64,000 nt of DNA, from assembly GCA_937958265.1 (NCBI GenBank), contig CALGNX010000018.1, positions 43,311 to 107,310 of the forward strand, read 5' to 3'. This stretch comes from an uncultured Algibacter sp. Its GTDB lineage: Bacteria > Bacteroidota > Bacteroidia > Flavobacteriales > Flavobacteriaceae. Below, piece after piece: positions 1-64,000 of the stretch. A model generated the notes under the pieces. That model had not been told where the DNA came from and ran no database searches. It saw nothing but the letters and a program-made list of their open reading frames with translations. Within the stretch, counting starts at the first letter, position 1; every line of letters begins with the position of its first letter. The position numbers and the translations under genes were made by a program.

Positions 1-103
1 AAAAATTGACAAGTTAAAAGGAAATCCTTACATGGTAAAAACTTTATAACGGTTGCAACTTTGCACCAGTAATTCGAAACAACACAATTTAAAAAATAAA
101 ATT

Positions 104-637
104 ATGAGCACATTTAACATCCCAACTAGAGCAGAAGTAAGTGAAAATAACCAAGCTATTTTCGATAATTTAAATAAAGCTTTAGGCTTTGTACCAAACT
201 TATATGCAACTTATGCAAATAGCGATACAGCTTTAGAGAACTACTTAAATTTTGCAAATGCAAAAACTTCATTATCGGCCAAAGAAAAAGAAGTTGTTAA
301 TTTAGCTGTAAGCGAAGTTAACCGTTGTATTTACTGCCTGTCTGCACATACAGCAATAGGAAAAATGAATGGTTTTTCTGATGAACAAATTTTAGAATTA
401 AGAGCAGGTGGCGCTTCATTTGACAAAAAACTAGATGCCTTAGCAAAATTAGCTAAAAATATTACAGAAAATAGAGGAAAAACAGACCAATCTGTTCTTG
501 AAAACTATTTTAACGCAGGATACACTAAAGGAAATTTAATTGATACCATCTCTTTAGTTGGCGATAAAACCATTTCAAATTATATACACAGTACCACACA
601 AGTACCTGTAGATTTTCCAATAGCACAGGCATTATAA
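104..637 (+). CDS. AhpD-like carboxymuconolactone decarboxylase family protein
   Basis: This 177-aa protein carries the CxxC..H signature of AhpD-like peroxidases (CIYCLSAHT, about residue 75), preceded by a conserved Glu. Such proteins reduce peroxides or act as thiol-dependent antioxidant enzymes in the cytoplasm; the substrate here is unknown. I chose the ATG at 104 (MSTFNIPTRAEV) because family members begin there, and the 17 extra residues of the longer ORF overlap what looks like the promoter. The gene stands just upstream of a secreted cupredoxin-like protein and ferritin, which suggests an oxidative-stress or metal-stress neighbourhood. The family assignment is firm; the function is inferred from the family. 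Confidence 0.85.
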   Translation: MSTFNIPTRAEVSENNQAIFDNLNKALGFVPNLYATYANSDTALENYLNFANAKTSLSAKEKEVVNLAVSEVNRCIYCLSAHTAIGKMNGFSDEQILELRAGGASFDKKLDALAKLAKNITENRGKTDQSVLENYFNAGYTKGNLIDTISLVGDKTISNYIHSTTQVPVDFPIAQAL

Positions 638-747
638 CAAACAATAGCATAAAACAAAAAAACCTGTAAAATTTAAAAACAACTTTCAGGTAACATTAAT
701 AATTCAAATCCATTAACCGGAGCATTAAGCTCAAAAAAAATTAAACA

Positions 748-1131
748 ATGAGAAAAGTAATTTCAATTTTAGTAGTAGTATTAGCATTTGCATTTAACTC
801 AAATGCACAAGACAAAATGAATAAAAACGTAAAAACCATTTCTTTGGAGCAAACTAAAGGAGAATTTGTTCAAAAAGCGTTAACAGTTAGCGAAGGTACA
901 TATGTTTTTGAAGTAGCAAACAACCACGCTGCAGAAGCAGTAGGCTTAGTTTTAGTAAAAAAAGGTGACGATGCTAGCAATGCAAAAAACCATATTAAAA
1001 CAGCTTATGTAACTCAAGTTGTTAAAGACGGGAAGATTGAAAAATCTAACGCTACAAAATTAGCGAAAGGAGAATATGTATATTTTTGCCCAATGAATCC
1101 AACACCACAATATACATTAACGGTACAGTAA
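748..1131 (+). CDS. Secreted cupredoxin-like protein
   Basis: The protein has 127 aa with a cleavable signal peptide (about residues 1-20, ending SNAQ), so it is periplasmic. The remainder has the length and beta-strand pattern of a small cupredoxin, with an early NNH and a late YFCPMNP. Blue-copper proteins use His, Cys, His and Met ligands. Here the His and Cys are present, but the second His after the Cys is missing and a Met sits two residues after the Cys, so copper binding is doubtful or non-standard. The gene is followed by a strong terminator and lies between an AhpD-like gene and ferritin. The fold is a moderately confident call. Confidence 0.6.
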   Translation: MRKVISILVVVLAFAFNSNAQDKMNKNVKTISLEQTKGEFVQKALTVSEGTYVFEVANNHAAEAVGLVLVKKGDDASNAKNHIKTAYVTQVVKDGKIEKSNATKLAKGEYVYFCPMNPTPQYTLTVQ

Positions 1132-1157
1132 TTTATTAAAAACTAATAAAACAAAAC

Positions 1158-1188
1158 AAAAGGTTACCTAAAACGGGTAACCTTTTTT
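1158..1188 (+). terminator. Rho-independent terminator after the cupredoxin-like gene
   Basis: Inverted repeat AGGTTACC / GGGTAACCT with A-rich and T-rich flanks, followed by a run of six T. It lies 27 bases past the stop codon of the cupredoxin-like gene. Confidence 0.85.
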
Positions 1189-1259
1189 GCGTTTAATTAA
1201 GTGTTAAAAGCATTTTAACAAAACAAAAAAAATGCTAACTTTACTATAAAACGAAAACT

Positions 1260-1778
1260 ATGCTATCAAAATCAGTTCAAGACGCTTTAAATAAGCAAAT
1301 ACGAGTAGAAGCAGAATCATCTCAAATATACTTAGCCATGGCATGCTGGGCAGAAGTTAAAGGATTAGAAGGTATTTCAAATTTTATGTACGAACAAAGC
1401 GATGAAGAACGCGAGCATATGCTAAAGCTAGTAAAATTTGTAAACGAACGCGGTGGTCATGCAAAAATATCGGACCTTAAGGAACCAAACGTAGCCTTTG
1501 GATCTATTAAAGAAATGTTCGAAAAATTATTTAATCACGAAGTTTTTGTATCCGAAAGTATTAATGACTTAGTACACATCACGCTTCAAGAAAAAGATTA
1601 CGCAACGCATAACTTTTTACAATGGTATGTTGCAGAACAAATAGAAGAAGAAGCTGTAGCAAGAACTATTTTAGATAAAATAAATATGATTGGCGACGAT
1701 AAAGGTGGGCTTTATTTATTCGACAGAGACATCAATAATTTAACAGTAACCACAGCAGCAGCTAACCAACCAGAATAA
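1260..1778 (+). CDS. ftnA: Non-haem bacterial ferritin
   Basis: This 172-aa four-helix protein matches bacterial ferritin over its full length. The ferroxidase-type residues are visible: an early Glu in the first helix (QIRVEAESSQIY), the SDEEREHM motif of helix B (about residues 46-53) and the QIEEE motif of helix D (about residues 126-130). It oxidises and stores iron as a ferric core in a 24-subunit cage. It has its own upstream AT-rich region after a terminator, so it is probably monocistronic. The feoAB iron importer lies about 24 kb away in the same window. Confidence 0.95.
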   Translation: MLSKSVQDALNKQIRVEAESSQIYLAMACWAEVKGLEGISNFMYEQSDEEREHMLKLVKFVNERGGHAKISDLKEPNVAFGSIKEMFEKLFNHEVFVSESINDLVHITLQEKDYATHNFLQWYVAEQIEEEAVARTILDKINMIGDDKGGLYLFDRDINNLTVTTAAANQPE

Positions 1779-1816
1779 TTTAACACTTATCCTTATTTAG
1801 ATTTAATAAAAATAAC

Positions 1817-1824
1817 TATTTTTG
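1817..1824 (+). promoter_or_regulatory. Bacteroidetes -7 box for the small Cys/Lys protein
   Basis: TATTTTTG matches the TAnnTTTG consensus. It lies 28 bases before the chosen ATG at 1853 and inside the longer ORF of the track, which argues against the upstream start. Confidence 0.5.
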
Positions 1825-1852
1825 TTTGTATTTAGAATACAATAATTCTACT

Positions 1853-2008
1853 ATGGGCAAAAAAAAGAAAGCATTAAAAAAATTACAAATACTAAGTGAT
1901 AAACTCCCAAAAAAGGTAAAAGAAAACTGTTGTAAAAAATTTAAAAAAGGAGAAAATAAGCGTTGTAAAAAATGCCCTTGTTTCGATTTAATTAAAAAAG
2001 TAGCTTAA
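1853..2008 (+). CDS. Small Lys- and Cys-rich protein
   Basis: A 51-aa, strongly basic protein (many Lys) with five Cys in its C-terminal half, arranged CC...CxxCxC (NCC..., RCKKCPC). I chose the ATG at 1853 (MGKKKK) because a TAnnTTTG box lies at 1817-1824, inside the longer ORF. It has no signal peptide. The Cys spacing would suit a small zinc or iron-sulphur site, and the basic charge would suit nucleic-acid or ribosome contact; both are inference. It is a single gene between ferritin and tex with its own terminator. I do not recognise a named family. Confidence 0.6.
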   Translation: MGKKKKALKKLQILSDKLPKKVKENCCKKFKKGENKRCKKCPCFDLIKKVA

Positions 2009-2030
2009 ACCAAAGCAACAAACATATTAT

Positions 2031-2073
2031 AGACCTGTTAAGTTTTCAAAAAAAACAAACAGGTCTTTTTTTT
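2031..2073 (+). terminator. Rho-independent terminator after the small Cys/Lys gene
   Basis: AGACCTGTT pairs with AACAGGTCT across an A-rich loop, followed by a run of T. It lies 22 bases after the stop codon. Confidence 0.85.
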
Positions 2074-2276
2074 ACAGAGTAACTACGTTATAGCAATTTA
2101 ACTAAAAGGGTCCAAATTATAGCCTTTTACGAAACGTTTTAAATCAATCTTCAATAAAACGAATTAAAATCATAAAAAAAGCATACGTAATATGTGTTGG
2201 TAAATGGCATATCCTACACTTTACAAATTGGCACATTTATAAGAAATTTTCAAACGCTAAATACTTTAAAATTTAT
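2074..2276. other. Intergenic region before tex, no gene seen
   Basis: AT-rich sequence with no convincing ORF or repeat. Its right edge runs into the TAGCTTTG box (2277-2284), which fits TAnnTTTG and is the likely tex promoter. Confidence 0.5.
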
Positions 2277-2310
2277 TAGCTTTGGGTAAAATTAAGAGCG
2301 CGCTATTTAC

Positions 2311-4434
2311 ATGATATCCTATATAATTAAAAACACCAAACTTCCAGAAACCGCAGTAAAAAACACAGTTGCACTTTTAAATGAAGACTGTACCATCCCG
2401 TTTATTTCGCGTTACAGAAAAGAGCGTACAGGTAATTTAGATGAAGTTCAAATAGGCGATATTATAAAATTTAAAGAGCAATTTGAAGCCTTAGAAAAAC
2501 GTAAAAAAGCGATTTTAAAAGCACTGGAAGAACAGGACGTTTTAACCTCCGAATTAAAACTAAAAGTTACATCATCTCACGATTTAACTGCCCTTGAAGA
2601 TTTATACTTACCCTTTAAAAAAAGTAGAAAAACAAAAGCAGAAAAGGCAAGACAAAACGGTTTGGAACCCTTAGCTAAAATCATTATGGCTCAAAATGCC
2701 AATAATTTAGAATCTGTAGCTTTTAAATATGTAAAAGATGAAATACATTCTGTTAAAGATGCCTTAGAAGGTGCACGCCATATTATTGCAGAGTGGATTA
2801 ACGAGCGTTCTGATATTCGCAATAACATACGTAAACAGCTAGAACGTAGCGCTATAATTTCAACCAAAGTAATAAAGAAAAAAGCCAACGATGAAACTGC
2901 ACAAAAATTTAGAGATTATTTTGAATGGGAAGAAAACTTAAGTCGTATACCATCACACCGCCTACTCGCCATTTTAAGAGCTGAAAAAGAAAATTTTATT
3001 CGTGTAAAAATAGAAATAGATAATGAAAAGGCATTAGATACTATTTCGCGCCGCATAATAAAAAGTAATAACGCTTGCGCAGAAGAGATAAAACTAGCAA
3101 TTAAAGATGCTTTTAAACGCTTATTATTCCCATCTTTAAGCAACGACGCTTTACAAACCGTAAAAGATAAAGCCGACGCATCTGCAATACACGTATTTGC
3201 AAACAACCTAAAACAATTATTATTAGGAGCGCCATTAGGCGAAAAACAAGTACTAGCAATAGATCCGGGATTTAAGTCTGGTTGCAAATTGGTGTGTTTA
3301 GGTGCGCAAGGGGAATTGCAATATAACGAAACCATATATCCGCACCCGCCACAAAATGCTAGCGCTAGTGCTATTAAAAAAATAATAGCACTTTGCGAAA
3401 CACATAATATTGAAGCTATAGCCATTGGAAATGGTACTGCATCTCGAGAAACTGAAGCTTTAATTAAGCAAATCGACTTCAAAAACGACATTCAAGTTTT
3501 TGTGGTTAGTGAAGCCGGAGCAAGTATCTATTCAGCATCAAAAATAGCACGTGAAGAATTTCCAAATTATGATATTACCGTACGCGGTTCAATTTCCATT
3601 GGTAGGCGCTTGCAAGACCCTTTAGCCGAGTTAGTTAAAATTGATGCAAAATCAATTGGTGTTGGTCAATACCAGCATGATGTGGACCAAACAAAACTTC
3701 AAAAAGAACTAAATAATGTAGTAGAAAACTGCGTGAATGCAGTAGGTGTAAATATAAACACAGCCAGTAAACCTTTACTAAGCGCTGTATCTGGTATTGG
3801 ACCAAAACTAGCAGAAAATATTTTCAATTATAAAATAACGCATGGTGTTTTTAAAGATAGAAACGACATAAAAAAAGTACCTCGTTTAGGCGCTAAAGCC
3901 TTTCAGCAAGGCGCAGCTTTTTTAAGAATAAAGAATCCTAAAAACCCATTAGACGATTCTGCAGTACACCCAGAAAGTTATACTATTGTTACATCAATGG
4001 CGAAAGATTTAGAAAAATCTGTAACAGATTTAATAGGTAACCCTAAGTTGCTTCAAAAACTAAATTTAAAAAAATACTGTACAGCAAATGTAGGTTTACC
4101 AACCCTAGAAGATATTATTAAAGAGTTAGAAAAACCAGGTTTGGATATTCGTGAGCAAGCTAAAGTTTTCACATTCAACCAAAACATAAAAATCCTTACC
4201 GATTTAAAAGCAGGCCAAATACTGCCAGGTATTGTTAATAACATTACCAATTTTGGATGTTTTGTGGATATTGGTATTAAAGAAAGTGGTTTAATTCATG
4301 TCTCTAATTTGTCCGACAGCTTTGTAAAAGATGTAAACGCACACGTACATTTACAACAACAAATAACAGTAAAAGTTTTAGAGGTTGATGTTCCGCGAAA
4401 GCGCATACAGCTAAAACTAGTAAAAGTAAAATGA
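2311..4434 (+). CDS. tex: Tex, S1-domain RNA-binding transcription accessory protein
   Basis: A 707-aa full-length Tex protein. Visible parts in order are the N-terminal Tex helical domain with IPFISRYRKERTG near residue 30, a YqgF/RNase H-like domain starting at about residue 320 (LAIDPGFKSGCK), a helix-hairpin-helix region (SAVSGIGPKLAENI, about 492-505) and a C-terminal S1 domain (GIVNNITNFGCFVDIG, about 636-650). Tex binds nucleic acids and affects transcription and transcription-repair in other bacteria. It acts in the cytoplasm. A TAnnTTTG box at 2277 lies 27 bases upstream of the ATG. The antisense ORFs in the track are shadows. Confidence 0.95.
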   Translation: MISYIIKNTKLPETAVKNTVALLNEDCTIPFISRYRKERTGNLDEVQIGDIIKFKEQFEALEKRKKAILKALEEQDVLTSELKLKVTSSHDLTALEDLYLPFKKSRKTKAEKARQNGLEPLAKIIMAQNANNLESVAFKYVKDEIHSVKDALEGARHIIAEWINERSDIRNNIRKQLERSAIISTKVIKKKANDETAQKFRDYFEWEENLSRIPSHRLLAILRAEKENFIRVKIEIDNEKALDTISRRIIKSNNACAEEIKLAIKDAFKRLLFPSLSNDALQTVKDKADASAIHVFANNLKQLLLGAPLGEKQVLAIDPGFKSGCKLVCLGAQGELQYNETIYPHPPQNASASAIKKIIALCETHNIEAIAIGNGTASRETEALIKQIDFKNDIQVFVVSEAGASIYSASKIAREEFPNYDITVRGSISIGRRLQDPLAELVKIDAKSIGVGQYQHDVDQTKLQKELNNVVENCVNAVGVNINTASKPLLSAVSGIGPKLAENIFNYKITHGVFKDRNDIKKVPRLGAKAFQQGAAFLRIKNPKNPLDDSAVHPESYTIVTSMAKDLEKSVTDLIGNPKLLQKLNLKKYCTANVGLPTLEDIIKELEKPGLDIREQAKVFTFNQNIKILTDLKAGQILPGIVNNITNFGCFVDIGIKESGLIHVSNLSDSFVKDVNAHVHLQQQITVKVLEVDVPRKRIQLKLVKVK

Positions 4435-4447
4435 TTTATTAAAAGAA

Positions 4448-4741
4448 ATGAAAAAAGTAAAAACTACACTTGCCATTGGCATTTTTAGTATTTCTATATT
4501 TCCAATACTAGCCAAGCTAAGCCAAACGCCCGATGTCGTTTCGGTACTTTACAGTATGTTGCCTTTCTTGCTACTTTTACTACCTTACGCTTTAATAACA
4601 CAACAATTTAAAATACAAAAATTAAAAACATTTGATCCAACTACATTGTGTGATATTATTTTTAGCAGTCATTTAGCTGTTTGGAATATTGCCATACAAG
4701 AGCCCTCTACAACCCAAGTATCTTTATTACCAAATTTATAA
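4448..4741 (+). pseudogene. Truncated EamA/DMT-type transporter remnant
   Basis: This 97-aa ORF begins with two hydrophobic segments and ends in HLAVWNIAIQEPS...SLLPNL. That resembles the third to fourth helix region of EamA drug/metabolite transporters (pattern H-[FL]-A-x-W-x-x-A-[LI]-x-x-[TS]-S...L). The family is about 290 aa with ten helices, and only the first third remains. The following 150 bases contain no continuation in any frame that I can see. It starts 13 bases after tex. I read it as a decayed transporter gene; a real small membrane protein is the alternative. Confidence 0.5.
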
Positions 4742-4890
4742 CGTATTTAGGTTGGTAGTTTAGCCTAAAAATCTATTAATAAAGTAATAACGCTCCAAAT
4801 AATAATTCGCAGTTTTATATTACTAACAATAATATGCTTTACCTTTTACACAAAACAATTACTCACCAAACATAAAAACACTTAGTTTTA

Positions 4891-5793
4891 ATGCTAAAAA
4901 TAGCTAACCATAACATATACAAACACCCATTACCAGACGAACATCGCTTCCCGATGATTAAATACGAGTTACTACCAGAGCAATTACTGTATGAAGGCAC
5001 TTGTACACCCAACAATTTTTTTAAGCCAAACATACCTAATAACCAACATATATTACGCGCGCATACTGCTAGCTATTATAAAGACTTACAAAACTTAACA
5101 CTAGATGCTAGAGCCGCCAGAAAAATAGGTTTTCCATTAAGTACAGCCCTTATAAAACGTGAACTTATTATTGCAGATGGCACCATTAAAGCTAGTGCTT
5201 TTGCTTTAAAATATGGTATTGCCATGAATATTGCAGGCGGCACACACCACGCCTATTCTAACCGAGGCGAAGCGTTTTGCATGTTAAACGACCAAGCCAT
5301 TGGCTCACATTATTTATTACACAAACAATTAGCTAAAAAAATTTTAATTGTAGATTTGGATGTACACCAAGGTAATGGAACCGCAGAAATTTTCCAAAAC
5401 AACAGTAGTGTATTCACTTTTTCTATGCACGGTAAAGGTAACTACCCTTTTAAAAAAGAGCAAAGCAGTTTAGATATCGCTTTAGAAAACCATACTGATG
5501 ATACTACCTATCTGCGCATACTAAAAGAAACCCTACCAAAATTAATCGACACACAAAAACCCGATTTTATTTACTATCTATGCGGTGTCGATGTGCTTGC
5601 CACAGATAAATTAGGTAAACTAGGCATGACGGTTCACGGCTGTAAAACCCGCGATCGTTTTGTTCTAGAAACTTGCAAAAAAAACCAAATACCTGTAATG
5701 TGCTCTATGGGTGGTGGCTACTCTCCCGATATTAAAATTATTATTGAAGCACATGCCAATACTTTCCGTTTAGCACAAGACCTCTATTTTTAA
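4891..5793 (+). CDS. Histone deacetylase-family amidohydrolase
   Basis: A 300-aa protein of the arginase/deacetylase superfamily. It shows GGTHHA (about residues 115-120, the active-site His pair), DLDVHQGNGT (about 155-164, zinc Asp and His) and GVDVL in the second metal region. Bacterial members (AcuC or acetylpolyamine amidohydrolase-like) remove acetyl groups from lysine or small amines. The substrate is not fixed by sequence. It is cytoplasmic and probably monocistronic, facing the TerB-like gene across a shared bidirectional terminator. Confidence 0.9.
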   Translation: MLKIANHNIYKHPLPDEHRFPMIKYELLPEQLLYEGTCTPNNFFKPNIPNNQHILRAHTASYYKDLQNLTLDARAARKIGFPLSTALIKRELIIADGTIKASAFALKYGIAMNIAGGTHHAYSNRGEAFCMLNDQAIGSHYLLHKQLAKKILIVDLDVHQGNGTAEIFQNNSSVFTFSMHGKGNYPFKKEQSSLDIALENHTDDTTYLRILKETLPKLIDTQKPDFIYYLCGVDVLATDKLGKLGMTVHGCKTRDRFVLETCKKNQIPVMCSMGGGYSPDIKIIIEAHANTFRLAQDLYF

Positions 5794-5802
5794 AACTATT
5801 GC

Positions 5803-5835
5803 ATAAAAAAAGCACCCTAATGGATGCTTTTAATT
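5803..5835. terminator. Bidirectional terminator between convergent genes
   Basis: AAAAAAAGCACCC and GGATGCTTTT form a stem with one mismatch, with A and T tracts on either side. It lies between the HDAC gene (+) and the TerB-like gene (-). Confidence 0.65.
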
Positions 5836-5854
5836 TATATTGTAATAAAACAAA

Positions 5855-6289
5855 TTACCTATTCATATTTCGTATTGCATCAGAAAAAGTTTCAACATCA
5901 TCCTCGCCAGCAGCAATTAAATTTAAAGCCTTATCTACAACGTATTTTGCATTCTCCGGCTTAAACCCTAAACCAACAGCTATTTTCTCTAATAAAAGAA
6001 CCTGCTGCTCGTCCTTAATACTGTCTGCATATACCATTCGCGCCAAATCAAACAAACGCTCCAAACGTCTATCATAAGTGTTTGGTGGGTTTATAGCATG
6101 CGTACTGTAATTTTTTAAAATTAATTCATAATCAACCTGGCTAATATCTAAATTGCGAGCCAATCTATCCAAAAACTCTTTTTCATCGCTCGTAATAACA
6201 CCGTCAGCCATAGCCACACGTACTATAGCAGCGAAATGACTTTCATTACGCTTTTTAAAACCACTATCAAACAAATCAGAAAACGACAT
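5855..6289 (-). CDS. TerB-like domain protein
   Basis: A 144-aa cytoplasmic protein made almost wholly of a TerB/DjlA-N-type helical domain. The acidic motif MADGVITSDEKEFL (about residues 27-40) is repeated in degenerate form in the second half (MVYADSIKDEQQVLLLEKI). TerB proteins bind divalent metal and are linked with tellurite and membrane stress. No other ter gene is next to it, so the role is open. Dispersed repeat copy A lies 68 bases upstream of its start. Confidence 0.8.
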   Translation of the reverse strand: MSFSDLFDSGFKKRNESHFAAIVRVAMADGVITSDEKEFLDRLARNLDISQVDYELILKNYSTHAINPPNTYDRRLERLFDLARMVYADSIKDEQQVLLLEKIAVGLGFKPENAKYVVDKALNLIAAGEDDVETFSDAIRNMNR

Positions 6290-6356
6290 ATCTTATTTTT
6301 TAAGGACGCAAAATTACATTTTTTTTTCAAATTTTTAGTTGAAATTTCAATTATTT

Positions 6357-6456
6357 GGGCGTTACCCAAGGGTCAGGCTTTCGGCAGTCGCTTTTTTGTG
6401 TTGCATAAGTGCAACAACACAAAAAGAGCTTCAACAAACGCCTCAATCCTTAACGC
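6357..6456 (-). repeat. Dispersed flavobacterial intergenic repeat, copy A
   Basis: Read on the minus strand the element opens with GCGTTA and closes with TAACGCCC. Inside is a hairpin with TTTTTGTGTTGCA / TGCAAC-ACACAAAAA arms. The GGGTCaGGCTTTC block is shared with copies B, C and D. It lies between the TerB-like gene and the ABM gene, and its minus-strand orientation matches both. Confidence 0.75.
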
Positions 6457-6629
6457 AGATCCTTTATGTAAAATTAATTACCTAAATCTATATTTAAAAT
6501 TACTGTTTAATAAATTTAATATTTTTTTTACAAAAAAATATAGCCGTATTAAAGCTATAATTTAATTATTCTCTTAACTAAAAATAAAGCTATGTTTAAT
6601 TACGTTTTTACTAAATAAAATAACATCTC

Positions 6630-6926
6630 CTAACCAATAATTGTCATTTCATTTAAAGTAAAACTTTCAATAGCATCTGCTGTAGCGATAACGTAATCGG
6701 CTAAATGTTTATTTTTCATATGCTTTTGCCATAACAGCTTACTTTCCCAATTTTCATAAAATAAAAACAAATGCTTATTACTATTATCTTGATGTAAATC
6801 GTAATTCACACAACCAGCCTCTGCCCTTGTAATAGCAATTAATTTTAACAATTCCTGTTTTACCAAGTCGCTTTGGCCTTCCTTAGCTAAAATATTAGCT
6901 AAAATAGTTAATTGTTTTTCCTTCAT
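6630..6926 (-). CDS. Antibiotic biosynthesis monooxygenase (ABM) domain protein
   Basis: A 98-aa ferredoxin-like ABM protein. The pattern is typical: a first strand (LTILANILAKEG), helix, then EAGCVNYDLHQD, FLFYENWES and H...H in the second half. I chose the ATG at 6926 (MKEKQL) over the longer ORF because it begins directly before the first conserved strand. Relatives such as YgiN and HmoB act on quinones or haem, or have unknown substrates. It appears monocistronic. Confidence 0.85.
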   Translation of the reverse strand: MKEKQLTILANILAKEGQSDLVKQELLKLIAITRAEAGCVNYDLHQDNSNKHLFLFYENWESKLLWQKHMKNKHLADYVIATADAIESFTLNEMTIIG

Positions 6927-7062
6927 AAATTTAAAATTAATTTTAAACACCTAAATTAAAAAAAACAATTTCAATTTTAAAACCAAACCATTAATAGCAT
7001 AAAACAAAATGAGCATGATACAATAACGTACTTAATGCCTATGTTAAAATTATACGAAACCG

Positions 7063-7070
7063 TATATTTG
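7063..7070 (+). promoter_or_regulatory. Likely mfd promoter -7 box
   Basis: TATATTTG matches TAnnTTTG, 20 bases before the GTG start of mfd. Confidence 0.55.
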
Positions 7071-7090
7071 TATTTCTAAACAAATTTTAG

Positions 7091-10000
7091 GTGAGTAAAA
7101 ACAACATCTCTCAAACCTATTTACAGACTTTGCAAACACAAAATCTGGAAAATATTATTGGCCAAAACGGAACAAGAACACATTTAAAAGGCCTTTTAGG
7201 ATCTTCTTTCTCCTTTGTAATTTCAAGTGCATTTAAAACCAGTAAAAAACCATTCTTACTCGTTTTAAACGATAAAGAAGAGGCCGCGCATTACCTTAAC
7301 GATTTAGAACAACTACTTAGCAGTAAAGATGTGCTATTTTACCCAGGAAGTTATCGCAGGCCTTACGAGATTGAAGCTACCGATAATGCCAACGTGCTTC
7401 TACGCGCCGAGGTTTTAAACCGCATAAATTCACAAAAAAAACCAGCTATAATTGTTACCTACCCCGATGCCCTTTTCGAGCAGGTTGTAACCCGAAAGGA
7501 ACTAGAGCGTAACACCCTAAAAGTAGGCATTAACGATAGCTTATCTATCGATTTTGTAAACGAAATGTTGTTTGAATACAAGTTTAAACGCGTAGATTTT
7601 GTTACCGAACCTGGAGAGTTTTCTGTACGTGGTGGTATTGTAGATGTATTTTCATTTTCGCACGACGAGCCCTATAGAATAGAATTTTTTGGCGACAAGG
7701 TGGATAGCATTAGAACCTTCGATGTGGAAACACAATTATCCATCGAGCAAACCAAACAAATTAATATTATACCCAACGTTGCCAATAAGTTATTGGATGA
7801 AAACCGCCAAAGCTTCTTAAAGTATATGCCTCAAAAAACAGTAATCTGTTTAAAAAATGCCGATTTACTATTTTCAAGAATTAACGACTTTTATAACAAA
7901 GCTGAAGATGCGTTTAAAAAACTATCTACCGATATAAAACATGCCCAACCACATCAACTATTTTGCAATGCCGAAATTTTAAAGAAACAATTACTAGATT
8001 TCTCAATTATTGAATTTGGAAATACAGCCATATTCAATAAAACAGATAATGCCCAAGAAATCACCTATAAAACAGCACCACAACCCACATTCAATAAACA
8101 ATTTAATTTATTAATTGCAGATTTAAATAGTAACCATAATAAAGGCTACACCAATTATATTGCTTGTGTTAGTGAACAACAAGCCAAACGATTTCATGAT
8201 ATTTTCGACGATTCAAATTTACAAGTAGCACCCTATAACACTATTATATTATCGCTACACCAAGGATTTATAGACCACAATACAAAAATTGTTTGCTACA
8301 CAGATCATCAAATTTTTGAGCGTTATCATAAATTTCATTTAAAAAATGGTTATGCAAAAAAACAAGCCATTACCTTAAAGGAATTAACCAATTTAGATAT
8401 TGGAGACTATGTAACACATATCGATCATGGCATTGGTCGTTTTGGCGGACTCCAAAAAATAGATGTAGAAGGTAAAAAACAAGAAGCTATTAAATTGATT
8501 TATGGTGAGCGCGACATCTTGTATTTAAGTATCCACTCGTTACACAAAATAACAAAATTTAATGGTAAAGATGGTAAGCCCCCAAAAATCCATAAGCTTG
8601 GCAGCAACGCCTGGAAAACACTAAAACAAAAAACTAAAGCCCGTGTAAAACACGTCGCTTTTAACCTTATAAAACTTTACGCAAAACGTAAAACCGAAAA
8701 AGGCTATCAATACAATCCAGATAGCTACATGCAACACGAACTAGAGGCCTCCTTTATTTACGAGGATACGCCAGACCAAAGCACCGCAACAGCCGATATT
8801 AAAGCAGATATGGAAAGTGAGCGCCCTATGGATAGATTAATTTGTGGCGATGTTGGTTTTGGCAAAACCGAAGTTGCTATTCGTGCTGCTTTTAAAGCCG
8901 TAGACAACGGCAAACAAGTTGCCGTTCTTGTACCAACCACCATATTGGCTTACCAACATTCTAGAACATTTGCGGCACGCTTAAAAGATTTCCCTGTTAC
9001 TGTAGATTATGTAAACCGGTTTAGAACAGCCAAAGAAAAACGTGAAACACTAGAAAATTTAGAACAAGGCAAAATTGATATTATTGTTGGCACACACCAA
9101 TTGGTAAATAAAAAAGTAAAATTTAAAGATTTAGGTTTATTAATTGTAGATGAAGAGCAAAAGTTTGGTGTAGCCGTAAAAGAAAAATTAAAAACAATAA
9201 AAGACAATGTAGATGTATTAACCCTAACCGCAACACCTATACCAAGAACACTACAATTTAGTTTAATGGCCGCACGAGATATGTCTGTAATTACCACAGC
9301 ACCTCCCAACCGTTACCCTATTGAAAGTCATGTTATCCGTTTTAGCGAAGACACCATGCGCGACGCTATAAGCTACGAGATTGAGCGTGGTGGCCAAGTA
9401 TTTTTTATTCATAATCGTATTGAAAACATAAAAGAAGTAGCCGGCATGCTACAGCGCTTAGTACCAGATGCTAAAATAGGCATTGGACATGGGCAAATGG
9501 ATGGCAAAAAACTGGAACAACTTATGTTGCAATTTATGGATGGCGCTTTTGATGTTTTAGTAAGTACAACAATTATTGAAAGTGGTTTGGATGTACCAAA
9601 CGCCAACACAATTTTCATTAATAACGCCAATAACTTTGGGTTAAGCGATTTGCACCAAATGCGCGGTCGCGTGGGGCGAAGTAATAAAAAAGCATTTTGT
9701 TATTTTATTACACCCGAATATTCTGCCATGACAGACGATGCTAGAAAACGCATAACAGCCTTAGAGCAGTTTACAGAATTAGGAAGCGGCTTTAATATTG
9801 CTATGAAAGATTTAGAAATTCGTGGTGCAGGCGATTTACTTGGAGGCGAGCAAAGTGGATTTATTAACGAAATAGGTTTTGATACTTACCAGAAAATTTT
9901 AAATGAAGCTATTGAAGAACTGAAAGATAATGAATTTAAAGATTTATATGATGAGGATGAAGACACTAAAATTTACGTAAAAGATGTTACTATTGATACA

Positions 10001-10441
10001 GATTTTGAACTCCTTTTCCCTGATGATTACATAAACAATATTTCAGAACGACTTAAACTCTACACCGAATTAAACAATATAAATACTGCGGAAGAATTGC
10101 ATACCTTTGAAAATAAGCTAATAGATCGTTTTGGTGTATTACCTAAACAAGTGAACGATTTATTAAACAGTGTCCAAATAAAATGGCTAGCAACCAAAAT
10201 AGGATTGGAAAAAATTATTATGAAAAAAGGAAAACTAGTTGGCTATTTTATTAACGACCAGCAAAGTAATTTTTACCAAAGTAGCAGTTTTACCAAGGTA
10301 CTAAAATTTGTTCAATTACATCCCCAAGCTTGTAAGATGAAAGAAAAACAAACCCGAACAGGATTACGATTAATGCTAACTTTTGAGAATATAAAAACTA
10401 TAAAACAAGCCTTAACAGCTTTACAACCTATTATGGCTTAA
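7091..10441 (+). CDS. mfd: Mfd, transcription-repair coupling factor
   Basis: A 1116-aa protein starting at GTG. In order it has a UvrB-homology N-terminal region, a CarD/RID RNA-polymerase interaction domain at about residues 430-500 (GDYVTHIDHGIGRFGGL), a RecG-like helicase with Walker A GDVGFGKTEVA (about 588-598), the DEEQ box (about 685), SAT-like TLTATPIPRT (about 713), motif VI (QMRGRVGRS) and the C-terminal TRCF domain. It removes stalled RNA polymerase and recruits UvrA to lesions. The next gene starts 32 bases downstream, so the two may be co-transcribed. Confidence 0.97.
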   Translation: MSKNNISQTYLQTLQTQNLENIIGQNGTRTHLKGLLGSSFSFVISSAFKTSKKPFLLVLNDKEEAAHYLNDLEQLLSSKDVLFYPGSYRRPYEIEATDNANVLLRAEVLNRINSQKKPAIIVTYPDALFEQVVTRKELERNTLKVGINDSLSIDFVNEMLFEYKFKRVDFVTEPGEFSVRGGIVDVFSFSHDEPYRIEFFGDKVDSIRTFDVETQLSIEQTKQINIIPNVANKLLDENRQSFLKYMPQKTVICLKNADLLFSRINDFYNKAEDAFKKLSTDIKHAQPHQLFCNAEILKKQLLDFSIIEFGNTAIFNKTDNAQEITYKTAPQPTFNKQFNLLIADLNSNHNKGYTNYIACVSEQQAKRFHDIFDDSNLQVAPYNTIILSLHQGFIDHNTKIVCYTDHQIFERYHKFHLKNGYAKKQAITLKELTNLDIGDYVTHIDHGIGRFGGLQKIDVEGKKQEAIKLIYGERDILYLSIHSLHKITKFNGKDGKPPKIHKLGSNAWKTLKQKTKARVKHVAFNLIKLYAKRKTEKGYQYNPDSYMQHELEASFIYEDTPDQSTATADIKADMESERPMDRLICGDVGFGKTEVAIRAAFKAVDNGKQVAVLVPTTILAYQHSRTFAARLKDFPVTVDYVNRFRTAKEKRETLENLEQGKIDIIVGTHQLVNKKVKFKDLGLLIVDEEQKFGVAVKEKLKTIKDNVDVLTLTATPIPRTLQFSLMAARDMSVITTAPPNRYPIESHVIRFSEDTMRDAISYEIERGGQVFFIHNRIENIKEVAGMLQRLVPDAKIGIGHGQMDGKKLEQLMLQFMDGAFDVLVSTTIIESGLDVPNANTIFINNANNFGLSDLHQMRGRVGRSNKKAFCYFITPEYSAMTDDARKRITALEQFTELGSGFNIAMKDLEIRGAGDLLGGEQSGFINEIGFDTYQKILNEAIEELKDNEFKDLYDEDEDTKIYVKDVTIDTDFELLFPDDYINNISERLKLYTELNNINTAEELHTFENKLIDRFGVLPKQVNDLLNSVQIKWLATKIGLEKIIMKKGKLVGYFINDQQSNFYQSSSFTKVLKFVQLHPQACKMKEKQTRTGLRLMLTFENIKTIKQALTALQPIMA

Positions 10442-10473
10442 TTATTGTTTTCTAGAAATAAAACAACCCTATA

Positions 10474-11808
10474 ATGTATAAAAACCTACTTTTTTTTCTT
10501 TTTTTAGCTCCAAGTATTTTTTTGGGACAGCATACCATAAAAGGTAAATTTTCACCAGCTAAAGATTTTAATTTTGCTTTACTTTATAAAGTTAACCCCT
10601 CTATTTTCGATTATGTTACAAATGCTGAAATTGCAGAAGATGGCAGTTTTACCTTTAAATTAGATTCTACAAATACTAAAGGCACCTATCGATTAGTTTA
10701 CGCGGTACCTCAAGAAGATTTTAATTTTGATATCATGTATAACGGAGAAGAAGATATTGAACTCACTTTTAACTCAGAAACCGGGGTAGAATTTATAAAA
10801 TCTACTGAAAATAAATTATTAGCCTCTTACCGTAACAGCATGTCTATGGTTACACAAAGTATTGGCAACTATTTTAGCCAAGCAAGTAAAGAGAATAAAG
10901 CCTTAAAAGCCATTTTTAAAACACAAAGAGAAACACAAGACCGTTTTGAAGAATTAGCTAAAGGAACTATAGCTCTTACATTTATAAAAGCCAACAGACC
11001 CTATATACCCAGTAAAGTAGAACCCTTAGAAGAATACATTAAAAACCTGAAAAATCATTATTTTGATTATGTAGATTTTAGCAACCCAATACTGCAAAGT
11101 TCAAATTTTTTAGAAGAACGCGCGCGTAATTATGTTTTTGGCATGTCATTAGAGAATGAGGATGAATTTGAAAATTACAAAGAAAACATAACCGTTCTTT
11201 ATAGCCATATCAAAACAATTCCGAAAGAAATACAACGTATTTTATTACTAGACTTATGGGAACAAATGGGCGATTTAGAGTTTGAATCTATTGCTAATTT
11301 TATTTCTAAAAAATATTTAAAAAATATTGCCACAACACTAAATGATGATGAACTTTTAAAATCTTTAACACTCTACGAAAATTTAACTAAAGGGGTAATA
11401 GCACCAGATTTTGATATAGAAATTGAAGAAAGCAATAAGCTAGTCACAAAAAAAATGACAGACTTAAAAGGTGCTGAAAACTACATTATTGTATTTTGGA
11501 GTAGTACCTGCTCACACTGTTTAAAGGAAATACCACAATTAAAGACATTTGTAAATTCCTTAGAAAAAGACCGCATAAAAGTAATAGCTATTGGTTTAGA
11601 GGATGAGCCTTATGGTTGGAAAAACCTAACCTACGACTACCCAAATTTCATACATGTTTACGGCAAAGGAAAGTGGAAAAATAAGACAAGTCTTAACTAC
11701 GGAGTAACGTCTACTCCTACATACTTTATATTGGATAAGGATAAGAAAATAGTTTTAAAACCTCTAGATTTTGACGGGCTGAAAGAATATTTTAAAAAAG
11801 ACGAATAG
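10474..11808 (+). CDS. TlpA-like thiol-disulphide oxidoreductase, exported
   Basis: A 444-aa protein with an N-terminal signal peptide (about 1-18), a DUF4369-like beta region, a helical middle, and a C-terminal thioredoxin/TlpA domain with the CxxC motif WSSTCSHCLKEIP (about residues 344-356) and a cis-Pro (TSTPTYFI). Bacteroidetes proteins of this build are exported periplasmic thiol reductases. Its start is 32 bases after mfd. The substrate is unknown. Confidence 0.85.
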   Translation: MYKNLLFFLFLAPSIFLGQHTIKGKFSPAKDFNFALLYKVNPSIFDYVTNAEIAEDGSFTFKLDSTNTKGTYRLVYAVPQEDFNFDIMYNGEEDIELTFNSETGVEFIKSTENKLLASYRNSMSMVTQSIGNYFSQASKENKALKAIFKTQRETQDRFEELAKGTIALTFIKANRPYIPSKVEPLEEYIKNLKNHYFDYVDFSNPILQSSNFLEERARNYVFGMSLENEDEFENYKENITVLYSHIKTIPKEIQRILLLDLWEQMGDLEFESIANFISKKYLKNIATTLNDDELLKSLTLYENLTKGVIAPDFDIEIEESNKLVTKKMTDLKGAENYIIVFWSSTCSHCLKEIPQLKTFVNSLEKDRIKVIAIGLEDEPYGWKNLTYDYPNFIHVYGKGKWKNKTSLNYGVTSTPTYFILDKDKKIVLKPLDFDGLKEYFKKDE

Positions 11809-11970
11809 CATTATATTTAAAACCACAGCCGCGTAAAATATAATAAATTATAAAACAGAGTTTATGAATAATTATTAATCAAAAAAGGTTAAAATTAACT
11901 TGACCAATTGCTCCTATTACTTGGACTTACATATCAATAAAATCTTAAAAAAAATATTACCCCAAAAAAA

Positions 11971-12003
11971 AAGAATAGCGAATGTAACATTCACTATTCT
12001 TTT
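11971..12003. terminator. Bidirectional terminator
   Basis: AAGAATAG-c-GAATG and CATTC-a-CTATTCTT form a stem with one mismatch around TAA, flanked by A and T tracts. It serves the minus-strand gene at 12052 and possibly the TlpA-like gene. Confidence 0.65.
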
Positions 12004-12051
12004 ATAATAACTCAGAAATATAATATTTATTAAAGTCGTATCAAGAAGCTA

Positions 12052-12438
12052 TTAGTTAGGTAAACCTAAAGCTGCAGAAGCAGGAAATCCTCCTCTTGAA
12101 GGAGCATTACCAGTTCGTCTAGTTCCACTAAATACAGGTCTTACTCTAGTTGAAGAAGGCGTACTTGGAGTTCTCACAGTTTCTGGATTAGATCCTTCTG
12201 CTCTCAAACGTGTGCATCGAATACCAACTCTATTTCCTTCAATTGCAATATTATCCAACTCTTCACCTGTTCTACGATTTAAAATCGTTACGCTATCTCC
12301 ATTAAAGACTACACGAGTAATACCGTCATAAACTCTAGTTGTAGAATTACCATCTGCTGTTATAGTACAAGAAGATTGCTGTGCACTCATAACTGTTGAC
12401 ATTGCAAAAAAAACAAGCATTGAAAATAATGTTTTCAT
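12052..12438 (-). CDS. Small secreted protein of unknown function
   Basis: A 128-aa protein with a clear signal peptide (MKTLFSMLVFFAMSTVMSAQ). The mature part has a short beta-rich segment (VYDGITRVVFNGDSVTILNR) followed by a Ser/Thr/Pro/Gly/Arg-rich, probably disordered tail. I do not recognise a family. It has a possible structured leader just upstream (12458-12502) and a terminator downstream, so it is transcribed alone. Confidence 0.7.
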   Translation of the reverse strand: MKTLFSMLVFFAMSTVMSAQQSSCTITADGNSTTRVYDGITRVVFNGDSVTILNRRTGEELDNIAIEGNRVGIRCTRLRAEGSNPETVRTPSTPSSTRVRPVFSGTRRTGNAPSRGGFPASAALGLPN

Positions 12439-12457
12439 AATAAAAAATTTTGTTTTC

Positions 12458-12502
12458 CCTACTCTATTTTCATGGGCTTTTCGGGTTACGCCATGAGGTA
12501 GG
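12458..12502 (-). promoter_or_regulatory. Possible structured 5' leader of the secreted protein gene
   Basis: Two nested inverted repeats (CCTAC/GTAGG outside, CATGG/CCATG inside) lie 20-64 bases upstream of the start codon, with a GC content well above the surrounding AT-rich sequence. The pairing is seen directly. Its role as an RNA switch, attenuator or protein site is not known, and I cannot match it to a named riboswitch. Confidence 0.35.
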
Positions 12503-12723
12503 ACGTTAAAATTTTAAACATATTACAAACAAATAGAAAAAAAAAATATTTTTTTTTCATTATTGCTAGACATTTATTACAATACTGTTATCTAGGTGAG
12601 TTTTTTACTATATATTTTTTATCTAAAATTCACCACAACCCTAGTAGATTAAAAAAACTAAATAATTAAGGTATATATATATATATATTAATTATTATAG
12701 GCAAAGTAGTATTTATGTTTATT

Positions 12724-13083
12724 TTAAAAATGATAAAAAGCATTTTCTAAATGCTCAATATTAAAAGCATCATAATCTTTAACAATAGAAATAACATCAA
12801 AGCGTACTTCAAAATCTAAATTATTAGCCATTATATATGCGTTAACTGCCCTTACTAGGCGTTGTATTTGTTTAGGCTTCACAAAATCTTGTGGATTTCC
12901 AAAATATCTTGTCGAGCGGGTTTTAACTTCAATAATAGCTAAAACATCTTTTTTTAGTGCGATAATATCCACCTCAGCCTTTTGAAACCTGAAGTTACGC
13001 TCCAAAATCTTATAATTATTTTTCAAAAGAAAATTCACAGCAAGCTGTTCTCCTTTTTTACCGAGTTCATTATGATTTGCCAT
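12724..13083 (-). CDS. yraN: YraN/UPF0102 family endonuclease-like protein
   Basis: A 119-aa protein with the family layout: GKKGEQLAVNFLLKNNY near the N-terminus, then AEVDIIALKKDVLAIIEVKTR, which holds the D...ExK residues of a PD-(D/E)XK nuclease-like fold (about residues 38-56). YraN proteins belong to the Holliday-junction-resolvase-like group, and their biological role is poorly known. A (TA)n tract lies beyond its stop at about 12673-12688. Confidence 0.92.
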   Translation of the reverse strand: MANHNELGKKGEQLAVNFLLKNNYKILERNFRFQKAEVDIIALKKDVLAIIEVKTRSTRYFGNPQDFVKPKQIQRLVRAVNAYIMANNLDFEVRFDVISIVKDYDAFNIEHLENAFYHF

Positions 13084-13294
13084 ATTTTACCAGCTGAAAT
13101 TTAAAACAAATTACTCTACATTTATAAATATACTATACTTATATTTCAATATGACGCTAGTTCATAGCCTACGCAATTTTTCAATTTTCGCAGCAATAGC
13201 AACAAAGTATAGTACAAAATATTTTCACAAGAGTTTATAGATGAATCTTATAAGAAGGCTTTAATAAACGAACTAAAAAACTAGCTTTATAGTA

Positions 13295-13969
13295 TTATTT
13301 AGTATAATCAAAAATAAAATTAATATGTGGACTACTGGCCATAAGGTTTGGATTAGTACCCTCAAAACCTTCGGGAATAGCGTGGTTAAGTTTCTTATAA
13401 TAATTAACCCAACTCGTTAAAAACACACCTGTATCGTCTTTAAAAGTCATCGCATGCGTAACAAACGGGACTTTATCTTTACCTAACTTTTGATGAGCCA
13501 ACATTTTGTAAATCAATTCAGAACAATAATAAGCACTATCATCCCATAAAAAAACACTATCGTAAGGGGTATTTAAACGTTTTACACCATATTCTATAGC
13601 TTTTGGGATGTATTTTTTAAATTGTTCACTTAATCTTGCTATCGCGATTTGCGGTTTATTCTTTTCATTTCTATTTCGATTAAGAAAGTCCTCTAGTGAT
13701 GTTCGAGTAACGCCCTTTCTAGGAATTGCCTCAATAACGAACCATTTACCATCGTTAAGCATAACCATGCCTACGTGCGAAAAGTTTTTAGAAATTGAGG
13801 TGGCTGATACCGATTTAATAGCCTCATCAATTTCCCCTGTTCCTGTATTTTGAAAAAGCAAATCACCTTCTTGCATCTGGTAATCTTTATTATTTTGAGT
13901 GTTATTACAACTCAGTAAAACAAAAAACAAACTAAAAATAAGAAAAAAAATCCGTTGTATATTATGCAT
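13295..13969 (-). CDS. YiiX-like permuted NlpC/P60 cysteine hydrolase, lipoprotein
   Basis: A 224-aa lipoprotein (lipobox LLSC, about residue 21). The YiiX/YebB pattern is visible: EGDLLFQ, then FSHVGMV with the catalytic His, ending in YYCSELIYK with the catalytic Cys. This His-before-Cys order marks the circularly permuted papain-like group. These hydrolases act on amide or ester bonds in the envelope, with the target unknown here. It follows the metal ABC genes on the same strand by 25 bases. Confidence 0.85.
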   Translation of the reverse strand: MHNIQRIFFLIFSLFFVLLSCNNTQNNKDYQMQEGDLLFQNTGTGEIDEAIKSVSATSISKNFSHVGMVMLNDGKWFVIEAIPRKGVTRTSLEDFLNRNRNEKNKPQIAIARLSEQFKKYIPKAIEYGVKRLNTPYDSVFLWDDSAYYCSELIYKMLAHQKLGKDKVPFVTHAMTFKDDTGVFLTSWVNYYKKLNHAIPEGFEGTNPNLMASSPHINFIFDYTK

Positions 13970-13994
13970 TATCCAATAACATTAGTTTATAAAT

Positions 13995-15155
13995 TTAACC
14001 TCTAAACAAGAAAAAATCATCTTTCATATCTTCAATTTGAGCATCCTTATTGGTTATAATGTATGTAATGGCTTTTGATGTAAAACCCTCCCCTTTCTCT
14101 GTTAAAGACACTATATGTTTATCAATATAAATCATATTATTTTTTAACGCCAAATCCAAAACGGTTTTAGAACGCACTTTTTGCCAATTAATATGTTCAT
14201 TAAGGTGATTTACGTGGCGCTCACTTTTCTCTTTATGGTTTTTCAAATGTAATAAAAAAGTTAGTAATGATACTTCTATACGTTGTTGCTTTTCCCTATA
14301 CATTACCGCAATAATACCCTTATTTGGTGCGAACAAATATACTCCTAAAAAAAAGACACCTAGCATGGTAGTTATAGATCCGGCAATAGAGGCATCTAAA
14401 AAATGCGCTAACCAATACCCAGAAATAGCACTAATTACCCCAAAACAAACAGCATAAACAAGCATGCGTTTCAAATTATTAGTTAACAAATAGGCTGTAG
14501 CAGCAGGAGATATCATAAGAGCGACAACTAAAATTGCACCAACAGCATCAAAAGCTCCCACAGTGGTTACCGATGAAACCGCCATAAGGCCATAATGAAT
14601 AATTGCTGGTGAAAAACCCAATGAAGCCGCTAATCCAGCATCAAAAGTACTTACTTTTAATTCTTTAAAAAAAGCGATTAACAAAGCTACCGTTATTAAT
14701 AATATTGTTCCAATAATCCATAATGATTTTGGTCCAACATCCACCCCATAAACTAGCATTCTATCAAAAGGCGCAAAGGCTAACTCGCCCAATAAAACAG
14801 CATCGACATCCAAATGTACGTCATTTGCATTTTTAGCAATCATAATTACCCCAATACTAAATAAAATTGGAAACACTAAGCCAATAGCGGTATCCTCTTT
14901 TACCAAGCCTGTTTTTTGAATATACTCCACTAAAACTACCGTTATAATACCTGTTAAGGCTGCTAAAAAAATTAGTAAAGGTGAATTTAAATCTTGGGTA
15001 ATAAAAAAACCAATAACAATACCTGGTAGTATAGAATGGCTTATCGCATCGCTAATCATAGCCATTTTCCTAAGCACCAAAAATGTTCCCGGAATTGCAC
15101 AAGCTATGGCTACTAAACTCGCAATAAGTTGTATTTCTATTTGTGCACTACTCAT
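13995..15155 (-). CDS. Metal ABC transporter permease (second subunit)
   Basis: A 386-aa ABC-3 family permease with about eight membrane helices in the first 280 residues (DAISHSILPG, AAYLL-type motifs), followed by a charged C-terminal region resembling a winged-helix domain. Such C-terminal extensions occur in Tro/Mnt-type permeases of Bacteroidetes. It forms the channel of a Zn/Mn/Fe importer with its partner encoded immediately upstream, which it overlaps by 8 bases. Metal specificity cannot be read from the sequence. Confidence 0.9.
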   Translation of the reverse strand: MSSAQIEIQLIASLVAIACAIPGTFLVLRKMAMISDAISHSILPGIVIGFFITQDLNSPLLIFLAALTGIITVVLVEYIQKTGLVKEDTAIGLVFPILFSIGVIMIAKNANDVHLDVDAVLLGELAFAPFDRMLVYGVDVGPKSLWIIGTILLITVALLIAFFKELKVSTFDAGLAASLGFSPAIIHYGLMAVSSVTTVGAFDAVGAILVVALMISPAATAYLLTNNLKRMLVYAVCFGVISAISGYWLAHFLDASIAGSITTMLGVFFLGVYLFAPNKGIIAVMYREKQQRIEVSLLTFLLHLKNHKEKSERHVNHLNEHINWQKVRSKTVLDLALKNNMIYIDKHIVSLTEKGEGFTSKAITYIITNKDAQIEDMKDDFFLFRG

Positions 15156-16275
15156 TTTTTTGGGTTTGCTGGTTATATAGATTTGCTGCTGTTTTAAAAC
15201 CTTCCTCGGTTAAACTCCACATGGCACCATGTATTTTTACATAATTTTTTTGAACTAATTTTTGAAGTGACCCTTTGGTGAAACCTTGAAAATTATTTAA
15301 AATTTTTATTGCGTGCGGATGTCCAATATTTTCGTGAGTTTCGGCAATATGAAACATAAATGACAATGTTTTTTGAAGCTGTAAATCTCGACGATTTCTT
15401 ATAAAACGAATTTGTTTAAATAACAAACCACGACTTGGGGAAAAAATAAAAGAAAATATAACAAATACACCAGCAACAAGTACAATAACAGGCCCTGTTG
15501 AAAGATTATTTTCACTGGCACTAATAGCAGTACCCACAACACCAGAAAAAGCACCAAAAATTGCGGCTAAAAAAACCATGACAGACAAGCTATTTGTCCA
15601 TTGCCTTGCTGCTGCTGCTGGCGCTAAAAGCATCGCACTCATTAAAACCACACCAACGGTTTGCAACCCCAAAACTATAGCCAATACAATAAACGTGGTA
15701 ATTAATATGTCGATAAATTTGGTATTAAAACCTAGTGTTTTAGTATAATCGGCATCAAAAAGTAATATTTTAAATTCCTTCCAGAATAACAATAAAACAA
15801 ATAAACATATTCCTGTAACCAGAGCCATCATCCAAACATCGCGTTCTACTAAAGTTGCTGCCTGCCCAAACAAATATTTATCCAACCCAGCTTGATTGGC
15901 ATTGGGCTGTTTTTGAATAAAGGTGATCAGTAACATTCCAAAACCAAAAAACAACGATAAAATTAAGCCTAATGCTGTGTCGGATTTTAAATGTGTTTTA
16001 CTAATAATACCTCGAATCCAAAAGGTACCAATAAGGCCGCTAACTAAAGCACCCAATAATAGTATATTACCATCTTTAGCTCCTGTTATTAAAAAAGCTA
16101 TAGCAATACCCGGTAGGGCAGCGTGCGAAATAGCATCGCCCAAGAGGCTTTGCTTTCTTAGCACCGCAAAACTACCAAGCATACCTGTAACAGCACCTAG
16201 TATGGCGGTACCTAGAGTTATAGTTCTTAGGGTGTAGTCTGTAAAAACTAGTTTTATATATTCGGTAATATCCAT
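15148..16275 (-). CDS. Metal ABC transporter permease (first subunit)
   Basis: A 375-aa ABC-3 family permease: eight or so helices in the first 285 residues with the conserved LLGDAISHAALPGIA motif (about 43-57), then a C-terminal helical, winged-helix-like domain (FTKGSLQKLVQKNYVKIHG...LTEEG). It is homologous to the next permease. Gene order ATPase-permease-permease with 1-base spacing and an 8-base overlap shows a single operon. Confidence 0.9.
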   Translation of the reverse strand: MDITEYIKLVFTDYTLRTITLGTAILGAVTGMLGSFAVLRKQSLLGDAISHAALPGIAIAFLITGAKDGNILLLGALVSGLIGTFWIRGIISKTHLKSDTALGLILSLFFGFGMLLITFIQKQPNANQAGLDKYLFGQAATLVERDVWMMALVTGICLFVLLLFWKEFKILLFDADYTKTLGFNTKFIDILITTFIVLAIVLGLQTVGVVLMSAMLLAPAAAARQWTNSLSVMVFLAAIFGAFSGVVGTAISASENNLSTGPVIVLVAGVFVIFSFIFSPSRGLLFKQIRFIRNRRDLQLQKTLSFMFHIAETHENIGHPHAIKILNNFQGFTKGSLQKLVQKNYVKIHGAMWSLTEEGFKTAANLYNQQTQKNE

Positions 16276-16276
16276 T

Positions 16277-17014
16277 TTATTCCTGAATACTTACTTTATA
16301 ATTAATACCGTAAGTTTTGGTTAAATTATCGTCGTTAAAAATATCTTTAACGGGACCTGTGGCTATTTTTTTTACATTCAAAAAGGTTACCCAATCAAAA
16401 TACTCTGGAACCGTTTGCAAATCGTGATGTACAACAATAACGGTTTTACCTGCTTTACGTAATTCTTTTAAAATATTAATAATAGCAATTTCTGTAGTAG
16501 CATCTACCCCCTGAAAAGGCTCATCCATAAAATAGATAGAAGCATTTTGTACTAAAGCTCGTGCTAAAAATATGCGTTGTTGTTGCCCGCCCGAAAGCTG
16601 ACTTATTTGTCTGTTTTTAAAGGGTAGCATACCTACTTTTTCCAGCGCTTCTAGGGCTGCTTTCTTTTCTTTTTGTCTTGGCCGTTTTATCCAGCCTAAA
16701 CTGCCATAAGTTCCCATGATTACAACATCTAAGGCTGTGGTAGGAAAATCCCAATCGACACTTCCTTTTTGGGGTACGTATGCTACTATTTGCCGTTGTT
16801 TTGCATAAGGTTTTCCAAATATTTCTACACTTCCTGCTATAGGTTTTAGTATGCCTAAAATGGATTTAATAAGGGTGGATTTTCCGGCGCCATTAGGGCC
16901 TACTATAGCCATAAGTACGCCTTCGGGAATTTCTAAATCGATATCCCAGAGTACGGGCTTGTAGTTATAAGCAACCGTGAGATCGTCTACTTTTACGGCA
17001 ATTTTATCACTCAT
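16277..17014 (-). CDS. Metal ABC transporter ATP-binding protein
   Basis: A 245-aa ABC ATPase with Walker [10 protein letters not shown] (about residues 39-47), the signature LSGGQQQR (about 140-147), Walker B YFMDEPF (about 161-167) and the switch His (VVHHD). It energises the two permeases encoded downstream. The binding protein gene lies 240 bases upstream, separated by a dispersed repeat, so it may be a separate transcript or read through. Confidence 0.93.
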
Positions 17015-17028
17015 AATATTATCTTTTT

Positions 17029-17165
17029 AGCCCTGATAGTAGCGGCATCCTTTTTTTGTGTTATATAACCTTAATTCGCAACTATACATTTCAAGAAGCC
17101 ACTAATTTAATTAAAACACATGAACTTGAAACAAAAAAAGATATAGCGGATAGCAGGAAATAGCT
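17029..17165 (+). repeat. Dispersed flavobacterial intergenic repeat, variant copy E
   Basis: A long inverted repeat begins AGCCCTGATAG and ends CAGGAAATAGCT, with an inner stem CATCCTTTTTTTGT / ACAAAAAAAGAT. The CGGCATCCTTT and AAAGATATAG core is shared with copies C and D, but the GCGTTA/TAACGC ends are replaced. It sits between the ABC ATPase and the binding protein gene. Confidence 0.65.
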
Positions 17166-17253
17166 TCAAATTATTAATTTACTAACACACATTTATAATC
17201 TTTTAAAATGCTCATGCCTTTTTTTAATGCTGGCTACAACATAAATTAAACAT

Positions 17254-18159
17254 TTATTTTAAAGCATTTACAATGGTGTTTACGTTGTACTGAAACATAC
17301 CAATATATGTACCTTCGCTAGTTCCTAAATCGCCCAATGCATCTGAAAATAAAGAACCACCAATTATTACTTTATGGCCCTTAGAGTTTACTGCCGCCTG
17401 CAAGGCCTCGATAGTACGTTTTGGCACGGAACTTTCTATAAATATGGCTTTTACATTTTTCTCTATTATAAATGCTGATAACTTTTGAACATCTTGTACG
17501 CCTGCCTCGGTTGCTGTTGATAGACCTTGAAGACCATAAACTTCAAAATTAAATGCTTTACCAAAATAGTTAAAAGCATCGTGTGCTGTTACTAAAATAC
17601 GTTGTGCTTTTGGCAAGGTTTCTATAGTGGCTTTTAGCTTTACTTTTAAATTTTCTAGTTGGGTTATATATGCTGCGCCATTGGCTGCAAATGCTGCTTT
17701 TTGTTCTGGAATGGCAATAGATAATTTTTGAACAACAAACTGCGTGGCTTGCACCCAATAATCGAGATTAAACCAAATATGCGGGTCGTAATTTGAAGCG
17801 AAATATTCCGATCCTATTAGCGTTTTTTTATCTAAAGCATCGCCTATTGCAATGGTTTTTGTAGTTTTCATTTTCTCGAAAACCTCAACTAACTTGCCCT
17901 CTAAATGGAGTCCATTATAAAAAATAATATCGGCTTTTGCTAGTTTTGTAACATCGCCAGCACTGGCTTTGTATAAATGCGGATCGACTCCACTACCCAT
18001 TAAACCTTGCAAATTAATATGTGTACCACCTATGTTTTTAACCAAGTCGGTTATCATGGATGTGGTGGTTACTACGTTTAATTTTGTGTTGCTTTGTTTT
18101 TCGTTTTTACAACTGAAAAAAACTAAAAGTATTAATGATGCAAAAATAATTCTTTTCAT
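17254..18159 (-). CDS. Zinc/manganese ABC transporter substrate-binding lipoprotein (ZnuA/TroA-like)
   Basis: A 301-aa lipoprotein (lipobox VFFSC at about residue 17) of the cluster A-I metal-binding family. Metal ligands can be placed at DPHLYK (about 60), DPHIWF (about 126) and the VTAHDAF motif (about 192), with an acidic residue near the C-terminus. There is no His-rich loop of the kind found in many ZnuA proteins, so Mn or Fe specificity is also possible. It delivers metal to the permeases downstream. Confidence 0.92.
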   Translation of the reverse strand: MKRIIFASLILLVFFSCKNEKQSNTKLNVVTTTSMITDLVKNIGGTHINLQGLMGSGVDPHLYKASAGDVTKLAKADIIFYNGLHLEGKLVEVFEKMKTTKTIAIGDALDKKTLIGSEYFASNYDPHIWFNLDYWVQATQFVVQKLSIAIPEQKAAFAANGAAYITQLENLKVKLKATIETLPKAQRILVTAHDAFNYFGKAFNFEVYGLQGLSTATEAGVQDVQKLSAFIIEKNVKAIFIESSVPKRTIEALQAAVNSKGHKVIIGGSLFSDALGDLGTSEGTYIGMFQYNVNTIVNALK

Positions 18160-18226
18160 GCCTTTAAAAATTTGAATTATGTTTTTATAAAATAGTTGAA
18201 TTACAACTGTTTTGAACAGTGCTAAA

Positions 18227-18392
18227 TAATACCAATTAAAATTTAAAAAAAGGCTAATAACGCGTTTCTATCGCACCTTTATTTCAAAATAAAATAAAAC
18301 CGTAGCTAAGGCTATGCTATAATTTTCTTTCTCATATAGGCCCAATATAATTCAAGTTCTTTAGCCTAATTTTAAATCATATTTGGTATAAT
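18227..18392. repeat. MITE-like element upstream of the metal-binding protein gene
   Basis: Imperfect terminal inverted repeats of about 28-30 bases (TAATACCAATTAAAATTT...GGCTA against TAGCCTAATTTTAAAT...GGTATA) flank about 105 bases without an ORF. The right end abuts the stop codon of the thioredoxin-like gene. A small non-autonomous mobile element or a dispersed structured repeat would both fit. Confidence 0.4.
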
Positions 18393-18859
18393 TATAATTT
18401 GTTTAATATTTTTTTTGATGTATAGTAACTAAATAATCGTTCTTTTATTAAAAAATCACGATTAAAAATTAGTGTTGCTGGTAATGTAAATTCCTTATTT
18501 TTTCTTGATGCTAGTAAAAGTGGCAACTCGTGTACTCCGTTACGTTTTGTTTTAGCCTGTTTATTTATAAACGTTACACCATCGAAAACAATAGTATCTA
18601 AGGTTTCAACATCCATCTGTACAGCATAATAATTGCTATTTAATGTTTTAATAACTTTATTTTTAGAAAACACATCCCGATCTATTTTTTTACAATAAGC
18701 ACACCACTTTGCGTGAAAGTAAATAAAAACAGGTTTAGGTGCTTTAGAGAAAGCCGCCTCTAATTCCGACCATGTTTTCCACTCAATAGTTTCCTTAGAC
18801 TGCGCAAGACCACTATACATTATAAAAAAAAATAGTATGGTTAATAATAAATGTTTCAT
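18392..18859 (-). CDS. Exported thioredoxin-fold protein
   Basis: A 155-aa protein with a signal peptide (about 1-19) and a thioredoxin fold of the DsbD-gamma/DUF255 type, with the active site FHAKWCAYCKKID (CxxC at about residues 52-55). It is probably a periplasmic thiol reductase. It lies 8 bases after the TonB receptor gene, so the two form an operon; a role in keeping the receptor or a metal site reduced is inference. Confidence 0.85.
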   Translation of the reverse strand: MKHLLLTILFFFIMYSGLAQSKETIEWKTWSELEAAFSKAPKPVFIYFHAKWCAYCKKIDRDVFSKNKVIKTLNSNYYAVQMDVETLDTIVFDGVTFINKQAKTKRNGVHELPLLLASRKNKEFTLPATLIFNRDFLIKERLFSYYTSKKILNKL

Positions 18860-18867
18860 ATTAGATT

Positions 18868-21228
18868 TTAAAAGTCTCCAAACTTAATACCCATAAAAAA
18901 AGTTCGTGGTCTGTTAGGGCCATAAACATAATCTGAATCTCGGGTTGCTCCAGAATCGAAATCATTTTGATAGCTATTAAATAAATTCTGTATGCCTGCG
19001 CTAAACTCCATATGAAAGGTGTCTTTTAAATCGAAATGGTATGTGATTTTAGTGGTCATATCTAAAAAGGATTTAGAATCGACCAAATCCAAAAAACCAG
19101 ATTCACTTATAACACGTGGCACAACCATGGGACCTGTGTAATTACCAGTAATATCCAACTTAAAAGCATCGTTTATTTGCCAATTACTAGTTAAAAAACC
19201 GTACAAGTTTGGTGCTCTAACAAATTCATCTACAATTATATCTTGTTCTCCCTGTACACTGCCATCTGTTTCAAAAAGAACTTGGTCTTCCCGATATATT
19301 GACTTTTGAAATGTACCACCAATCTGAAAAGCCAAATCTGAATTTGGAGAAACACTTAACTCTATATTGGTTCCGGCAACATAGGCCCCAGAACCGTTTC
19401 TTGACTCTTCTAGAATAGAACCATTGGCTAAAGTATTACCGGTACTAACTATGGTAAATGGATTCTCTAAGGTTGTATAAAACGTTTCGAATAACAAATT
19501 GGTTTGAGTTTTGTTGAAATTTTTAGTGTAATCTAAGGATGCTGTATATGCATTGGAAAATTCGCTTTCTAAGTTTTCTGAAAGGATTACAAAACGCTGC
19601 TCGCCACCAACAGAAGAAATATGTAGATCTTCATTAAATGCCTGTGCTGCCCTAAAACCTCTGGAGTAACCTCCTCTAAACTGAAGTGCCTTGTTGATAT
19701 TGTACAACAAAGTTAACCGAGGGCTAAGTACCGTCTGGGAAACATTAGAGGTTCGGGCAATATCTTGTATAGTATAAAAACCATTTACAAGAACATGGTC
19801 TAGGCGCGCACCCAAAAGTGCTGTAAATTTATCTGTTGGCTTCCATTCGTATTGTCCATAAAAGCCAAAGTTATTCACCTTTTGGTCTATTAATCTGTTA
19901 TATCCAATAATAGCGTCGTTAGTATCGTTTAATTGATATTCAAACCCGCCCGTAAAAACATCATTATTTTGAAATTGGAAATTGTATTTGGAACCTGCCA
20001 CAAAAGCAATATCTTTTGTATAACCAAAAGCATTGCTAGCAGCCTCAAAATCCTCTGGCGTTCTGCCACCACCTAAACCACCATAATAGCTATCGCGTTC
20101 TGTATGTTGTATAGAGGCGTATGCACTTAATGTATTTGTACGTGAGTTGTTATACAATTCGTAATCGATACCCGAAAAAATGGTATTGTGATCTAATTCT
20201 TCTGTAATATCTGTAAACTGGGGTGCTAAATCTAAATTGTTACCACCTCGTCTGTACTCTTGTATGGCTGTAAAATCTAGGCCTATCCTACTATTATCAT
20301 TAGGCTTTAAAAATGTCTTGGCACCTAACGCATTATTTTTTAATTCGGTAATTTCGGTAAAACCATCATCATTAGCATCAAAAGCATTACGATCGCGAAA
20401 AATCCCGTAAACGGTTATACCATTTGTTAAGTCCTCGCTAACCACATTGGCATTAACGTTTAGATTGCGGTCTGCGGTGGTACCATTAATTAAAGCTAAC
20501 GAAGTGTTAACTTCCCAACTATCGTTAACAGGCGCTTTGGTTATAACATTTATAGTACCTGCAATGGCGTTAGAACCAAATAATGCTGAACCACCACTAC
20601 GAACTACCTCTATACGATCTATAATACTTACCGGTATTTGCTCTAAGCCATAAACTCCATTTAATGCACTAAAAACTGGGCGACTATTAACTAATATTTG
20701 TGTGTACTGCCCTTCCAAACCATTCATTCTAACTTGGGTAAAGCCACAATTTTGGCAGTTCGTTTCAACACGTACTCCTGGTTGATAATTTAAACCATCA
20801 GCCAAGGATAATGATTGTGTAGCATTAAAAAGTTTAGGGCTTAAAACCTTAACAATAACAGGTGCTTGTTTTTTGCTTATTTGATTTCTGGTGGCGCTTA
20901 CTACAACTTGATCTAACCCCAAAGGATCTTCGGCCAGATTAAAATTTACAATTTGATTGGAACCTGTTACTACTATTACTTTTTTTTGTTGCGTCCTAAA
21001 ACCTTGAGATTGCACGACCAAACCGATTTCGCCAGGAGCTATATTTAATTCATAATACCCTTCTTCATCTGCATTTGTACCTTCAATACCATTTTTAATA
21101 TTAATACTGGCGTAAGGTATGGGAGTATTTCCGGATATAATTTGACCCGAGATTTTAGTTTTATTAGTCTGGGCAGAAACCATAGACACTAAAAGTAAAG
21201 CCGTAAAGGTGAAATATTTAATAAACAT
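18868..21228 (-). CDS. TonB-dependent outer-membrane receptor
   Basis: A 786-aa protein with a signal peptide, a CarboxypepD-like regulatory domain (about residues 20-100), a plug domain (VVSATRN..., then GG(N/S)ALFGSNAIAGTINVITK) and a C-terminal beta-barrel ending in ...FMGIKFGDF. I chose the ATG at 21228, directly before the signal peptide. A cluster NCQNCG in the plug could bind metal. Divergent transcription from a DtxR-type regulator across a shared operator suggests metal- or metallophore-responsive uptake. Confidence 0.93.
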   Translation of the reverse strand: MFIKYFTFTALLLVSMVSAQTNKTKISGQIISGNTPIPYASINIKNGIEGTNADEEGYYELNIAPGEIGLVVQSQGFRTQQKKVIVVTGSNQIVNFNLAEDPLGLDQVVVSATRNQISKKQAPVIVKVLSPKLFNATQSLSLADGLNYQPGVRVETNCQNCGFTQVRMNGLEGQYTQILVNSRPVFSALNGVYGLEQIPVSIIDRIEVVRSGGSALFGSNAIAGTINVITKAPVNDSWEVNTSLALINGTTADRNLNVNANVVSEDLTNGITVYGIFRDRNAFDANDDGFTEITELKNNALGAKTFLKPNDNSRIGLDFTAIQEYRRGGNNLDLAPQFTDITEELDHNTIFSGIDYELYNNSRTNTLSAYASIQHTERDSYYGGLGGGRTPEDFEAASNAFGYTKDIAFVAGSKYNFQFQNNDVFTGGFEYQLNDTNDAIIGYNRLIDQKVNNFGFYGQYEWKPTDKFTALLGARLDHVLVNGFYTIQDIARTSNVSQTVLSPRLTLLYNINKALQFRGGYSRGFRAAQAFNEDLHISSVGGEQRFVILSENLESEFSNAYTASLDYTKNFNKTQTNLLFETFYTTLENPFTIVSTGNTLANGSILEESRNGSGAYVAGTNIELSVSPNSDLAFQIGGTFQKSIYREDQVLFETDGSVQGEQDIIVDEFVRAPNLYGFLTSNWQINDAFKLDITGNYTGPMVVPRVISESGFLDLVDSKSFLDMTTKITYHFDLKDTFHMEFSAGIQNLFNSYQNDFDSGATRDSDYVYGPNRPRTFFMGIKFGDF

Positions 21229-21256
21229 AATTATTTTAGATGTGTAAAACATAAAA

Positions 21257-21272
21257 TTTAGACAAATCTAAA
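21257..21272. promoter_or_regulatory. Putative DtxR/MntR-type operator
   Basis: A perfect inverted repeat TTTAGACAAATCTAAA lies between the divergent TonB receptor and DtxR-type regulator genes, just upstream of a -33-like TTTG (21275-21278). MntR/DtxR sites in other bacteria are AT-rich inverted repeats of similar form. Binding is inferred, not shown. Confidence 0.6.
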
Positions 21273-21274
21273 AA

Positions 21275-21304
21275 TTTGTTATTGATTTAAAAAATTTATC
21301 TTTG
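21275..21304 (+). promoter_or_regulatory. Promoter of the DtxR-type regulator
   Basis: TTTG at 21275 and TATCTTTG at 21297 (TAnnTTTG) are separated by 18 bases. The GTG start codon follows 16 bases later. Confidence 0.6.
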
Positions 21305-21320
21305 CCAAAATTATTTTTTC

Positions 21321-21974
21321 GTGACTTTATCTGAAGAAAATTATCTTAAAGCTATTTATCATTTAGAACCGCTATCTAAAAAAGGCGTAACTACAAACGC
21401 TCTTGCCGAGGAGATGCAAACCAAAGCATCTTCGGTTACAGATATGGTTAAAAAATTATCAGAAAAAGGTTATGCACATCATAAAAAATACCAAGGTGTT
21501 ACTTTAACAAATAAAGGCAAAGGCATTGCTATTGATATTATAAGAAAGCACAGGCTTTGGGAGGTTTTTCTCGTAAATAAACTAAATTTTTCGTGGGACG
21601 AAGTTCACGAAGTTGCCGAACAATTAGAGCATATAAAATCTAAAAAATTAATTAGTCAATTAGATGCTTTTTTAGAATTCCCTACACACGACCCTCATGG
21701 CGACCCCATTCCCGATAAAACGGGAAAAATAAACACTGTGGACAAAATATTATTATCGGAGGCTAAAACAGGAGATCATTGTATTTGTGTTGGCGTTCAA
21801 GATTCATCTTCAAATTTTCTTAAATATTTAGATAAAAATAAGATTGCTTTAGGCTCGGCCTTTGAGGTTTCCCATAAAGAACCTTTTGATAATTCCGTAA
21901 CTATAAGAATAGAAAACCGCGATCTTATTATTTCCAACATTATTACTAGTAACTTATTCGTTAAAATTTCTTAA
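21321..21974 (+). CDS. DtxR/MntR-family metal-dependent repressor
   Basis: A 217-aa regulator starting at GTG. It has an N-terminal winged helix (TNALAEEMQTKASSVTDMVKKLSEKG, about residues 26-51), a dimerisation/metal domain with E...H residues (WDEVHEVAEQLEH) and HDPHGDPIP (about 117-125), and a C-terminal FeoA/SH3-like domain. Metal-loaded members repress uptake genes. It is divergent from the TonB receptor/thioredoxin operon, with a palindrome between them, and probably also senses the metal imported by the ABC system 4 kb away. Confidence 0.93.
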   Translation: MTLSEENYLKAIYHLEPLSKKGVTTNALAEEMQTKASSVTDMVKKLSEKGYAHHKKYQGVTLTNKGKGIAIDIIRKHRLWEVFLVNKLNFSWDEVHEVAEQLEHIKSKKLISQLDAFLEFPTHDPHGDPIPDKTGKINTVDKILLSEAKTGDHCICVGVQDSSSNFLKYLDKNKIALGSAFEVSHKEPFDNSVTIRIENRDLIISNIITSNLFVKIS

Positions 21975-22014
21975 AGTCACAGAACTAAACACGATTGGCC
22001 AATTACTAAACCAC

Positions 22015-22560
22015 CTACTTAAAACGTACCTGCTTTCTAATAAATTTAGGAAATTGTTTTATTGGAGTAATCACCATATTTTTATAATAACATTCTGCAG
22101 CCTCAGATTGTATTTGTATTTGGCCTTCCACAAGTGGTTTATTCGTTTCTGGATTAATTGCATTTTCAACCACCATGACCACTTCTCCATTTACAACATG
22201 CACAGCATTGTTTCCAATAACATACAACTCTAAATGATTCCAATTGCCGTGTGGTGCTTGCGGCTCGGTATAAGCACCAATATAACCTTTACCATCAAAA
22301 TAAGTTTCAAAATTAGGATTGTATTGCTTTTTAGGCGCCTTACTGTCCCCTCTAATTTCAACTAATGGTACACCAACCTTAGGCTTAACACTATTCCCTA
22401 ATAAAGCTATAAAGTCTCCTAAATCTGTTTCTTGCACCTGAAACTCTAAACATGTTTTCCATGTATTCCAAAATCTGCCATACGCACCGTAACTATGATA
22501 CAAAATACCTGTATCCCTTTTGCTTAAATTGTAGATAACGCTAAGATATATGGAAAGTAG
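22015..22560 (-). pseudogene. 5'-truncated DUF1080 (3-keto-disaccharide hydrolase-like) gene
   Basis: The readable frame gives [12 protein letters not shown]...FWNTWKTC...[13 protein letters not shown]...VNGEVV and ends in QVRFK, which matches the C-terminal two thirds of DUF1080 jelly-roll proteins. About 100 N-terminal residues and the signal peptide are missing, and a TGA stop precedes the remaining frame without an ATG. The ORF track start (22503) is a TTG inside the domain. A second small piece of the same gene lies at 23440-23560. It is a decayed gene rather than a short functional one. Confidence 0.7.
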
Positions 22561-22676
22561 CAGATTAGTATGTGCTCATTTTCGGCTTATAAATAAAGAT
22601 AGCAGAAAAGAATTAACTTTTGGTTTAGCTCTTTACTGCTATTTTTTATATACATGGTTGTAGGCAGTATTTAATT

Positions 22677-23141
22677 CTATATTATAAACTCATTTTTAAA
22701 CTTTTTATAGAGTTCTAAATAAAAATCTAAAATTTCTTTTAAATCGTTATCGCAAGTATTTATAGGGTAGTTAAAATTCAAGCTTTTCATAAGGTCCGGC
22801 TCTAATTGCTCTACTATTCGCCTTACTTCATAACCTTGTAAGTTCTCTAAGTCGTTGTCAGAATGATTGCTGTTTCTTGGCATAAAAGTAGATCCTATTA
22901 TTCCATGTGAAAATGAGATAAAAAAACGAAAATCTCCTTCACTATAACTAGAATCTTCATACATTAAGTTTTCACGCCCCGAATATTTTAAATTCAGCTT
23001 GTGTTCTTTTGCTAATTTCAATAATTCATCTTTTTTAGGCTTTGTCGAATTGTCAAAATCTGAATACCTAAGGCAGAGCGAATAATATTTCTCTGGTAAT
23101 TTTTGTTCTTTAAAAAAATCGAATATTTCTTTTTTTTTCAT
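22677..23141 (-). CDS. Putative immunity protein, paralogue 1
   Basis: A 154-aa cytoplasmic protein without a recognised family. It is a clear paralogue of the protein at 23719-24177: both begin with a K-E-x-F-x-F-F motif and end in an almost identical EILDFYLELYKKFKNEFII tail. It starts 2 bases after the stop of a toxin-tip ORF. Position directly after a toxin C-terminal domain is the usual place of an immunity gene, and that is the only basis for the functional call. Confidence 0.6.
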   Translation of the reverse strand: MKKKEIFDFFKEQKLPEKYYSLCLRYSDFDNSTKPKKDELLKLAKEHKLNLKYSGRENLMYEDSSYSEGDFRFFISFSHGIIGSTFMPRNSNHSDNDLENLQGYEVRRIVEQLEPDLMKSLNFNYPINTCDNDLKEILDFYLELYKKFKNEFII

Positions 23142-23143
23142 AT

Positions 23144-23461
23144 TTATTCTGTTAAATAAGTTATAATGATACCTTCTAACTGATTTTCTTTACCATATTC
23201 AGAAGCTATTTGTTTAAACCGCTCCAAATTATTAGTGTTTTGATTGGAAGCAGGAATTTCAAGATAATATTTTCCAGACAAATTTACTTGACTATTTAAT
23301 TTTCTAGAATTAGTTAATTTACCTGCTTTATATTTTGTAACCAGTTCTTGGCAATAATTGCGCCATGTGCTCTCTTTAATATTGTCAATGTCTGTAGCTT
23401 TTCGTGATAATATTTTTTTGTCTATGTATATATGTGTCCATTCTTTTACCATGTATCCCAA
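23144..23461 (-). pseudogene. Chimeric ORF: DUF1080 fragment joined to a toxin C-terminal tip
   Basis: The 105-aa ORF contains KKILSRKATDIDNIKESTWRNYC, then LSGKYYLEIPAS, the same nuclease-toxin tip as in the relic at 24181-25185, but without that domain's first half. Immediately upstream on the minus strand (23440-23560) the DNA matches the broken DUF1080 gene at 22440-22570, so recombination joined the two. It is followed by an immunity-like gene. It could be an orphan toxin tip cassette that has been cut down. Confidence 0.6.
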
Positions 23462-23718
23462 AATCGGCCATAGGCGCCGTGACTATAGTATAAAATACCG
23501 GTATCTTTTTTTCTTAAATTGTAGATAACGAAATGATATATGAAAAGTAACAGGTTTAGACATACAGTCTTTTCAGTAATGCCCAAATAAATAGATGAAA
23601 ATCAAACTAAAAAGCTCAAAGAATCAAATTAATGAATCTATGAGCCTAGAATAATAGTGTCTTAAATTAAGGAAGAAAAGAGTTGTTTTTTACCTCAGTT
23701 CTTGGTTGTAGGCAGTAT

Positions 23719-24177
23719 TTAATTCTTTATTATAAACTCATTTTTAAACTTTTTATAGAGTTCTAAATAAAAATCTAAAATTTCTGCTAAATCTTGATTA
23801 GATGTGCTAAATGGATACGGATAGCCTAAACTTTCAATTGATTCAGATTTTAGTTCTTCACAGATGAACCTAATCCCATTTCGATAAATAGGTTTTTTAA
23901 CACCTTGATTCCATAAGATGTACGAAGTAGAAATTATACCATCTTTTGTATATAAATTTAATTGAAATTTAACTTCCTTGGTTTTAATTTCCTCATAAAA
24001 CAATCTATCAGGATGGGAATATTTAAATTGAAAATCCCGTTTCTTTAATAATTCCAAAACATCTTCTTTTTTGGGATGTTTCATATTATCAAAATTATTG
24101 AACTTTTCACAGATTAGTGAATAGTTCTCTACTAAATGGTTTCTTTCAAAAAACTCAAAAAATTCTTTTCTTGTCAT
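23719..24177 (-). CDS. Putative immunity protein, paralogue 2
   Basis: A 152-aa protein, paralogous to that at 22677-23141 (shared start pattern, shared KKFKNEFII end, similar spacing of Trp-poor beta segments). It begins 3 bases after the stop codon of the nuclease-toxin relic. No family is recognised; the immunity role is inferred from position and from the paired duplication with the toxin tip. Confidence 0.6.
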   Translation of the reverse strand: MTRKEFFEFFERNHLVENYSLICEKFNNFDNMKHPKKEDVLELLKKRDFQFKYSHPDRLFYEEIKTKEVKFQLNLYTKDGIISTSYILWNQGVKKPIYRNGIRFICEELKSESIESLGYPYPFSTSNQDLAEILDFYLELYKKFKNEFIIKN

Positions 24178-24180
24178 CTA

Positions 24181-25185
24181 TTACTCTATTAAAAAAGTTA
24201 TAATAATACCCTCTGGTTGATTTTCAGTTCCGTATTCAGAGGCAATTTGCTTAAATCGTTCCAAATTACTTGCATTCTGGCTAGAAGCAGGTATTTCCAG
24301 ATAGTATTTCCCGCTCAATTGAACTTGGTCACTAGAGTCTCCTAATTTTCTTGAATTAGTCCATTTGCCAGCTTTATATTTTTTAACTAGTTCATTACAA
24401 TAGTTTCGCCAAGTACTTTCTTAAATATTGTCAATATCAGTGGCTTTTCTAGAAAGAATTCTTTCTCCATCAATATAAGTATCTAAACGCTTACCATCAG
24501 CAAGCACGATTTCAACATTATCATCTCCATATTTTAACCTTCCTTTTATATTAAAATCATTCCCACGTTTAAAAAGTGCTTTCACTTCTGGCCAAGTTAG
24601 TTTTCTGCCTTTTTTAGCAGATAAATCTGCAATTTCCTGTCCAACTTCAATAATTATTTCGTTATCAAGAATTTCTCCTTTTCTTAAGGCTTCTTGCAGG
24701 AGACCTCTAGCTCCTTCTGTATAATTATCGAAATGCTTTATAGTTTCTTCGGTAAGTTCTCTTACAGTTCTGGTAAAAACTTTATCTCCATTTTTGATAA
24801 CTACTTTCCAAAGTTTACCAGTTCCTTTACTTAAAGGTTTTAGCAGTTTGCCTCCTGGAACAATGCCGACAATCATAAAACCAGCTGTTTGTAAGCGAGA
24901 CACTTTTTCTCCGTCAAAATCGGTGTCAGTTATAAGTATTTTAACATCTTCAACTGGCAAGACATAAGTTCCAATAGCTTTTGCAAGTGGCGTACCTTTT
25001 CTAACATTGTTTGATTGATAAGTCCCTTCTGGCAAACCAACAATTGTAGCATGCGGGACGCCTATAAACGTTTCGAAATGCGTTAAGTTAGCATCTAATA
25101 ATTGAATAGGCTCATTTTTTCTTTATGAAAAAGACTTACTCAAAAATGAAAATATAAATAATAAAGAGAGTAAATGTATTTTCAT
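24181..25185 (-). pseudogene. Relic of a secreted nuclease-fold polymorphic toxin
   Basis: Reading from the ATG at 25185 gives a signal peptide (MKIHLLSLLFIFSFLSKSFS), then an in-frame TAA at 25123, then an open frame (GTPLAKAIGTYVLPVEDV...) ending in a nuclease-toxin tip (VEIVLADGKRLDTYIDG...ILSRKATDIDN), where a second in-frame TAA lies at 24421. The frame continues beyond it to 24181, matching the intact tip at 23144-23461. The LADGKRLD...SRKAT pattern is that of restriction-endonuclease-fold toxin domains in Bacteroidetes polymorphic toxins. The long N-terminal part expected of such proteins is missing. I read it as a deleted and mutated toxin gene. Confidence 0.65.
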
Positions 25186-25220
25186 TTTTAAAATTTTAAA
25201 ACTAATATTTAAATGTTTTC

Positions 25221-25358
25221 TTAGTGACAGCCGCAACCATCGCCACCACCACATGCTTTTTTAGGTTCTGTTTTTTTCCAAAAGAATTTTTTAAACAAAA
25301 AAACAAGAGACAAGACAATAGCGGCTAAAGCTAATAGATTTTGAATTATTTCGTTCAT
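25221..25358 (-). CDS. FeoB-associated Cys-rich membrane protein
   Basis: A 45-aa protein too short for the ORF track. It has one membrane helix (LLALAAIVLSLVFLF), a basic stretch, and a C-terminal CGGGDGCGCH. Small proteins of this form are encoded next to feoB in many Bacteroidetes and are thought to assist ferrous iron transport. It lies 44 bases after feoB on the same strand. Confidence 0.85.
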   Translation of the reverse strand: MNEIIQNLLALAAIVLSLVFLFKKFFWKKTEPKKACGGGDGCGCH

Positions 25359-25402
25359 AATTTAAATTAATTTTAATGAGCTATCTTTTTCTATGGTTCT
25401 AA

Positions 25403-27502
25403 TTATTTTAAAAACTGAAATGCTATTAAAGCAACAACATAAGCAAAAGCAGTCATGATAATAAGTTGTAACATGGGCCACTTCCAAGTATTAGTCTCTT
25501 TTTTAACAATAGCTAATGTACTCATGCACTGCATGGCAAATGCATAAAACAACAATAACGAAATACCCGAAGCAAATGTAAATAGAGGCCCACCTAAAAC
25601 AGGATTAACTTCGCCTGCCATTCTATTTTTTATGGTTTCTTCCTCATCACTCCCAACACTATAAATCGTAGCTAGAGTACCCACAAAAACTTCGCGAGCA
25701 GCAAAGGAGCTAACAATAGCTATACCAATTTTCCAATCGTAACCAAGCGGTCGTATAGCTGGTTCTATGGCGTGCCCCGCAATACCAATAAAGGAATGCT
25801 CTAACTTATGCGATGCTATTTTTTCATTCAAATCCTCAGAAGATAAGTTAGCCGATGCAAATTGGTCTTTCACTATAACTTCAGCGTTATTAAACTGCTC
25901 CCCAGGACCATAAGAAGCTAAAAACCATAACACAATGGAAATAGCAAGAATAATTTTTCCCGCACCAAAAATAAATGCTTTTGTTTTTTCAATAACCGTT
26001 AATACCACGTTTTTAAAAAGCGGCAATTTATAGTTTGGCATTTCAACAACAAAAAACGTTTTATTTTTTATTTTCAAAATTTTATTTAAAATATATGCAG
26101 AAACAATAGCAGTTCCAAAACCTATAAAATACAACAACATTAAGGTAAGCGCTTGGTAGCTTAACCCCAATATACGCCCTTCAGGAATAACCAACGCTAT
26201 TATAATAAGGTACACTGGCAACCGTGCAGAACACGTTGTAAAGGGTGTTACCAAAATGGTAATTAAACGCTCTTTCCAACTCTCTATATTTCGTGTTGCC
26301 ATAATGGCTGGTATAGCACAAGCTGTTCCCGAAATTAGAGGCACAATACTTTTCCCGCTAAGGCCAAAACGCCGCATAATGCGATCCATTAAAAACACCA
26401 CACGACTCATATAACCACTTTCTTCAAGCACTGCTATAAACAAAAATAAAAAAGCAATCTGCGGAATAAAAATAACAATACCACCTAGGCCCGGTATTAT
26501 ACCCTCGGCAAGTAAACTTGTAAAGGCACCTTTTGGCAACGCGTTCTTAACCCATTCGCTTAAAGCAGCAAAGGCGCTATCTATAAAATCCATTGGCACA
26601 CCCGACCAATCGTAAATCGCCTGAAAAATAAGTAAAAGTATAAGCGTAAAAATAACATAGCCCCATATTTTATGAGTTAGTATTCTATCTAATTTTATAC
26701 GTAAATCTTTCGCTTGAGACAAATCTATAGTTTGCCCCTTATCCAATGCATTATTAATAAACTGGTAGCGCTTAATTGTCTCTTTTTGCTGTAAACGTTT
26801 TAAATCGCCCTTACTTTTGGTTTTAAAATTCGCAACAGCATCTACTTGATTTCTGTCGGTTTTACCAAAATTCACATCTTGCGTAATAACTAACCAAAGC
26901 TTATAAAGCAATTGATTTGGAAATGCTTTTTTTAAATTCCCAAAATAAACCGGATCAATTCCATTTGTATCTATACAAGGCATTACAGACACCTCCTTAT
27001 AATTAGCTATAAGATGCTTTAACTTATCAATACCTTGATTTTTACGTGTACTAATTAACGCTATTTTTGTATTTAATTTTTCCTCTAAATAATCAATATC
27101 TAAAGAAATACCCTTGTAACTCATCCTATCAGCCATATTAATAACCAATAAAGTAGGAATTTGAAGATCTTTAATTTGAGTAAAAATTAAAAGGTTACGT
27201 TTTAAGTTTTCCACATCTGTTACAACAACAGCAATATCAGGAAAATCTTTATCTTTTTTATTGAGTAAAAGCTCAATCACAACACTTTCATCAAGCGACG
27301 AGGCATTCAAACTATACGTACCTGGCAAATCGATAACATGCGCCTTTACCCCACGTGGCAACCTGCAAACACCCTCCTTTTTTTCTACTGTAATACCTGG
27401 ATAATTTCCAACCTTTTGGTTTAAGCCAGTAAGCGCATTAAAAACAGATGTTTTTCCTGTATTTGGATTTCCAATTAATGCTACATTTATTTGTTTACTC
27501 AT
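25403..27502 (-). CDS. feoB: Ferrous iron transport protein B
   Basis: A 699-aa FeoB. The N-terminal G-domain shows G1 GNPNTGKTSVFNALTG, G3 DLPGTYSLNA and G4 NMAD, followed by two Gate-type membrane domains (SGTACAIPAIMATR, TPFTTCSARLPVY). I chose the ATG at 27502 (MSKQINVALIGNPN), which overlaps the end of feoA by 8 bases. It imports Fe(II) across the inner membrane and forms an operon with feoA and the small Cys-rich protein. Confidence 0.97.
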   Translation of the reverse strand: MSKQINVALIGNPNTGKTSVFNALTGLNQKVGNYPGITVEKKEGVCRLPRGVKAHVIDLPGTYSLNASSLDESVVIELLLNKKDKDFPDIAVVVTDVENLKRNLLIFTQIKDLQIPTLLVINMADRMSYKGISLDIDYLEEKLNTKIALISTRKNQGIDKLKHLIANYKEVSVMPCIDTNGIDPVYFGNLKKAFPNQLLYKLWLVITQDVNFGKTDRNQVDAVANFKTKSKGDLKRLQQKETIKRYQFINNALDKGQTIDLSQAKDLRIKLDRILTHKIWGYVIFTLILLLIFQAIYDWSGVPMDFIDSAFAALSEWVKNALPKGAFTSLLAEGIIPGLGGIVIFIPQIAFLFLFIAVLEESGYMSRVVFLMDRIMRRFGLSGKSIVPLISGTACAIPAIMATRNIESWKERLITILVTPFTTCSARLPVYLIIIALVIPEGRILGLSYQALTLMLLYFIGFGTAIVSAYILNKILKIKNKTFFVVEMPNYKLPLFKNVVLTVIEKTKAFIFGAGKIILAISIVLWFLASYGPGEQFNNAEVIVKDQFASANLSSEDLNEKIASHKLEHSFIGIAGHAIEPAIRPLGYDWKIGIAIVSSFAAREVFVGTLATIYSVGSDEEETIKNRMAGEVNPVLGGPLFTFASGISLLLFYAFAMQCMSTLAIVKKETNTWKWPMLQLIIMTAFAYVVALIAFQFLK

Positions 27503-27731
27503 CCGTAATTTTTTCAATTAAAATAAGCGCCGCCGTTTCTTTTCTTATAGCTAAATGCGATCCATTTATATTTAAGTACATAGGGTCTTTAAATGGCGCA
27601 ACCTGCAACAACTCTACAGAATTACCAGGCAAACAGCCCATTTCAAGTAATTTTAACGGTATATTAACAGACGAAACATCGGTAATAATACCGCGTTCTC
27701 CGCGCTTTAAATGTGCTATAGTGTCCTGCAA
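27495..27731 (-). CDS. feoA: Ferrous iron transport protein A
   Basis: A 78-aa SH3-like protein with the FeoA pattern (GERGIITDVS...LLEMGCLPGNSVELLQVAPF...NGSHLAIRKETAALI). It supports FeoB activity in the cytoplasm. Its stop codon overlaps the feoB start, which is typical of translational coupling. Confidence 0.93.
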   Translation of the reverse strand: MQDTIAHLKRGERGIITDVSSVNIPLKLLEMGCLPGNSVELLQVAPFKDPMYLNINGSHLAIRKETAALILIEKITDE

Positions 27732-27821
27732 GCTTATTTAGATTGATTTTAAAGAAGTAAAAGTAATATAAAAGATTAAAACCAAAAAGTTAAAAGTTTT
27801 TAATCCAAAAATAATTATTAA

Positions 27822-27907
27822 GGCGTTACCACAAGGGTCGGGCTTTCACTACTCAATCTTTTGCGAAAAGCAAAAGGATTTCAAACATACCGTTCAATCC
27901 CTAACGC
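27822..27907 (-). repeat. Dispersed flavobacterial intergenic repeat, copy B
   Basis: On the minus strand it runs from GCGTTAGGGATTG to TAACGCC, with an inner hairpin CTTTTGC-GAAAA-GCAAAAG and the shared GGGTCGGGCTTTC block. It lies 91 bases upstream of feoA, in the feoA direction. Confidence 0.8.
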
Positions 27908-27960
27908 AACCAAATACTTATAAAATTATAAGCTACAACAATAATGTTTTAATAAACACA

Positions 27961-28629
27961 TTAATTCTCCTGCTTCAAAATTTTAATATCGTCAAGTAAT
28001 CTATCAATATCATCCAGGTTTGTACCATCATAAAAACCACGAATTTGTCGCTTTTTATCAATTAACATAAAATTCTCGGTATGTATCATATCAAAAGGGC
28101 CACCATTTCCATTATCCTTAACCGCTAAATAACTTTTTCTGGCTAGTTTATAAATATCACGCTTATTACCAGTAACCAAATTCCATTTTTTGCTATTTAC
28201 ACCTTTCTCCTTCGCATACCGCTTTAATTGGGCCACATTATCAATTTCTGGGGTAACCGAATGGGATAGCAACATAACCTCATCATCATTCAAAATTTCT
28301 TTTTGAATAGCCGCCATATTAGTAGTCATGATTGGGCAAATTGTCCTACAGGTTGTAAAAAAGAAATCGGCTACATAGATTTTATTCACATAATCGTTTT
28401 GGGTTATAGTTTCACCGTTTTGATTTGTTAAACTGAAATCGGCAATTTTATGATATTTCTTTTTGTGTTGTATCGTACTATCCACCAGTACAGCACTCAC
28501 CATGGTTGGTTGGTATACAGGAAGCGGCTTATAAACATTAAGTTTATTATAAATTAAAAACATAATAATTAGTGAAATAACACCAAATACAATGGCAAAT
28601 ACTTTGTATTCCTTAAAAGATGATACCAT
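27961..28629 (-). CDS. SCO1/SenC family copper chaperone
   Basis: A 222-aa membrane-anchored protein: one N-terminal helix (about residues 12-28), then a thioredoxin fold with the copper motif TTCRTICP (CxxxC) and a distal His in MIHTENFML. SCO proteins deliver copper to the CuA site of cytochrome oxidase or act as thiol reductases in the periplasm. It is divergent from rseP and appears monocistronic. Confidence 0.93.
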   Translation of the reverse strand: MVSSFKEYKVFAIVFGVISLIIMFLIYNKLNVYKPLPVYQPTMVSAVLVDSTIQHKKKYHKIADFSLTNQNGETITQNDYVNKIYVADFFFTTCRTICPIMTTNMAAIQKEILNDDEVMLLSHSVTPEIDNVAQLKRYAKEKGVNSKKWNLVTGNKRDIYKLARKSYLAVKDNGNGGPFDMIHTENFMLIDKKRQIRGFYDGTNLDDIDRLLDDIKILKQEN

Positions 28630-28837
28630 ATAATGTAATTTTTAAAAATATAGTTTAAATACTTAATAGCTCTTAAAAAAAGACTAACAGCCACACAAAA
28701 ATACAAAGTTTTTAATCTTTAAAATATTTATACTAGACTTAAATTACTGTTAAAACCCACGCCTTTACGTAACAGACTTTTTAAACTTGGTTTAAAAGCT
28801 TACTTTTGTTCGATTAAAAAAAACCTTACCCTAATAT

Positions 28838-30184
28838 ATGGAATTTGTTATTAAAATATCACAGTTTTTATTAAGCCTTTCTTTGCTTATTGTATTACAC
28901 GAATTAGGTCATTTTATTCCTGCTAAACTTTTTAAAACTCGTGTCGAAAAATTTTATTTATTTTTTGATGTTAAATTTTCTTTATTCAAAAAGAAAATAG
29001 GCGACACCGTTTACGGTATCGGTTGGCTCCCTTTAGGTGGTTACGTAAAGATATCAGGCATGATTGACGAAAGTATGGACACCGAAGCCATGAAAGAAGA
29101 ACCTAAACCATGGGAATTTCGCTCTAAACCCGCATGGCAACGCTTAATAATTATGTTAGGTGGTGTTACTGTAAACTTTCTATTAGCTATATTAATTTAT
29201 ATAGGCATGAGCTATTTTTACGGCGATACATTTTTACCAAATAATAATATTACCGATGGCTTAGTAATTGAAAGCACTGTGGCTAACAAGGCAGGACTAC
29301 TAACAGGCGACAAAATATTAGCTGTGGATGGCAATAAAATTGAAACCTTCTCTGAAATCCCTGAAAAAGTATTGTTTGGAAAAGAAATACTAATAGAACG
29401 TAATGGCAACCAATCAAAAATAACAATGCCAGAAGACTTCTTAGCACAATTATTAGAATCAAAAGAAACTAAATTTATAAATTTAAGACAACCTTTTGTT
29501 GTAATTCAAGTTCCAGATACATCTGCCAATAAATCTAGCGGATTAAAAGCTGGCGATATTATTGTAGGTATTAACGATTATGCTACCAAATATACAGATC
29601 AAGTAAAAACAGCTTTAGAAAAATTTAAAGGACAACAAGTAACGGCAACTGTTAAAAGAGACAACCAAGAAATTAAAGTACCACTATCTATAAACAAAGA
29701 AGCTTTATTAGGCATTGTTGTAGCAGGAGCTTCAACTCCAAAAACGCTAGAAACTTTAGGATATTACAAGTATAATGTTAAAGATTATAGCCTTGTGGAA
29801 TCGTTCCCTGTAGGCTTAGGTAAAGCAAAAAACAGACTAGTCTCATACTGGGACCAATTGGGCGCTATATTCACCCCTAGTACAGGAGCCTATAAAGGTG
29901 TAGGCGGCTTTAAAGCTATATACGATATATTTCCTAGCTTTTGGAGCTGGCAAGTTTTTTGGAGCATTACAGCCTTTTTATCCATTATGCTAGGCGTTCT
30001 TAACCTATTACCAATTCCAGCGTTAGACGGTGGCCATGTAATGTTTTTACTTTATGAAATGATATCTGGCAGAAAACCTGGAGATAAATTTATGGAGTAT
30101 GCGCAAATGGTTGGCTTCTTTATTTTAATTGGATTAGTACTATTCGCGAACGGAAATGATATCTATAAGGCAATTTTTAAATAA
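28838..30184 (+). CDS. rseP: RseP, site-2 intramembrane zinc metalloprotease
   Basis: A 448-aa protein with HELGH at residues 21-25 in the first membrane helix, a PDZ region (two PDZ-like segments, about 120-290), and the third zinc ligand in LPIPALDGGHV (about residue 395). It cleaves membrane-bound anti-sigma factors and signal-peptide remnants. A TACTTTTG box (28801) matches the TAnnTTTG consensus. It ends 80 bases before tRNA-Asn. Confidence 0.96.
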   Translation: MEFVIKISQFLLSLSLLIVLHELGHFIPAKLFKTRVEKFYLFFDVKFSLFKKKIGDTVYGIGWLPLGGYVKISGMIDESMDTEAMKEEPKPWEFRSKPAWQRLIIMLGGVTVNFLLAILIYIGMSYFYGDTFLPNNNITDGLVIESTVANKAGLLTGDKILAVDGNKIETFSEIPEKVLFGKEILIERNGNQSKITMPEDFLAQLLESKETKFINLRQPFVVIQVPDTSANKSSGLKAGDIIVGINDYATKYTDQVKTALEKFKGQQVTATVKRDNQEIKVPLSINKEALLGIVVAGASTPKTLETLGYYKYNVKDYSLVESFPVGLGKAKNRLVSYWDQLGAIFTPSTGAYKGVGGFKAIYDIFPSFWSWQVFWSITAFLSIMLGVLNLLPIPALDGGHVMFLLYEMISGRKPGDKFMEYAQMVGFFILIGLVLFANGNDIYKAIFK

Positions 30185-30209
30185 TTTTTTAAAATTTTTT
30201 AAAAAAACT

Positions 30210-30240
30210 TTGTGAGAAGTAATAAAAGATTATATATTTG
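30210..30240 (+). promoter_or_regulatory. Promoter of tRNA-Asn
   Basis: TTG at 30210 and TATATTTG at 30233-30240 are separated by 20 bases, and the mature tRNA begins 24 bases downstream. Confidence 0.65.
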
Positions 30241-30264
30241 CACTCGCTAAGCAATATAGCACAC

Positions 30265-30338
30265 TCCTTCTTAGCTCAGTTGGTTAGAGCATCTGACTGT
30301 TAATCAGAGGGTCCTTGGTTCGAGCCCAAGAGAAGGAG
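30265..30338 (+). tRNA. tRNA-Asn(GTT)
   Basis: A full cloverleaf: acceptor stem TCCTTCT/AGAAGGA, D-arm with AGCTCAGTTGGTTAGAGC, anticodon stem TCTGA/TCAGA around CTGTTAA (anticodon GTT) and T-arm CTTGGTTCGAGCCCAAG. The discriminator base is G and CCA is not encoded. It is the insertion site of the 19.8-kb element; the copy at the left end is complete because the element restores nothing upstream of the anticodon loop. Confidence 0.97.
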
Positions 30339-30339
30339 C
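30295..30339 (+). repeat. attL, 45-bp direct repeat within tRNA-Asn
   Basis: It begins in the anticodon loop region (GACTGTTAATCAG) and ends one base past the tRNA. It is identical to 50046-50090. Confidence 0.93.
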
Positions 30340-30350
30340 TTAGTAATAGA

Positions 30351-30380
30351 AAGCCATTCAAGAAATTGAGTGGCTTTTTT
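30351..30380 (+). terminator. Element-borne terminator for tRNA-Asn
   Basis: AAGCCATTC pairs with GAGTGGCTT (one G-U), followed by T6. It replaces the chromosomal terminator now found beyond attR. Confidence 0.8.
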
Positions 30381-30386
30381 TATGGA

Positions 30387-30414
30387 CTCAGGTTAAACAT
30401 AGGTTAAACATTTT
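30387..30414 (+). repeat. Left copy of the 28-bp inner end repeat (tandem AGGTTAAACAT)
   Basis: It contains two tandem AGGTTAAACAT units and is identical over 28 bases to 49909-49936. Position near both att sites suggests arm-type binding sites for integrase or excisionase. Confidence 0.75.
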
Positions 30415-30423
30415 TGGTTTATC

Positions 30424-30431
30424 TATATTTG
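30424..30431 (+). promoter_or_regulatory. -7 box of the first element gene
   Basis: TATATTTG, 23 bases before the ATG at 30455 and only 9 bases after the tandem AGGTTAAACAT repeat, so a protein on the repeat could affect this promoter. Confidence 0.5.
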
Positions 30432-30454
30432 TATTGACTACCAAAAGCCTTTAT

Positions 30455-31342
30455 ATGCAATCTTCAAGTTCAGTACTCTCCTTTTATTTTGATATGCTAT
30501 TTGTTAATAGTATTCAATCTGTAAAAGATTCCTTCATGGGGAACTCTACATTACAAGAAAATGGATACTCTTACCTTCAAGACCATAAATATTATATAAA
30601 AGAAGAAATGGTTGAGGATAATGGTTCAATGCCAGTTTTTGTAACGGACATTATTGGGAGAGAAGATTTTTTAGACCGCTTACTTAATTTTGAAAATATC
30701 TCTATTTACAGAACTATTGAAACACAAGTTTCTAGCTTAACTAATTTAGTAGACAAGAAAGAATACCTAAATAACATCTTTAATGATTTAAAGATTCTAT
30801 TTAGAAGAGTTGTTAATACGGTTTCTGATTCTATTGAACTGGTAGATGATTCTCTAACAGATTTATTAAGAAACCTAAAGGACAAGTACGCTAACATTAT
30901 TAGTTCACATTCTGTATTTGGCAACTTACATAAAGATATAGGTGCATCATATTTTAGATGCTTAGAGTCTTTGAAGCCCTCATTTTTTTCAAAATTATTT
31001 GAAGTTACTTGTGTTTTAGGTTTGATTGATGATATTGATATTTATGAAGAAGACTTTGTTGAAGCTTTTACAAGTTCTAAACCTCAAGAGTTGTCTACTA
31101 AGATTAAGTTTATAGAAACAGGAGGAATAGTGGCTTATTATTTTATGTCAATTAAACCGTTCTTCAAAAACTTCACAAGTATGGCAATACAAAACAGTGA
31201 GGCATTTTTAAATAAAGACAATAAGTTCTTTACCGCTACAGGAATTGACAAAGCTAGGTCTACTTCAAAAGAAAAACATTTAGAAATTAAAGCGAATATC
31301 GATTTGCACATTAACAAGCTTAAAAAACAACATATAAAGTAA
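30455..31342 (+). CDS. Unknown protein next to attL
   Basis: A 295-aa, largely helical, soluble protein with no motif I recognise. I chose the ATG at 30455 (MQSSSSV) because the track start is a TTG 7 codons upstream. It is the first gene inside the element, with its own TAnnTTTG box and terminator, and so is not part of the excisionase-integrase unit. Its position suits an accessory, immunity or regulatory gene; no function can be assigned. Confidence 0.7.
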   Translation: MQSSSSVLSFYFDMLFVNSIQSVKDSFMGNSTLQENGYSYLQDHKYYIKEEMVEDNGSMPVFVTDIIGREDFLDRLLNFENISIYRTIETQVSSLTNLVDKKEYLNNIFNDLKILFRRVVNTVSDSIELVDDSLTDLLRNLKDKYANIISSHSVFGNLHKDIGASYFRCLESLKPSFFSKLFEVTCVLGLIDDIDIYEEDFVEAFTSSKPQELSTKIKFIETGGIVAYYFMSIKPFFKNFTSMAIQNSEAFLNKDNKFFTATGIDKARSTSKEKHLEIKANIDLHINKLKKQHIK

Positions 31343-31371
31343 CCTTACTTTGCACCTTACCATCTTTCTTA

Positions 31372-31406
31372 CCCTATGCTTACCAATTGTAAACATAGGG
31401 TTTTTT
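31372..31406 (+). terminator. Terminator after the attL-proximal gene
   Basis: CCCTATG pairs with CATAGGG, followed by T6. Confidence 0.85.
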
Positions 31407-31435
31407 GATGCCTTTCTTTGTTGAAGTATTAACAA

Positions 31436-31451
31436 GGATAGGCGCCTATCC
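31436..31451. promoter_or_regulatory. 16-bp perfect palindrome before the HTH gene
   Basis: GGATAGGCGCCTATCC is a perfect palindrome in otherwise AT-rich DNA, 16 bases before the ATG of the excisionase-like gene. It is probably an operator for a dimeric regulator. Confidence 0.5.
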
Positions 31452-31467
31452 ATAACAATTTTAAGTT

Positions 31468-31770
31468 ATGGAATTTATCCAAAATGAATTAAAAGAAATA
31501 AAGGAATTGCTGATAAAACAATCTATTCAGCAGAAAGAAATTTTAACTGTAGAGGAGACAGCAGAGTTTTTGGGATTATCAGTATCTCGTATACATAAAA
31601 TCACAAGTAATAAGGAGATACCTCATTACAAGCCTGGAGGCAAGAAGATATATCTGAAACGTCAAGAATTAGAGCAATGGATTCTAAGTAGTAGGATTGC
31701 CTCAACCAATGATTTAGATGATGAGTTGGATAGTTACATAAGTAGAACTAACAAAAACCTATCATCATGA
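31468..31770 (+). CDS. Excisionase-like helix-turn-helix protein
   Basis: A 100-aa protein with an N-terminal coiled segment and a HTH_17/excisionase-type domain (LTVEETAEFLGLSVSRIHKITSNKEIPHYKPGGKKIYLKRQELEQWI, given here only as family pattern EETAEFLGLS...RIHK and PHYKPGGKK). Such proteins direct excision or regulate the integrase in Bacteroidetes islands. It overlaps the next gene by 4 bases (ATGA), which shows coupling. Confidence 0.85.
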   Translation: MEFIQNELKEIKELLIKQSIQQKEILTVEETAEFLGLSVSRIHKITSNKEIPHYKPGGKKIYLKRQELEQWILSSRIASTNDLDDELDSYISRTNKNLSS

Positions 31771-32642
31771 TAGATTTTGTAAGGTCATATCATAATGATA
31801 AAACCCAATTAGAAGACACGGTACTAAATGGAGATTTGTTTGACGATGTGAGAAGGACTATAGACCCTAAGACAGGAGAAACAATTTATCCAATAACTAG
31901 TTCTTGTGATGGCTTTTTTGTTTCAATAGATAGATATAGGGCGTATATAAATTGTGTAATTAAAGCTATACTATATAATTTTTCGAAAGTGAAATTACGT
32001 TCAAGTAAAAATTTCTCATTTTCAGATTTAAAAACTGCTGTAAATTCTATTAACGCTGTATCAGACCATGATGAAACAAAGCTCTCTGGGATACATGTAG
32101 GATTTGTCATTCCAACTACCATTGCAGGTAAGGAGATAATAAAAATGAATGTCCTAATGCATAAATATAAATATTGTAATCATGATTTAATGAAGAACAC
32201 TAAAGAGCATATAAAGGAATTTGTTTCTCACAACTATAAAATAGGATTCTATTCATATAAAAATCCTGAAAATGAAAATTTCTTAAAAATAGTATTAAAG
32301 CTAAATAAGAGTGCAGAGTTCAGTAAGTATGAAATTAAAAGCCTTAATGATTTAATCCAAAAAAAGAAGCTTATTGACTTGTTTAAACTATTTATGAAAA
32401 GATTTGATGAGATGATTATAATAGACTCCTTTGAGTCTTTTGAAGGAGATGATTATAGGGCATTACAGGAATTTTTAAACTATGGATATTGGAAAAAGCT
32501 AGCTAAAACAAAAAGTAGACAGACACAATCAAGACATAAAAAAAAATTTGAAGCACTAATTTATAAATACCATTTAGACTCTCAAAAGATAGAGCTAAAA
32601 AAAGAGTTAAATAATGCTTTTACTAGATTTATTTCTAACTAA
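31767..32642 (+). CDS. Possible rolling-circle replication initiator (phage gene II/X-like)
   Basis: A 291-aa protein. Its second half has the shape I associate with filamentous-phage or plasmid gene II/X-type replication proteins: a beta strand LKIVLKLNKS, then SLNDLI...LIDLFKLFMKRFDEMIIID and a basic C-terminal helix region. I cannot point to a clear HUH motif or certain catalytic Tyr, so the call is weak. It is coupled to the HTH gene and is followed directly by a long inverted repeat that could be its origin. An unknown mobile-element protein is the alternative. Confidence 0.4.
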   Translation: MIDFVRSYHNDKTQLEDTVLNGDLFDDVRRTIDPKTGETIYPITSSCDGFFVSIDRYRAYINCVIKAILYNFSKVKLRSSKNFSFSDLKTAVNSINAVSDHDETKLSGIHVGFVIPTTIAGKEIIKMNVLMHKYKYCNHDLMKNTKEHIKEFVSHNYKIGFYSYKNPENENFLKIVLKLNKSAEFSKYEIKSLNDLIQKKKLIDLFKLFMKRFDEMIIIDSFESFEGDDYRALQEFLNYGYWKKLAKTKSRQTQSRHKKKFEALIYKYHLDSQKIELKKELNNAFTRFISN

Positions 32643-32644
32643 AT

Positions 32645-32698
32645 AAGTGACATTTTCTCAATTAGATATATAATATATATATCGAGAATTTGTCACTT
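32645..32698. other. Long inverted repeat, candidate replication origin or regulatory hairpin
   Basis: Arms AAGTGACA-tt-TTCTC and GAGAA-tt-TGTCACTT enclose an inner stem GATATATA-ATA-TATATATC. The pairing is almost perfect over 54 bases, with a symmetric tt/tt internal loop and a 5-base bulge. It fills the gap between the possible Rep gene and the integrase gene. Confidence 0.6.
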
Positions 32699-32715
32699 TA
32701 TAAAACATAAATATT

Positions 32716-33948
32716 ATGGCAAGTATCAAGATATTACTAAGAAACAAAGCAAATAAGGAAGGTCAGTATCCAGTAGTACTTAAAATCATCAAGGACAGAC
32801 AAATTAAGGTCATTACACTTGGAATTAGTTGTTTGAAGAAGGATTGGGATAAAGCAAATACTCGGTTTAAAAAGAGTCAGAGCAATTATATGCAACGTAA
32901 TAGAGCTCTACTTAAAAAGAAAGAAGAAGCACTAAAGATTATAGATGACTTTTTTCTTGAAGGTATTGACTTTACTCTTAATCAGTTTGAAGACAAGTTT
33001 AGAGGGGGAAAATCATCAAAAGTTACTGTGTCTGAATTCTGGAAAGAAAAAGTGTCAGATTTAAACAGAGCTGGCAGAACAGGAAATGCAAGAGCATACA
33101 AGGATGTTTATAATTCATTTTTCAAGTTCCACAAAAACAAAAATTTAGTGTTTAGAGAAATCACACCTACTTTGCTTGATAAATATGAGACATATTTAAG
33201 AAGTAAAAATAATTCTGATGGAGGTATTGGAGTAAAGATGCGTGAAATAAGAGCGTTATTTAATGATGCTATTAAGAAAGGTGTAGTAGATGAAAAGTAT
33301 TATCCTTTTAAGATATATAAAGTATCAAAGCTAAAAGGGAAAGGACTTAAAAAAGCTTTAACACGAGATGAAATGAAACTTATGGAAGCACTTAATATAG
33401 AGGAAAACCCACACCTTATTGATACCAAAAACTATATGCTATTTAGCTATTACATGGGTGGGATGAACTTTGTTGATATGATGAAACTAAAATGGGAGAA
33501 CATTCAAGGAGATAGAGTTTTATATATCCGTTCTAAAACCAAAGGAAGATTCTCTGTAAAAATGTTAGAGCCAGTTAAGCAAATTATAGCTTACTATAAA
33601 ACTCAAGTAAGACCAACAGATTATGTATTCCCAATCTTGTTGAAAGAGAACCTAACACCAATGCAGATAGAGAACAGAAAACACAAGACCTTAAGTAGGT
33701 TTAATAAGCAACTTAAAGAGATAGCCAAAATTCAAGGGGTACAGCAAAACGTAACTTCTTATGTGATAAGACACAGTTTTGCAACAAATTTAAAGTTTGC
33801 AGGGATTTCAACAGACTTAATTGGAGAATCTATGGGACATCATGATGTTAGTGTAACTAAAGCGTACCTAAAAGAATTTGATGATGATGTTATAGATGAT
33901 GCAATGAGTAAACTACTTGAAGAGCCTAAGCTGAAATATGCATCTTAA
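32716..33948 (+). CDS. int: Tyrosine site-specific integrase
   Basis: A 410-aa recombinase with an N-terminal arm-binding/SAM-like region (about 1-190) and a catalytic domain. Visible catalytic parts are RSKTKGRF (Lys, about 273), VIRHSFAT (Arg II, about 353), GHHDVSVTKAYL with His and the nucleophile Tyr (about 387). The usual first Arg is replaced: the position reads GGMNFVDM, a change common in Bacteroidetes integrases. It integrates the element into tRNA-Asn. Unusually, it lies about 2.4 kb from attL rather than next to it. Confidence 0.95.
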   Translation: MASIKILLRNKANKEGQYPVVLKIIKDRQIKVITLGISCLKKDWDKANTRFKKSQSNYMQRNRALLKKKEEALKIIDDFFLEGIDFTLNQFEDKFRGGKSSKVTVSEFWKEKVSDLNRAGRTGNARAYKDVYNSFFKFHKNKNLVFREITPTLLDKYETYLRSKNNSDGGIGVKMREIRALFNDAIKKGVVDEKYYPFKIYKVSKLKGKGLKKALTRDEMKLMEALNIEENPHLIDTKNYMLFSYYMGGMNFVDMMKLKWENIQGDRVLYIRSKTKGRFSVKMLEPVKQIIAYYKTQVRPTDYVFPILLKENLTPMQIENRKHKTLSRFNKQLKEIAKIQGVQQNVTSYVIRHSFATNLKFAGISTDLIGESMGHHDVSVTKAYLKEFDDDVIDDAMSKLLEEPKLKYAS

Positions 33949-33958
33949 AACAATATTT

Positions 33959-33986
33959 AAAGGCTCGCAGAAATGAGGGTCTTTTT
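33959..33986 (+). terminator. Terminator after the integrase gene
   Basis: AAAGGCTC pairs with GGGTCTTT (two wobble pairs) before a T run. Confidence 0.55.
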
Positions 33987-33996
33987 CATTATATAT

Positions 33997-34014
33997 TGAA
34001 CCTATTAAGGTTCA
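33997..34014. promoter_or_regulatory. 18-bp inverted repeat upstream of the RecA-like ATPase gene
   Basis: TGAACCT-ATTA-AGGTTCA is a perfect inverted repeat about 45 bases before the ATG at 34060. It may be an operator or a small hairpin. Confidence 0.4.
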
Positions 34015-34059
34015 GCTTTATTCATTCAATTTAATATTAACCTTCAAAAACATAAGATT

Positions 34060-34923
34060 ATGCAATTAAGAAAATCAGAAAGACAACAAGCAAAAATTAA
34101 AATGGCTCTGCAAGGTTCATCAGGCTCAGGCAAGAGTTTAAGCTCTCTTTTACTTGCTAAAGGACTAACTAATGACCAACTAGATAAAGTAGCTGTAATA
34201 GATACAGAGAATGGTTCAGCAGACCTTTATGCTCATTTAGGTAACTACAATGTATTACCATTACAACCACCTTATACACCAGAGAAATTCATCCAAGCTA
34301 TTTCTGTTTGTGAAGAAGCAGGAATGGAAGTGATAATTTTAGATTCAATCTCTCAAGTATGGGATGAACTTATAGATTATCATTCTAAACTCCCTGGTAA
34401 CTCTTTTACAAATTGGAACAAAGTAACTCCAAGACAAAAAGCATTTATCAATAAGATTTTACAATGTGATGCTCATGTTATAGCTACAATGAGAACAAAG
34501 CAGGACTATGTCCTACAACAAAAAGATGGAAAATATGTTCCTGAAAAAGTTGGACTTAAAGCTGTACAAAGAGATGATGTGTCTTATGAATTTACTATAG
34601 TATTTGATATAGATATTAAACACTTTGCAATAGCTAGTAAAGACAGAACTAATCTATTTTCAGGTAAGCCAGAATTTATGATAAATACTTCTACAGGAAA
34701 ACGCATTTTAGAATGGTGTACTTCACCTGTAAAAGAAGAAGATGTAAAACAGCGAATAGAAGAGTGCTTATCTGTTAGTCAGTTAATGGAACTATATAAA
34801 GAATATCCTAGTTTTCAGTTGCCATTAAAAGCTTTGTATCAAGCTAAAAAAGATTTATTAGAAAAATTAGTTAACCCACAAAAAATTAGTCAAAATGGAA
34901 ATAGTATCAGTAACAGAGCTTAA
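34060..34923 (+). CDS. Sak4/RecA-like AAA_24 ATPase
   Basis: A 287-aa protein with Walker A GSSGSGKS (residues 19-26), an acidic IDTENGSADLY motif, Walker B VIILDSISQVW (about 90-100) and no obvious DNA-binding C-terminal domain beyond a helical tail. The family (AAA_24, phage nucleotide-binding protein) includes single-strand annealing recombinases of phages. It overlaps the DUF3871 gene by 29 bases, which suggests a replication/recombination pair. Confidence 0.8.
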   Translation: MQLRKSERQQAKIKMALQGSSGSGKSLSSLLLAKGLTNDQLDKVAVIDTENGSADLYAHLGNYNVLPLQPPYTPEKFIQAISVCEEAGMEVIILDSISQVWDELIDYHSKLPGNSFTNWNKVTPRQKAFINKILQCDAHVIATMRTKQDYVLQQKDGKYVPEKVGLKAVQRDDVSYEFTIVFDIDIKHFAIASKDRTNLFSGKPEFMINTSTGKRILEWCTSPVKEEDVKQRIEECLSVSQLMELYKEYPSFQLPLKALYQAKKDLLEKLVNPQKISQNGNSISNRA

Positions 34924-35929
34924 CAAGCAACGTAAAGGAATAATTAATATTCCTGAAGGTAAGCCAGAAGTTGTGCATCCTTTGCAAATACCTTCAGAAA
35001 ATAAAGTATATCCACATAACCCATTTATTGAGGCTAACACAAAAGAGGTTAGCCTTTCTACTTTAAAACATGATTGCATTATTCCTGTATTCTCAAAGGA
35101 TAATGAGAAGACATTAGCTCATCAAGAGTTCATAGAGATAGCTCAAAATTGTGTAGGTAAAGTGTTTTCGCATCATACTATTGAAGTGCCAGAAGTTAGA
35201 GTTTCTCATCAAATCAAAGGTAGAACTGCTGATGCCATTTACAAGCCTGTAAAAGAGCTTTTAGAACATGAAAAAACTCAGTATTTTGAAAGGATGGCTT
35301 TCATCATTAGAATTCCATCTATAACAGAAAACATTAATGGTCATGATGTTTCATTAACTATTGGAGGAGTTAGAGCTTACAACCAAGAAAATCTGTATAA
35401 CAGAAAAACGTATGAGAAGTTTAAGTTTTTCATCGGGTTTCAAAATATGGTGTGCTGCAACCTATGTATTTCTACAGATGGGTATCAAGATGAAATGCGA
35501 GTAGGGAACTATTCTGAATTACAGTCTAAAATTATGGACTTAATTGAGAATTACAATGCACAATCTCATTTACATGAAATGAAGCAGCTATCTCAACATA
35601 ATTTATCTGAACAGCAATTTGCTCAGCTTATTGGTAGAGCAAGGTTATATAACTTTTTACCTAAAGAGGAAAAGACTCTAATTCCAGAATTAATGCTTAA
35701 TGATGGACAGATTTCTACAGTAGCTAAGGACTATTATTTAGATAATAGCTTTTGTAGAAACGAAAATGGAGATATTAACCTTTGGAATGTATATAATCTC
35801 TTCACAGGAGCTAATAAGAGCTCTTATATAGACTCTTTTCTATCAAGAAATGTAAATGCCTTTGATTTTACTCAAGGTCTGGCAAATGCTATCAATGGTG
35901 ATTCTAAACATCGTTGGTTTTTGAGTTGA
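34895..35929 (+). CDS. DUF3871 family mobile-element protein
   Basis: A 344-aa protein that fits DUF3871, found on Bacteroidetes mobile elements: the N-terminal NPFIEANTKEV...LKHDCIIPVFSKDNEKTLAHQEFI block, the central RGRTADAIYKP-like segment and a C-terminal LYNLFTGANKSSYIDSFL block. The role is unknown; a link with element replication or anti-host functions is plausible from its coupling to the RecA-like ATPase gene. Confidence 0.75.
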   Translation: MEIVSVTELNKQRKGIINIPEGKPEVVHPLQIPSENKVYPHNPFIEANTKEVSLSTLKHDCIIPVFSKDNEKTLAHQEFIEIAQNCVGKVFSHHTIEVPEVRVSHQIKGRTADAIYKPVKELLEHEKTQYFERMAFIIRIPSITENINGHDVSLTIGGVRAYNQENLYNRKTYEKFKFFIGFQNMVCCNLCISTDGYQDEMRVGNYSELQSKIMDLIENYNAQSHLHEMKQLSQHNLSEQQFAQLIGRARLYNFLPKEEKTLIPELMLNDGQISTVAKDYYLDNSFCRNENGDINLWNVYNLFTGANKSSYIDSFLSRNVNAFDFTQGLANAINGDSKHRWFLS

Positions 35930-35935
35930 GTGATG

Positions 35936-35963
35936 CCCAATCTCTATTTGTTTAGAGGTTGGG
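35936..35963 (+). terminator. Hairpin after DUF3871 gene
   Basis: CCCAATCTCT pairs with AGAGGTTGGG (one wobble), followed by TTATATATT. The T tract is weak, so termination may be partial. Confidence 0.5.
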
Positions 35964-36117
35964 TTATATATTAGGTAATTAAAGATAATATATTACTTAT
36001 AATGAAATAGATAATTTAGTTTGAATTAGATAAGTGAATTAAAGGGATAAACATAGTAACTTAAGTAAAGTAATTAAATATATTTGTAGAAATAAGATTT
36101 TCTGGAAGACCATAATT

Positions 36118-37446
36118 ATGACGAATCAAAGACCAAATCAGATAAGATTGTTTACCGAAGAGTTTAGAGCAATAAATTCCGCAGATATAATCATTGATGG
36201 AATTACTGTTGTTTCAGGGGAGAATGGATGTGGAAAGAGTACATTGTCTAAATTACTTTATTATTCATATAAAACTATGTCTAATTATGATGTACTTGTT
36301 GCTGAGGCTTTAAGTTCTGAGTTGTCAAGTGTTGAAAGGTTTGTAGATATAGCTTTAAGAGGTTTGACAAATAGGAGTCTTAAGAGAAATGACCGTTTAG
36401 AATTATATCAAGATTTTATGACGCTTAAAAGCGAAGTGAATTACGGAGATGTTAATTCTAATTCATTGACAGATTGGTTGAATTTAATTGAGAGAATTCG
36501 ATTAGCTCTCACTCTTTCTCCTAGTGATAATAGCTATAGCAAGCGATTAGACTATATAGCGAGAGATATTGTAGGAGATAGTTATGATGAAGAGAGGGGG
36601 GGGAAGCCATTTGAATTAATAAATAAACATATTAATTCTTTATTTAAAAAGGCATTTGGCTTAATGAAATCTCGAACAACAAATTTGTTTAAAGAAGGGT
36701 TAAAAGAGGTCTTTCATGATGAAAAACTTCCAACTGTTTTTAAAGTTTACGAATTTGGAGAGGAAATAGTATCATTGTCAAAAAACAGCTTGTCAATTCC
36801 ATATTCTATTCAACAAGTTATTTATATAGATACTCCAATGATGATTGGAATTGATACTTTTGAAGATAATCATTGGGATGATTTGAATAGCAAATTAAGG
36901 AAAAAGGGAGGGAATTCTTTTACAGAGTTTTCCAAATTGATAGCTGAGGATATAATTCAAGGAGATGCTTCTCATGATGAATCAATTCTTGGTTTAAGTG
37001 ATTTTGTATTTAAACGTTCTGATGGAGAAACTTTTAATTTGTTAGATTGTGCAACAGGAGTGAAGTCATTTAGTATACTTCAAATTTTATTAAAGAATGG
37101 TTCAATTAATGATAAGACACTGCTAATACTTGATGAACCAGAAACTCATTTGCATCCTCAATGGATTATTGAGTATGCTAGATTAATAGTTTTATTAAAT
37201 AAATATGTCGGGGTTAAATTCTTTATTGCTAGTCACAACCCTGATATGGTAAGTGCAATTAGGATTATTTCTGAAAAAGAGAGAATATTGGATAATTTAA
37301 ACTTTTACATTGCAGATAAAAGTAGCTCTGATGAGTATAGTTATAATTACCATAATTTGGGTACTGAAATAGACCCTGTATTTGACTCTTTTAATATTGC
37401 GTTAGATAGAATGCATTTTTATGGAGAGGAGAGCGATGAGTTATAA
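36118..37446 (+). CDS. ABC/OLD-like ATPase of a putative two-gene defence system
   Basis: A 442-aa ATPase with Walker A GENGCGKST (residues 34-42), a degenerate ABC-like signature (ATGVKSF), Walker B LLILDEPETHLHP (D339, E340) and a switch His in ASHNPD. This is the AAA_15/AAA_21 arrangement, with a coiled and variable insert between the motifs. There is no TOPRIM domain, unlike OLD or GajA. ATPases of this type drive several anti-phage systems together with a separate nuclease. The next gene overlaps it by 11 bases and encodes a PD-(D/E)XK-like protein. It lies beside a restriction operon on the opposite strand. Confidence 0.85.
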   Translation: MTNQRPNQIRLFTEEFRAINSADIIIDGITVVSGENGCGKSTLSKLLYYSYKTMSNYDVLVAEALSSELSSVERFVDIALRGLTNRSLKRNDRLELYQDFMTLKSEVNYGDVNSNSLTDWLNLIERIRLALTLSPSDNSYSKRLDYIARDIVGDSYDEERGGKPFELINKHINSLFKKAFGLMKSRTTNLFKEGLKEVFHDEKLPTVFKVYEFGEEIVSLSKNSLSIPYSIQQVIYIDTPMMIGIDTFEDNHWDDLNSKLRKKGGNSFTEFSKLIAEDIIQGDASHDESILGLSDFVFKRSDGETFNLLDCATGVKSFSILQILLKNGSINDKTLLILDEPETHLHPQWIIEYARLIVLLNKYVGVKFFIASHNPDMVSAIRIISEKERILDNLNFYIADKSSSDEYSYNYHNLGTEIDPVFDSFNIALDRMHFYGEESDEL

Positions 37447-37957
37447 GTATTCAGAGCCTTTAACAAAAAGTTTAAATGTTTTATCTAATTGTAATGCTTC
37501 TATCAAAGATTTTGAAGATATATTAAAAACAGAAGGGTGTGATGTCTTACCATCACCTTTCAATGGTGAAAATATTGAAGTTGTTGATGGAGATGAATTA
37601 GAGGCTTGTTGTTCTGTTATTACAGGTAGAGGATTAGGTAATAAAAATAAGTCTGTAGATGTTATATTCGGTGTGCAAGACGATTCTGATTCGAAATTAA
37701 CTAGCTTTGTTTTTGTGGAATTAAAATTCAGGAGTAAGACATTTACTAAATTAGATAAAGAAAGTTTAGTTGATAAAGTTAAATGTTCATCTACCTTAAC
37801 TGGTACTAATGGAAAAATGTATACTTACCATTTTATTGTATTTAGTAAAAAAAAACAAAAGTGGGGGAGACATTATTTATTTCGAACTAACCCAATCTTA
37901 AATAGTTCATTTAAGGCAATAGATATAGAAAAGTTATATAATTTGTTCTTTACTTAG
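37436..37957 (+). CDS. Small PD-(D/E)XK-like nuclease partner of the ATPase
   Basis: A 173-aa protein with no family I can name. A PD-(D/E)XK-like pattern is visible: SVDVIFG (D75), then a strand with VELKFR (E95-x-K97), and an upstream Glu at 54-56 that could complete the site. I chose the ATG at 37436, which overlaps the ATPase stop and follows a purine-rich GGAGAGGAG; the track start is 5 codons upstream inside the ATPase. Translational coupling points to a complex with the ATPase. Nuclease activity is inferred from the motif only. Confidence 0.65.
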   Translation: MSYKYSEPLTKSLNVLSNCNASIKDFEDILKTEGCDVLPSPFNGENIEVVDGDELEACCSVITGRGLGNKNKSVDVIFGVQDDSDSKLTSFVFVELKFRSKTFTKLDKESLVDKVKCSSTLTGTNGKMYTYHFIVFSKKKQKWGRHYLFRTNPILNSSFKAIDIEKLYNLFFT

Positions 37958-37978
37958 TAAAGAAAAGAGTAGGATCAT

Positions 37979-38701
37979 CTATAAACTATATTTAATAGGG
38001 TTAGCAGCTCCTTTTTTCTTGGTATGAGCAATAGACTTATTGATGTACAATTCTCTAACATCATCACTTGCCACAGCACCATTAAAACCCCATCTGTTTT
38101 GTCTCTTTGCATTTGGAATATGAACTGGGTACCATTCTTCTATATGAAAGACCTCTATTACTATTCCTGAGTATTCAGCAAGTGCATATTCTACAGTATT
38201 TCTTCTATGTTCTCCTACTATCCAAGCCTGTTTAGTTGCTTGGTAAATAGCATCACTAGAGTTACCTCTGTTATACTTTTTGTTAATATTAATAATAATT
38301 GCAGAATGTTCAAGTTTATCTAGAGGTTGTGCATTATGCAACCTTATTATTTCATCAGTTGTCATAAGACCTTTAAATCCTACATGATGACCTTCAACAA
38401 TATTAGATAAGTTTAGACCAATATAATTTCCAAAATCCATTAAAGATGCTTCTACTTCAAATGCTTCAGACTCTTTTAAACCGTGTCTTATTATGATATG
38501 ACCAACTTCTAGATTTTTACTAATAATATCTCTAATTGTATCTAATTTTAGACTAGAGTCTTCGTATTGAATAGCGCAATGTTTATGATTAAAAACTCTG
38601 TTCCCAACTCCTTTGCCAATGTAAAAGGGAGTATTGTCTACAGGGTTTATTAATGCGTAAACATAGTATTCTAGTAACTCTACTGTTTTATTATCAAACA
38701 T
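37979..38701 (-). CDS. LEM3-like GIY-YIG protein of the restriction operon
   Basis: A 240-aa protein with an N-terminal GIY-YIG nuclease-like domain: YVYALINP (residues 13-20), FYIGKG (26-31) and a following Arg (R35), then Glu in EAFEVEASL. The second half is unlike nuclease domains I know and has a WIVGEHRR and WYPVHIPN pattern. It is the last gene of the minus-strand operon, one base from the Mrr-type gene. It may add a second cutting activity or recognise modified DNA. Confidence 0.75.
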   Translation of the reverse strand: MFDNKTVELLEYYVYALINPVDNTPFYIGKGVGNRVFNHKHCAIQYEDSSLKLDTIRDIISKNLEVGHIIIRHGLKESEAFEVEASLMDFGNYIGLNLSNIVEGHHVGFKGLMTTDEIIRLHNAQPLDKLEHSAIIININKKYNRGNSSDAIYQATKQAWIVGEHRRNTVEYALAEYSGIVIEVFHIEEWYPVHIPNAKRQNRWGFNGAVASDDVRELYINKSIAHTKKKGAANPIKYSL

Positions 38702-39640
38702 TTATTCTTCAAAATAATCTAAGTCAATCTTCTTTATAATTATGGTGTTATCTTCTTGTACACCCAAATTATATTCTATAGCAAGTTTTGATAACTCTTG
38801 ACCATCTATTAAAATAATTTTTTGTTGTTTACTGTCTTGAGCTGTTCTTGTAGCACTTTCTGAAAACCTAGAAGTAGTTAAAAACACTCCTTTATTTACT
38901 CCTTGAAGAGCTAATGAGCCAATAAAGTTTCTTATATCAGGAGAACCTACAGTTCCAGTAGTGAAGCGTTTTGCCTGTATATATACACTCTCTAAACCTA
39001 ATCTGTCTTGATAGATAATACCATCTATACCATTATCTCCTGTTCCTCCTGTAACTTTACCTGAATCTTCTCTAAATTCACCATATCCCATTTTTTGCAA
39101 TAATGAAATTACGAATCCCTCAAAGTATCCAAATGTATTTTCTTTCAGCTTATCTAATACTTCAGTAGCTAACTGTTTATTTAATTGAGTAACTGTACTA
39201 GCTAGAATTTCTTCAGGGGTTTTACTAGTTGTGTCTTTAGTTAAAGTAGTGTCTAAGGTATCATTTTGGTCTTGGTTAAATGTGTTAGTCCATTCTTTAT
39301 ATTTAGGCATCTTTTTTAGATGCTTTATTCTTAAATCTGTAGGACTAGTTTTTAAGTAGTCCTTACCAAAATCTGTGATTTGGTATACACCTCTACTAGG
39401 GTAATGAAGTAACCCTGCGTTTTTTAAATAGCTTCTTGTCCAACCTACACGATTTCTAAATAGTCCCATTTGACCACTAGGAACTTTAATTTTTAAATGG
39501 TCTTGAGTTAAATTAAAATGACTAGAAAGTAAAGCCATTACATCATTAAGTGATTTAGGCTGACCATCTGCTAATAATTCAAGCATTGGAAGCATTATTG
39601 TTTGAAAATCTGGTATTTGTGTTTTTAAATCTGTACTCAT
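38702..39640 (-). CDS. Mrr-type restriction endonuclease
   Basis: A 312-aa protein with an N-terminal winged-helix (Mrr_N-like, about 1-100) and a C-terminal Mrr catalytic domain with D206 (GDNGIDGII) and Q222-x-K224 (IQAKRF), the D...QxK variant of PD-(D/E)XK typical of Mrr. Mrr-like enzymes cut methylated or foreign DNA. Sitting downstream of Res and Mod, it may be a second nuclease of the same system. Confidence 0.88.
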   Translation of the reverse strand: MSTDLKTQIPDFQTIMLPMLELLADGQPKSLNDVMALLSSHFNLTQDHLKIKVPSGQMGLFRNRVGWTRSYLKNAGLLHYPSRGVYQITDFGKDYLKTSPTDLRIKHLKKMPKYKEWTNTFNQDQNDTLDTTLTKDTTSKTPEEILASTVTQLNKQLATEVLDKLKENTFGYFEGFVISLLQKMGYGEFREDSGKVTGGTGDNGIDGIIYQDRLGLESVYIQAKRFTTGTVGSPDIRNFIGSLALQGVNKGVFLTTSRFSESATRTAQDSKQQKIILIDGQELSKLAIEYNLGVQEDNTIIIKKIDLDYFEE

Positions 39641-39641
39641 T

Positions 39642-42320
39642 TTATAATCCTTTTAAAACCTCAATAACACTATGAGCTGTATATGTGTTTTCAACTTTTT
39701 GACTTTGGAAAACCATAAAATACTTATACTTTTCTCCTGCTAATTTTTCCCAAGTTTTACCTAAAATATTTTTACTTCTACTATCTTCATTTACCCTATC
39801 ATCTCCTTTAGTTTCAAGTAAAATAACATTTCCTTTTTTTGTATAAAGGATAAAATCTGGATAGTGATTAGAGCTGTAACCATTTAAAGCGTAACCTTTA
39901 CCTCTCTCAAAGTTTCTATGCCAAAACACTATATTATCTAATGAAGCAACTTCTAAAATCATAGATTGCTCATAGTTATTCATTTTCCCTTCCCTTTCAT
40001 AAAGCGATTTGTTAATATTAGTACTTAGACTTAGAGGTGTAATCTTATCTGGAAAGGCAAAACTGTCTTTCACTATAATTTTGTTACTATCAATAAGTAC
40101 CTTAAACCGTTCTTTTGCATAGGTGCTTGATAGTTGGTTGATTTTATCTTTAATTCGTTTTACGTAGATAAAATCATTTTCAACGATATCTCTAATCTGG
40201 TCATTGGTAAGGTTGTCAAAAACTCTATTTACATACTTTTTTAGTTCTTGCTCCTTTATTGGTGTCATGTCTCCTAATTTGGAAACAACGATGTTACTTA
40301 TTTGATTTATTTGAGATTCTTTAGGTGTAGATAATATGTTATCTATTAGAATATCTTTTGCTCTTTTATTTATATTTTTTACTGTAGCAGTTCCCTTAGT
40401 TTCATCAAAATCTACAGCAATAATATCTTTAGAAATTTCATCAAAGGTTACCTCTGTATTGTACTTAGATAATTTAAACCCATCTAACAAACTGTTTTTG
40501 TGTAGTAATTGCCACTCTTCATTAAGTTCTGGAAATAAACCACTTTGTAAATCGTCTTTTTTCTCTATAAAGAATTGAGGAAGTTTTATGCTTTTTGCTT
40601 TTTCTTGATACCCTTCTATAATAGAGTAATGTTTGGGTACTGTTTTCATAACTTCTGTAAATATGGAGGTGGTTTCATCTATTTCTAACTCATTTACTTT
40701 CTGCTCAAATGCTGCTCCTTGTTGCTCTGCTTTTTTTGTAATACTACTTAGAAGAGGGTTGCTTTGCTCTATATTCTCTAGTGTAACTTCCTCGTTAGGA
40801 TTATACTGTATATCTGCAACATTAAAATCTTCATCTGATTTTGGCGTGTTATCAGGTTTTGACTCTTCTTGTTCAAATAAATTTTGTGTTAAAACCTCAT
40901 TTGGAGTTAGCTGTTCTTCTGGTTGCTCTTCTGCATAATAATCATCTTTACTAAACCCTGATTCTTGTAAGCCTTTTACAATATTTTCTAATGTGTCATT
41001 AAACTTTGAAGAAGCAGTAAGAACAAAAGACATATTTAATAATGCATTTTGATGCTTAACTACATAAGGCTGTCTTAAAACTCGACCTAAAATTTGTTCT
41101 ACTTCTACAGCAGAAGATTTATCTGCCAAGGATGCTAGAATATAGGCATTAGGGCAATCCCAACCTTCTTTTAAGGCATTTACTGTAATAATATACCTTA
41201 CTTTGCAGTCTTTAGCCATTAGGTTTATCCCTTTAAGCTCATCTATACCACTAGTTTTAATTTTTATTTGTTCTTCAGGTATTTGAAGCTTAACTAACTG
41301 TTCTTTTATTTTTTGAAAAGTAGTATTGTTTTTCCCTTTTATGTTAGATTGTGCCTGAAACAAAATAATAGGTCTTATGTATTTACCTGTTATTTTCTCT
41401 TCTTCTTTGGCTATAAGCTCTAGCTTTCTTTGTAAGTGTAAAGCAGAGGTAATCACTTCTTCTTTTTTATGATGGTTGTATACTACAACAGGTAGCTTAA
41501 CCATGTGTTCTTTTTTAAGAGCTAAAGCATTTACATAAGAAATTATATTACTGTTTTCTTTTGGTGTAGCTGTTAAGTCAAGAACTAAAGAAGGGTTTAG
41601 GTTATTAAGCATTTCAACACTTAAATCACTTTCTGCATTATGACTTTCATCTACAACAACAATAGGGTTTAAACTTCTAATTACATTTATTAAAGCAGTT
41701 TCGTCAGTATCTGGAATAACTAAATCTTTATCTACAATGGTATTTCTAAAAGACTCTAAAGCACCATTTTCTTGATATACTTTTCTATCATCCTTTTTTC
41801 TGCTATTTATACGTAAACTACTAAAGTTAAACACAAAAATATTTAGTTGTTCTGTTACAGAAGTAGGGTTGAAATTTGCACCTTGTAATAATTGGTCTTT
41901 TTCATAAACTTCAACTCTATTACCAAATAGAGTATTTAGCTTTTCTCTGTAAGGATGATTAGGGTTTGAGAGATTATTTACAGTTTGTTGCAGTAAGTTA
42001 GACCAAGGAACTAACCAAACTACAGCTTTAGCATTCCCTTTGTTAAAATTCTTATTAATGCTATGTAATGCATTTACAGCTATAAATGTTTTACCTCCAG
42101 CAGTAGGCACTTTTATAGCAATATGAACAGCATTAGGAATATTATCCTTGTAAGGTTGCATACCTTCAAAAGAACCATCTAATTGTGGTGTATAGGGCAT
42201 ACCTAATTTATCTTCCCAATATTGGTTGTATGCTTTTGCAGGACTAGGTTGCTTTTGGGTGTACTCCAAAAACCTTTCTAAGTCTTTAATTACTGCTTGT
42301 TGATATGGTTTTAATTCCAT
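39642..42320 (-). CDS. res: Type III restriction Res-like DEAD/DEAH helicase-nuclease
   Basis: An 892-aa protein with Walker A PTAGGKT (residues 72-78), a DESH box (VVVDESHNAE, about 215), motif III TATPK, a helicase C domain (VNALKEGWDCPNA, QILGRVLRQP) and a C-terminal nuclease site YPDFIL...LLETKGD (about 815-838), the PD...ExK of type III Res subunits. It would translocate or switch on unmodified sites and cut. It is separated from the upstream gene by a 153-base gap that holds a candidate small RNA on the opposite strand. Confidence 0.92.
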   Translation of the reverse strand: MELKPYQQAVIKDLERFLEYTQKQPSPAKAYNQYWEDKLGMPYTPQLDGSFEGMQPYKDNIPNAVHIAIKVPTAGGKTFIAVNALHSINKNFNKGNAKAVVWLVPWSNLLQQTVNNLSNPNHPYREKLNTLFGNRVEVYEKDQLLQGANFNPTSVTEQLNIFVFNFSSLRINSRKKDDRKVYQENGALESFRNTIVDKDLVIPDTDETALINVIRSLNPIVVVDESHNAESDLSVEMLNNLNPSLVLDLTATPKENSNIISYVNALALKKEHMVKLPVVVYNHHKKEEVITSALHLQRKLELIAKEEEKITGKYIRPIILFQAQSNIKGKNNTTFQKIKEQLVKLQIPEEQIKIKTSGIDELKGINLMAKDCKVRYIITVNALKEGWDCPNAYILASLADKSSAVEVEQILGRVLRQPYVVKHQNALLNMSFVLTASSKFNDTLENIVKGLQESGFSKDDYYAEEQPEEQLTPNEVLTQNLFEQEESKPDNTPKSDEDFNVADIQYNPNEEVTLENIEQSNPLLSSITKKAEQQGAAFEQKVNELEIDETTSIFTEVMKTVPKHYSIIEGYQEKAKSIKLPQFFIEKKDDLQSGLFPELNEEWQLLHKNSLLDGFKLSKYNTEVTFDEISKDIIAVDFDETKGTATVKNINKRAKDILIDNILSTPKESQINQISNIVVSKLGDMTPIKEQELKKYVNRVFDNLTNDQIRDIVENDFIYVKRIKDKINQLSSTYAKERFKVLIDSNKIIVKDSFAFPDKITPLSLSTNINKSLYEREGKMNNYEQSMILEVASLDNIVFWHRNFERGKGYALNGYSSNHYPDFILYTKKGNVILLETKGDDRVNEDSRSKNILGKTWEKLAGEKYKYFMVFQSQKVENTYTAHSVIEVLKGL

Positions 42321-42368
42321 TTTTTATGTTTTTTCTAAACTCAGAATATTAACAAAATTGTTAAAAAC

Positions 42369-42400
42369 TTGTTTATAATATAAATTTAGCTATATATTTG
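42369..42400 (+). promoter_or_regulatory. Promoter of a candidate small RNA
   Basis: TTG (42369-42371) and TATATTTG (42393-42400) are spaced by 21 bases, as in Bacteroidetes sigma-ABfr promoters. It reads away from res, on the plus strand. Confidence 0.55.
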
Positions 42401-42406
42401 CAACGT

Positions 42407-42469
42407 GTTCATCCTACCATATGGAGGAAGGAAATCGAGAAACGCAAGTCTAGATACTATGCGTTTTTT
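42407..42469 (+). ncRNA. Candidate small RNA within the restriction operon
   Basis: A well-formed promoter is followed after about 35 bases by a terminator (AAACGCA / TGCGTTT, then T). Between them is a small hairpin around CCATATGG. The only ORF is a 10-codon one (MEEGNRETQV) starting at 42421. Both flanking genes read on the minus strand, so this is an independent unit about 63 bases long. Function is unknown; control of res or of the operon is a guess. Confidence 0.4.
42439..42469 (+). terminator. Terminator of the candidate small RNA
   Basis: AAACGCA pairs with TGCGTTT, followed by a T run on the plus strand. Confidence 0.65.
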
Positions 42470-42473
42470 GCAT

Positions 42474-42983
42474 TTATAGAAGCTCCTGTAATCTTCTCTT
42501 ATACTTGTTTTTTATCTTTTTCTTATCTCCACCTCTTAAATAATATGCTGTTAATAGGTAGTAATAAGACTCATTATTAGCATTAACTTTTGGCTCTAAA
42601 ATTATTACATACATTTCATCTTCATCAAAAATGTAGGTTCTCTTACCGTTTTTATCTCTAGAGCTAAATATTAATATGTTGTTTTGTTTCTTTTCTTCTA
42701 TATGGTATTTTAACCAATGTAATCTTTTAGACCTATCCATATCAAAATCTCTTTTTCTGGTAGCCTTATCTGTAATTACTGTAGTTAAATGATGAAAAAG
42801 AATATCCATAGGAATTTCTCCTTCTTTAAAAATTGGTCTTATTAGCTTGCCCTTAAAAGAGAAGTTATTATTGTTTGTAATATCTCTATCAAAAATAGCT
42901 CTTAGAGATTTTTTTCTCTCAGGAATGTTTAAACCTGCAATATCTAATAAGGAATTGTATCTTTTTAATTGGTTTAAAGGCAT
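42474..42983 (-). CDS. Unknown basic protein in the restriction operon
   Basis: A 169-aa, Lys/Arg-rich soluble protein. It contains a strand-rich middle (NILIFSSRDKNGKRTYIFDEDEMYVIILEPK, pattern only) and no motif I can assign. It lies 1 base after the DUF3800 gene, so the two are coupled, and 153 bases before res. It may be a partner or inhibitor of the DUF3800 protein. Confidence 0.65.
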   Translation of the reverse strand: MPLNQLKRYNSLLDIAGLNIPERKKSLRAIFDRDITNNNNFSFKGKLIRPIFKEGEIPMDILFHHLTTVITDKATRKRDFDMDRSKRLHWLKYHIEEKKQNNILIFSSRDKNGKRTYIFDEDEMYVIILEPKVNANNESYYYLLTAYYLRGGDKKKIKNKYKRRLQELL

Positions 42984-42984
42984 A

Positions 42985-43653
42985 CTATCTTAATTCAATA
43001 AAAAATAAGTTAAACTCCTTATCATATGATGTTTGCTGTAAGCTCTGACCTGTATGATACTTTATTTTCTCTATTAGTTTTACCTTTGCAGCTACCTTTG
43101 GAGGGTGATTTAAGTTATAAGATAATGCTCCCATTAAAACATCTGTTATTTGTAAAAGCATGCTCTCATGAGACCTTATGTTTTGTATGTTTCTAAATAC
43201 ACCATACTTGGTATTAAGTATCTCTTTTAACTTCTCTACTTTATAAGCACTTAAATCATCTTTTATATCTAGGTATACGTTGTATGCAAAATTAGATTTG
43301 ATATTATGATTTAATAAGTAGTAATACATCTTATAATAAAATGTGTCAAAATCTTGCTGAAATGTGCCATTGTTAATTTTAGACTTATCTATTACAATAG
43401 CTCTAAACCTTAAATCTGTAGCAAAGAAGTAATCTATAAGTTCTTTGTAAAACTCATATTGAGAATTAGATACATTACTCCACTTTATTTCACCATAAAA
43501 GTTATGCTTCTTTTTTATGGAATCTATTTGTTGTGTATGTAACTTAACTTGGTGGTAAGCACAACTTACATAGCTAAGTAGCATAAATTTTTGATGGTCA
43601 TTTTCTAAATGACAACTTTCATCACAGTAAAGGTTAAATGTTTTTGATGCCAT
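42985..43653 (-). CDS. DUF3800 family protein
   Basis: A 222-aa protein with the DUF3800 hallmark at the N-terminus (LYCDESCHL, Asp-Glu-Ser, residues 8-16), a second acidic position after VYLDIKDD and a C-terminal QITDVLMGAL block. These match the RNase H-like arrangement proposed for DUF3800. The family is common in defence islands, with no settled function. It follows mod by 3 bases. Confidence 0.85.
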   Translation of the reverse strand: MASKTFNLYCDESCHLENDHQKFMLLSYVSCAYHQVKLHTQQIDSIKKKHNFYGEIKWSNVSNSQYEFYKELIDYFFATDLRFRAIVIDKSKINNGTFQQDFDTFYYKMYYYLLNHNIKSNFAYNVYLDIKDDLSAYKVEKLKEILNTKYGVFRNIQNIRSHESMLLQITDVLMGALSYNLNHPPKVAAKVKLIEKIKYHTGQSLQQTSYDKEFNLFFIELR

Positions 43654-43656
43654 ATT

Positions 43657-45234
43657 TTAAAATCTTGTTATGTCTCTAGGTATTTTTTTGAAAACTATAT
43701 GATACTTATCCATTAGCTTTTGGTCTAACAAACATAAATCTGCATAAATAATGTATTGTTGTGCTTTAGTTTTTAAAGTTCTTAAATAGCTTTCATCTAA
43801 TGTGGTTAATCTATCTTTTTCGTAATAGAAATAGTAAGCAGTATCATGTTTAGTGCCTAATAAATAGTTTTCTTCTTGTGCATTAAAAGCTTCTTTGGTT
43901 TCTGTGTACCATACATATTCTTGTATTTTGGTTAAGGGTACATCTTCATTAAGCATTTTGTCGTCTTTAAAGAGTGCTTCTCCTAACTCATAATATGTAA
44001 AATCCCCTCCTGTACCTTCAATAGCTTTTGAGCCTTCTCCATAGCCATTAATAACTCGTTTTACCCTTTCCCCAGTAATAGTATTAGCATAGTCTTCCAT
44101 TTCTATTAAAATAAATTTCCTATTACCACCATCTTCTTTATTAAGGTTTAGAACTGCATGAGCAGTTGTGCCTGAACCTGCAAAAGAGTCAAGGATTATG
44201 GAGTTTTTATCAGCAGTTAAGCTTATTATTCTTTCTATAAGTTTAACAGGTTTTGGGGTTGCAAATAAATCATCATTAAAGATTTGTTTTAAGTCTTTTT
44301 TTGCATCTTGTGTATGTCCAACTTCTGAATATAACCAAGTTGTCAAGGGAGTTATACCATCACTAACTTCACTCAAAAAGAGTTTAGGAGCCCAAATTGA
44401 ATTACCATCTTTTCCAAACCATATTCTATTATCATCTATCAATTCATTTAATTTTTCTTCTGAGTAAAGCCAGCTTCTACCTTTTGGTGGTAAAACAATT
44501 CTTCCAGATGGGCATTTTACTTTATAAACGTTTTTCTCAACTGCTGGACCTACTGAAGGGTTACCTGCTTTCCAATTACCTCTAGGATCTTTGTCAGGAT
44601 TTTTATAGTCTTTATTTTGTTTTTCTGTCCTTTTTAATTTTTTAACTCGATAGATGTCTTTCTTTTTAGAGTAACAAAGAACGAAATCATGATTTGTTGA
44701 AAAATATTTATTTAAGCTAACAGGGGCATAGGCTCTTTGCCATGCAATTGAGGTTACAAAATTCCTGCCTCCAAAAATCTCATCACAAATCAACTTTAAA
44801 TTTGCCTGTTCATTATCATCTATAGAGATGAAAATAGCTCCGTCATCAGCTAATAACTTATGTAATAACTTTAATCTTGGGTACATCATGCATAACCATT
44901 TGTCATGCCTAGATAAATCTTCACTTTCTTTACCTACAACCTGTCCTAACCATTTTTTTAATTTAGGATGGCTTACATTATCATTATATACCCAACCTTC
45001 ATTTCCTGTATTATATGGAGGGTCTATATAGATGCATTTTATTTTACCTTCATATTCTGGTAATAAACTTTTAAGAGCTTCAAGGTTATCTCCATGTATA
45101 ATTTTATTTTCAGAAGTAGCACCTTTACTTTCTTTTCCATTACTAAAAGTATATTGAGGCTCTAGTATTTTATAAGGCACATCTTGGTGATGGTTTATTA
45201 CCTTTTCTTTTCCTATCCAGTTTAATGTTGGCAT
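43657..45234 (-). CDS. mod: Type III-like adenine-specific DNA methyltransferase (Mod)
   Basis: A 525-aa beta-group amino methyltransferase: DPPYNTG (residues 71-77) precedes the SAM-binding LDSFAGSGTTAHA (about 345-357). The variable region between them is the likely target-recognition part. The C-terminal part (about 430-525) fits Mod subunits. It modifies adenine in the recognition site and forms the specificity core with Res. It follows the XRE gene by 4 bases. Confidence 0.93.
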   Translation of the reverse strand: MPTLNWIGKEKVINHHQDVPYKILEPQYTFSNGKESKGATSENKIIHGDNLEALKSLLPEYEGKIKCIYIDPPYNTGNEGWVYNDNVSHPKLKKWLGQVVGKESEDLSRHDKWLCMMYPRLKLLHKLLADDGAIFISIDDNEQANLKLICDEIFGGRNFVTSIAWQRAYAPVSLNKYFSTNHDFVLCYSKKKDIYRVKKLKRTEKQNKDYKNPDKDPRGNWKAGNPSVGPAVEKNVYKVKCPSGRIVLPPKGRSWLYSEEKLNELIDDNRIWFGKDGNSIWAPKLFLSEVSDGITPLTTWLYSEVGHTQDAKKDLKQIFNDDLFATPKPVKLIERIISLTADKNSIILDSFAGSGTTAHAVLNLNKEDGGNRKFILIEMEDYANTITGERVKRVINGYGEGSKAIEGTGGDFTYYELGEALFKDDKMLNEDVPLTKIQEYVWYTETKEAFNAQEENYLLGTKHDTAYYFYYEKDRLTTLDESYLRTLKTKAQQYIIYADLCLLDQKLMDKYHIVFKKIPRDITRF

Positions 45235-45238
45235 ATAG

Positions 45239-45532
45239 TTAGTTCTTTACTTCTGTTTTAATTCTTTTTAATGCTAATTTAATGGCATCTATGGCTACAT
45301 CTTCTCCTTGTACATCTTCATATACTTTTTCGCTAAGCCATAGTGTTAAAAGCTTATTGTACTCTATATCTAAAGCCAAAGCCAGTTTTTCTATTTGTTC
45401 TCTTGTAGGTTTTCTGTCTCCTTTTTCAATTTTACTTATTAAAGCAGTATCTACATCTACTTTATAAGCTACCTCTCTTAGGAGTAAACCTTTAGATTCT
45501 CTTTTAGATTTTAATAATTCTGATAGTGTCAT
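45239..45532 (-). CDS. XRE-family controller protein
   Basis: A 97-aa protein: HTH_3 domain (SELLKSKRESKGLLLREVAYKVDV...SKIEKGDRKPT, residues 3-43) with a short C-terminal helical tail. First gene of the restriction operon, like the controller (C) proteins of restriction-modification systems. An inverted repeat CAACTT-N5-AAGTTG 15 bases upstream is its likely operator. Confidence 0.88.
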   Translation of the reverse strand: MTLSELLKSKRESKGLLLREVAYKVDVDTALISKIEKGDRKPTREQIEKLALALDIEYNKLLTLWLSEKVYEDVQGEDVAIDAIKLALKRIKTEVKN

Positions 45533-45546
45533 TAGTAGTCAAATTT

Positions 45547-45563
45547 CAACTTGTCAAAAGTTG
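45547..45563. promoter_or_regulatory. Putative controller operator of the restriction operon
   Basis: CAACTTGTCAAAAGTTG is an inverted repeat with 6-base arms, 15 bases upstream of the XRE start codon; on the minus strand it overlaps a TTTTG box. Confidence 0.5.
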
Positions 45564-45816
45564 TCTAAAACTACATCTATTTTCTTACATAAAAAATTTT
45601 TATAAAATATTTTTTTCAAGATGTTCTGTGAGAGCTTAGAGTACCTTGTGCAATGACCCCTACCCAGTTATGGGAATCAACATCCCCAACCCACTTAATA
45701 CAATAAATAAATTTTTCAGGCAGGATAATAAATTCAAGGTGATAGTTGTAATTTATATTCTGTAGATGATTTATTTCTTGTGTGTGGTTAAGTTCAACTC
45801 AAAAATTCAAAAAACT

Positions 45817-46212
45817 ATGGTTACAATCATTAATTTTAAAGAAAGACAAAGAGAAGATGGAACAGAATTCTATGTTCTGGAACTTCAAGGAGGCATTGAA
45901 ATGGTTAAGTCTAAAGAGACAGGTAATTTCTATGCTACAGCAAAAAGAGCATTTATACCTTCAACATTTACTAAAGAGGTGTGTAGCTCACTTATAGGTA
46001 CACAAATGTCTGGTGGAATTGTTAAGGAGGTTTGTGAGCCTTTTAACTATGTTATTACAGAAACAGGAGAGGAGATTACTTTAAACCATAGATGGGTTTA
46101 TAAATCTGAAGATGAATTAAAACCTGCAAAAGCACCTGTTAGGTATGAGCAAAATGTAATTGCTAATTCAGAGGTTTTCTCTAAGAATGGGATTCTTGAA
46201 CATGCAGAGTAA
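45817..46212 (+). CDS. Unknown small mobile-element protein
   Basis: A 131-aa soluble protein: I chose the ATG at 45817 (MVTIINFKERQ), which follows a long stretch with no likely promoter inside. It has alternating strands (FYVLELQGGIEMVKS, TFTKEVCSSLIGTQMSGGIVKEV) and a C-terminal charged tail. I recall similar short proteins near RadC genes on Bacteroidetes elements but cannot name a family. A terminator follows. Confidence 0.65.
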   Translation: MVTIINFKERQREDGTEFYVLELQGGIEMVKSKETGNFYATAKRAFIPSTFTKEVCSSLIGTQMSGGIVKEVCEPFNYVITETGEEITLNHRWVYKSEDELKPAKAPVRYEQNVIANSEVFSKNGILEHAE

Positions 46213-46220
46213 AAATATCA

Positions 46221-46254
46221 GTCCAGTCTATATTATGTAGATTGGGCTTTTGTT
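46221..46254 (+). terminator. Terminator before the radC-like gene
   Basis: GTCCAGTCTA pairs with TAGATTGGGC (two wobble pairs) before TTTTGTTT. Confidence 0.7.
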
Positions 46255-46502
46255 TAATATTAGTAACCCTGATTACTTTTATTTTATACTAGTTTGCTCT
46301 TACCTACAAGAATATAAGAGTGTACTGTGTGTAGCCTTGCATTGCTTAATTATAGTGGATGTACTTAAATGAGGATATATTAATTTTCTTGAAGGTTTGA
46401 ATATCCTTATTGCACCAACAATTATTAATCATAAAAACAGTAAATTTTCCGTATTACTATATAAGGAAATGGAAAAAGACTGGTTTTTTAAAAGTTATTA
46501 CC

Positions 46503-46940
46503 ATGCAAATATCAGAGATAAGTGTGTCATACTCTAGCAATAAGAATGACAAGTTGAAAATAAGTAGTAGTAAGCAATCATATGATGTTTTAATGTCTTG
46601 TTGGAGCAAATCTACTATAGAACTACAAGAGGAAGTCAAAGTATTAATACTTAATAGAGCTAACCAGATTTTAGGTATTTACCCACTCTCTAAAGGGGGT
46701 GTTTCTGGAACTGTGGTAGATGCTAAATTAGTGTTTAGTGTTGCCTTGAAATGTAATGCTTCAAGTATCATTTTAGCCCATAATCATCCCTCAGGCAACG
46801 TGAATCCAAGTGAAGCTGATAAAAACCTAACAGATAAACTAAAGTTAGCAGGTCAGTACTTAGATATAGTCCTATTAGACCATCTTATTGTTACTAAAGA
46901 TGATTTTTATAGTTTCTCAGATAACGGATTGTTGAAATAG
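46503..46940 (+). CDS. RadC-like JAB/MPN domain protein
   Basis: A 145-aa protein holding the RadC-type JAMM motif: ILAHNHPSGNVNPSEAD (HxH...S...D, about residues 95-110) and the preceding KGGVSGTVVDAK block. I chose the ATG at 46503; the track start adds a poorly matching leader. The N-terminal HhH part of chromosomal RadC is missing, as usual in mobile-element copies. Its role in the element is unknown; anti-restriction or replication links have been suggested for the family. Confidence 0.9.
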   Translation: MQISEISVSYSSNKNDKLKISSSKQSYDVLMSCWSKSTIELQEEVKVLILNRANQILGIYPLSKGGVSGTVVDAKLVFSVALKCNASSIILAHNHPSGNVNPSEADKNLTDKLKLAGQYLDIVLLDHLIVTKDDFYSFSDNGLLK

Positions 46941-47085
46941 TTCTCTTTTTTTAATTCATTATATCTAGAATTGGAAAAAGTGGAACTTTTATCTTAAATG
47001 AGTTTGTGCATGAGAGAGATTACAGCCTTTTTGAGGTGTTTTTAGAAGATTATAAAACCCATAGATAGGTATAAATAGCGAAATT

Positions 47086-47304
47086 TTAAAAAGTTACTAT
47101 ATCACATAAGCTAACTTCAAGATTATCTGCAATCCTTTTTAGTGTATAAATTGTAGGATTTGTTCCACCAGCTTCTAGGCGACTTAAGTTAGACTTTTCA
47201 AGATTACATTTAGCAGCAAGGTCTTGTTGAGGAATACCTTTTTCCTCTCTTAAGCTTTTAACTCGCTTTCCAATTGCTAACTGTAACTGCTTTTTATCTT
47301 TCAT
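47086..47304 (-). CDS. XRE-family small repressor
   Basis: A 72-aa single-domain HTH_3 protein (AIGKRVKSLREEKGIPQQDLAAKCNLEKSNLSRLEAGG...YTLKRIADNLEVSL pattern). It diverges from the membrane/RHS-like gene at 47409. Repeated ATGATAA half sites in the gap are candidate operators. Confidence 0.88.
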   Translation of the reverse strand: MKDKKQLQLAIGKRVKSLREEKGIPQQDLAAKCNLEKSNLSRLEAGGTNPTIYTLKRIADNLEVSLCDIVTF

Positions 47305-47359
47305 TTTAAATCACTAAATAACTAGTTACCAAAAATGATAATTAAGTGTATTGTCTTGG

Positions 47360-47375
47360 TTATCATAAATGATAA
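47360..47375. promoter_or_regulatory. Inverted repeat in the XRE divergent promoter
   Basis: TTATCATAAATGATAA is a perfect inverted repeat with a further ATGATAA half site at 47335-47341. A TATGTTTG box for the rightward gene lies at 47382-47389. Confidence 0.55.
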
Positions 47376-47408
47376 AATAAGTATGTTTGTTTCATCAATA
47401 CTAAATAG

Positions 47409-48080
47409 ATGAAATACATATTAATTTTTACTGCATTACTGTTACTACTTATTTTTTTAAGAAAGTTTAAGAAGACTAATAAGAGTAGTCTTGTAATAGA
47501 TAAACCTAAAAAGAAAATTGATTATACTACTTCTAAGGAGCTATCTGATGTAGAGAAATTAGGCTTGAATGGTTCTGTCAAAAGCATTAAAGATGTTTAC
47601 TGGATGATTTCTATAAGGGAAGACGAAGTTGTTATAGGAGAACCTTTTGATTATGCAATAAAAAAAGAATTTGATGTGAAAGGTAATCTTTTAGATACAG
47701 TAATAGAGAACAACAACCCATACTATAAGGATAAAGAAACTAAGTTGTTTTATGATGAAATAGGAAACTTGATTCAGGAAAAGAAATATAAAGAGAATGG
47801 TAAGTTGTTGTGGAAAAAGGATTTTAGCTATAACATAAAGAACAAGCTATCTGAATGGGTGAATTTTAATATTGAAGGTATTGGGTTAGGAAGAATAACT
47901 TTTGAATATGATATAAACAATAACAAAACTTTTAGCATGCTCTATAGATATGACGAAAGCTTATATGGGAAACTTAATTATGAATATGATAAGTATGGTA
48001 ATTGCTTGAATGAATATAAAGAAGATACTTTTTGTAATCCAATAATGTCTATTCGTGAAATAGTTTATTATGAAGTTTAG
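47409..48080 (+). CDS. Membrane-anchored protein with YD/RHS-like repeats
   Basis: A 223-aa protein with one N-terminal helix (MKYILIFTALLLLLIFL). The body has recurring (Y/F)DxxGNxxxxxxY-like units (LFYDEIGNLIQEKKY, FEYDINNNKTF, YEYDKYGNCLNEYKED), as seen in RHS/YD-type or YwqK-like repeat proteins. It is probably exposed outside the inner membrane. It overlaps the next gene by 11 bases. Function unknown. Confidence 0.7.
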   Translation: MKYILIFTALLLLLIFLRKFKKTNKSSLVIDKPKKKIDYTTSKELSDVEKLGLNGSVKSIKDVYWMISIREDEVVIGEPFDYAIKKEFDVKGNLLDTVIENNNPYYKDKETKLFYDEIGNLIQEKKYKENGKLLWKKDFSYNIKNKLSEWVNFNIEGIGLGRITFEYDINNNKTFSMLYRYDESLYGKLNYEYDKYGNCLNEYKEDTFCNPIMSIREIVYYEV

Positions 48081-48432
48081 TGACTTAATTAAAGAGCTAG
48101 ATGCTCTAGCATCTTCTGAAGGTTTTTATAGTAGAGATAAAGTTGCTTGGTGGTTAATTAAATATGAAAAATCTTATAAAGCACTAAGTAGAATTAAAGA
48201 TACACTAGAAGTAGAATTCCCAGACAGAAACCTAAGAGCACAAAAATCATTTATTAAGGAATTATTATTCTTAGAACTGTATGAAGGTTTAGATAAGGGT
48301 TTTGAAAAATCTAAATCTAGAAGTAAGGAAGATATAGACCTTAATGATATTATAAATAAAATTAAAGCATCAACAAATGGACTTAGTAGGAAAGATAAAA
48401 ATTTTAAATGGGACTCAAACCCTAGGGGATAA
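48070..48432 (+). CDS. Unknown helical protein
   Basis: A 120-aa mostly helical, charged protein without a known motif. It overlaps the upstream gene by 11 bases and the DUF3127 gene by 56 bases. The long downstream overlap is unusual, and either the C-terminal part (about residues 100-120) is not essential or the two genes are strongly coupled. Confidence 0.55.
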   Translation: MKFSDLIKELDALASSEGFYSRDKVAWWLIKYEKSYKALSRIKDTLEVEFPDRNLRAQKSFIKELLFLELYEGLDKGFEKSKSRSKEDIDLNDIINKIKASTNGLSRKDKNFKWDSNPRG

Positions 48433-48736
48433 CGGTTTTAGAAAGCGTGAAGTTGTAATCACTACAGAAGAACAGTATCCACAACATATTTTAGTAGAAT
48501 TCATCCAAGATAAATGTGATTTACTCAATGGTTATGTTGTAGGGCAAGAAGTGAAAATAGCCCTCAATTTAAGAGGTAGAGAATGGGTAAATCCTGAAGG
48601 AGTATCAAAATACTTCAATGCTATTCAAGGTTGGAGAATAGAGCTTATAAATAGCCAAGAATCTACTTCAAATAGTTTACTAGAACAAGAACCATCAAGT
48701 TTTTTGGATGACCCAGATAATGACTTACCATTTTAA
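48377..48736 (+). CDS. DUF3127 protein, OB-fold ssDNA-binding-like
   Basis: A 119-aa protein that matches DUF3127 over its length (GFRKREVVITTEEQYPQHILVEF..., NLRGREWVNPEG, KYFNAIQGWRIE) with an acidic tail ending DDPDNDLPF. The acidic tail with terminal Pro-Phe is like that of single-stranded DNA-binding proteins, where it recruits partners. It probably supports element replication or recombination with the Sak4-like ATPase. Confidence 0.88.
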   Translation: MDLVGKIKILNGTQTLGDNGFRKREVVITTEEQYPQHILVEFIQDKCDLLNGYVVGQEVKIALNLRGREWVNPEGVSKYFNAIQGWRIELINSQESTSNSLLEQEPSSFLDDPDNDLPF

Positions 48737-48768
48737 CCCAAATCAATTAAAAATTAAAAACCAGTATT

Positions 48769-49503
48769 ATGAAGAAAGTATTATTAGTATTAATAGCTGT
48801 TTTATCATTTACAGCCTGTTCAAATGATAGTGATGACAACAATTCAAGTGAAATAGAAACAAAATTACTAGGTAAATGGCTCTTTGAAAACCCTAATAAT
48901 ACCCCTACAGTAAACAATTCATTTACATTTACTTCTGATGGTAAAGTAATATACTCTTATTGGGATGGAGGTTCAGGGAACAATTATGATAGTGAAACAG
49001 GTCCTTTTAGTTTTAATGAAGATGTGATGACAATGATTTTTCCAGAAGACGTAAGTTTAACCTTTGTTCAAAAAGTAGTGTTTATTAATGATAATGTTGT
49101 TGAATTTGAAGAAACAGGTGTGTCCAATGAGAATGCCTATGAAGGTGTTTATTATAGAGATGGTGCAGAAAGTTATGAAGGTTTTGTAGAGCAATTGCCT
49201 GCTAGTACTCAGCTTCATATAGTAGAATTTAAAACAGGTACATTAGATGCTTGGGTTTCTGTAAGTTTAACAACAAAGCTAACTTTTGGGGATGGTACCA
49301 AGTCCACCATTAATTCAAATTTTGATTATGATAAAAACGTAGTTAGTGTTGAGATACCAGAGAATACAGCAAGTTTTGAATTGGATTTTTATATAGAAGA
49401 TTCTTCACAAGCTGAAATGCGCTTTTATAATTCTGTAAATGATACTACTGTAAAACAAGAAACCATTAGTCAACAGAGTTATCAATATCAATATTCATTT
49501 TAA
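48769..49503 (+). CDS. Lipocalin-like lipoprotein
   Basis: A 244-aa lipoprotein (lipobox SFTAC, about residue 18) with an acidic Ser/Asp linker. The first half has the ALLGKWLFENP...FTFTSDGKVIYSYW pattern of small Bacteroidetes lipocalin-like domains; the second half is a beta-rich domain of unknown type. Surface exposure is likely. It is odd cargo near the right end of the element; phage-receptor masking is speculation. Confidence 0.7.
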   Translation: MKKVLLVLIAVLSFTACSNDSDDNNSSEIETKLLGKWLFENPNNTPTVNNSFTFTSDGKVIYSYWDGGSGNNYDSETGPFSFNEDVMTMIFPEDVSLTFVQKVVFINDNVVEFEETGVSNENAYEGVYYRDGAESYEGFVEQLPASTQLHIVEFKTGTLDAWVSVSLTTKLTFGDGTKSTINSNFDYDKNVVSVEIPENTASFELDFYIEDSSQAEMRFYNSVNDTTVKQETISQQSYQYQYSF

Positions 49504-49510
49504 TGAAGGT

Positions 49511-49918
49511 ATGTGTAAATCCTTATTAAAAGAGTTGCGTTTTAAAATTGGAGAACAATATGAACTAAATGAGTTTAATTTAAAGAGTATAGAATCAACT
49601 TTTAGTAATGGTTTGGAGTACGAGAACTATGAATACATAAAAGATGATTTAATAACGGTTTTAGGTTTAGATTTAGTTAGTAAAGTAATTCTACAGTATA
49701 ATGGAGATTTGTTATCAGGGTTTATCTATACTTTAGATGCAAAGGATTGGACAAACTTAATTAGTAAGATAAATAATTATTTACCTGAAATAGGAAAACA
49801 GAGTTTAGAAATAATGCCTGTTAATGTGATATTAGAGTATCATGAAACTTACAATATTAAGCTTTCCATTGAAGTAGGAGATAGTTTGTTTTTTAAGGTT
49901 TGTAAAATCTCAGGTTAA
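49511..49918 (+). CDS. Unknown protein at the right end of the element
   Basis: A 135-aa soluble protein without recognised motif. Its stop codon lies inside the right copy of the 28-bp inner end repeat, so the repeat is partly coding on this side. It starts 7 bases after the lipoprotein gene, which suggests co-transcription. Confidence 0.6.
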   Translation: MCKSLLKELRFKIGEQYELNEFNLKSIESTFSNGLEYENYEYIKDDLITVLGLDLVSKVILQYNGDLLSGFIYTLDAKDWTNLISKINNYLPEIGKQSLEIMPVNVILEYHETYNIKLSIEVGDSLFFKVCKISG

Positions 49919-49936
49919 ACATAGGTTAAACATTTT
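49909..49936 (+). repeat. Right copy of the 28-bp inner end repeat (tandem AGGTTAAACAT)
   Basis: It is identical over 28 bases and in the same orientation as 30387-30414. It lies 109 bases from attR. Confidence 0.75.
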
Positions 49937-50039
49937 AGTCAATAAAGGATAACAAAGGAAACCAAGAGTAAATTGAAATATTTATATCTTATTGATAATC
50001 AAACAAGAGAAGCTAAAAGAAAGAATCTGAAAAGTATAT

Positions 50040-50054
50040 TTAACAGACTGTTAA
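50040..50054. promoter_or_regulatory. Core-type inverted repeat at attR
   Basis: TTAACAGACTGTTAA is a perfect palindrome with 7-base arms spanning the attR boundary. It would be rebuilt in the circular attP and may be the integrase core site. Confidence 0.45.
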
Positions 50055-50090
50055 TCAGAGGGTCCTTGGTTCGAGCCCAAGAGAAGGAGC
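50046..50090 (+). repeat. attR, 45-bp direct repeat
   Basis: This copy of the 3' half of tRNA-Asn (anticodon loop to one base past the tRNA) is identical to 30295-30339. It has no 5' half, so it is not a functional tRNA. Confidence 0.93.
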
Positions 50091-50100
50091 AAAAAACAAA

Positions 50101-50128
50101 CCCGATACGAGAGTATCGGGTTTTTTTG
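50101..50128 (+). terminator. Original chromosomal tRNA-Asn terminator
   Basis: CCCGATAC pairs with GTATCGGG across GAGA, followed by T7. Before insertion it would have lain 10 bases after the tRNA. Confidence 0.9.
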
Positions 50129-50156
50129 TGGATTAATATTTACACATCCTTCATTT

Positions 50157-50290
50157 TAAGAATCATGGATCAAACCCAAAAGTTGTGGGATTTTAGATTT
50201 ATGCAAAATACTAGTAAGTTTAAACAGGAAGAAATACACATTTCCAACCCTCTAAAGGCCTTAATTTTTACGTTGAATGATTCAACCTAA
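50157..50290 (-). pseudogene. C-terminal relic of a DDE transposase
   Basis: On the minus strand one frame reads ESFNVKIKAFRGLE and, after a frameshift, another reads KIPQLLGLIHD. The pattern ESFNxKIKxFR...PQLLGLIHD is the end of ISAon1-type transposases as I recall them. The ORF 49973-50290 of the track runs antisense through this and the att site and is not a gene. Confidence 0.5.
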
Positions 50291-50889
50291 ACTTTCGAAA
50301 TCTATTAACTGTAAATCCAACAGGTTTTGAGCAATCGTTTTAAATACTCTCTATCCTAATCTTTAGAAGTAACTTTTATAGCTTTTGCGAACTTATTTTT
50401 TTAAACGCTAGCCAATAAACGGTAATGAGTAGTAAAGAATTCTGGCTTGTTACTAAACAATATTTTGGGACCTACGCACCCCTCGGTAAACTTAAAACTT
50501 CTACCTAACGCTCCGTAAAATTGATAAGTTAATCCTGTTTAAATTACACCCAAAAAATACATATAGAGTTTCACTTTAAAAAAAAGCACAAATAGGCTTA
50601 CATTTACTAATACTTTGTAAAAAATTAAGTGACGAATAATAAAAAACTCCTCTAGTCTTTATATACTATTCTCGAAATTTCTATTTACTATAACTACCGA
50701 ATAAATCCTGGCATCTGTAAGGTTTCTTTATAAGTATTCTGAAGGCACCTATAATACATGAGTACAAATTCATGAGATTGCTGTACTTTTAACCCTTTAA
50801 ATTTAAACCTGTTTCTATTAAAATATTTAAATTTTGTTTAATACAAGTACTATCTATACATAGATTTTATTTTATTATTAAAGCCCTAG
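50291..50889. other. Intergenic region, no gene seen
   Basis: About 600 AT-rich bases without a convincing ORF. It may hold the decayed upstream part of the transposase relic, but I could not follow its frame. Confidence 0.4.
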
Positions 50890-51174
50890 TTAGGATGTTT
50901 TTTTACGATCTGTATGTCCTAATTCTTTTTGAGGCGCTATCGTATCTCTTACTAGTTGCTTTAATTCTTTTATATCAGGAAAACCATTCTTTTCTTTTCT
51001 GGACCAAATTAAACTTCCATTCGCTTTAACTTCAAAAACACCTCCTGTGCCTGGTATTAAAGTCAGTGCTGTTAATTCTTGATTAAAAGTAGTTAGCAAT
51101 TCCTGGGCCATCCAAGAAGACCTTAAAAGCCATCTACATTGCGTGCAATACGTAATTTCCACAGTATTTTTCAT
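50890..51174 (-). CDS. SelT/SelW/SelH family thioredoxin-fold protein
   Basis: A 94-aa protein with the family motif near the N-terminus (YCTQCRWLLR, CxxC at residues 10-13) and LIPGTGGVFEV...NGSLIWSRKEKNGFPD. Bacterial members have Cys where eukaryotic ones have selenocysteine. A redox role is likely. It is transcribed alone. Confidence 0.9.
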   Translation of the reverse strand: MKNTVEITYCTQCRWLLRSSWMAQELLTTFNQELTALTLIPGTGGVFEVKANGSLIWSRKEKNGFPDIKELKQLVRDTIAPQKELGHTDRKKTS

Positions 51175-51353
51175 AGCAGGAAAATAAATAAAAATTTAAT
51201 TAATCATGCCAAAACACTAAAGCAAACTACCTTTTAAGCTGTAATTTTTCCGATAAACAGTCTTAACAATTATGTTTTTTCTCATAAAATAAAAAAAACT
51301 AGAAGCATAACAATATTGTATACTTCTAGTTAACGTGCCTAGGTTAAAAAAGC

Positions 51354-52229
51354 TTATCTATTTGCTCTCTTATAAGTTGTATTAGCCCATCTAATATGTG
51401 CTGTACCACCTGTACATCTGTAAGCACCATACCTAAAACCAGACTGAGTACCCCTACTCCCTTCTGGGACATTCCAATAATAAGTTTTCCCGTTTATAGT
51501 GGTATTGCAATAGTGTTGTTTCTCACCATTTCTAAACCTAAAACCCATTCTTACTTTAAAAGTGTTCTCCGCACCCTTTTTAACAGTTGTTAACTTTACA
51601 ATTTCTCTCCCTATATTTCTAGTTCTTTTTCCAACTATTCTCTCTGCGTAGATATCAAAATCTCCTTTAGCATTTCTTTTGGCTAGATATAAACAAATGG
51701 CAGGGTCCTTATCCCCACTTCCCGGACTAGATCCGCTTGCTCTATATTTTCCTTTTGTTTGAGCAAAATAAGTACCAGAGCGATTTGGATTGCTAGTATT
51801 TACACCAACACTCTCAATTATAAAATTTCCTTTAAAAACAAAACTACTTCCGAATTTACTATTTGTCCTCGGGTACGAGCGCTCCATTCTAGGTTGTAAG
51901 CCGTTAGTATCCCAATGGTTAGAATTGTGGGCAATTCTATAATTACCGTATTTTTTACCAAACTTGGTTATCTCGTAGTAGTCTTGATAACAAGTTCTAT
52001 CGTCCATTTTACCCGAGTTTACAGGTTTTCTTAGGTCTACATTTCTTGTTTGGAAATTACTCTTTCTTGGTGTACAATTAGTCTGTTCCCCCCTTCTGGG
52101 TAACAACTCTGTTTCAGTTACTTCATTTTGCGCTAAAGCGATGTCATCATTTTGGACGTCACAAGAAAGCAAAGTAGCAAACAAGAACACAAATCTGATT
52201 AATCTAATTTTAATGTTAATTTTTGTCAT
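51354..52229 (-). CDS. Secreted lipoprotein, possible polysaccharide-binding or lyase-like protein
   Basis: A 291-aa lipoprotein (lipobox LLSC, about residue 23). After a linker the body has a beta-rich composition with many aromatic and Arg residues (YYEITKFGKKYGNYRIAHN, FVFKGNFIIESVGV, YFAQTKGKYR), as in concanavalin-like jelly-roll polysaccharide lyases or binding proteins. I could not find the full motif set of any named lyase family, so the function stays open. Its promoter contains an 18-nt homopolymer. Confidence 0.6.
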   Translation of the reverse strand: MTKINIKIRLIRFVFLFATLLSCDVQNDDIALAQNEVTETELLPRRGEQTNCTPRKSNFQTRNVDLRKPVNSGKMDDRTCYQDYYEITKFGKKYGNYRIAHNSNHWDTNGLQPRMERSYPRTNSKFGSSFVFKGNFIIESVGVNTSNPNRSGTYFAQTKGKYRASGSSPGSGDKDPAICLYLAKRNAKGDFDIYAERIVGKRTRNIGREIVKLTTVKKGAENTFKVRMGFRFRNGEKQHYCNTTINGKTYYWNVPEGSRGTQSGFRYGAYRCTGGTAHIRWANTTYKRANR

Positions 52230-52259
52230 AATTCTCTGTTTTTTTGGAAGGTTAGTTCA

Positions 52260-52284
52260 CAAATTTAAAAAAAAAAAAAAAAAA
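52260..52284 (-). promoter_or_regulatory. Promoter with an 18-nt homopolymeric spacer
   Basis: On the minus strand TAAATTTG (52260-52267, TAnnTTTG) lies 30 bases before the lipoprotein start codon and is preceded by a run of 18 T (A run at 52267-52284 on the plus strand). The run fills the place where the -33/-7 spacer should be. Confidence 0.55.
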
Positions 52285-52816
52285 CCTTGAATTACCCTGT
52301 GCTATTCTGTAATATTCCATCATGCTTAGTTTTTTTTAAAAAAAATATAACAAATCTCAAAAAACTACATTAAAATATAAATTATAAGAAATTTACATTC
52401 AAATATTAAATTTACACGGCATTAGTTGCCTCCAATTAGGTACCTCCTAAAATAAAGTATCATTTCAGGAACACTATTGTAATTGCGCTTATACTTTGAT
52501 TAATTAATAGACTAACAGACTCATTAAATATAAACTTGTTTTAATCGCCAAAATGTATGTTGTAAAATTCCGCAGAAGTATTTGCGCTATTTCAAATTTT
52601 TAACAATTTTCACTATCCTAGAATTTATACTAAACGCTTAAAATATTATTTTTAAGTCTTAGTAAGCGCTTTTATAACTGCTCATTAGGTCTTAGACTTT
52701 TTATTCTGTATTTGCCACCTATCGGCTTCACGCTACAATTTATACCTATAAAATTTATCATTTACATTTTTTAGCGTCAACGCCACCATAAAATTTAACC
52801 AAAAGCTAAAGCCCCT
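52285..52816. other. Intergenic region, no gene seen
   Basis: About 530 AT-rich bases between two minus-strand units, without an ORF or repeat that I can support. It includes upstream sequence of the lipoprotein gene. Confidence 0.4.
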
Positions 52817-53017
52817 TTACTTAATAATTTTTTTAACCAACATCATACCACCTAATTTACCCACTATTTTTAAACCAGATTGCATCCAACTAAGAGGTTT
52901 CAAATCTTCTTTATACTCATTTTTCAAACCTTTAATCTCTTCATAGGCTATTTTACGCTCTAAATCTAGAATTTCTAGCTCGCGCTCAATACTTTCCATA
53001 TTTTTGTATGCACCCAT
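52817..53017 (-). CDS. Small coiled-coil protein of the YtxH/holin stress unit
   Basis: A 66-aa protein: an acidic/basic coiled-coil segment (IERELEILDLERKIAYEEIKGLKNEY pattern), then a hydrophobic C-terminal part (GLKIVGKLGGMMLVKKIIK). It starts 1 base after the stop of the holin-like gene. I do not know a named family, but similar third genes follow such pairs in flavobacteria. Confidence 0.65.
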   Translation of the reverse strand: MGAYKNMESIERELEILDLERKIAYEEIKGLKNEYKEDLKPLSWMQSGLKIVGKLGGMMLVKKIIK

Positions 53018-53018
53018 T

Positions 53019-53366
53019 TTAATTAAAAATTTTTTTTGATAATTTTCGTACAGCTAAATTATTAATATGCGACTTTGCCATGTAAGCGATTAAAAAGCAT
53101 ATTACAAAAAACACCCCTACGGCAGTAAAACCCATAGCATAACTTTCTAGTAATTCTCCTAAAAATAAAGCCGACGCCACAGCCAAAAAACCAACACATA
53201 AAAACAATACCCCCCCGATAACCATAGTTTTAAAAACTAAGCCTATCGCGACTGATAGTTGCTGAAATAATTTTAGCTTGTAATACCTATAAGAGGCTTT
53301 AAAATATTTCTCCCCAAGATCTGTTGCTTTGGAATTTGTTTCGCTTAAAGCATCTATTAAACTCAT
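53019..53366 (-). CDS. Phage-holin-superfamily-like membrane protein
   Basis: A 115-aa protein with two membrane helices (about residues 44-64 and 77-97) and charged ends, matching the small Actinobacteriophage-holin-like (PF07332-type) proteins common in Bacteria outside phages. It lies 3 bases after the YtxH gene. A role in envelope stress is inferred from the operon. Confidence 0.75.
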   Translation of the reverse strand: MSLIDALSETNSKATDLGEKYFKASYRYYKLKLFQQLSVAIGLVFKTMVIGGVLFLCVGFLAVASALFLGELLESYAMGFTAVGVFFVICFLIAYMAKSHINNLAVRKLSKKIFN

Positions 53367-53369
53367 AAA

Positions 53370-53702
53370 TTATGATGTTTTTTGTAATCTTTTATTCTTC
53401 TCCTTTAAATCTTTTAGTTTTCTTTCCATCGTAGAAATTACGTCGTCTGCCTTATGGCTCGCACTCATAACAATGGAATCCATCTGCTCATCTAAGCTTT
53501 GCTTTTGTGAGGTTGCGGTGGATATTACTTGATCTTTAAAATCCACTGCTGTTTCAGAAATTTTCTGTTTTGCCAAAAGTGCCTCATCACTTATTTTCTG
53601 TCTGGTATTAGCGCCTTTATCTGGTGCAAACAATATGCCTAATGCCGCTCCAATTGCTGTTCCTGCTAATATACCTAATACTGTATTTCCGCTATCGCTC
53701 AT
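53370..53702 (-). CDS. YtxH-domain stress protein
   Basis: A 110-aa protein: an N-terminal glycine-rich helix (VLGILAGTAIGAALGILFAPDKGANTR pattern) typical of YtxH/Gas-vesicle-like proteins, followed by a long amphipathic coiled coil. In other bacteria YtxH proteins are stress induced. It heads a three-gene operon. Confidence 0.85.
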   Translation of the reverse strand: MSDSGNTVLGILAGTAIGAALGILFAPDKGANTRQKISDEALLAKQKISETAVDFKDQVISTATSQKQSLDEQMDSIVMSASHKADDVISTMERKLKDLKEKNKRLQKTS

Positions 53703-53857
53703 AATTTTTTTATTATTTTAGTTATTAAATTACTCTCAATCAAAGATATATCTAAACAAATGTCTTGCTTAACGCATTAGATTTTACTTTTAACTTATTT
53801 CCAATTTATTTTACAAGCTGAAGTTAAAACAACAACTTCATATAATAGATTACTTTT

Positions 53858-54014
53858 GCGTTAGGGATTGAAACGGCATCCTTTATGTAAAACGTTAAAA
53901 CTAAAACCAAACCACAAAAAAAACACGTTTCTAAGCACAAAAATGCCCATTAAAAAACAATTAAACCTTTACATAAAGATATAGTGTAAAGCCCGACCCT
54001 TTCGGGTAACGCCC
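53858..54014 (+). repeat. Dispersed flavobacterial intergenic repeat, copy C
   Basis: It runs from GCGTTAGGGATTG through CGGCATCC to AAAGATATAG, AAGCCCGACCC and TAACGCCC. Inner arms CTTTATGTAAA / TTTACATAAAG pair. It lies upstream of ygiQ and reads toward it. Confidence 0.85.
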
Positions 54015-54156
54015 AAATATGTGTTATGTTTACGAGCATTCTTAAAAAACGAAAACAATTTTACTTTAAATTTTCCAATTGAAATTACAAGCGTTTTTAA
54101 CACAATAAACACTAGTCAATATAGTAATAACAGCTATAACCCATTAATTTTTTGAC

Positions 54157-54164
54157 TATTTTTG
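54157..54164 (+). promoter_or_regulatory. -7 box directly before ygiQ
   Basis: TATTTTTG (TAnnTTTG) ends 7 bases before the ATG at 54172, so transcription would start at or next to the start codon; a leaderless or nearly leaderless mRNA is likely. Confidence 0.5.
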
Positions 54165-54171
54165 CAGAGCT

Positions 54172-56124
54172 ATGAATAATTTACAACTTTCAGATTGGTT
54201 ACCTACCACAAACAAAGAGGTTAAAATACGCGGATGGGATACCTTAGATGTTATCCTGTTTAGTGGCGATGCTTACGTTGATCATCCTTCTTTTGGGCCT
54301 GCCGTTATTGGTAGAATTTTAGAGAGTTACGGTTTACGCGTAGCTATTGTACCGCAGCCTAACGTAAAGGACAATCTACAGGATTTTGTAAAAATGGGTA
54401 AACCAAAGTTATTTTTTGGTGTTACAGGAGGCTGTATGGACCCAATGCTTAGTAATTATAATGCTAATAAAAAACGTAGGGACAAGGATGCCTACACGCC
54501 TAATGGTGATATTGGCTTTAGGCCAGATTACGCAACTACCGTTTACTCTAATATTTTAAAAGAAAAATGGCCAGATACCCCTATTTTAATTGGCGGTATT
54601 GAAGCCTCGCTGCGTCGTGTAACGCATTACGATTTTTGGAGCGACACTTTAATGCCATCCATTTTAGAGAGCTCTAAGGCCGATATGCTAGTGTATGGTA
54701 TGGGCGAACAACCCCTGCGCGAAGTCGTACGCTTAATGCAAAAAGGCGTGCCGTTTTCTAGTATTACTACTATAAAACAAACTGCTGTTTTATTGGATGC
54801 TGGTGCTAAAATACCAAAAAACAGTAATTGGGAAGATGTTGAGATTGCTTCGCACGAACAGTGTTTAAAGGATAAGAAAAAATACGCATCAAATTTTAAG
54901 GTCATCGAACAAGAATCGAATAAGTTGGCTGCCCGTCGTATTTTTCAAAAAATTGGTAACAAAACATTAATGATTAACCCACCGTGTGAAACCATGACGG
55001 AGAGTGAAATTGATGCCTCCTTCGAGTTGCCATACACACGTATGCCACACCCAAAGTATAACAAGCGAGGCCCAATTCCGGCATACGAAATGATTAAGTT
55101 TTCCATAAACATACATCGTGGTTGCTTTGGTGGTTGTAGTTTTTGCACCATTTCTGCTCATCAAGGGAAGTTTATTGCATCTCGAAGCCAAGAATCTGTA
55201 CTACGCGAAGTTGATACCGTTGCCAACATGCCAGATTTTAAAGGCTACCTATCTGATATTGGAGGACCAAGTGCCAACATGTATAAAATGAAAGGTAAGG
55301 TACAATCCATTTGTGATAAATGTGTTGCACCTTCTTGCATTTCGCCTGTTATTTGCAGTAATTTAGATACCTCGCACAAACCCTTAACAGACTTGTACCA
55401 AGCTGTAGATAGCCATCCAAAAGTAAAAAAATCGTTTATAGGTTCGGGTATTAGGCACGATATGTTAGTACCGGAATTTAATAAAAATGCCGACCCCAAA
55501 GAACTAGATGACTATACAGAGGAAGTTATGACGAAACATGTTTCTGGCCGCCTTAAAGTAGCACCAGAACATACAAGCGACCCTGTTTTAAAACTAATGC
55601 GTAAACCATCGTTTAGTTATTTCCATAAATTTAAAGAGCGTTTCGATAAAATTAATATTGCAAAAGGTTTAAAATTACAACTTATACCCTACTTTATTTC
55701 CAACCACCCGGCCTGCGAAGTTGAAGACATGGCAAACTTAGCAGCCGAAACCAAAGATATGGGGTTTCAACTAGAACAAGTGCAAGGTTTTACACCAACT
55801 CCCATGACGGTGGCTACAGTTATTTATTATAGCGGCTACCACCCATACACACTTAAAAAAGTAAAAACACCTATTTCTCGAAAGGAAAAAGAAGAGCAAC
55901 ACCGTTTCTTTTTTTGGTATAAAGACGAAAATAAAGCCTGGATTAAAAAAACCCTAAACAAATTAGGGCGCCAAGATTTACTAAAAGTGTTACTTCCTGA
56001 GAAAACGGAAAAGTGGCGCAAAAACAAACCAAAGGGCGAAGCAAAAAACACTTACGATGATGCTGTTCCGTTTAATAAACGTAAAAACAAAGCAAAATTT
56101 AGGAGTAAAAAGAAACAGCGATAA
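54172..56124 (+). CDS. ygiQ: YgiQ family radical SAM protein
   Basis: A 650-aa protein that matches YgiQ/UPF0313: an N-terminal cobalamin-binding-like domain (GDAYVDHPSFGPAVIGRILE), the radical SAM motif RGCFGGCSFC (CxxxCxxC, about residues 314-323), a second Cys cluster (CDKCVAPSC) and a very basic tail (RKNKAKFRSKKKQR). It is an iron-sulphur enzyme whose reaction is unknown. The basic tail suggests binding to RNA or ribosomes. It appears to be transcribed alone. Confidence 0.95.
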   Translation: MNNLQLSDWLPTTNKEVKIRGWDTLDVILFSGDAYVDHPSFGPAVIGRILESYGLRVAIVPQPNVKDNLQDFVKMGKPKLFFGVTGGCMDPMLSNYNANKKRRDKDAYTPNGDIGFRPDYATTVYSNILKEKWPDTPILIGGIEASLRRVTHYDFWSDTLMPSILESSKADMLVYGMGEQPLREVVRLMQKGVPFSSITTIKQTAVLLDAGAKIPKNSNWEDVEIASHEQCLKDKKKYASNFKVIEQESNKLAARRIFQKIGNKTLMINPPCETMTESEIDASFELPYTRMPHPKYNKRGPIPAYEMIKFSINIHRGCFGGCSFCTISAHQGKFIASRSQESVLREVDTVANMPDFKGYLSDIGGPSANMYKMKGKVQSICDKCVAPSCISPVICSNLDTSHKPLTDLYQAVDSHPKVKKSFIGSGIRHDMLVPEFNKNADPKELDDYTEEVMTKHVSGRLKVAPEHTSDPVLKLMRKPSFSYFHKFKERFDKINIAKGLKLQLIPYFISNHPACEVEDMANLAAETKDMGFQLEQVQGFTPTPMTVATVIYYSGYHPYTLKKVKTPISRKEKEEQHRFFFWYKDENKAWIKKTLNKLGRQDLLKVLLPEKTEKWRKNKPKGEAKNTYDDAVPFNKRKNKAKFRSKKKQR

Positions 56125-56436
56125 GTATAAATAAAAAAGTGGCAGTTGCTACTTTTTTATTTATCAATTTCTTCGAGACTAACCAAAAATAAATTTTGGT
56201 TTGCAATTAACCATTTAAAATATAATTTTAATATGGTATCCATTTCACTAAAGCATGGAAAACACAATACTTACAATGCTTTAGCAATGTTTTTTATTTA
56301 CTATCTCAATAAAACTAAACGCATTTTTTAAAACTCTTTTTTCAAACAAATCACGATACTAATAAATGGTTTTTATTAAATAATTTCACAACCTAGAACA
56401 GATGTAAAACCAAATTAATTAACTTATATTTAAAGT
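56125..56436. other. Intergenic region between ygiQ and the DUF2007 gene
   Basis: About 310 bases between convergent genes. A hairpin AAAAAAGTGGCAGTTGCTACTTTTTT at 56132-56160 is the likely ygiQ terminator. The rest holds nothing that I recognise; the 61-aa ORF in the track is not supported. Confidence 0.5.
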
Positions 56437-56856
56437 TTACTTTGTATCGATTTCAAACTCGTTATCGCAATTATTACACCTATATTTATCTTTAGAATAA
56501 AAGGGAAGTGTACCAGATAAAAAACCGAACACAAATGCAATAAAAGATTTTAAATTTTTAATTGTAGAAAAAAGCTCAACCTCTTGTTTACCACAATTTG
56601 GGCAAGAAACCAAATTACCATCATTATCCATAGAAAATTTTTCTATAGTACTTAAAATATGCTTAGCCTTTAATGTATCGTGAGCAAGCACCTTAAGCTT
56701 AACCCCACCAATGGCATTACTTACCAAAGGATCCGTATCAATAGTTAAATAATCGCTTAAAAAAACTTGAATACCATCAGCCTCCAACCGGCCTTTTATT
56801 ATTTGAGCTTCAGTTGAATATTGAAATGTTGCAATCGTTATAAAAGTTTCAGCCAT
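56437..56856 (-). CDS. DUF2007 protein with a C-terminal zinc ribbon
   Basis: A 139-aa protein: DUF2007-like domain at the N-terminus (IATFQYSTEAQIIKGRLEADGIQVFL...GGVKLKVLA pattern), then two CxxC pairs (CPNCGK, CNNCDNE) split by a short hydrophobic segment (FIAFVFGFLSGTLPF). DUF2007 proteins are described as putative signal-transducing proteins with a GlnB-like fold. It may be membrane associated. Confidence 0.85.
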   Translation of the reverse strand: MAETFITIATFQYSTEAQIIKGRLEADGIQVFLSDYLTIDTDPLVSNAIGGVKLKVLAHDTLKAKHILSTIEKFSMDNDGNLVSCPNCGKQEVELFSTIKNLKSFIAFVFGFLSGTLPFYSKDKYRCNNCDNEFEIDTK

Positions 56857-57246
56857 TTAATACATTTAGTATTAATCAAAGATAAGCAAGCAACGTAAAG
56901 TATTCAAAACCTGAGTAATATATTTTAAATGTAACACAATTAAATACTGTTTTTAAAACACTTTGTTCGAGTTTGCATTGCTAAACACATTACTAATTTC
57001 TAATTATTTTCTCAAAAAAAGAAAAACACCTAATCCAATTATAGTATGATTTAGCATGATGGATTTGTTATATTTTACAATAAAGTACAACATTACAATT
57101 ACAAAATAAAATTAGAATGAATAATTTTCAAGCAAAGTAGAAAACCAAAAAAGATGTATTAAAAAATTAAACCTTTTTTAAACCAAAAAAACGTAACAAG
57201 TATCAAAAATTTAAATTAACTTTTAACCGGAAAACAAAATTTATTT
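56857..57246. other. Intergenic region before repeat copy D
   Basis: About 390 AT-rich bases between divergent genes. I see no ORF or structure except the repeat that follows it. Confidence 0.4.
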
Positions 57247-57397
57247 GGGCGTTACCACAAGGGTCGGGCTTTTCACTATATCTTTTTAAAAAATTATAGC
57301 TAGCAAACATATATTACCATACCTATTAAAGGTATTTAACACACTAAATACACGTATATATATTTTTTAAAAAGGATGCCGCTACAATCCCTAACGC
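57247..57397 (-). repeat. Dispersed flavobacterial intergenic repeat, copy D
   Basis: On the minus strand it runs from GCGTTAGGGATTG, CGGCATCC to AAAGATATAGTGAAAAGCCC and TAACGCCC, the clearest match with copy C. It ends 30 bases before the umuD start. Confidence 0.85.
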
Positions 57398-57427
57398 AGA
57401 AAACAGTTAATTAACAGATTAAACGCC

Positions 57428-57868
57428 ATGGCATTAAACACAAACAAAGCCTTAACACTATTTAACCCAAAAACAATCGATGGTTTTGGAGCACTTTTTT
57501 TCGACACCGGAATTTCAGCAGGATTCCCAGCACCAACCGAAGATTTTAACCAACAACACCTATCCTTAGATAACGAACTTGTAAAGAATAAAGAAACAAC
57601 TTTTTACGCACGAGTTAGCGGACAATCCATGATTGGAGCGGGCCTTGATGATAATGATTTATTGGTAATTGATAGAAGCATTACACCTACCAATAATAAA
57701 ATAGCAGTCTGCTTTTTAGATGGTGAATTTACAGTAAAGCGCTTAAGAGTTGACAAGGACGGCATGTGGTTAAAACCAGAAAACCCTAACTACCCTATTA
57801 TAAAAATAACAAAAGCTAATAACTTTGTTATATGGGGCATTGTAACTAATGTTATTAAAAAAGTATAG
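57428..57868 (+). CDS. umuD: UmuD-like S24 peptidase (orphan)
   Basis: A 146-aa LexA/UmuD-type protein: self-cleavage region near AGFPAPTEDF (about residues 31-40; a Gly-x-Pro rather than the Ala-Gly or Cys-Gly bond), catalytic Ser in VSGQSMIGAG (about 62-71) and Lys in FTVKRL (about 103). It becomes part of the DNA polymerase V mutasome after cleavage. umuC normally follows in one operon but is absent here; the next gene is a symporter. Confidence 0.9.
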   Translation: MALNTNKALTLFNPKTIDGFGALFFDTGISAGFPAPTEDFNQQHLSLDNELVKNKETTFYARVSGQSMIGAGLDDNDLLVIDRSITPTNNKIAVCFLDGEFTVKRLRVDKDGMWLKPENPNYPIIKITKANNFVIWGIVTNVIKKV

Positions 57869-58100
57869 CAGCAAAAAATATAAAACCCATGCATTGCTAA
57901 CGTTTTCTTCCACTTTAAATACATATTAAAAATAAAACCGAATTATACGAATTAACCATAACCATACTGTAAAACAATTTAAATGATTTATATCTAAATA
58001 TCCAGGCGCTTTAAAAAAACATATTGCTAATACCGTATTAATTATCAATTAAGGTTTAAATAAGTATATTTAGCTTTTAGTTTTAAAAAACCAATTATAT

Positions 58101-59831
58101 ATGGTAAATCTATCGGGCTTAGATATTACAATAATTATCGCTTTTTTTACAGTTACCCTTTTTATAGGTATTTGGGTCTCAAAAAAATCAGGAAAAAATT
58201 CTGAAGAGTTTTTTTTGTCGGGCAGAAATATGCCTTGGTGGTTATTAGGCGTATCGATGGTAGCTACAACTTTTGCCGCAGACACGCCTGGTTTAGTTAC
58301 CGAGTTGGTTAGAAAAAATGGTGTTTCTGGCAATTGGGTTTGGTGGGCCATGTTACTAACCGGTATGCTTACCGTATTTTTTTATGCAAAGCTTTGGCGT
58401 AAATCAGGTATTTCTACAGATTTGGAATTTTACGAACTACGCTATTCCGGAAAGTCTGCTAGTTTTTTAAGAGGCTTTCGTGCCATATACTTAGGTGTTA
58501 TTTTTAATATAATTACAATGGCTGGCGTATGCTTAGCCGGTGCTAAAATCGCAAATATATTATTAGATATCTCCCAACAAGAAGCCCTTTTATATTCGTC
58601 CATAATTGTTGTTATTTATTCATCGCTAGGCGGGTTAAAAGGTGTTTTAATAACCGATTTTCTACAGTTTATAATTGCTATGGTAGGCTCAATTTGGGCC
58701 ACAGTTTATATTGTAAACCTGCCCGAAATTGGTGGTATGCAAAATTTACTAGCACACCAAAATGTGGCAGATAAATTAGATATTTTACCAGATTTCTCAA
58801 ATTCCGAAGCCTTAATAACCTTATTTATTATTCCTTTTGCAGTGCAATGGTGGAGTACTTGGTACCCAGGAGCAGAACCTGGAGGCGGTGGCTATATTGC
58901 CCAACGTATGTTAGCTGCTAAAGACGAGAAAAATGCGACTTGGGCCACCTTATTTTTTAACTTCGCGCACTACGCTCTGCGCCCTTGGCCATGGATTGTG
59001 GTAGGCTTAGCCTCGTTGGTTATCTTCCCTACTCTGGAAAGTATTAATACAGCATTCCCAAATTTAAACGAAGATATGCAAGGCCATGATGTGGCTTACG
59101 CTGCCATGATGACGTATTTGCCTGCCGGTTTAATAGGTATTGTTTTAACCTCGTTAATTGCAGCATTTATGAGCACAATTTCTACACAATTAAACTGGGG
59201 AAGCTCCTATATAGTAAACGATTTTTACAGCCGATTTTTAAATAAAAAGGCTTCAGAAAAACAGAAAGTAAGCGTTGGTAGAATCTCAACAGTTGCGCTT
59301 ATGGTTTGTGCAGCCTTATTTTCTTTTTATATAAAATCGGCTAAAGATGTATTCGATTTATTACTTCAAATAGGTGCAGGTACAGGCCTATTATTTATTA
59401 TGCGCTGGTTCTGGAATCGTATAAACCCCTATAGCGAAATTGCAGCTATGAGTATTTCATTTATAATTGCTATCGTATTTTTTATTAATGGAAAACTAGA
59501 AACGCCTTGGTTTAAAATACCTGGCTATATACAATTGGTTTATGGTGTTATAATAACTACTATAGGCTGGGTTACAGTAACACTTTTAACAGACCAAAGC
59601 GATACAGAAACCCTAATAAAATTCGAAGCTTTAGTTTATGGAAACGACAGTAAGTTTAAAAATATAGGTTATAAAATTCTTGCTTTCTTTTTAGGTGTTA
59701 TAGGCACATACAGTGTTTTATTTGCAACAGGCTATTTTATTTATGGCAAAACCATGTTAGCCTTTAGTTTAACAGGTGTAGCTACCTTATGCTGTTTATT
59801 ACTAATTAAAAACTGGAAAAAAATTGTGTAA
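58101..59831 (+). CDS. Sodium:solute symporter family transporter
   Basis: A 576-aa membrane protein with about 14 helices and the SSS family motif set (VSKKSGKNSEEFFLSGRNMPWW, GLVTELVRKNG and the sodium-site helix ISTQLNWGSSY). It moves a solute with Na+; the substrate cannot be told. The speD gene begins 3 bases after its stop, so the two are coupled, which makes a polyamine, amino acid or similar organic cation plausible. Confidence 0.9.
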   Translation: MVNLSGLDITIIIAFFTVTLFIGIWVSKKSGKNSEEFFLSGRNMPWWLLGVSMVATTFAADTPGLVTELVRKNGVSGNWVWWAMLLTGMLTVFFYAKLWRKSGISTDLEFYELRYSGKSASFLRGFRAIYLGVIFNIITMAGVCLAGAKIANILLDISQQEALLYSSIIVVIYSSLGGLKGVLITDFLQFIIAMVGSIWATVYIVNLPEIGGMQNLLAHQNVADKLDILPDFSNSEALITLFIIPFAVQWWSTWYPGAEPGGGGYIAQRMLAAKDEKNATWATLFFNFAHYALRPWPWIVVGLASLVIFPTLESINTAFPNLNEDMQGHDVAYAAMMTYLPAGLIGIVLTSLIAAFMSTISTQLNWGSSYIVNDFYSRFLNKKASEKQKVSVGRISTVALMVCAALFSFYIKSAKDVFDLLLQIGAGTGLLFIMRWFWNRINPYSEIAAMSISFIIAIVFFINGKLETPWFKIPGYIQLVYGVIITTIGWVTVTLLTDQSDTETLIKFEALVYGNDSKFKNIGYKILAFFLGVIGTYSVLFATGYFIYGKTMLAFSLTGVATLCCLLLIKNWKKIV

Positions 59832-59834
59832 TTT

Positions 59835-60209
59835 ATGAATGCATTTTTAGGCCATCAGACCACAGTAGATTTTTACGGTTGTAAATCTAATAAAATAAAC
59901 TCCTGCGAATTTATTGAACAAACCCTTTTAAAGGCTGCTAAAATATTAAAACTTACGGTAGTTAATACAACCATACACTCTTTTTCGCCAATAGGCGTTA
60001 GCGGTGTTATTGTTATTAAAGAAAGTCATATTGCCATACACACCTGGCCTGAGCATAATTATATTGCTATCGATTTTTTCACATGTAATAATACCTATAA
60101 TTTAAAGGCGGGTCTTATTTGGCTAAAAACAGAGTTTCAAGCAGAGCACTTTAACTCTAAAGAAATTAAACGCGGTAGCCTAAAAGTTATTCAAGATTTT
60201 AAAAGCTAA
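59835..60209 (+). CDS. speD: S-adenosylmethionine decarboxylase proenzyme
   Basis: A 124-aa class 1b AdoMetDC with the family core FSPIGVSGVIVIKESHIAIH and the cleavage pair E63-S64 that yields the pyruvoyl group; H69 and C84 are the expected catalytic partners. It makes decarboxylated AdoMet, the aminopropyl donor. A membrane-bound aminopropyltransferase is encoded four genes downstream. It is tightly packed between a symporter and an ion channel gene. Confidence 0.93.
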   Translation: MNAFLGHQTTVDFYGCKSNKINSCEFIEQTLLKAAKILKLTVVNTTIHSFSPIGVSGVIVIKESHIAIHTWPEHNYIAIDFFTCNNTYNLKAGLIWLKTEFQAEHFNSKEIKRGSLKVIQDFKS

Positions 60210-60212
60210 CAT

Positions 60213-61028
60213 ATGGAAATAAAACATAATATATTTCTACTAATAGATAGCGAAAAAGGAAATAAAAAAGGCGATTATCTTGTAGAGTATGTAATTTCCG
60301 GATTAATTTTACTTAATGTTATTGCTATTTTTTTAGAGTCGTATAAATCTATAAACACAAAATATAGCACCTTATTTTATGCTATAGAAATGGTATCGAT
60401 TATTGTTTTTTCCATAGAATATTTGGTAAGAATTTGGGTTGCAGATTTACAATACCCTAAACTAACACCTACAAAAGCACGGTTAAAATATATATTCTCC
60501 TTTTTAGGAGTTGTCGATTTATTATCCATTCTACCCTTCTATTTACCTTTTATAATAACTATTGATTTAAGAGTTATGCGCGTTTTAAGGCTTTTACGTT
60601 TGCTAAGATTATTAAAACTTAACAGACATTCTAAATCGCTACAATTAATAGGTACGGTACTTAAAAATACCAGAAACGATATATTAGTTACCGTATTTAT
60701 GGTCTTTATTTTACTCGTTTTAGCCTCTACGCTTATGTATAACCTGGAAAACGAAGCACAGCCCGATGCTTTTGAGAATATTGGGCAAGCACTTTGGTGG
60801 GCAGTAGCTACATTAACAACCGTTGGCTACGGCGACATTTACCCCATAACCGGTTTAGGCAAACTACTTAGCGGCGTTATTGCTTTATTAGGTATTGGTA
60901 TTGTTGCACTACCTACAGGTATAATAAGTTCAGCTTATATCGAAGAGGTACAAAAACAGAAAGAGAAGAATAAGAAAAAACGAGACACATATGCCTGCCC
61001 AAAATGTGGCGAACAGATAAATACATAA
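60213..61028 (+). CDS. Voltage-gated-type potassium (cation) channel
   Basis: A 271-aa six-helix channel: S4 with regularly spaced Arg (RVMRVLRLLRLLRLLK), selectivity filter TLTTVGYGDIYP (about residues 205-216), S6, then a basic coiled segment and a C-terminal single CxxC (YACPKCGEQIN). The filter TVGYGD is that of K+ channels. Intracellular polyamines block or rectify several K+ channels, which gives a possible link with speD and the aminopropyltransferase in the same operon. Confidence 0.92.
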   Translation: MEIKHNIFLLIDSEKGNKKGDYLVEYVISGLILLNVIAIFLESYKSINTKYSTLFYAIEMVSIIVFSIEYLVRIWVADLQYPKLTPTKARLKYIFSFLGVVDLLSILPFYLPFIITIDLRVMRVLRLLRLLRLLKLNRHSKSLQLIGTVLKNTRNDILVTVFMVFILLVLASTLMYNLENEAQPDAFENIGQALWWAVATLTTVGYGDIYPITGLGKLLSGVIALLGIGIVALPTGIISSAYIEEVQKQKEKNKKKRDTYACPKCGEQINT

Positions 61029-61034
61029 CAGATT

Positions 61035-61523
61035 ATGTTTAGTAAAAAAGAAAATTCTAAATTAGATAAGTTACAAGAAGGCTACACTCTAAAAATAAAA
61101 GAAATAATTTGGGTTATAACAGAAATTGCAGAGTACGATTGGGGTAGCAATGGAAGAAGTATTGAATACACAATAACTTCAAAAGATAAAAATGAAAACG
61201 CTTTTCTAGAGGTTGAAGTAATAAAAGGCAATTATGAAGTATATTTTAGCAAGACCGCTTTTATAGACCATACTGTTTTGAAGGCTGCTATTGATACTAA
61301 GGAAATACACTATTTGGGGAATGTATTCTTATTAGAAGAAGATTACAAAGGGGCTTACAAAAATTTAACAAATGGTGGTTCATGGGAAAAATTAGAATCC
61401 TTTATGTTTTATAACAAAAATGAAGCTATTTTGACTATTGAAGATTGGGGCGAACACAATTTTGAGGCTTTTTATGGTGAAGAAATAAAAGCAAAAAACA
61501 TAAAGCATATAAACAACTTTTAA
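61035..61523 (+). CDS. DUF4178 protein
   Basis: A 162-aa soluble protein with the DUF4178 pattern (LQEGYTLKIKEIIWVITEIAEYDWGSNGRSIEYTI, then a strand pair ending in W(E)KLESFMFYNKNEAILTIEDWGEHNFEAFYGE). DUF4178 proteins are often encoded beside polyamine-type enzymes and membrane proteins, with no proven function. It lies 6 bases from the channel gene and 2 bases from the next. Confidence 0.8.
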   Translation: MFSKKENSKLDKLQEGYTLKIKEIIWVITEIAEYDWGSNGRSIEYTITSKDKNENAFLEVEVIKGNYEVYFSKTAFIDHTVLKAAIDTKEIHYLGNVFLLEEDYKGAYKNLTNGGSWEKLESFMFYNKNEAILTIEDWGEHNFEAFYGEEIKAKNIKHINNF

Positions 61524-61525
61524 TT

Positions 61526-62284
61526 ATGAAAGTATTACAAAACCTGATATTAGCAACCTCAATTACAGTATTAATAGTTTCTTGTGGCAATGTTGAAAGA
61601 GCCGGAGTAAGTGTACCAATTGAGCCTACCGAAGAACTTATTGAAGCGCTTAATGGCACAGAATTTTCTATCGTTTTAAACGATATGAATATTGACGAAC
61701 AAAATGGAAAAGATTTATTTCAGCACAAATACCATGTACTTAAAGTGATAAAAGATGCTTTAATTGTCGATTCGTTAGATTGGCAAACCGTTAACAAAGA
61801 CTTTTTTCTGAAACATGAAAATGATTTGGGCATGGAAATAGTTTCTAACCACAATAATAAACTTTCTAGAGTAGCTAAGCCCGTTGGTTTTGACTGGGCT
61901 GTTGGAAATGAAAAACATGGGCAATGGGAAGTAGAAACAGATAGTACAAAAACAGGTACAGGACCGCAACGAAGCTACTGGCGCCCCCATACTTCGTCGG
62001 GTTTATTTTGGTACTGGATGTTAAGCAGACGCACGTACCAAAGTCATTATGCTGGACATAGAGCCTATAGTAATACAGGCAAAACTTACTATGGGAAAAC
62101 ACAAAACGGCGGGACTACCTACGGCACAAATAGTGCGTATGAAAAAACAAAACGTTCCAACTTTTTTACACGTAGAAATACAAGCGCTACATACAAATCG
62201 TTTACTGCAAGAAAAAGCGCTAGTTCTTCCCGCTATAAGGGAGCTTCAAGCACACGTTCTAAATCTGGAGGTTTCGGTAAATAA
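61526..62284 (+). CDS. Lipoprotein with a Ser/Gly/Arg-rich tail
   Basis: A 252-aa lipoprotein (lipobox IVSC, about residue 20). The N-terminal half is a compact domain (EALNGTEFSIVLNDMNID...VGNEKHGQWE); the C-terminal third is a low-complexity, basic, Ser/Thr/Tyr/Gly-rich tail (RRNTSATYKSFTARKSASSSRYKG pattern) like that of several YgiB/DUF-type envelope proteins. The basic tail could be a substrate or anchor for modification. It is co-transcribed with the polyamine genes. Confidence 0.75.
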   Translation: MKVLQNLILATSITVLIVSCGNVERAGVSVPIEPTEELIEALNGTEFSIVLNDMNIDEQNGKDLFQHKYHVLKVIKDALIVDSLDWQTVNKDFFLKHENDLGMEIVSNHNNKLSRVAKPVGFDWAVGNEKHGQWEVETDSTKTGTGPQRSYWRPHTSSGLFWYWMLSRRTYQSHYAGHRAYSNTGKTYYGKTQNGGTTYGTNSAYEKTKRSNFFTRRNTSATYKSFTARKSASSSRYKGASSTRSKSGGFGK

Positions 62285-62296
62285 ATAAAAAATCAC

Positions 62297-63835
62297 TTGA
62301 AAATTTCAAACAAAAAAAAGTCATTTGTATTAAAAGCAGCTTTGTTCGCTACAGGGTTTAGTGGTATAGTTGCAGAATATATACTCTCCACATTAGCATC
62401 CTATTTTATAGGCAATGCTATTTTACAGTTTACCCTTATTGTTTCCATCATGTTATTTTCAATGGGTCTAGGGAGCAGATTAAGCAAATCTTTTAATACA
62501 AACATCATATTCTATTTTGTAATTACAGAATTAATGTTGTCTGTTTTAGTTTCCTTTTCTGCCATAGTTTCTTATTTAATTTACGGTTTTACAAGTGTAT
62601 CTTGGGTTATTATCTATCTACTTTCAATAATAATCGGGCTTCTTATAGGTTTGGAAATACCATTTGCAACAAGAATTAATAATGAATTTGAAGAACTGCG
62701 TTTAAATATTTCCAATATTCTAGAAAAAGATTATTATGGCAGTTTATTAGGCGGCTTGTTTTTTGCATTTGTAGGCTTGCCCTATTTAGGGTTAACCTAC
62801 ACCCCTTTTGTTTTAGGCTTTATTAATTTAATAGTTTCCTTTTGGCTTTTTTATGTATTAAAACAGGAAATTTCAGAGCGTTTAAGACACTTCGTAATAC
62901 TTTTATACATACTTGTTTTTTCAGTAATTTTAATGGGTTTATGTTTTGCTAAACCCTTAGTTATGTTTGGGGAACAAGCTAAATACAAAGATAAAATAGT
63001 ATTTTCCGAACAAACCAAGTATCAAAAAATAGTTATTACTAAATGGAAAAATTGGCATTCTTTATACATAAACGGTAACCAGCAACTCTCCACCTTCGAT
63101 GAGTTTTTATACCACGAACCAATGGTACATACCACGATAGGTATTACTAAAAAACGAGAGCATATTTTAATACTTGGAGGTGGGGATGGTTGTATTGTAA
63201 GAGAGCTACTTAAGTACAAAGATATTGGTACAATTACTTTGGTAGATTTGGATGAAAAAATGATAGCATTAGGCAAAACTAATCCAATTTTCAAAACACT
63301 AAATAATAATGCTTTAAACAGCGATAAATTAGAGACTGCTGTTGCAGATGCCTTTACTTTTCTGGAAAATTCCAACCAACTCTACGATGCTATTTTAGTG
63401 GATTTACCAGATCCTAATAATGTAGATTTGAATAAATTATACACCAAAGAGTTTTATAGTTTATGCTATAATCATTTAGCGGATAATGGCACATTTATTA
63501 CCCAATCCGGGAGTCCTTACTACGCCACAAAAGCATTTTATTGTATTGAAAAGACTTTAAAACATTCTGGATTTTATACACTACCCATGCACAATCAAAT
63601 TTTAACTTTAGGGGAATGGAGCTGGATTATTGGAAAGAAAAAAAAGGTTACACCTGAAGATTTAAATGGCGTAAATTTAAGTGCATTGCATTTAAAGTGG
63701 CTTAACAAAAATAGTCTTTCGGCTCTTACTGCTTTTGGCCATCCATTAGTGGATACTACAGGCATTAAAGTGAATACCATATTTAACCCCAAACTTTATT
63801 TGTATTACAAGGACGGTAACTGGGAGCTATTCTAA
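62297..63835 (+). CDS. Membrane-anchored spermidine synthase-like aminopropyltransferase
   Basis: A 512-aa protein starting at TTG. The N-terminal 215 residues hold six or seven membrane helices (GFSGIVAEYILSTLASYFIGN). The C-terminal part is a spermidine-synthase fold: dcAdoMet-binding ILGGGDGCIVRELLK (about 288-302), VDLDEKMI, and the catalytic ILVDLPDPNNVDLNKLY (about 373-389). It transfers aminopropyl groups at the membrane, with speD supplying the donor; the acceptor is unknown. Confidence 0.93.
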   Translation: MKISNKKKSFVLKAALFATGFSGIVAEYILSTLASYFIGNAILQFTLIVSIMLFSMGLGSRLSKSFNTNIIFYFVITELMLSVLVSFSAIVSYLIYGFTSVSWVIIYLLSIIIGLLIGLEIPFATRINNEFEELRLNISNILEKDYYGSLLGGLFFAFVGLPYLGLTYTPFVLGFINLIVSFWLFYVLKQEISERLRHFVILLYILVFSVILMGLCFAKPLVMFGEQAKYKDKIVFSEQTKYQKIVITKWKNWHSLYINGNQQLSTFDEFLYHEPMVHTTIGITKKREHILILGGGDGCIVRELLKYKDIGTITLVDLDEKMIALGKTNPIFKTLNNNALNSDKLETAVADAFTFLENSNQLYDAILVDLPDPNNVDLNKLYTKEFYSLCYNHLADNGTFITQSGSPYYATKAFYCIEKTLKHSGFYTLPMHNQILTLGEWSWIIGKKKKVTPEDLNGVNLSALHLKWLNKNSLSALTAFGHPLVDTTGIKVNTIFNPKLYLYYKDGNWELF

Positions 63836-63859
63836 AAAATATATGGAACCTTATCTTTA

Positions 63860-64000
63860 AACCTGAGTTCGATTAATACAAAGTAAGTTGGTTTTTATTA
63901 ACGGTTCGATATTTTATAGATGGTTTTTTAGGCAAAAAGCTATAAGCAATAAGACCTGCCACGATATTTGATAAGAAGTTAGTAAAGCTTCTATGTCTAG
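63860..64000 (-). mobile_element. Right-edge IS982-like element, incomplete
   Basis: The window ends within it. The frame 63873-64000 on the minus strand is the C-terminus of a transposase, and AACCTGAGTTCGATTAA just outside it is likely the terminal repeat region. The other end is beyond the window. Confidence 0.55.
63873..64000 (-). CDS. Partial IS982-type transposase, C-terminus
   Basis: Reading leftward from the window edge gives RHRSFTNFLSNIVAGLIAYSF, then LPKKPSI...NQLTLY and TAA. IS982 transposases end in RHRS...NFxxNLxAGLIAY...KKPS. Only the last 41 codons are inside the window. A similar DDE family is possible. Confidence 0.6.
   Translation of the reverse strand, partial: RHRSFTNFLSNIVAGLIAYSFLPKKPSIKYRTVNKNQLTLY

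Follow-up and report, generated by a model that had tools for sequence, protein, structure and literature searches.

The window, i.e., the whole stretch of 64,000 nucleotides of DNA from an uncultured Algibacter species analyzed here, contains a conserved unit of five genes, which code for an S-adenosylmethionine (AdoMet) decarboxylase (SpeD), a K+ channel, a DUF4178 protein, a lipoprotein and a membrane-bound aminopropyltransferase (APT). On the basis of a C-terminal lysine that is invariant in the lipoproteins linked to such enzymes, we propose that this operon might be a minimal envelope protein-modification system, in which the APT would aminopropylate the terminal lysine of the lipoprotein, a reading that we consider evenly poised between right and wrong.

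Gene order and the conserved core

As an earlier note on this DNA had described, six adjoining genes lie on the forward strand with short gaps of 3, 3, 6, 2 and 12 bases, and their families are confirmed by Pfam/NCBIfam models (Table 1). The APT gene is the last before the contig end, which is also the end of the window. The grouping is not due to chance and the operon is real. In a gene-order survey, the window's clade is represented by 20 distinct loci, among which the order SpeD-channel-DUF4178-lipoprotein-APT is constant, with SpeD present in 19 of the 20, the exception being a short contig that begins at the channel gene; these and the other locus and genome counts given here ignore shared ancestry. 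The SSS symporter, which had been counted as an operon member, is linked at only 3 of 104 APT loci, those of the window and of the two relatives closest to it, and was therefore rejected as a core part and placed at the periphery of a five-gene unit. The earlier note had also proposed looking at the co-occurrence of the six families and at whether the genes are scattered in close relatives: the symporter is indeed scattered, whereas the other five stay together throughout the 20 clade loci.

Table 1. Features of the APT operon, in coordinates of the window
Feature	Position	Strand	Evidence
SSS-family Na+/solute symporter, peripheral	58101..59831	+	PF00474 (SSF) 127 bits
SpeD, class 1b S-adenosylmethionine decarboxylase (predicted to make decarboxylated AdoMet, dcAdoMet)	59835..60209	+	PF02675; TIGR03330 above cut-off
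Ser64 codon of SpeD, predicted pyruvoyl-forming self-cleavage serine	60024..60026	+	signature
6-TM voltage-gated-type K+ channel, C-terminal CPKC zinc-ribbon-like tail	60213..61028	+	PF00520 (Ion_trans) 135 bits
K+ selectivity filter TVGYGD	60819..60836	+	sequence
DUF4178 protein, predicted cytoplasmic	61035..61523	+	PF13785 43 bits (cut-off 25)
Lipoprotein, proposed substrate	61526..62284	+	signal peptide, lipobox Cys20
Flexible Ser/Arg-rich C-terminal tail, end SGGFGK-COOH; proposed site Lys252	62222..62281	+	GK end, low pLDDT
Membrane-bound aminopropyltransferase (APT), TTG start	62297..63835	+	NF002956 529 bits (cut-off 472)
Seven predicted TM helices of APT, N-in	62330..62950	+	loop K/R pattern, 107 homologues
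APT catalytic domain, predicted periplasmic (positive-inside rule)	62987..63832	+	spermidine-synthase fold

Deeper relatives display the more elaborate arrangement CesT/Tir-PspA-DUF4178-lipoprotein-DUF350-APT-SpeD, with a channel and a rhomboid protease as optional additions; among them, the lipoprotein and APT genes are sometimes unlinked and still co-occur. None of the 20 window-clade loci contains a DUF350 gene, and PspA and CesT/Tir genes are likewise absent from all 20. Further, neither PspA nor DUF350 finds a match anywhere in the window's own genome and, therefore, the module of the window works without both. The DUF4178 gene is present in 66 of 67 lipoprotein-linked loci.

Two intact enzymes, one with an altered acceptor site

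SpeD matches the AdoMet_dc (PF02675) and TIGR03330 models (the latter with 126 bits, cut-off 76) and displays the class 1b signature ESH-x3-H-x14-C, which comprises the pyruvoyl and proton donor positions and recurs in 54 of 59 distinct SpeDs from related loci. Sequence conservation thus supports its assignment as an intact AdoMet decarboxylase. Neofunctionalized SpeD homologues with arginine or ornithine as substrate exist (PMC10407285); for the window SpeD, co-occurrence with APT indirectly favors AdoMet as the predicted substrate. In a sample of 395 genomes of the phylum, APT is patchily distributed (28 genomes at E<=1e-60), and SpeD is found in all 28 of these as against 52 of the 367 genomes lacking APT (Fisher p about 5e-22, with shared ancestry ignored). 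Within the same family and the same order, the SpeD-positive and APT-positive sets of this sample are identical. The window's genome contains a single SpeD and a single APT above the Pfam cut-off.

The APT belongs to the NF002956/PRK03612 type and falls below the MFS_SpdSyn cut-off. Its catalytic domain adopts the spermidine-synthase fold, and all 107 homologues retain the residues Q263, D268, Y272, E274, D369, D372 and Q403. Alignment with Bacillus subtilis SpeE places a leucine, methionine or phenylalanine in every one of the 107 at the putrescine-site tyrosine of the IPTYPSG acceptor motif, and by this residue the APT does not qualify as a spermidine synthase proper. Since the catalytic residues are kept and the acceptor tyrosine is replaced throughout, the conservation pattern suggests that the chemistry uses dcAdoMet while the acceptor has changed, and supports a membrane-anchored, catalytically intact aminopropyltransferase.

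Averaged over the 107 homologues, loops 1, 3 and 5 of the membrane region carry at most 0.12 lysines or arginines, as opposed to about 3 in loops 0, 2, 4 and 6. This pattern, together with the seven TM helices, therefore places the N-terminus inside and the catalytic domain outside, and we regard a periplasmic active site as rather probable. In the AF2 model, residues 134-191 (TM5 and TM6) form one long helix; were this a single helix, there would be six crossings and a cytosolic catalytic domain, such that the lysine could be modified only before export. The catalytic domain also has three well-conserved cysteines, which would be no less expected in a cytosolic protein and count against the periplasmic placement, as does the synthesis of dcAdoMet in the cytosol. 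The FAD amine oxidases of sister operons carry twin-arginine-type signals, mostly with a lipobox cysteine, which indicates that related chemistry is placed outside the cytosol. The open literature searched contains no direct report of a periplasmic aminopropyltransferase or of lipoprotein aminopropylation.

An invariant C-terminal lysine in the linked lipoproteins

The lipoprotein has a signal peptide with a lipobox cysteine (Cys20) that is invariant among its homologues, and lacks any Pfam match. Its AF2 model consists of a folded body (mean pLDDT 87) followed by 20 terminal residues of low confidence; a fold search in the PDB retrieved no significant match, and a PHROGs search with it and the DUF4178 protein likewise gave none. 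These features support an exported, lipid-anchored protein with a predicted flexible tail that ends in an invariant lysine. Each of the 68 distinct lipoproteins that the gene-order survey yielded terminates in Gly-Lys-COOH, most commonly as GGFGK, whereas the same loci contain 937 other ORFs with 200 or more amino acids, of which 142 end in lysine and 10 in Gly-Lys. Additionally, the terminal lysine forms the sole invariant lysine column in the lipoprotein alignment.

The association persists beyond immediate linkage: when an APT locus lacks an adjacent lipoprotein gene, 18 of 21 such genomes encode the lipoprotein elsewhere, with the best copy in each ending in GK, and all 8 of the 395 phylum genomes that contain the lipoprotein also contain APT. 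A lipoprotein from an Alteromonas plasmid, recognized by the lipoprotein profile, ends in SSGK. Exceptions are found among extra lipoprotein paralogues, with endings FFRT at locus L156 and RRK at L157. The earlier note had suggested the lipoprotein tail as a possible target; with the invariant C-terminal lysine and the co-occurrence with APT even when unlinked, the tail emerges as the best candidate.

A second architecture with a lysine-ended membrane peptide

A further set of APT loci (L116-L127, L162-L166 and plasmid loci of Novosphingobium, Ensifer, Tritonibacter and Gemmatirosa) is devoid of this lipoprotein. In 20 of 21 such loci, which include representatives from Alphaproteobacteria and Gemmatimonadota, a single-TM peptide encoded in the vicinity of DUF350 or APT has lysine as its last residue, in the form of RFYHK, YHK, GPSHK, HK, ESGK, SGK, RVK, VK, HGK or GGK; at L127 the lysine-ended peptide is fused to the DUF4178 protein. 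One set of these peptides was gathered from ORFs filtered by hydrophobicity only, with the last residue ignored, and the other with a lysine filter, after which the missed loci were inspected by eye. A lysine-ended partner was looked for at the APT locus L124 and none was seen.

Parallel operons with ATP-grasp ligases

Operons centered on GspS-like ATP-grasp enzymes combine YjfI, PspA, an ion channel or rhomboid, DUF350 and a DUF1190-type tail protein. The Escherichia coli representatives YgiC and YjfC are peptide-spermidine ligases by RefSeq name, and the YgiC-YgiB and YjfC-YjfM pairs are described as peptide-spermidine ligase systems by Pederick et al. 2023, as cited in PMC12568646. The tail proteins of these operons are Gly-Gly-ended in 9/9 cases, namely YgiB, YjfM and seven others from Bacteroidota (two), Rhizobium, Sulfitobacter, Pseudomonas, Methylorubrum and Deinococcus. 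Like these systems, the window operon combines an enzyme that handles polyamines with an envelope protein whose flexible tail is of the RGGFG/RGGYG type, and PspA, DUF350 and an ion channel or rhomboid recur as neighbors of both types. Unlike them, it contains no gene for a GspS-like ATP-grasp ligase and pairs an APT with a GK-ended rather than a Gly-Gly-ended tail. The tail end thus matches the enzyme, since a ligase needs a carboxylate (Gly-Gly) and an aminopropyltransferase needs an amine (Lys). To our knowledge, this pairing has not been stated before in the literature searched. Loci L167 and L168 combine a ligase-type set (Gly-Gly-ended tail protein and GspS-like ligase) with a membrane APT nearby on the other strand, indicating that the two systems can coexist. 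More tentatively, with somewhat less than even confidence, we suggest a post-translational modification not described so far: in several phyla, membrane APTs with an extracytoplasmic active site may aminopropylate the C-terminal lysine of envelope-anchored proteins built on two different scaffolds, and would thereby mirror, on the amine side, the ATP-grasp ligases that act on Gly-Gly tails.

Proposed mechanism and alternative readings

Under the proposed mechanism, SpeD would supply dcAdoMet, and the APT would transfer the 3-aminopropyl group of this donor onto the amine in the side chain of the lipoprotein's terminal lysine. With its aminobutyl side chain, lysine resembles one end of putrescine, and the product would hence bear a spermidine-like side chain. 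The APT catalytic domain would probably be on the periplasmic side, where the tail is, with dcAdoMet perhaps reaching the periplasm through the 7-TM part of the enzyme. The DUF4178 protein and the K+ channel would likely act as accessory or sensory components, by which the modified tail is coupled to the membrane's state. Counted against the terminal lysine as a target are the FFRT-ended paralogue of L156, the partnerless L124, and L167/L168, where a Gly-Gly tail accompanies an APT.

The intact catalytic residues and spermidine-synthase fold would also suit an APT whose product is a small polyamine in free form, either spermidine or an aminopropylated homospermidine, made at the membrane and used locally, e.g., in envelope stabilization, with the lipoprotein only binding or sensing it; putrescine would be obtainable from a speA-speB cluster elsewhere in the genome. 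We consider this unlikely, if still the strongest of the competing accounts: the putrescine-site tyrosine is missing from all the APTs, and the terminal lysine shared by the lipoprotein and the unrelated TM peptides would be left unexplained. Moreover, MFS-SpdSyn fusions studied by Li and colleagues in 2019 reportedly failed to complement an E. coli spermidine synthase mutant. Membrane anchoring and the remodeled acceptor site could alternatively reflect aminopropylation of a different target in the envelope, for instance an aminolipid or phosphatidylethanolamine, with the lipoprotein tail as a binding or scaffold partner. This would agree with the DUF350 and PspA neighbors in relatives, which point to membrane homeostasis (PMC11237479); we judge it rather improbable, in that it predicts neither an invariant terminal lysine on two kinds of anchored protein nor the split of Gly-Gly and lysine ends by enzyme type.

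The C-terminal lysine could also have nothing to do with aminopropyl transfer and serve as a signal for sorting, for a protease or for protein docking. C-terminal motifs often act as docking signals, and a rhomboid protease is linked at 12 loci; the tail end, however, covaries with the enzyme, lysine going with APT and Gly-Gly with ATP-grasp, among operons that are otherwise built alike, which makes this a poor prospect. Least probable is gating or blockage of the operon's K+ channel by a polyamine product. Polyamines do block K+ channels in general, and the channel is present in 20/20 clade loci and in 18 of 47 other lipoprotein-linked loci; yet it accompanies APT at 38 of 104 loci overall, and with most other APT loci lacking it, gating is not a general purpose of the system. 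The earlier suggestion of such gating thus finds no support beyond linkage.

Relationship to described systems

The window operon is a minimal variant, without DUF350 and PspA, of a published envelope-linked AdoMet decarboxylase/APT system. Ravi et al. 2024 (PMC11237479), in the part consulted, describe PspA-CesT/Tir operons with a 7TM-spermidine-synthase fusion, DUF350, a lipoprotein and DUF4178. The membrane APT, DUF4178 and lipoprotein are shared with the window operon and the full set with its deeper relatives, whereas the window clade has SpeD and the K+ channel in place of CesT/Tir, PspA and DUF350. The same part of that work, citing Li 2019, already proposes aminopropylation of other, non-polyamine substrates, so this element of the earlier note is not original; it states no tail rule, and the rule for the terminal lysine of the lipoprotein is new here.

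With the classical speD-speE pair, the window operon shares the two enzyme families; it differs in the membrane-bound APT with its altered acceptor site and in the linkage to a lipoprotein and DUF4178. Li et al. in 2019 are said to have described an AdoMet decarboxylase with an MFS-spermidine-synthase fusion in 'a polyamine-independent role'. That system similarly pairs SpeD with a membrane-fused spermidine-synthase-like enzyme, one of a different type from the window APT by the models given above, and we know of no lipoprotein target in that work. Many bacterial AdoMet decarboxylases pair with membrane spermidine-synthase-like enzymes of unknown substrate, for which a strict C-terminal lysine on a linked envelope protein offers a concrete single-residue candidate. 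If correct, the proposal would mean that proteins of the bacterial envelope undergo a polyamine-type modification, and the simple rule of a lysine tail with APT and a Gly-Gly tail with an ATP-grasp ligase would help annotate many DUF350, DUF4178 and DUF1190 operons.

Polyamine genes elsewhere in the genome and distribution of APT

The earlier note had found no ornithine or arginine decarboxylase near the operon; the genome does have the latter enzyme, encoded on a different contig within a separate speA-speB-deoxyhypusine-synthase-like cluster that comprises the end of the arginine decarboxylase gene together with genes for an agmatinase-type enzyme and for a homologue of deoxyhypusine synthase. 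Such a gene set makes putrescine and homospermidine, and hence bulk triamine would not need to come from the operon. Together with the loss of the acceptor tyrosine, this homospermidine-type set bears out the view that the operon probably does not serve bulk spermidine synthesis. For a carboxyspermidine route, the genome offers just a match to the nspC model that stays below the cut-off, and with no carboxyspermidine decarboxylase above its cut-off such a route is not claimed.

APT is absent from 9/9 same-genus genomes, and its closest copies (85-69% identity) come from Algibacter, Flavivirga, Dokdonia, Bizionia, Olleya and Tenacibaculum; with this absence and with closest copies in other genera, but with an unremarkable GC content, horizontal transfer of APT is no more than suspected.

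Co-occurrence of the two proposed modification types

At two loci, L167 and L168, two proposed modification types are present at a single site: a GspS-like ATP-grasp ligase lies with a divergent SpeD (AdoMet decarboxylase) and with a tail protein of the envelope whose last residues are SGFGSGKSTRSYGG or SGYGSGRSTRSYGG; a membrane-bound aminopropyltransferase (APT) is encoded on the opposite strand.

Features at the operon and at surveyed loci (L numbers)
Feature	Locus	Position	Strand	Remark
Zinc-ribbon-like CPKCGE tail	window	60990-61028		C-terminal end of K+ channel
UmuD/S24-type autoproteolytic protein	window	57428-57868		immediately upstream of operon
Divergent SpeD, GspS-like ATP-grasp, envelope tail protein	L167, L168	about 3000-6700	minus
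Short divergent SpeD homologues	L020	10565-10879
	L021	7554-7919
	L022	9932-10240
SpeD homologues without Cys at usual catalytic position	L047, L117, L120, L121, L126
FAD amine oxidases	L023, L090, L095, L120-L123, L125, L127, L129, L162-L166			adjoin membrane APT
Lipoprotein paralogue	L156	1480-2160	minus	DUF4178 gene adjoins

Variant components and neighbours

The short SpeD homologues (about 102-121 aa) retain the ESH, H and C positions and are missing the C-terminal part of normal SpeD. The separate set without Cys at the usual catalytic position (e.g. FDIFLSN) retains ESH; these are possibly altered or inactive decarboxylases. The lipoprotein paralogue of L156, which lacks the terminal Lys and ends in FFRT, is possibly frameshifted or diverged.

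The APT-adjoining FAD amine oxidases carry twin-Arg-type signals, with a lipobox Cys in most, and are often followed downstream by a transmembrane protein of ~350 aa without a Pfam match. The channel tail is common to relatives, as CPHCGK or CEHCGK.

No UmuC is adjacent to the UmuD/S24-type gene in the window. Since an operon of the same kind in L030 is adjoined by a UmuD homologue of equal length, and UmuC-sized ORFs (416-421 aa) lie alongside the operon in L028, L029 and L035, a common neighbourhood or insertion site across loci is suggested.
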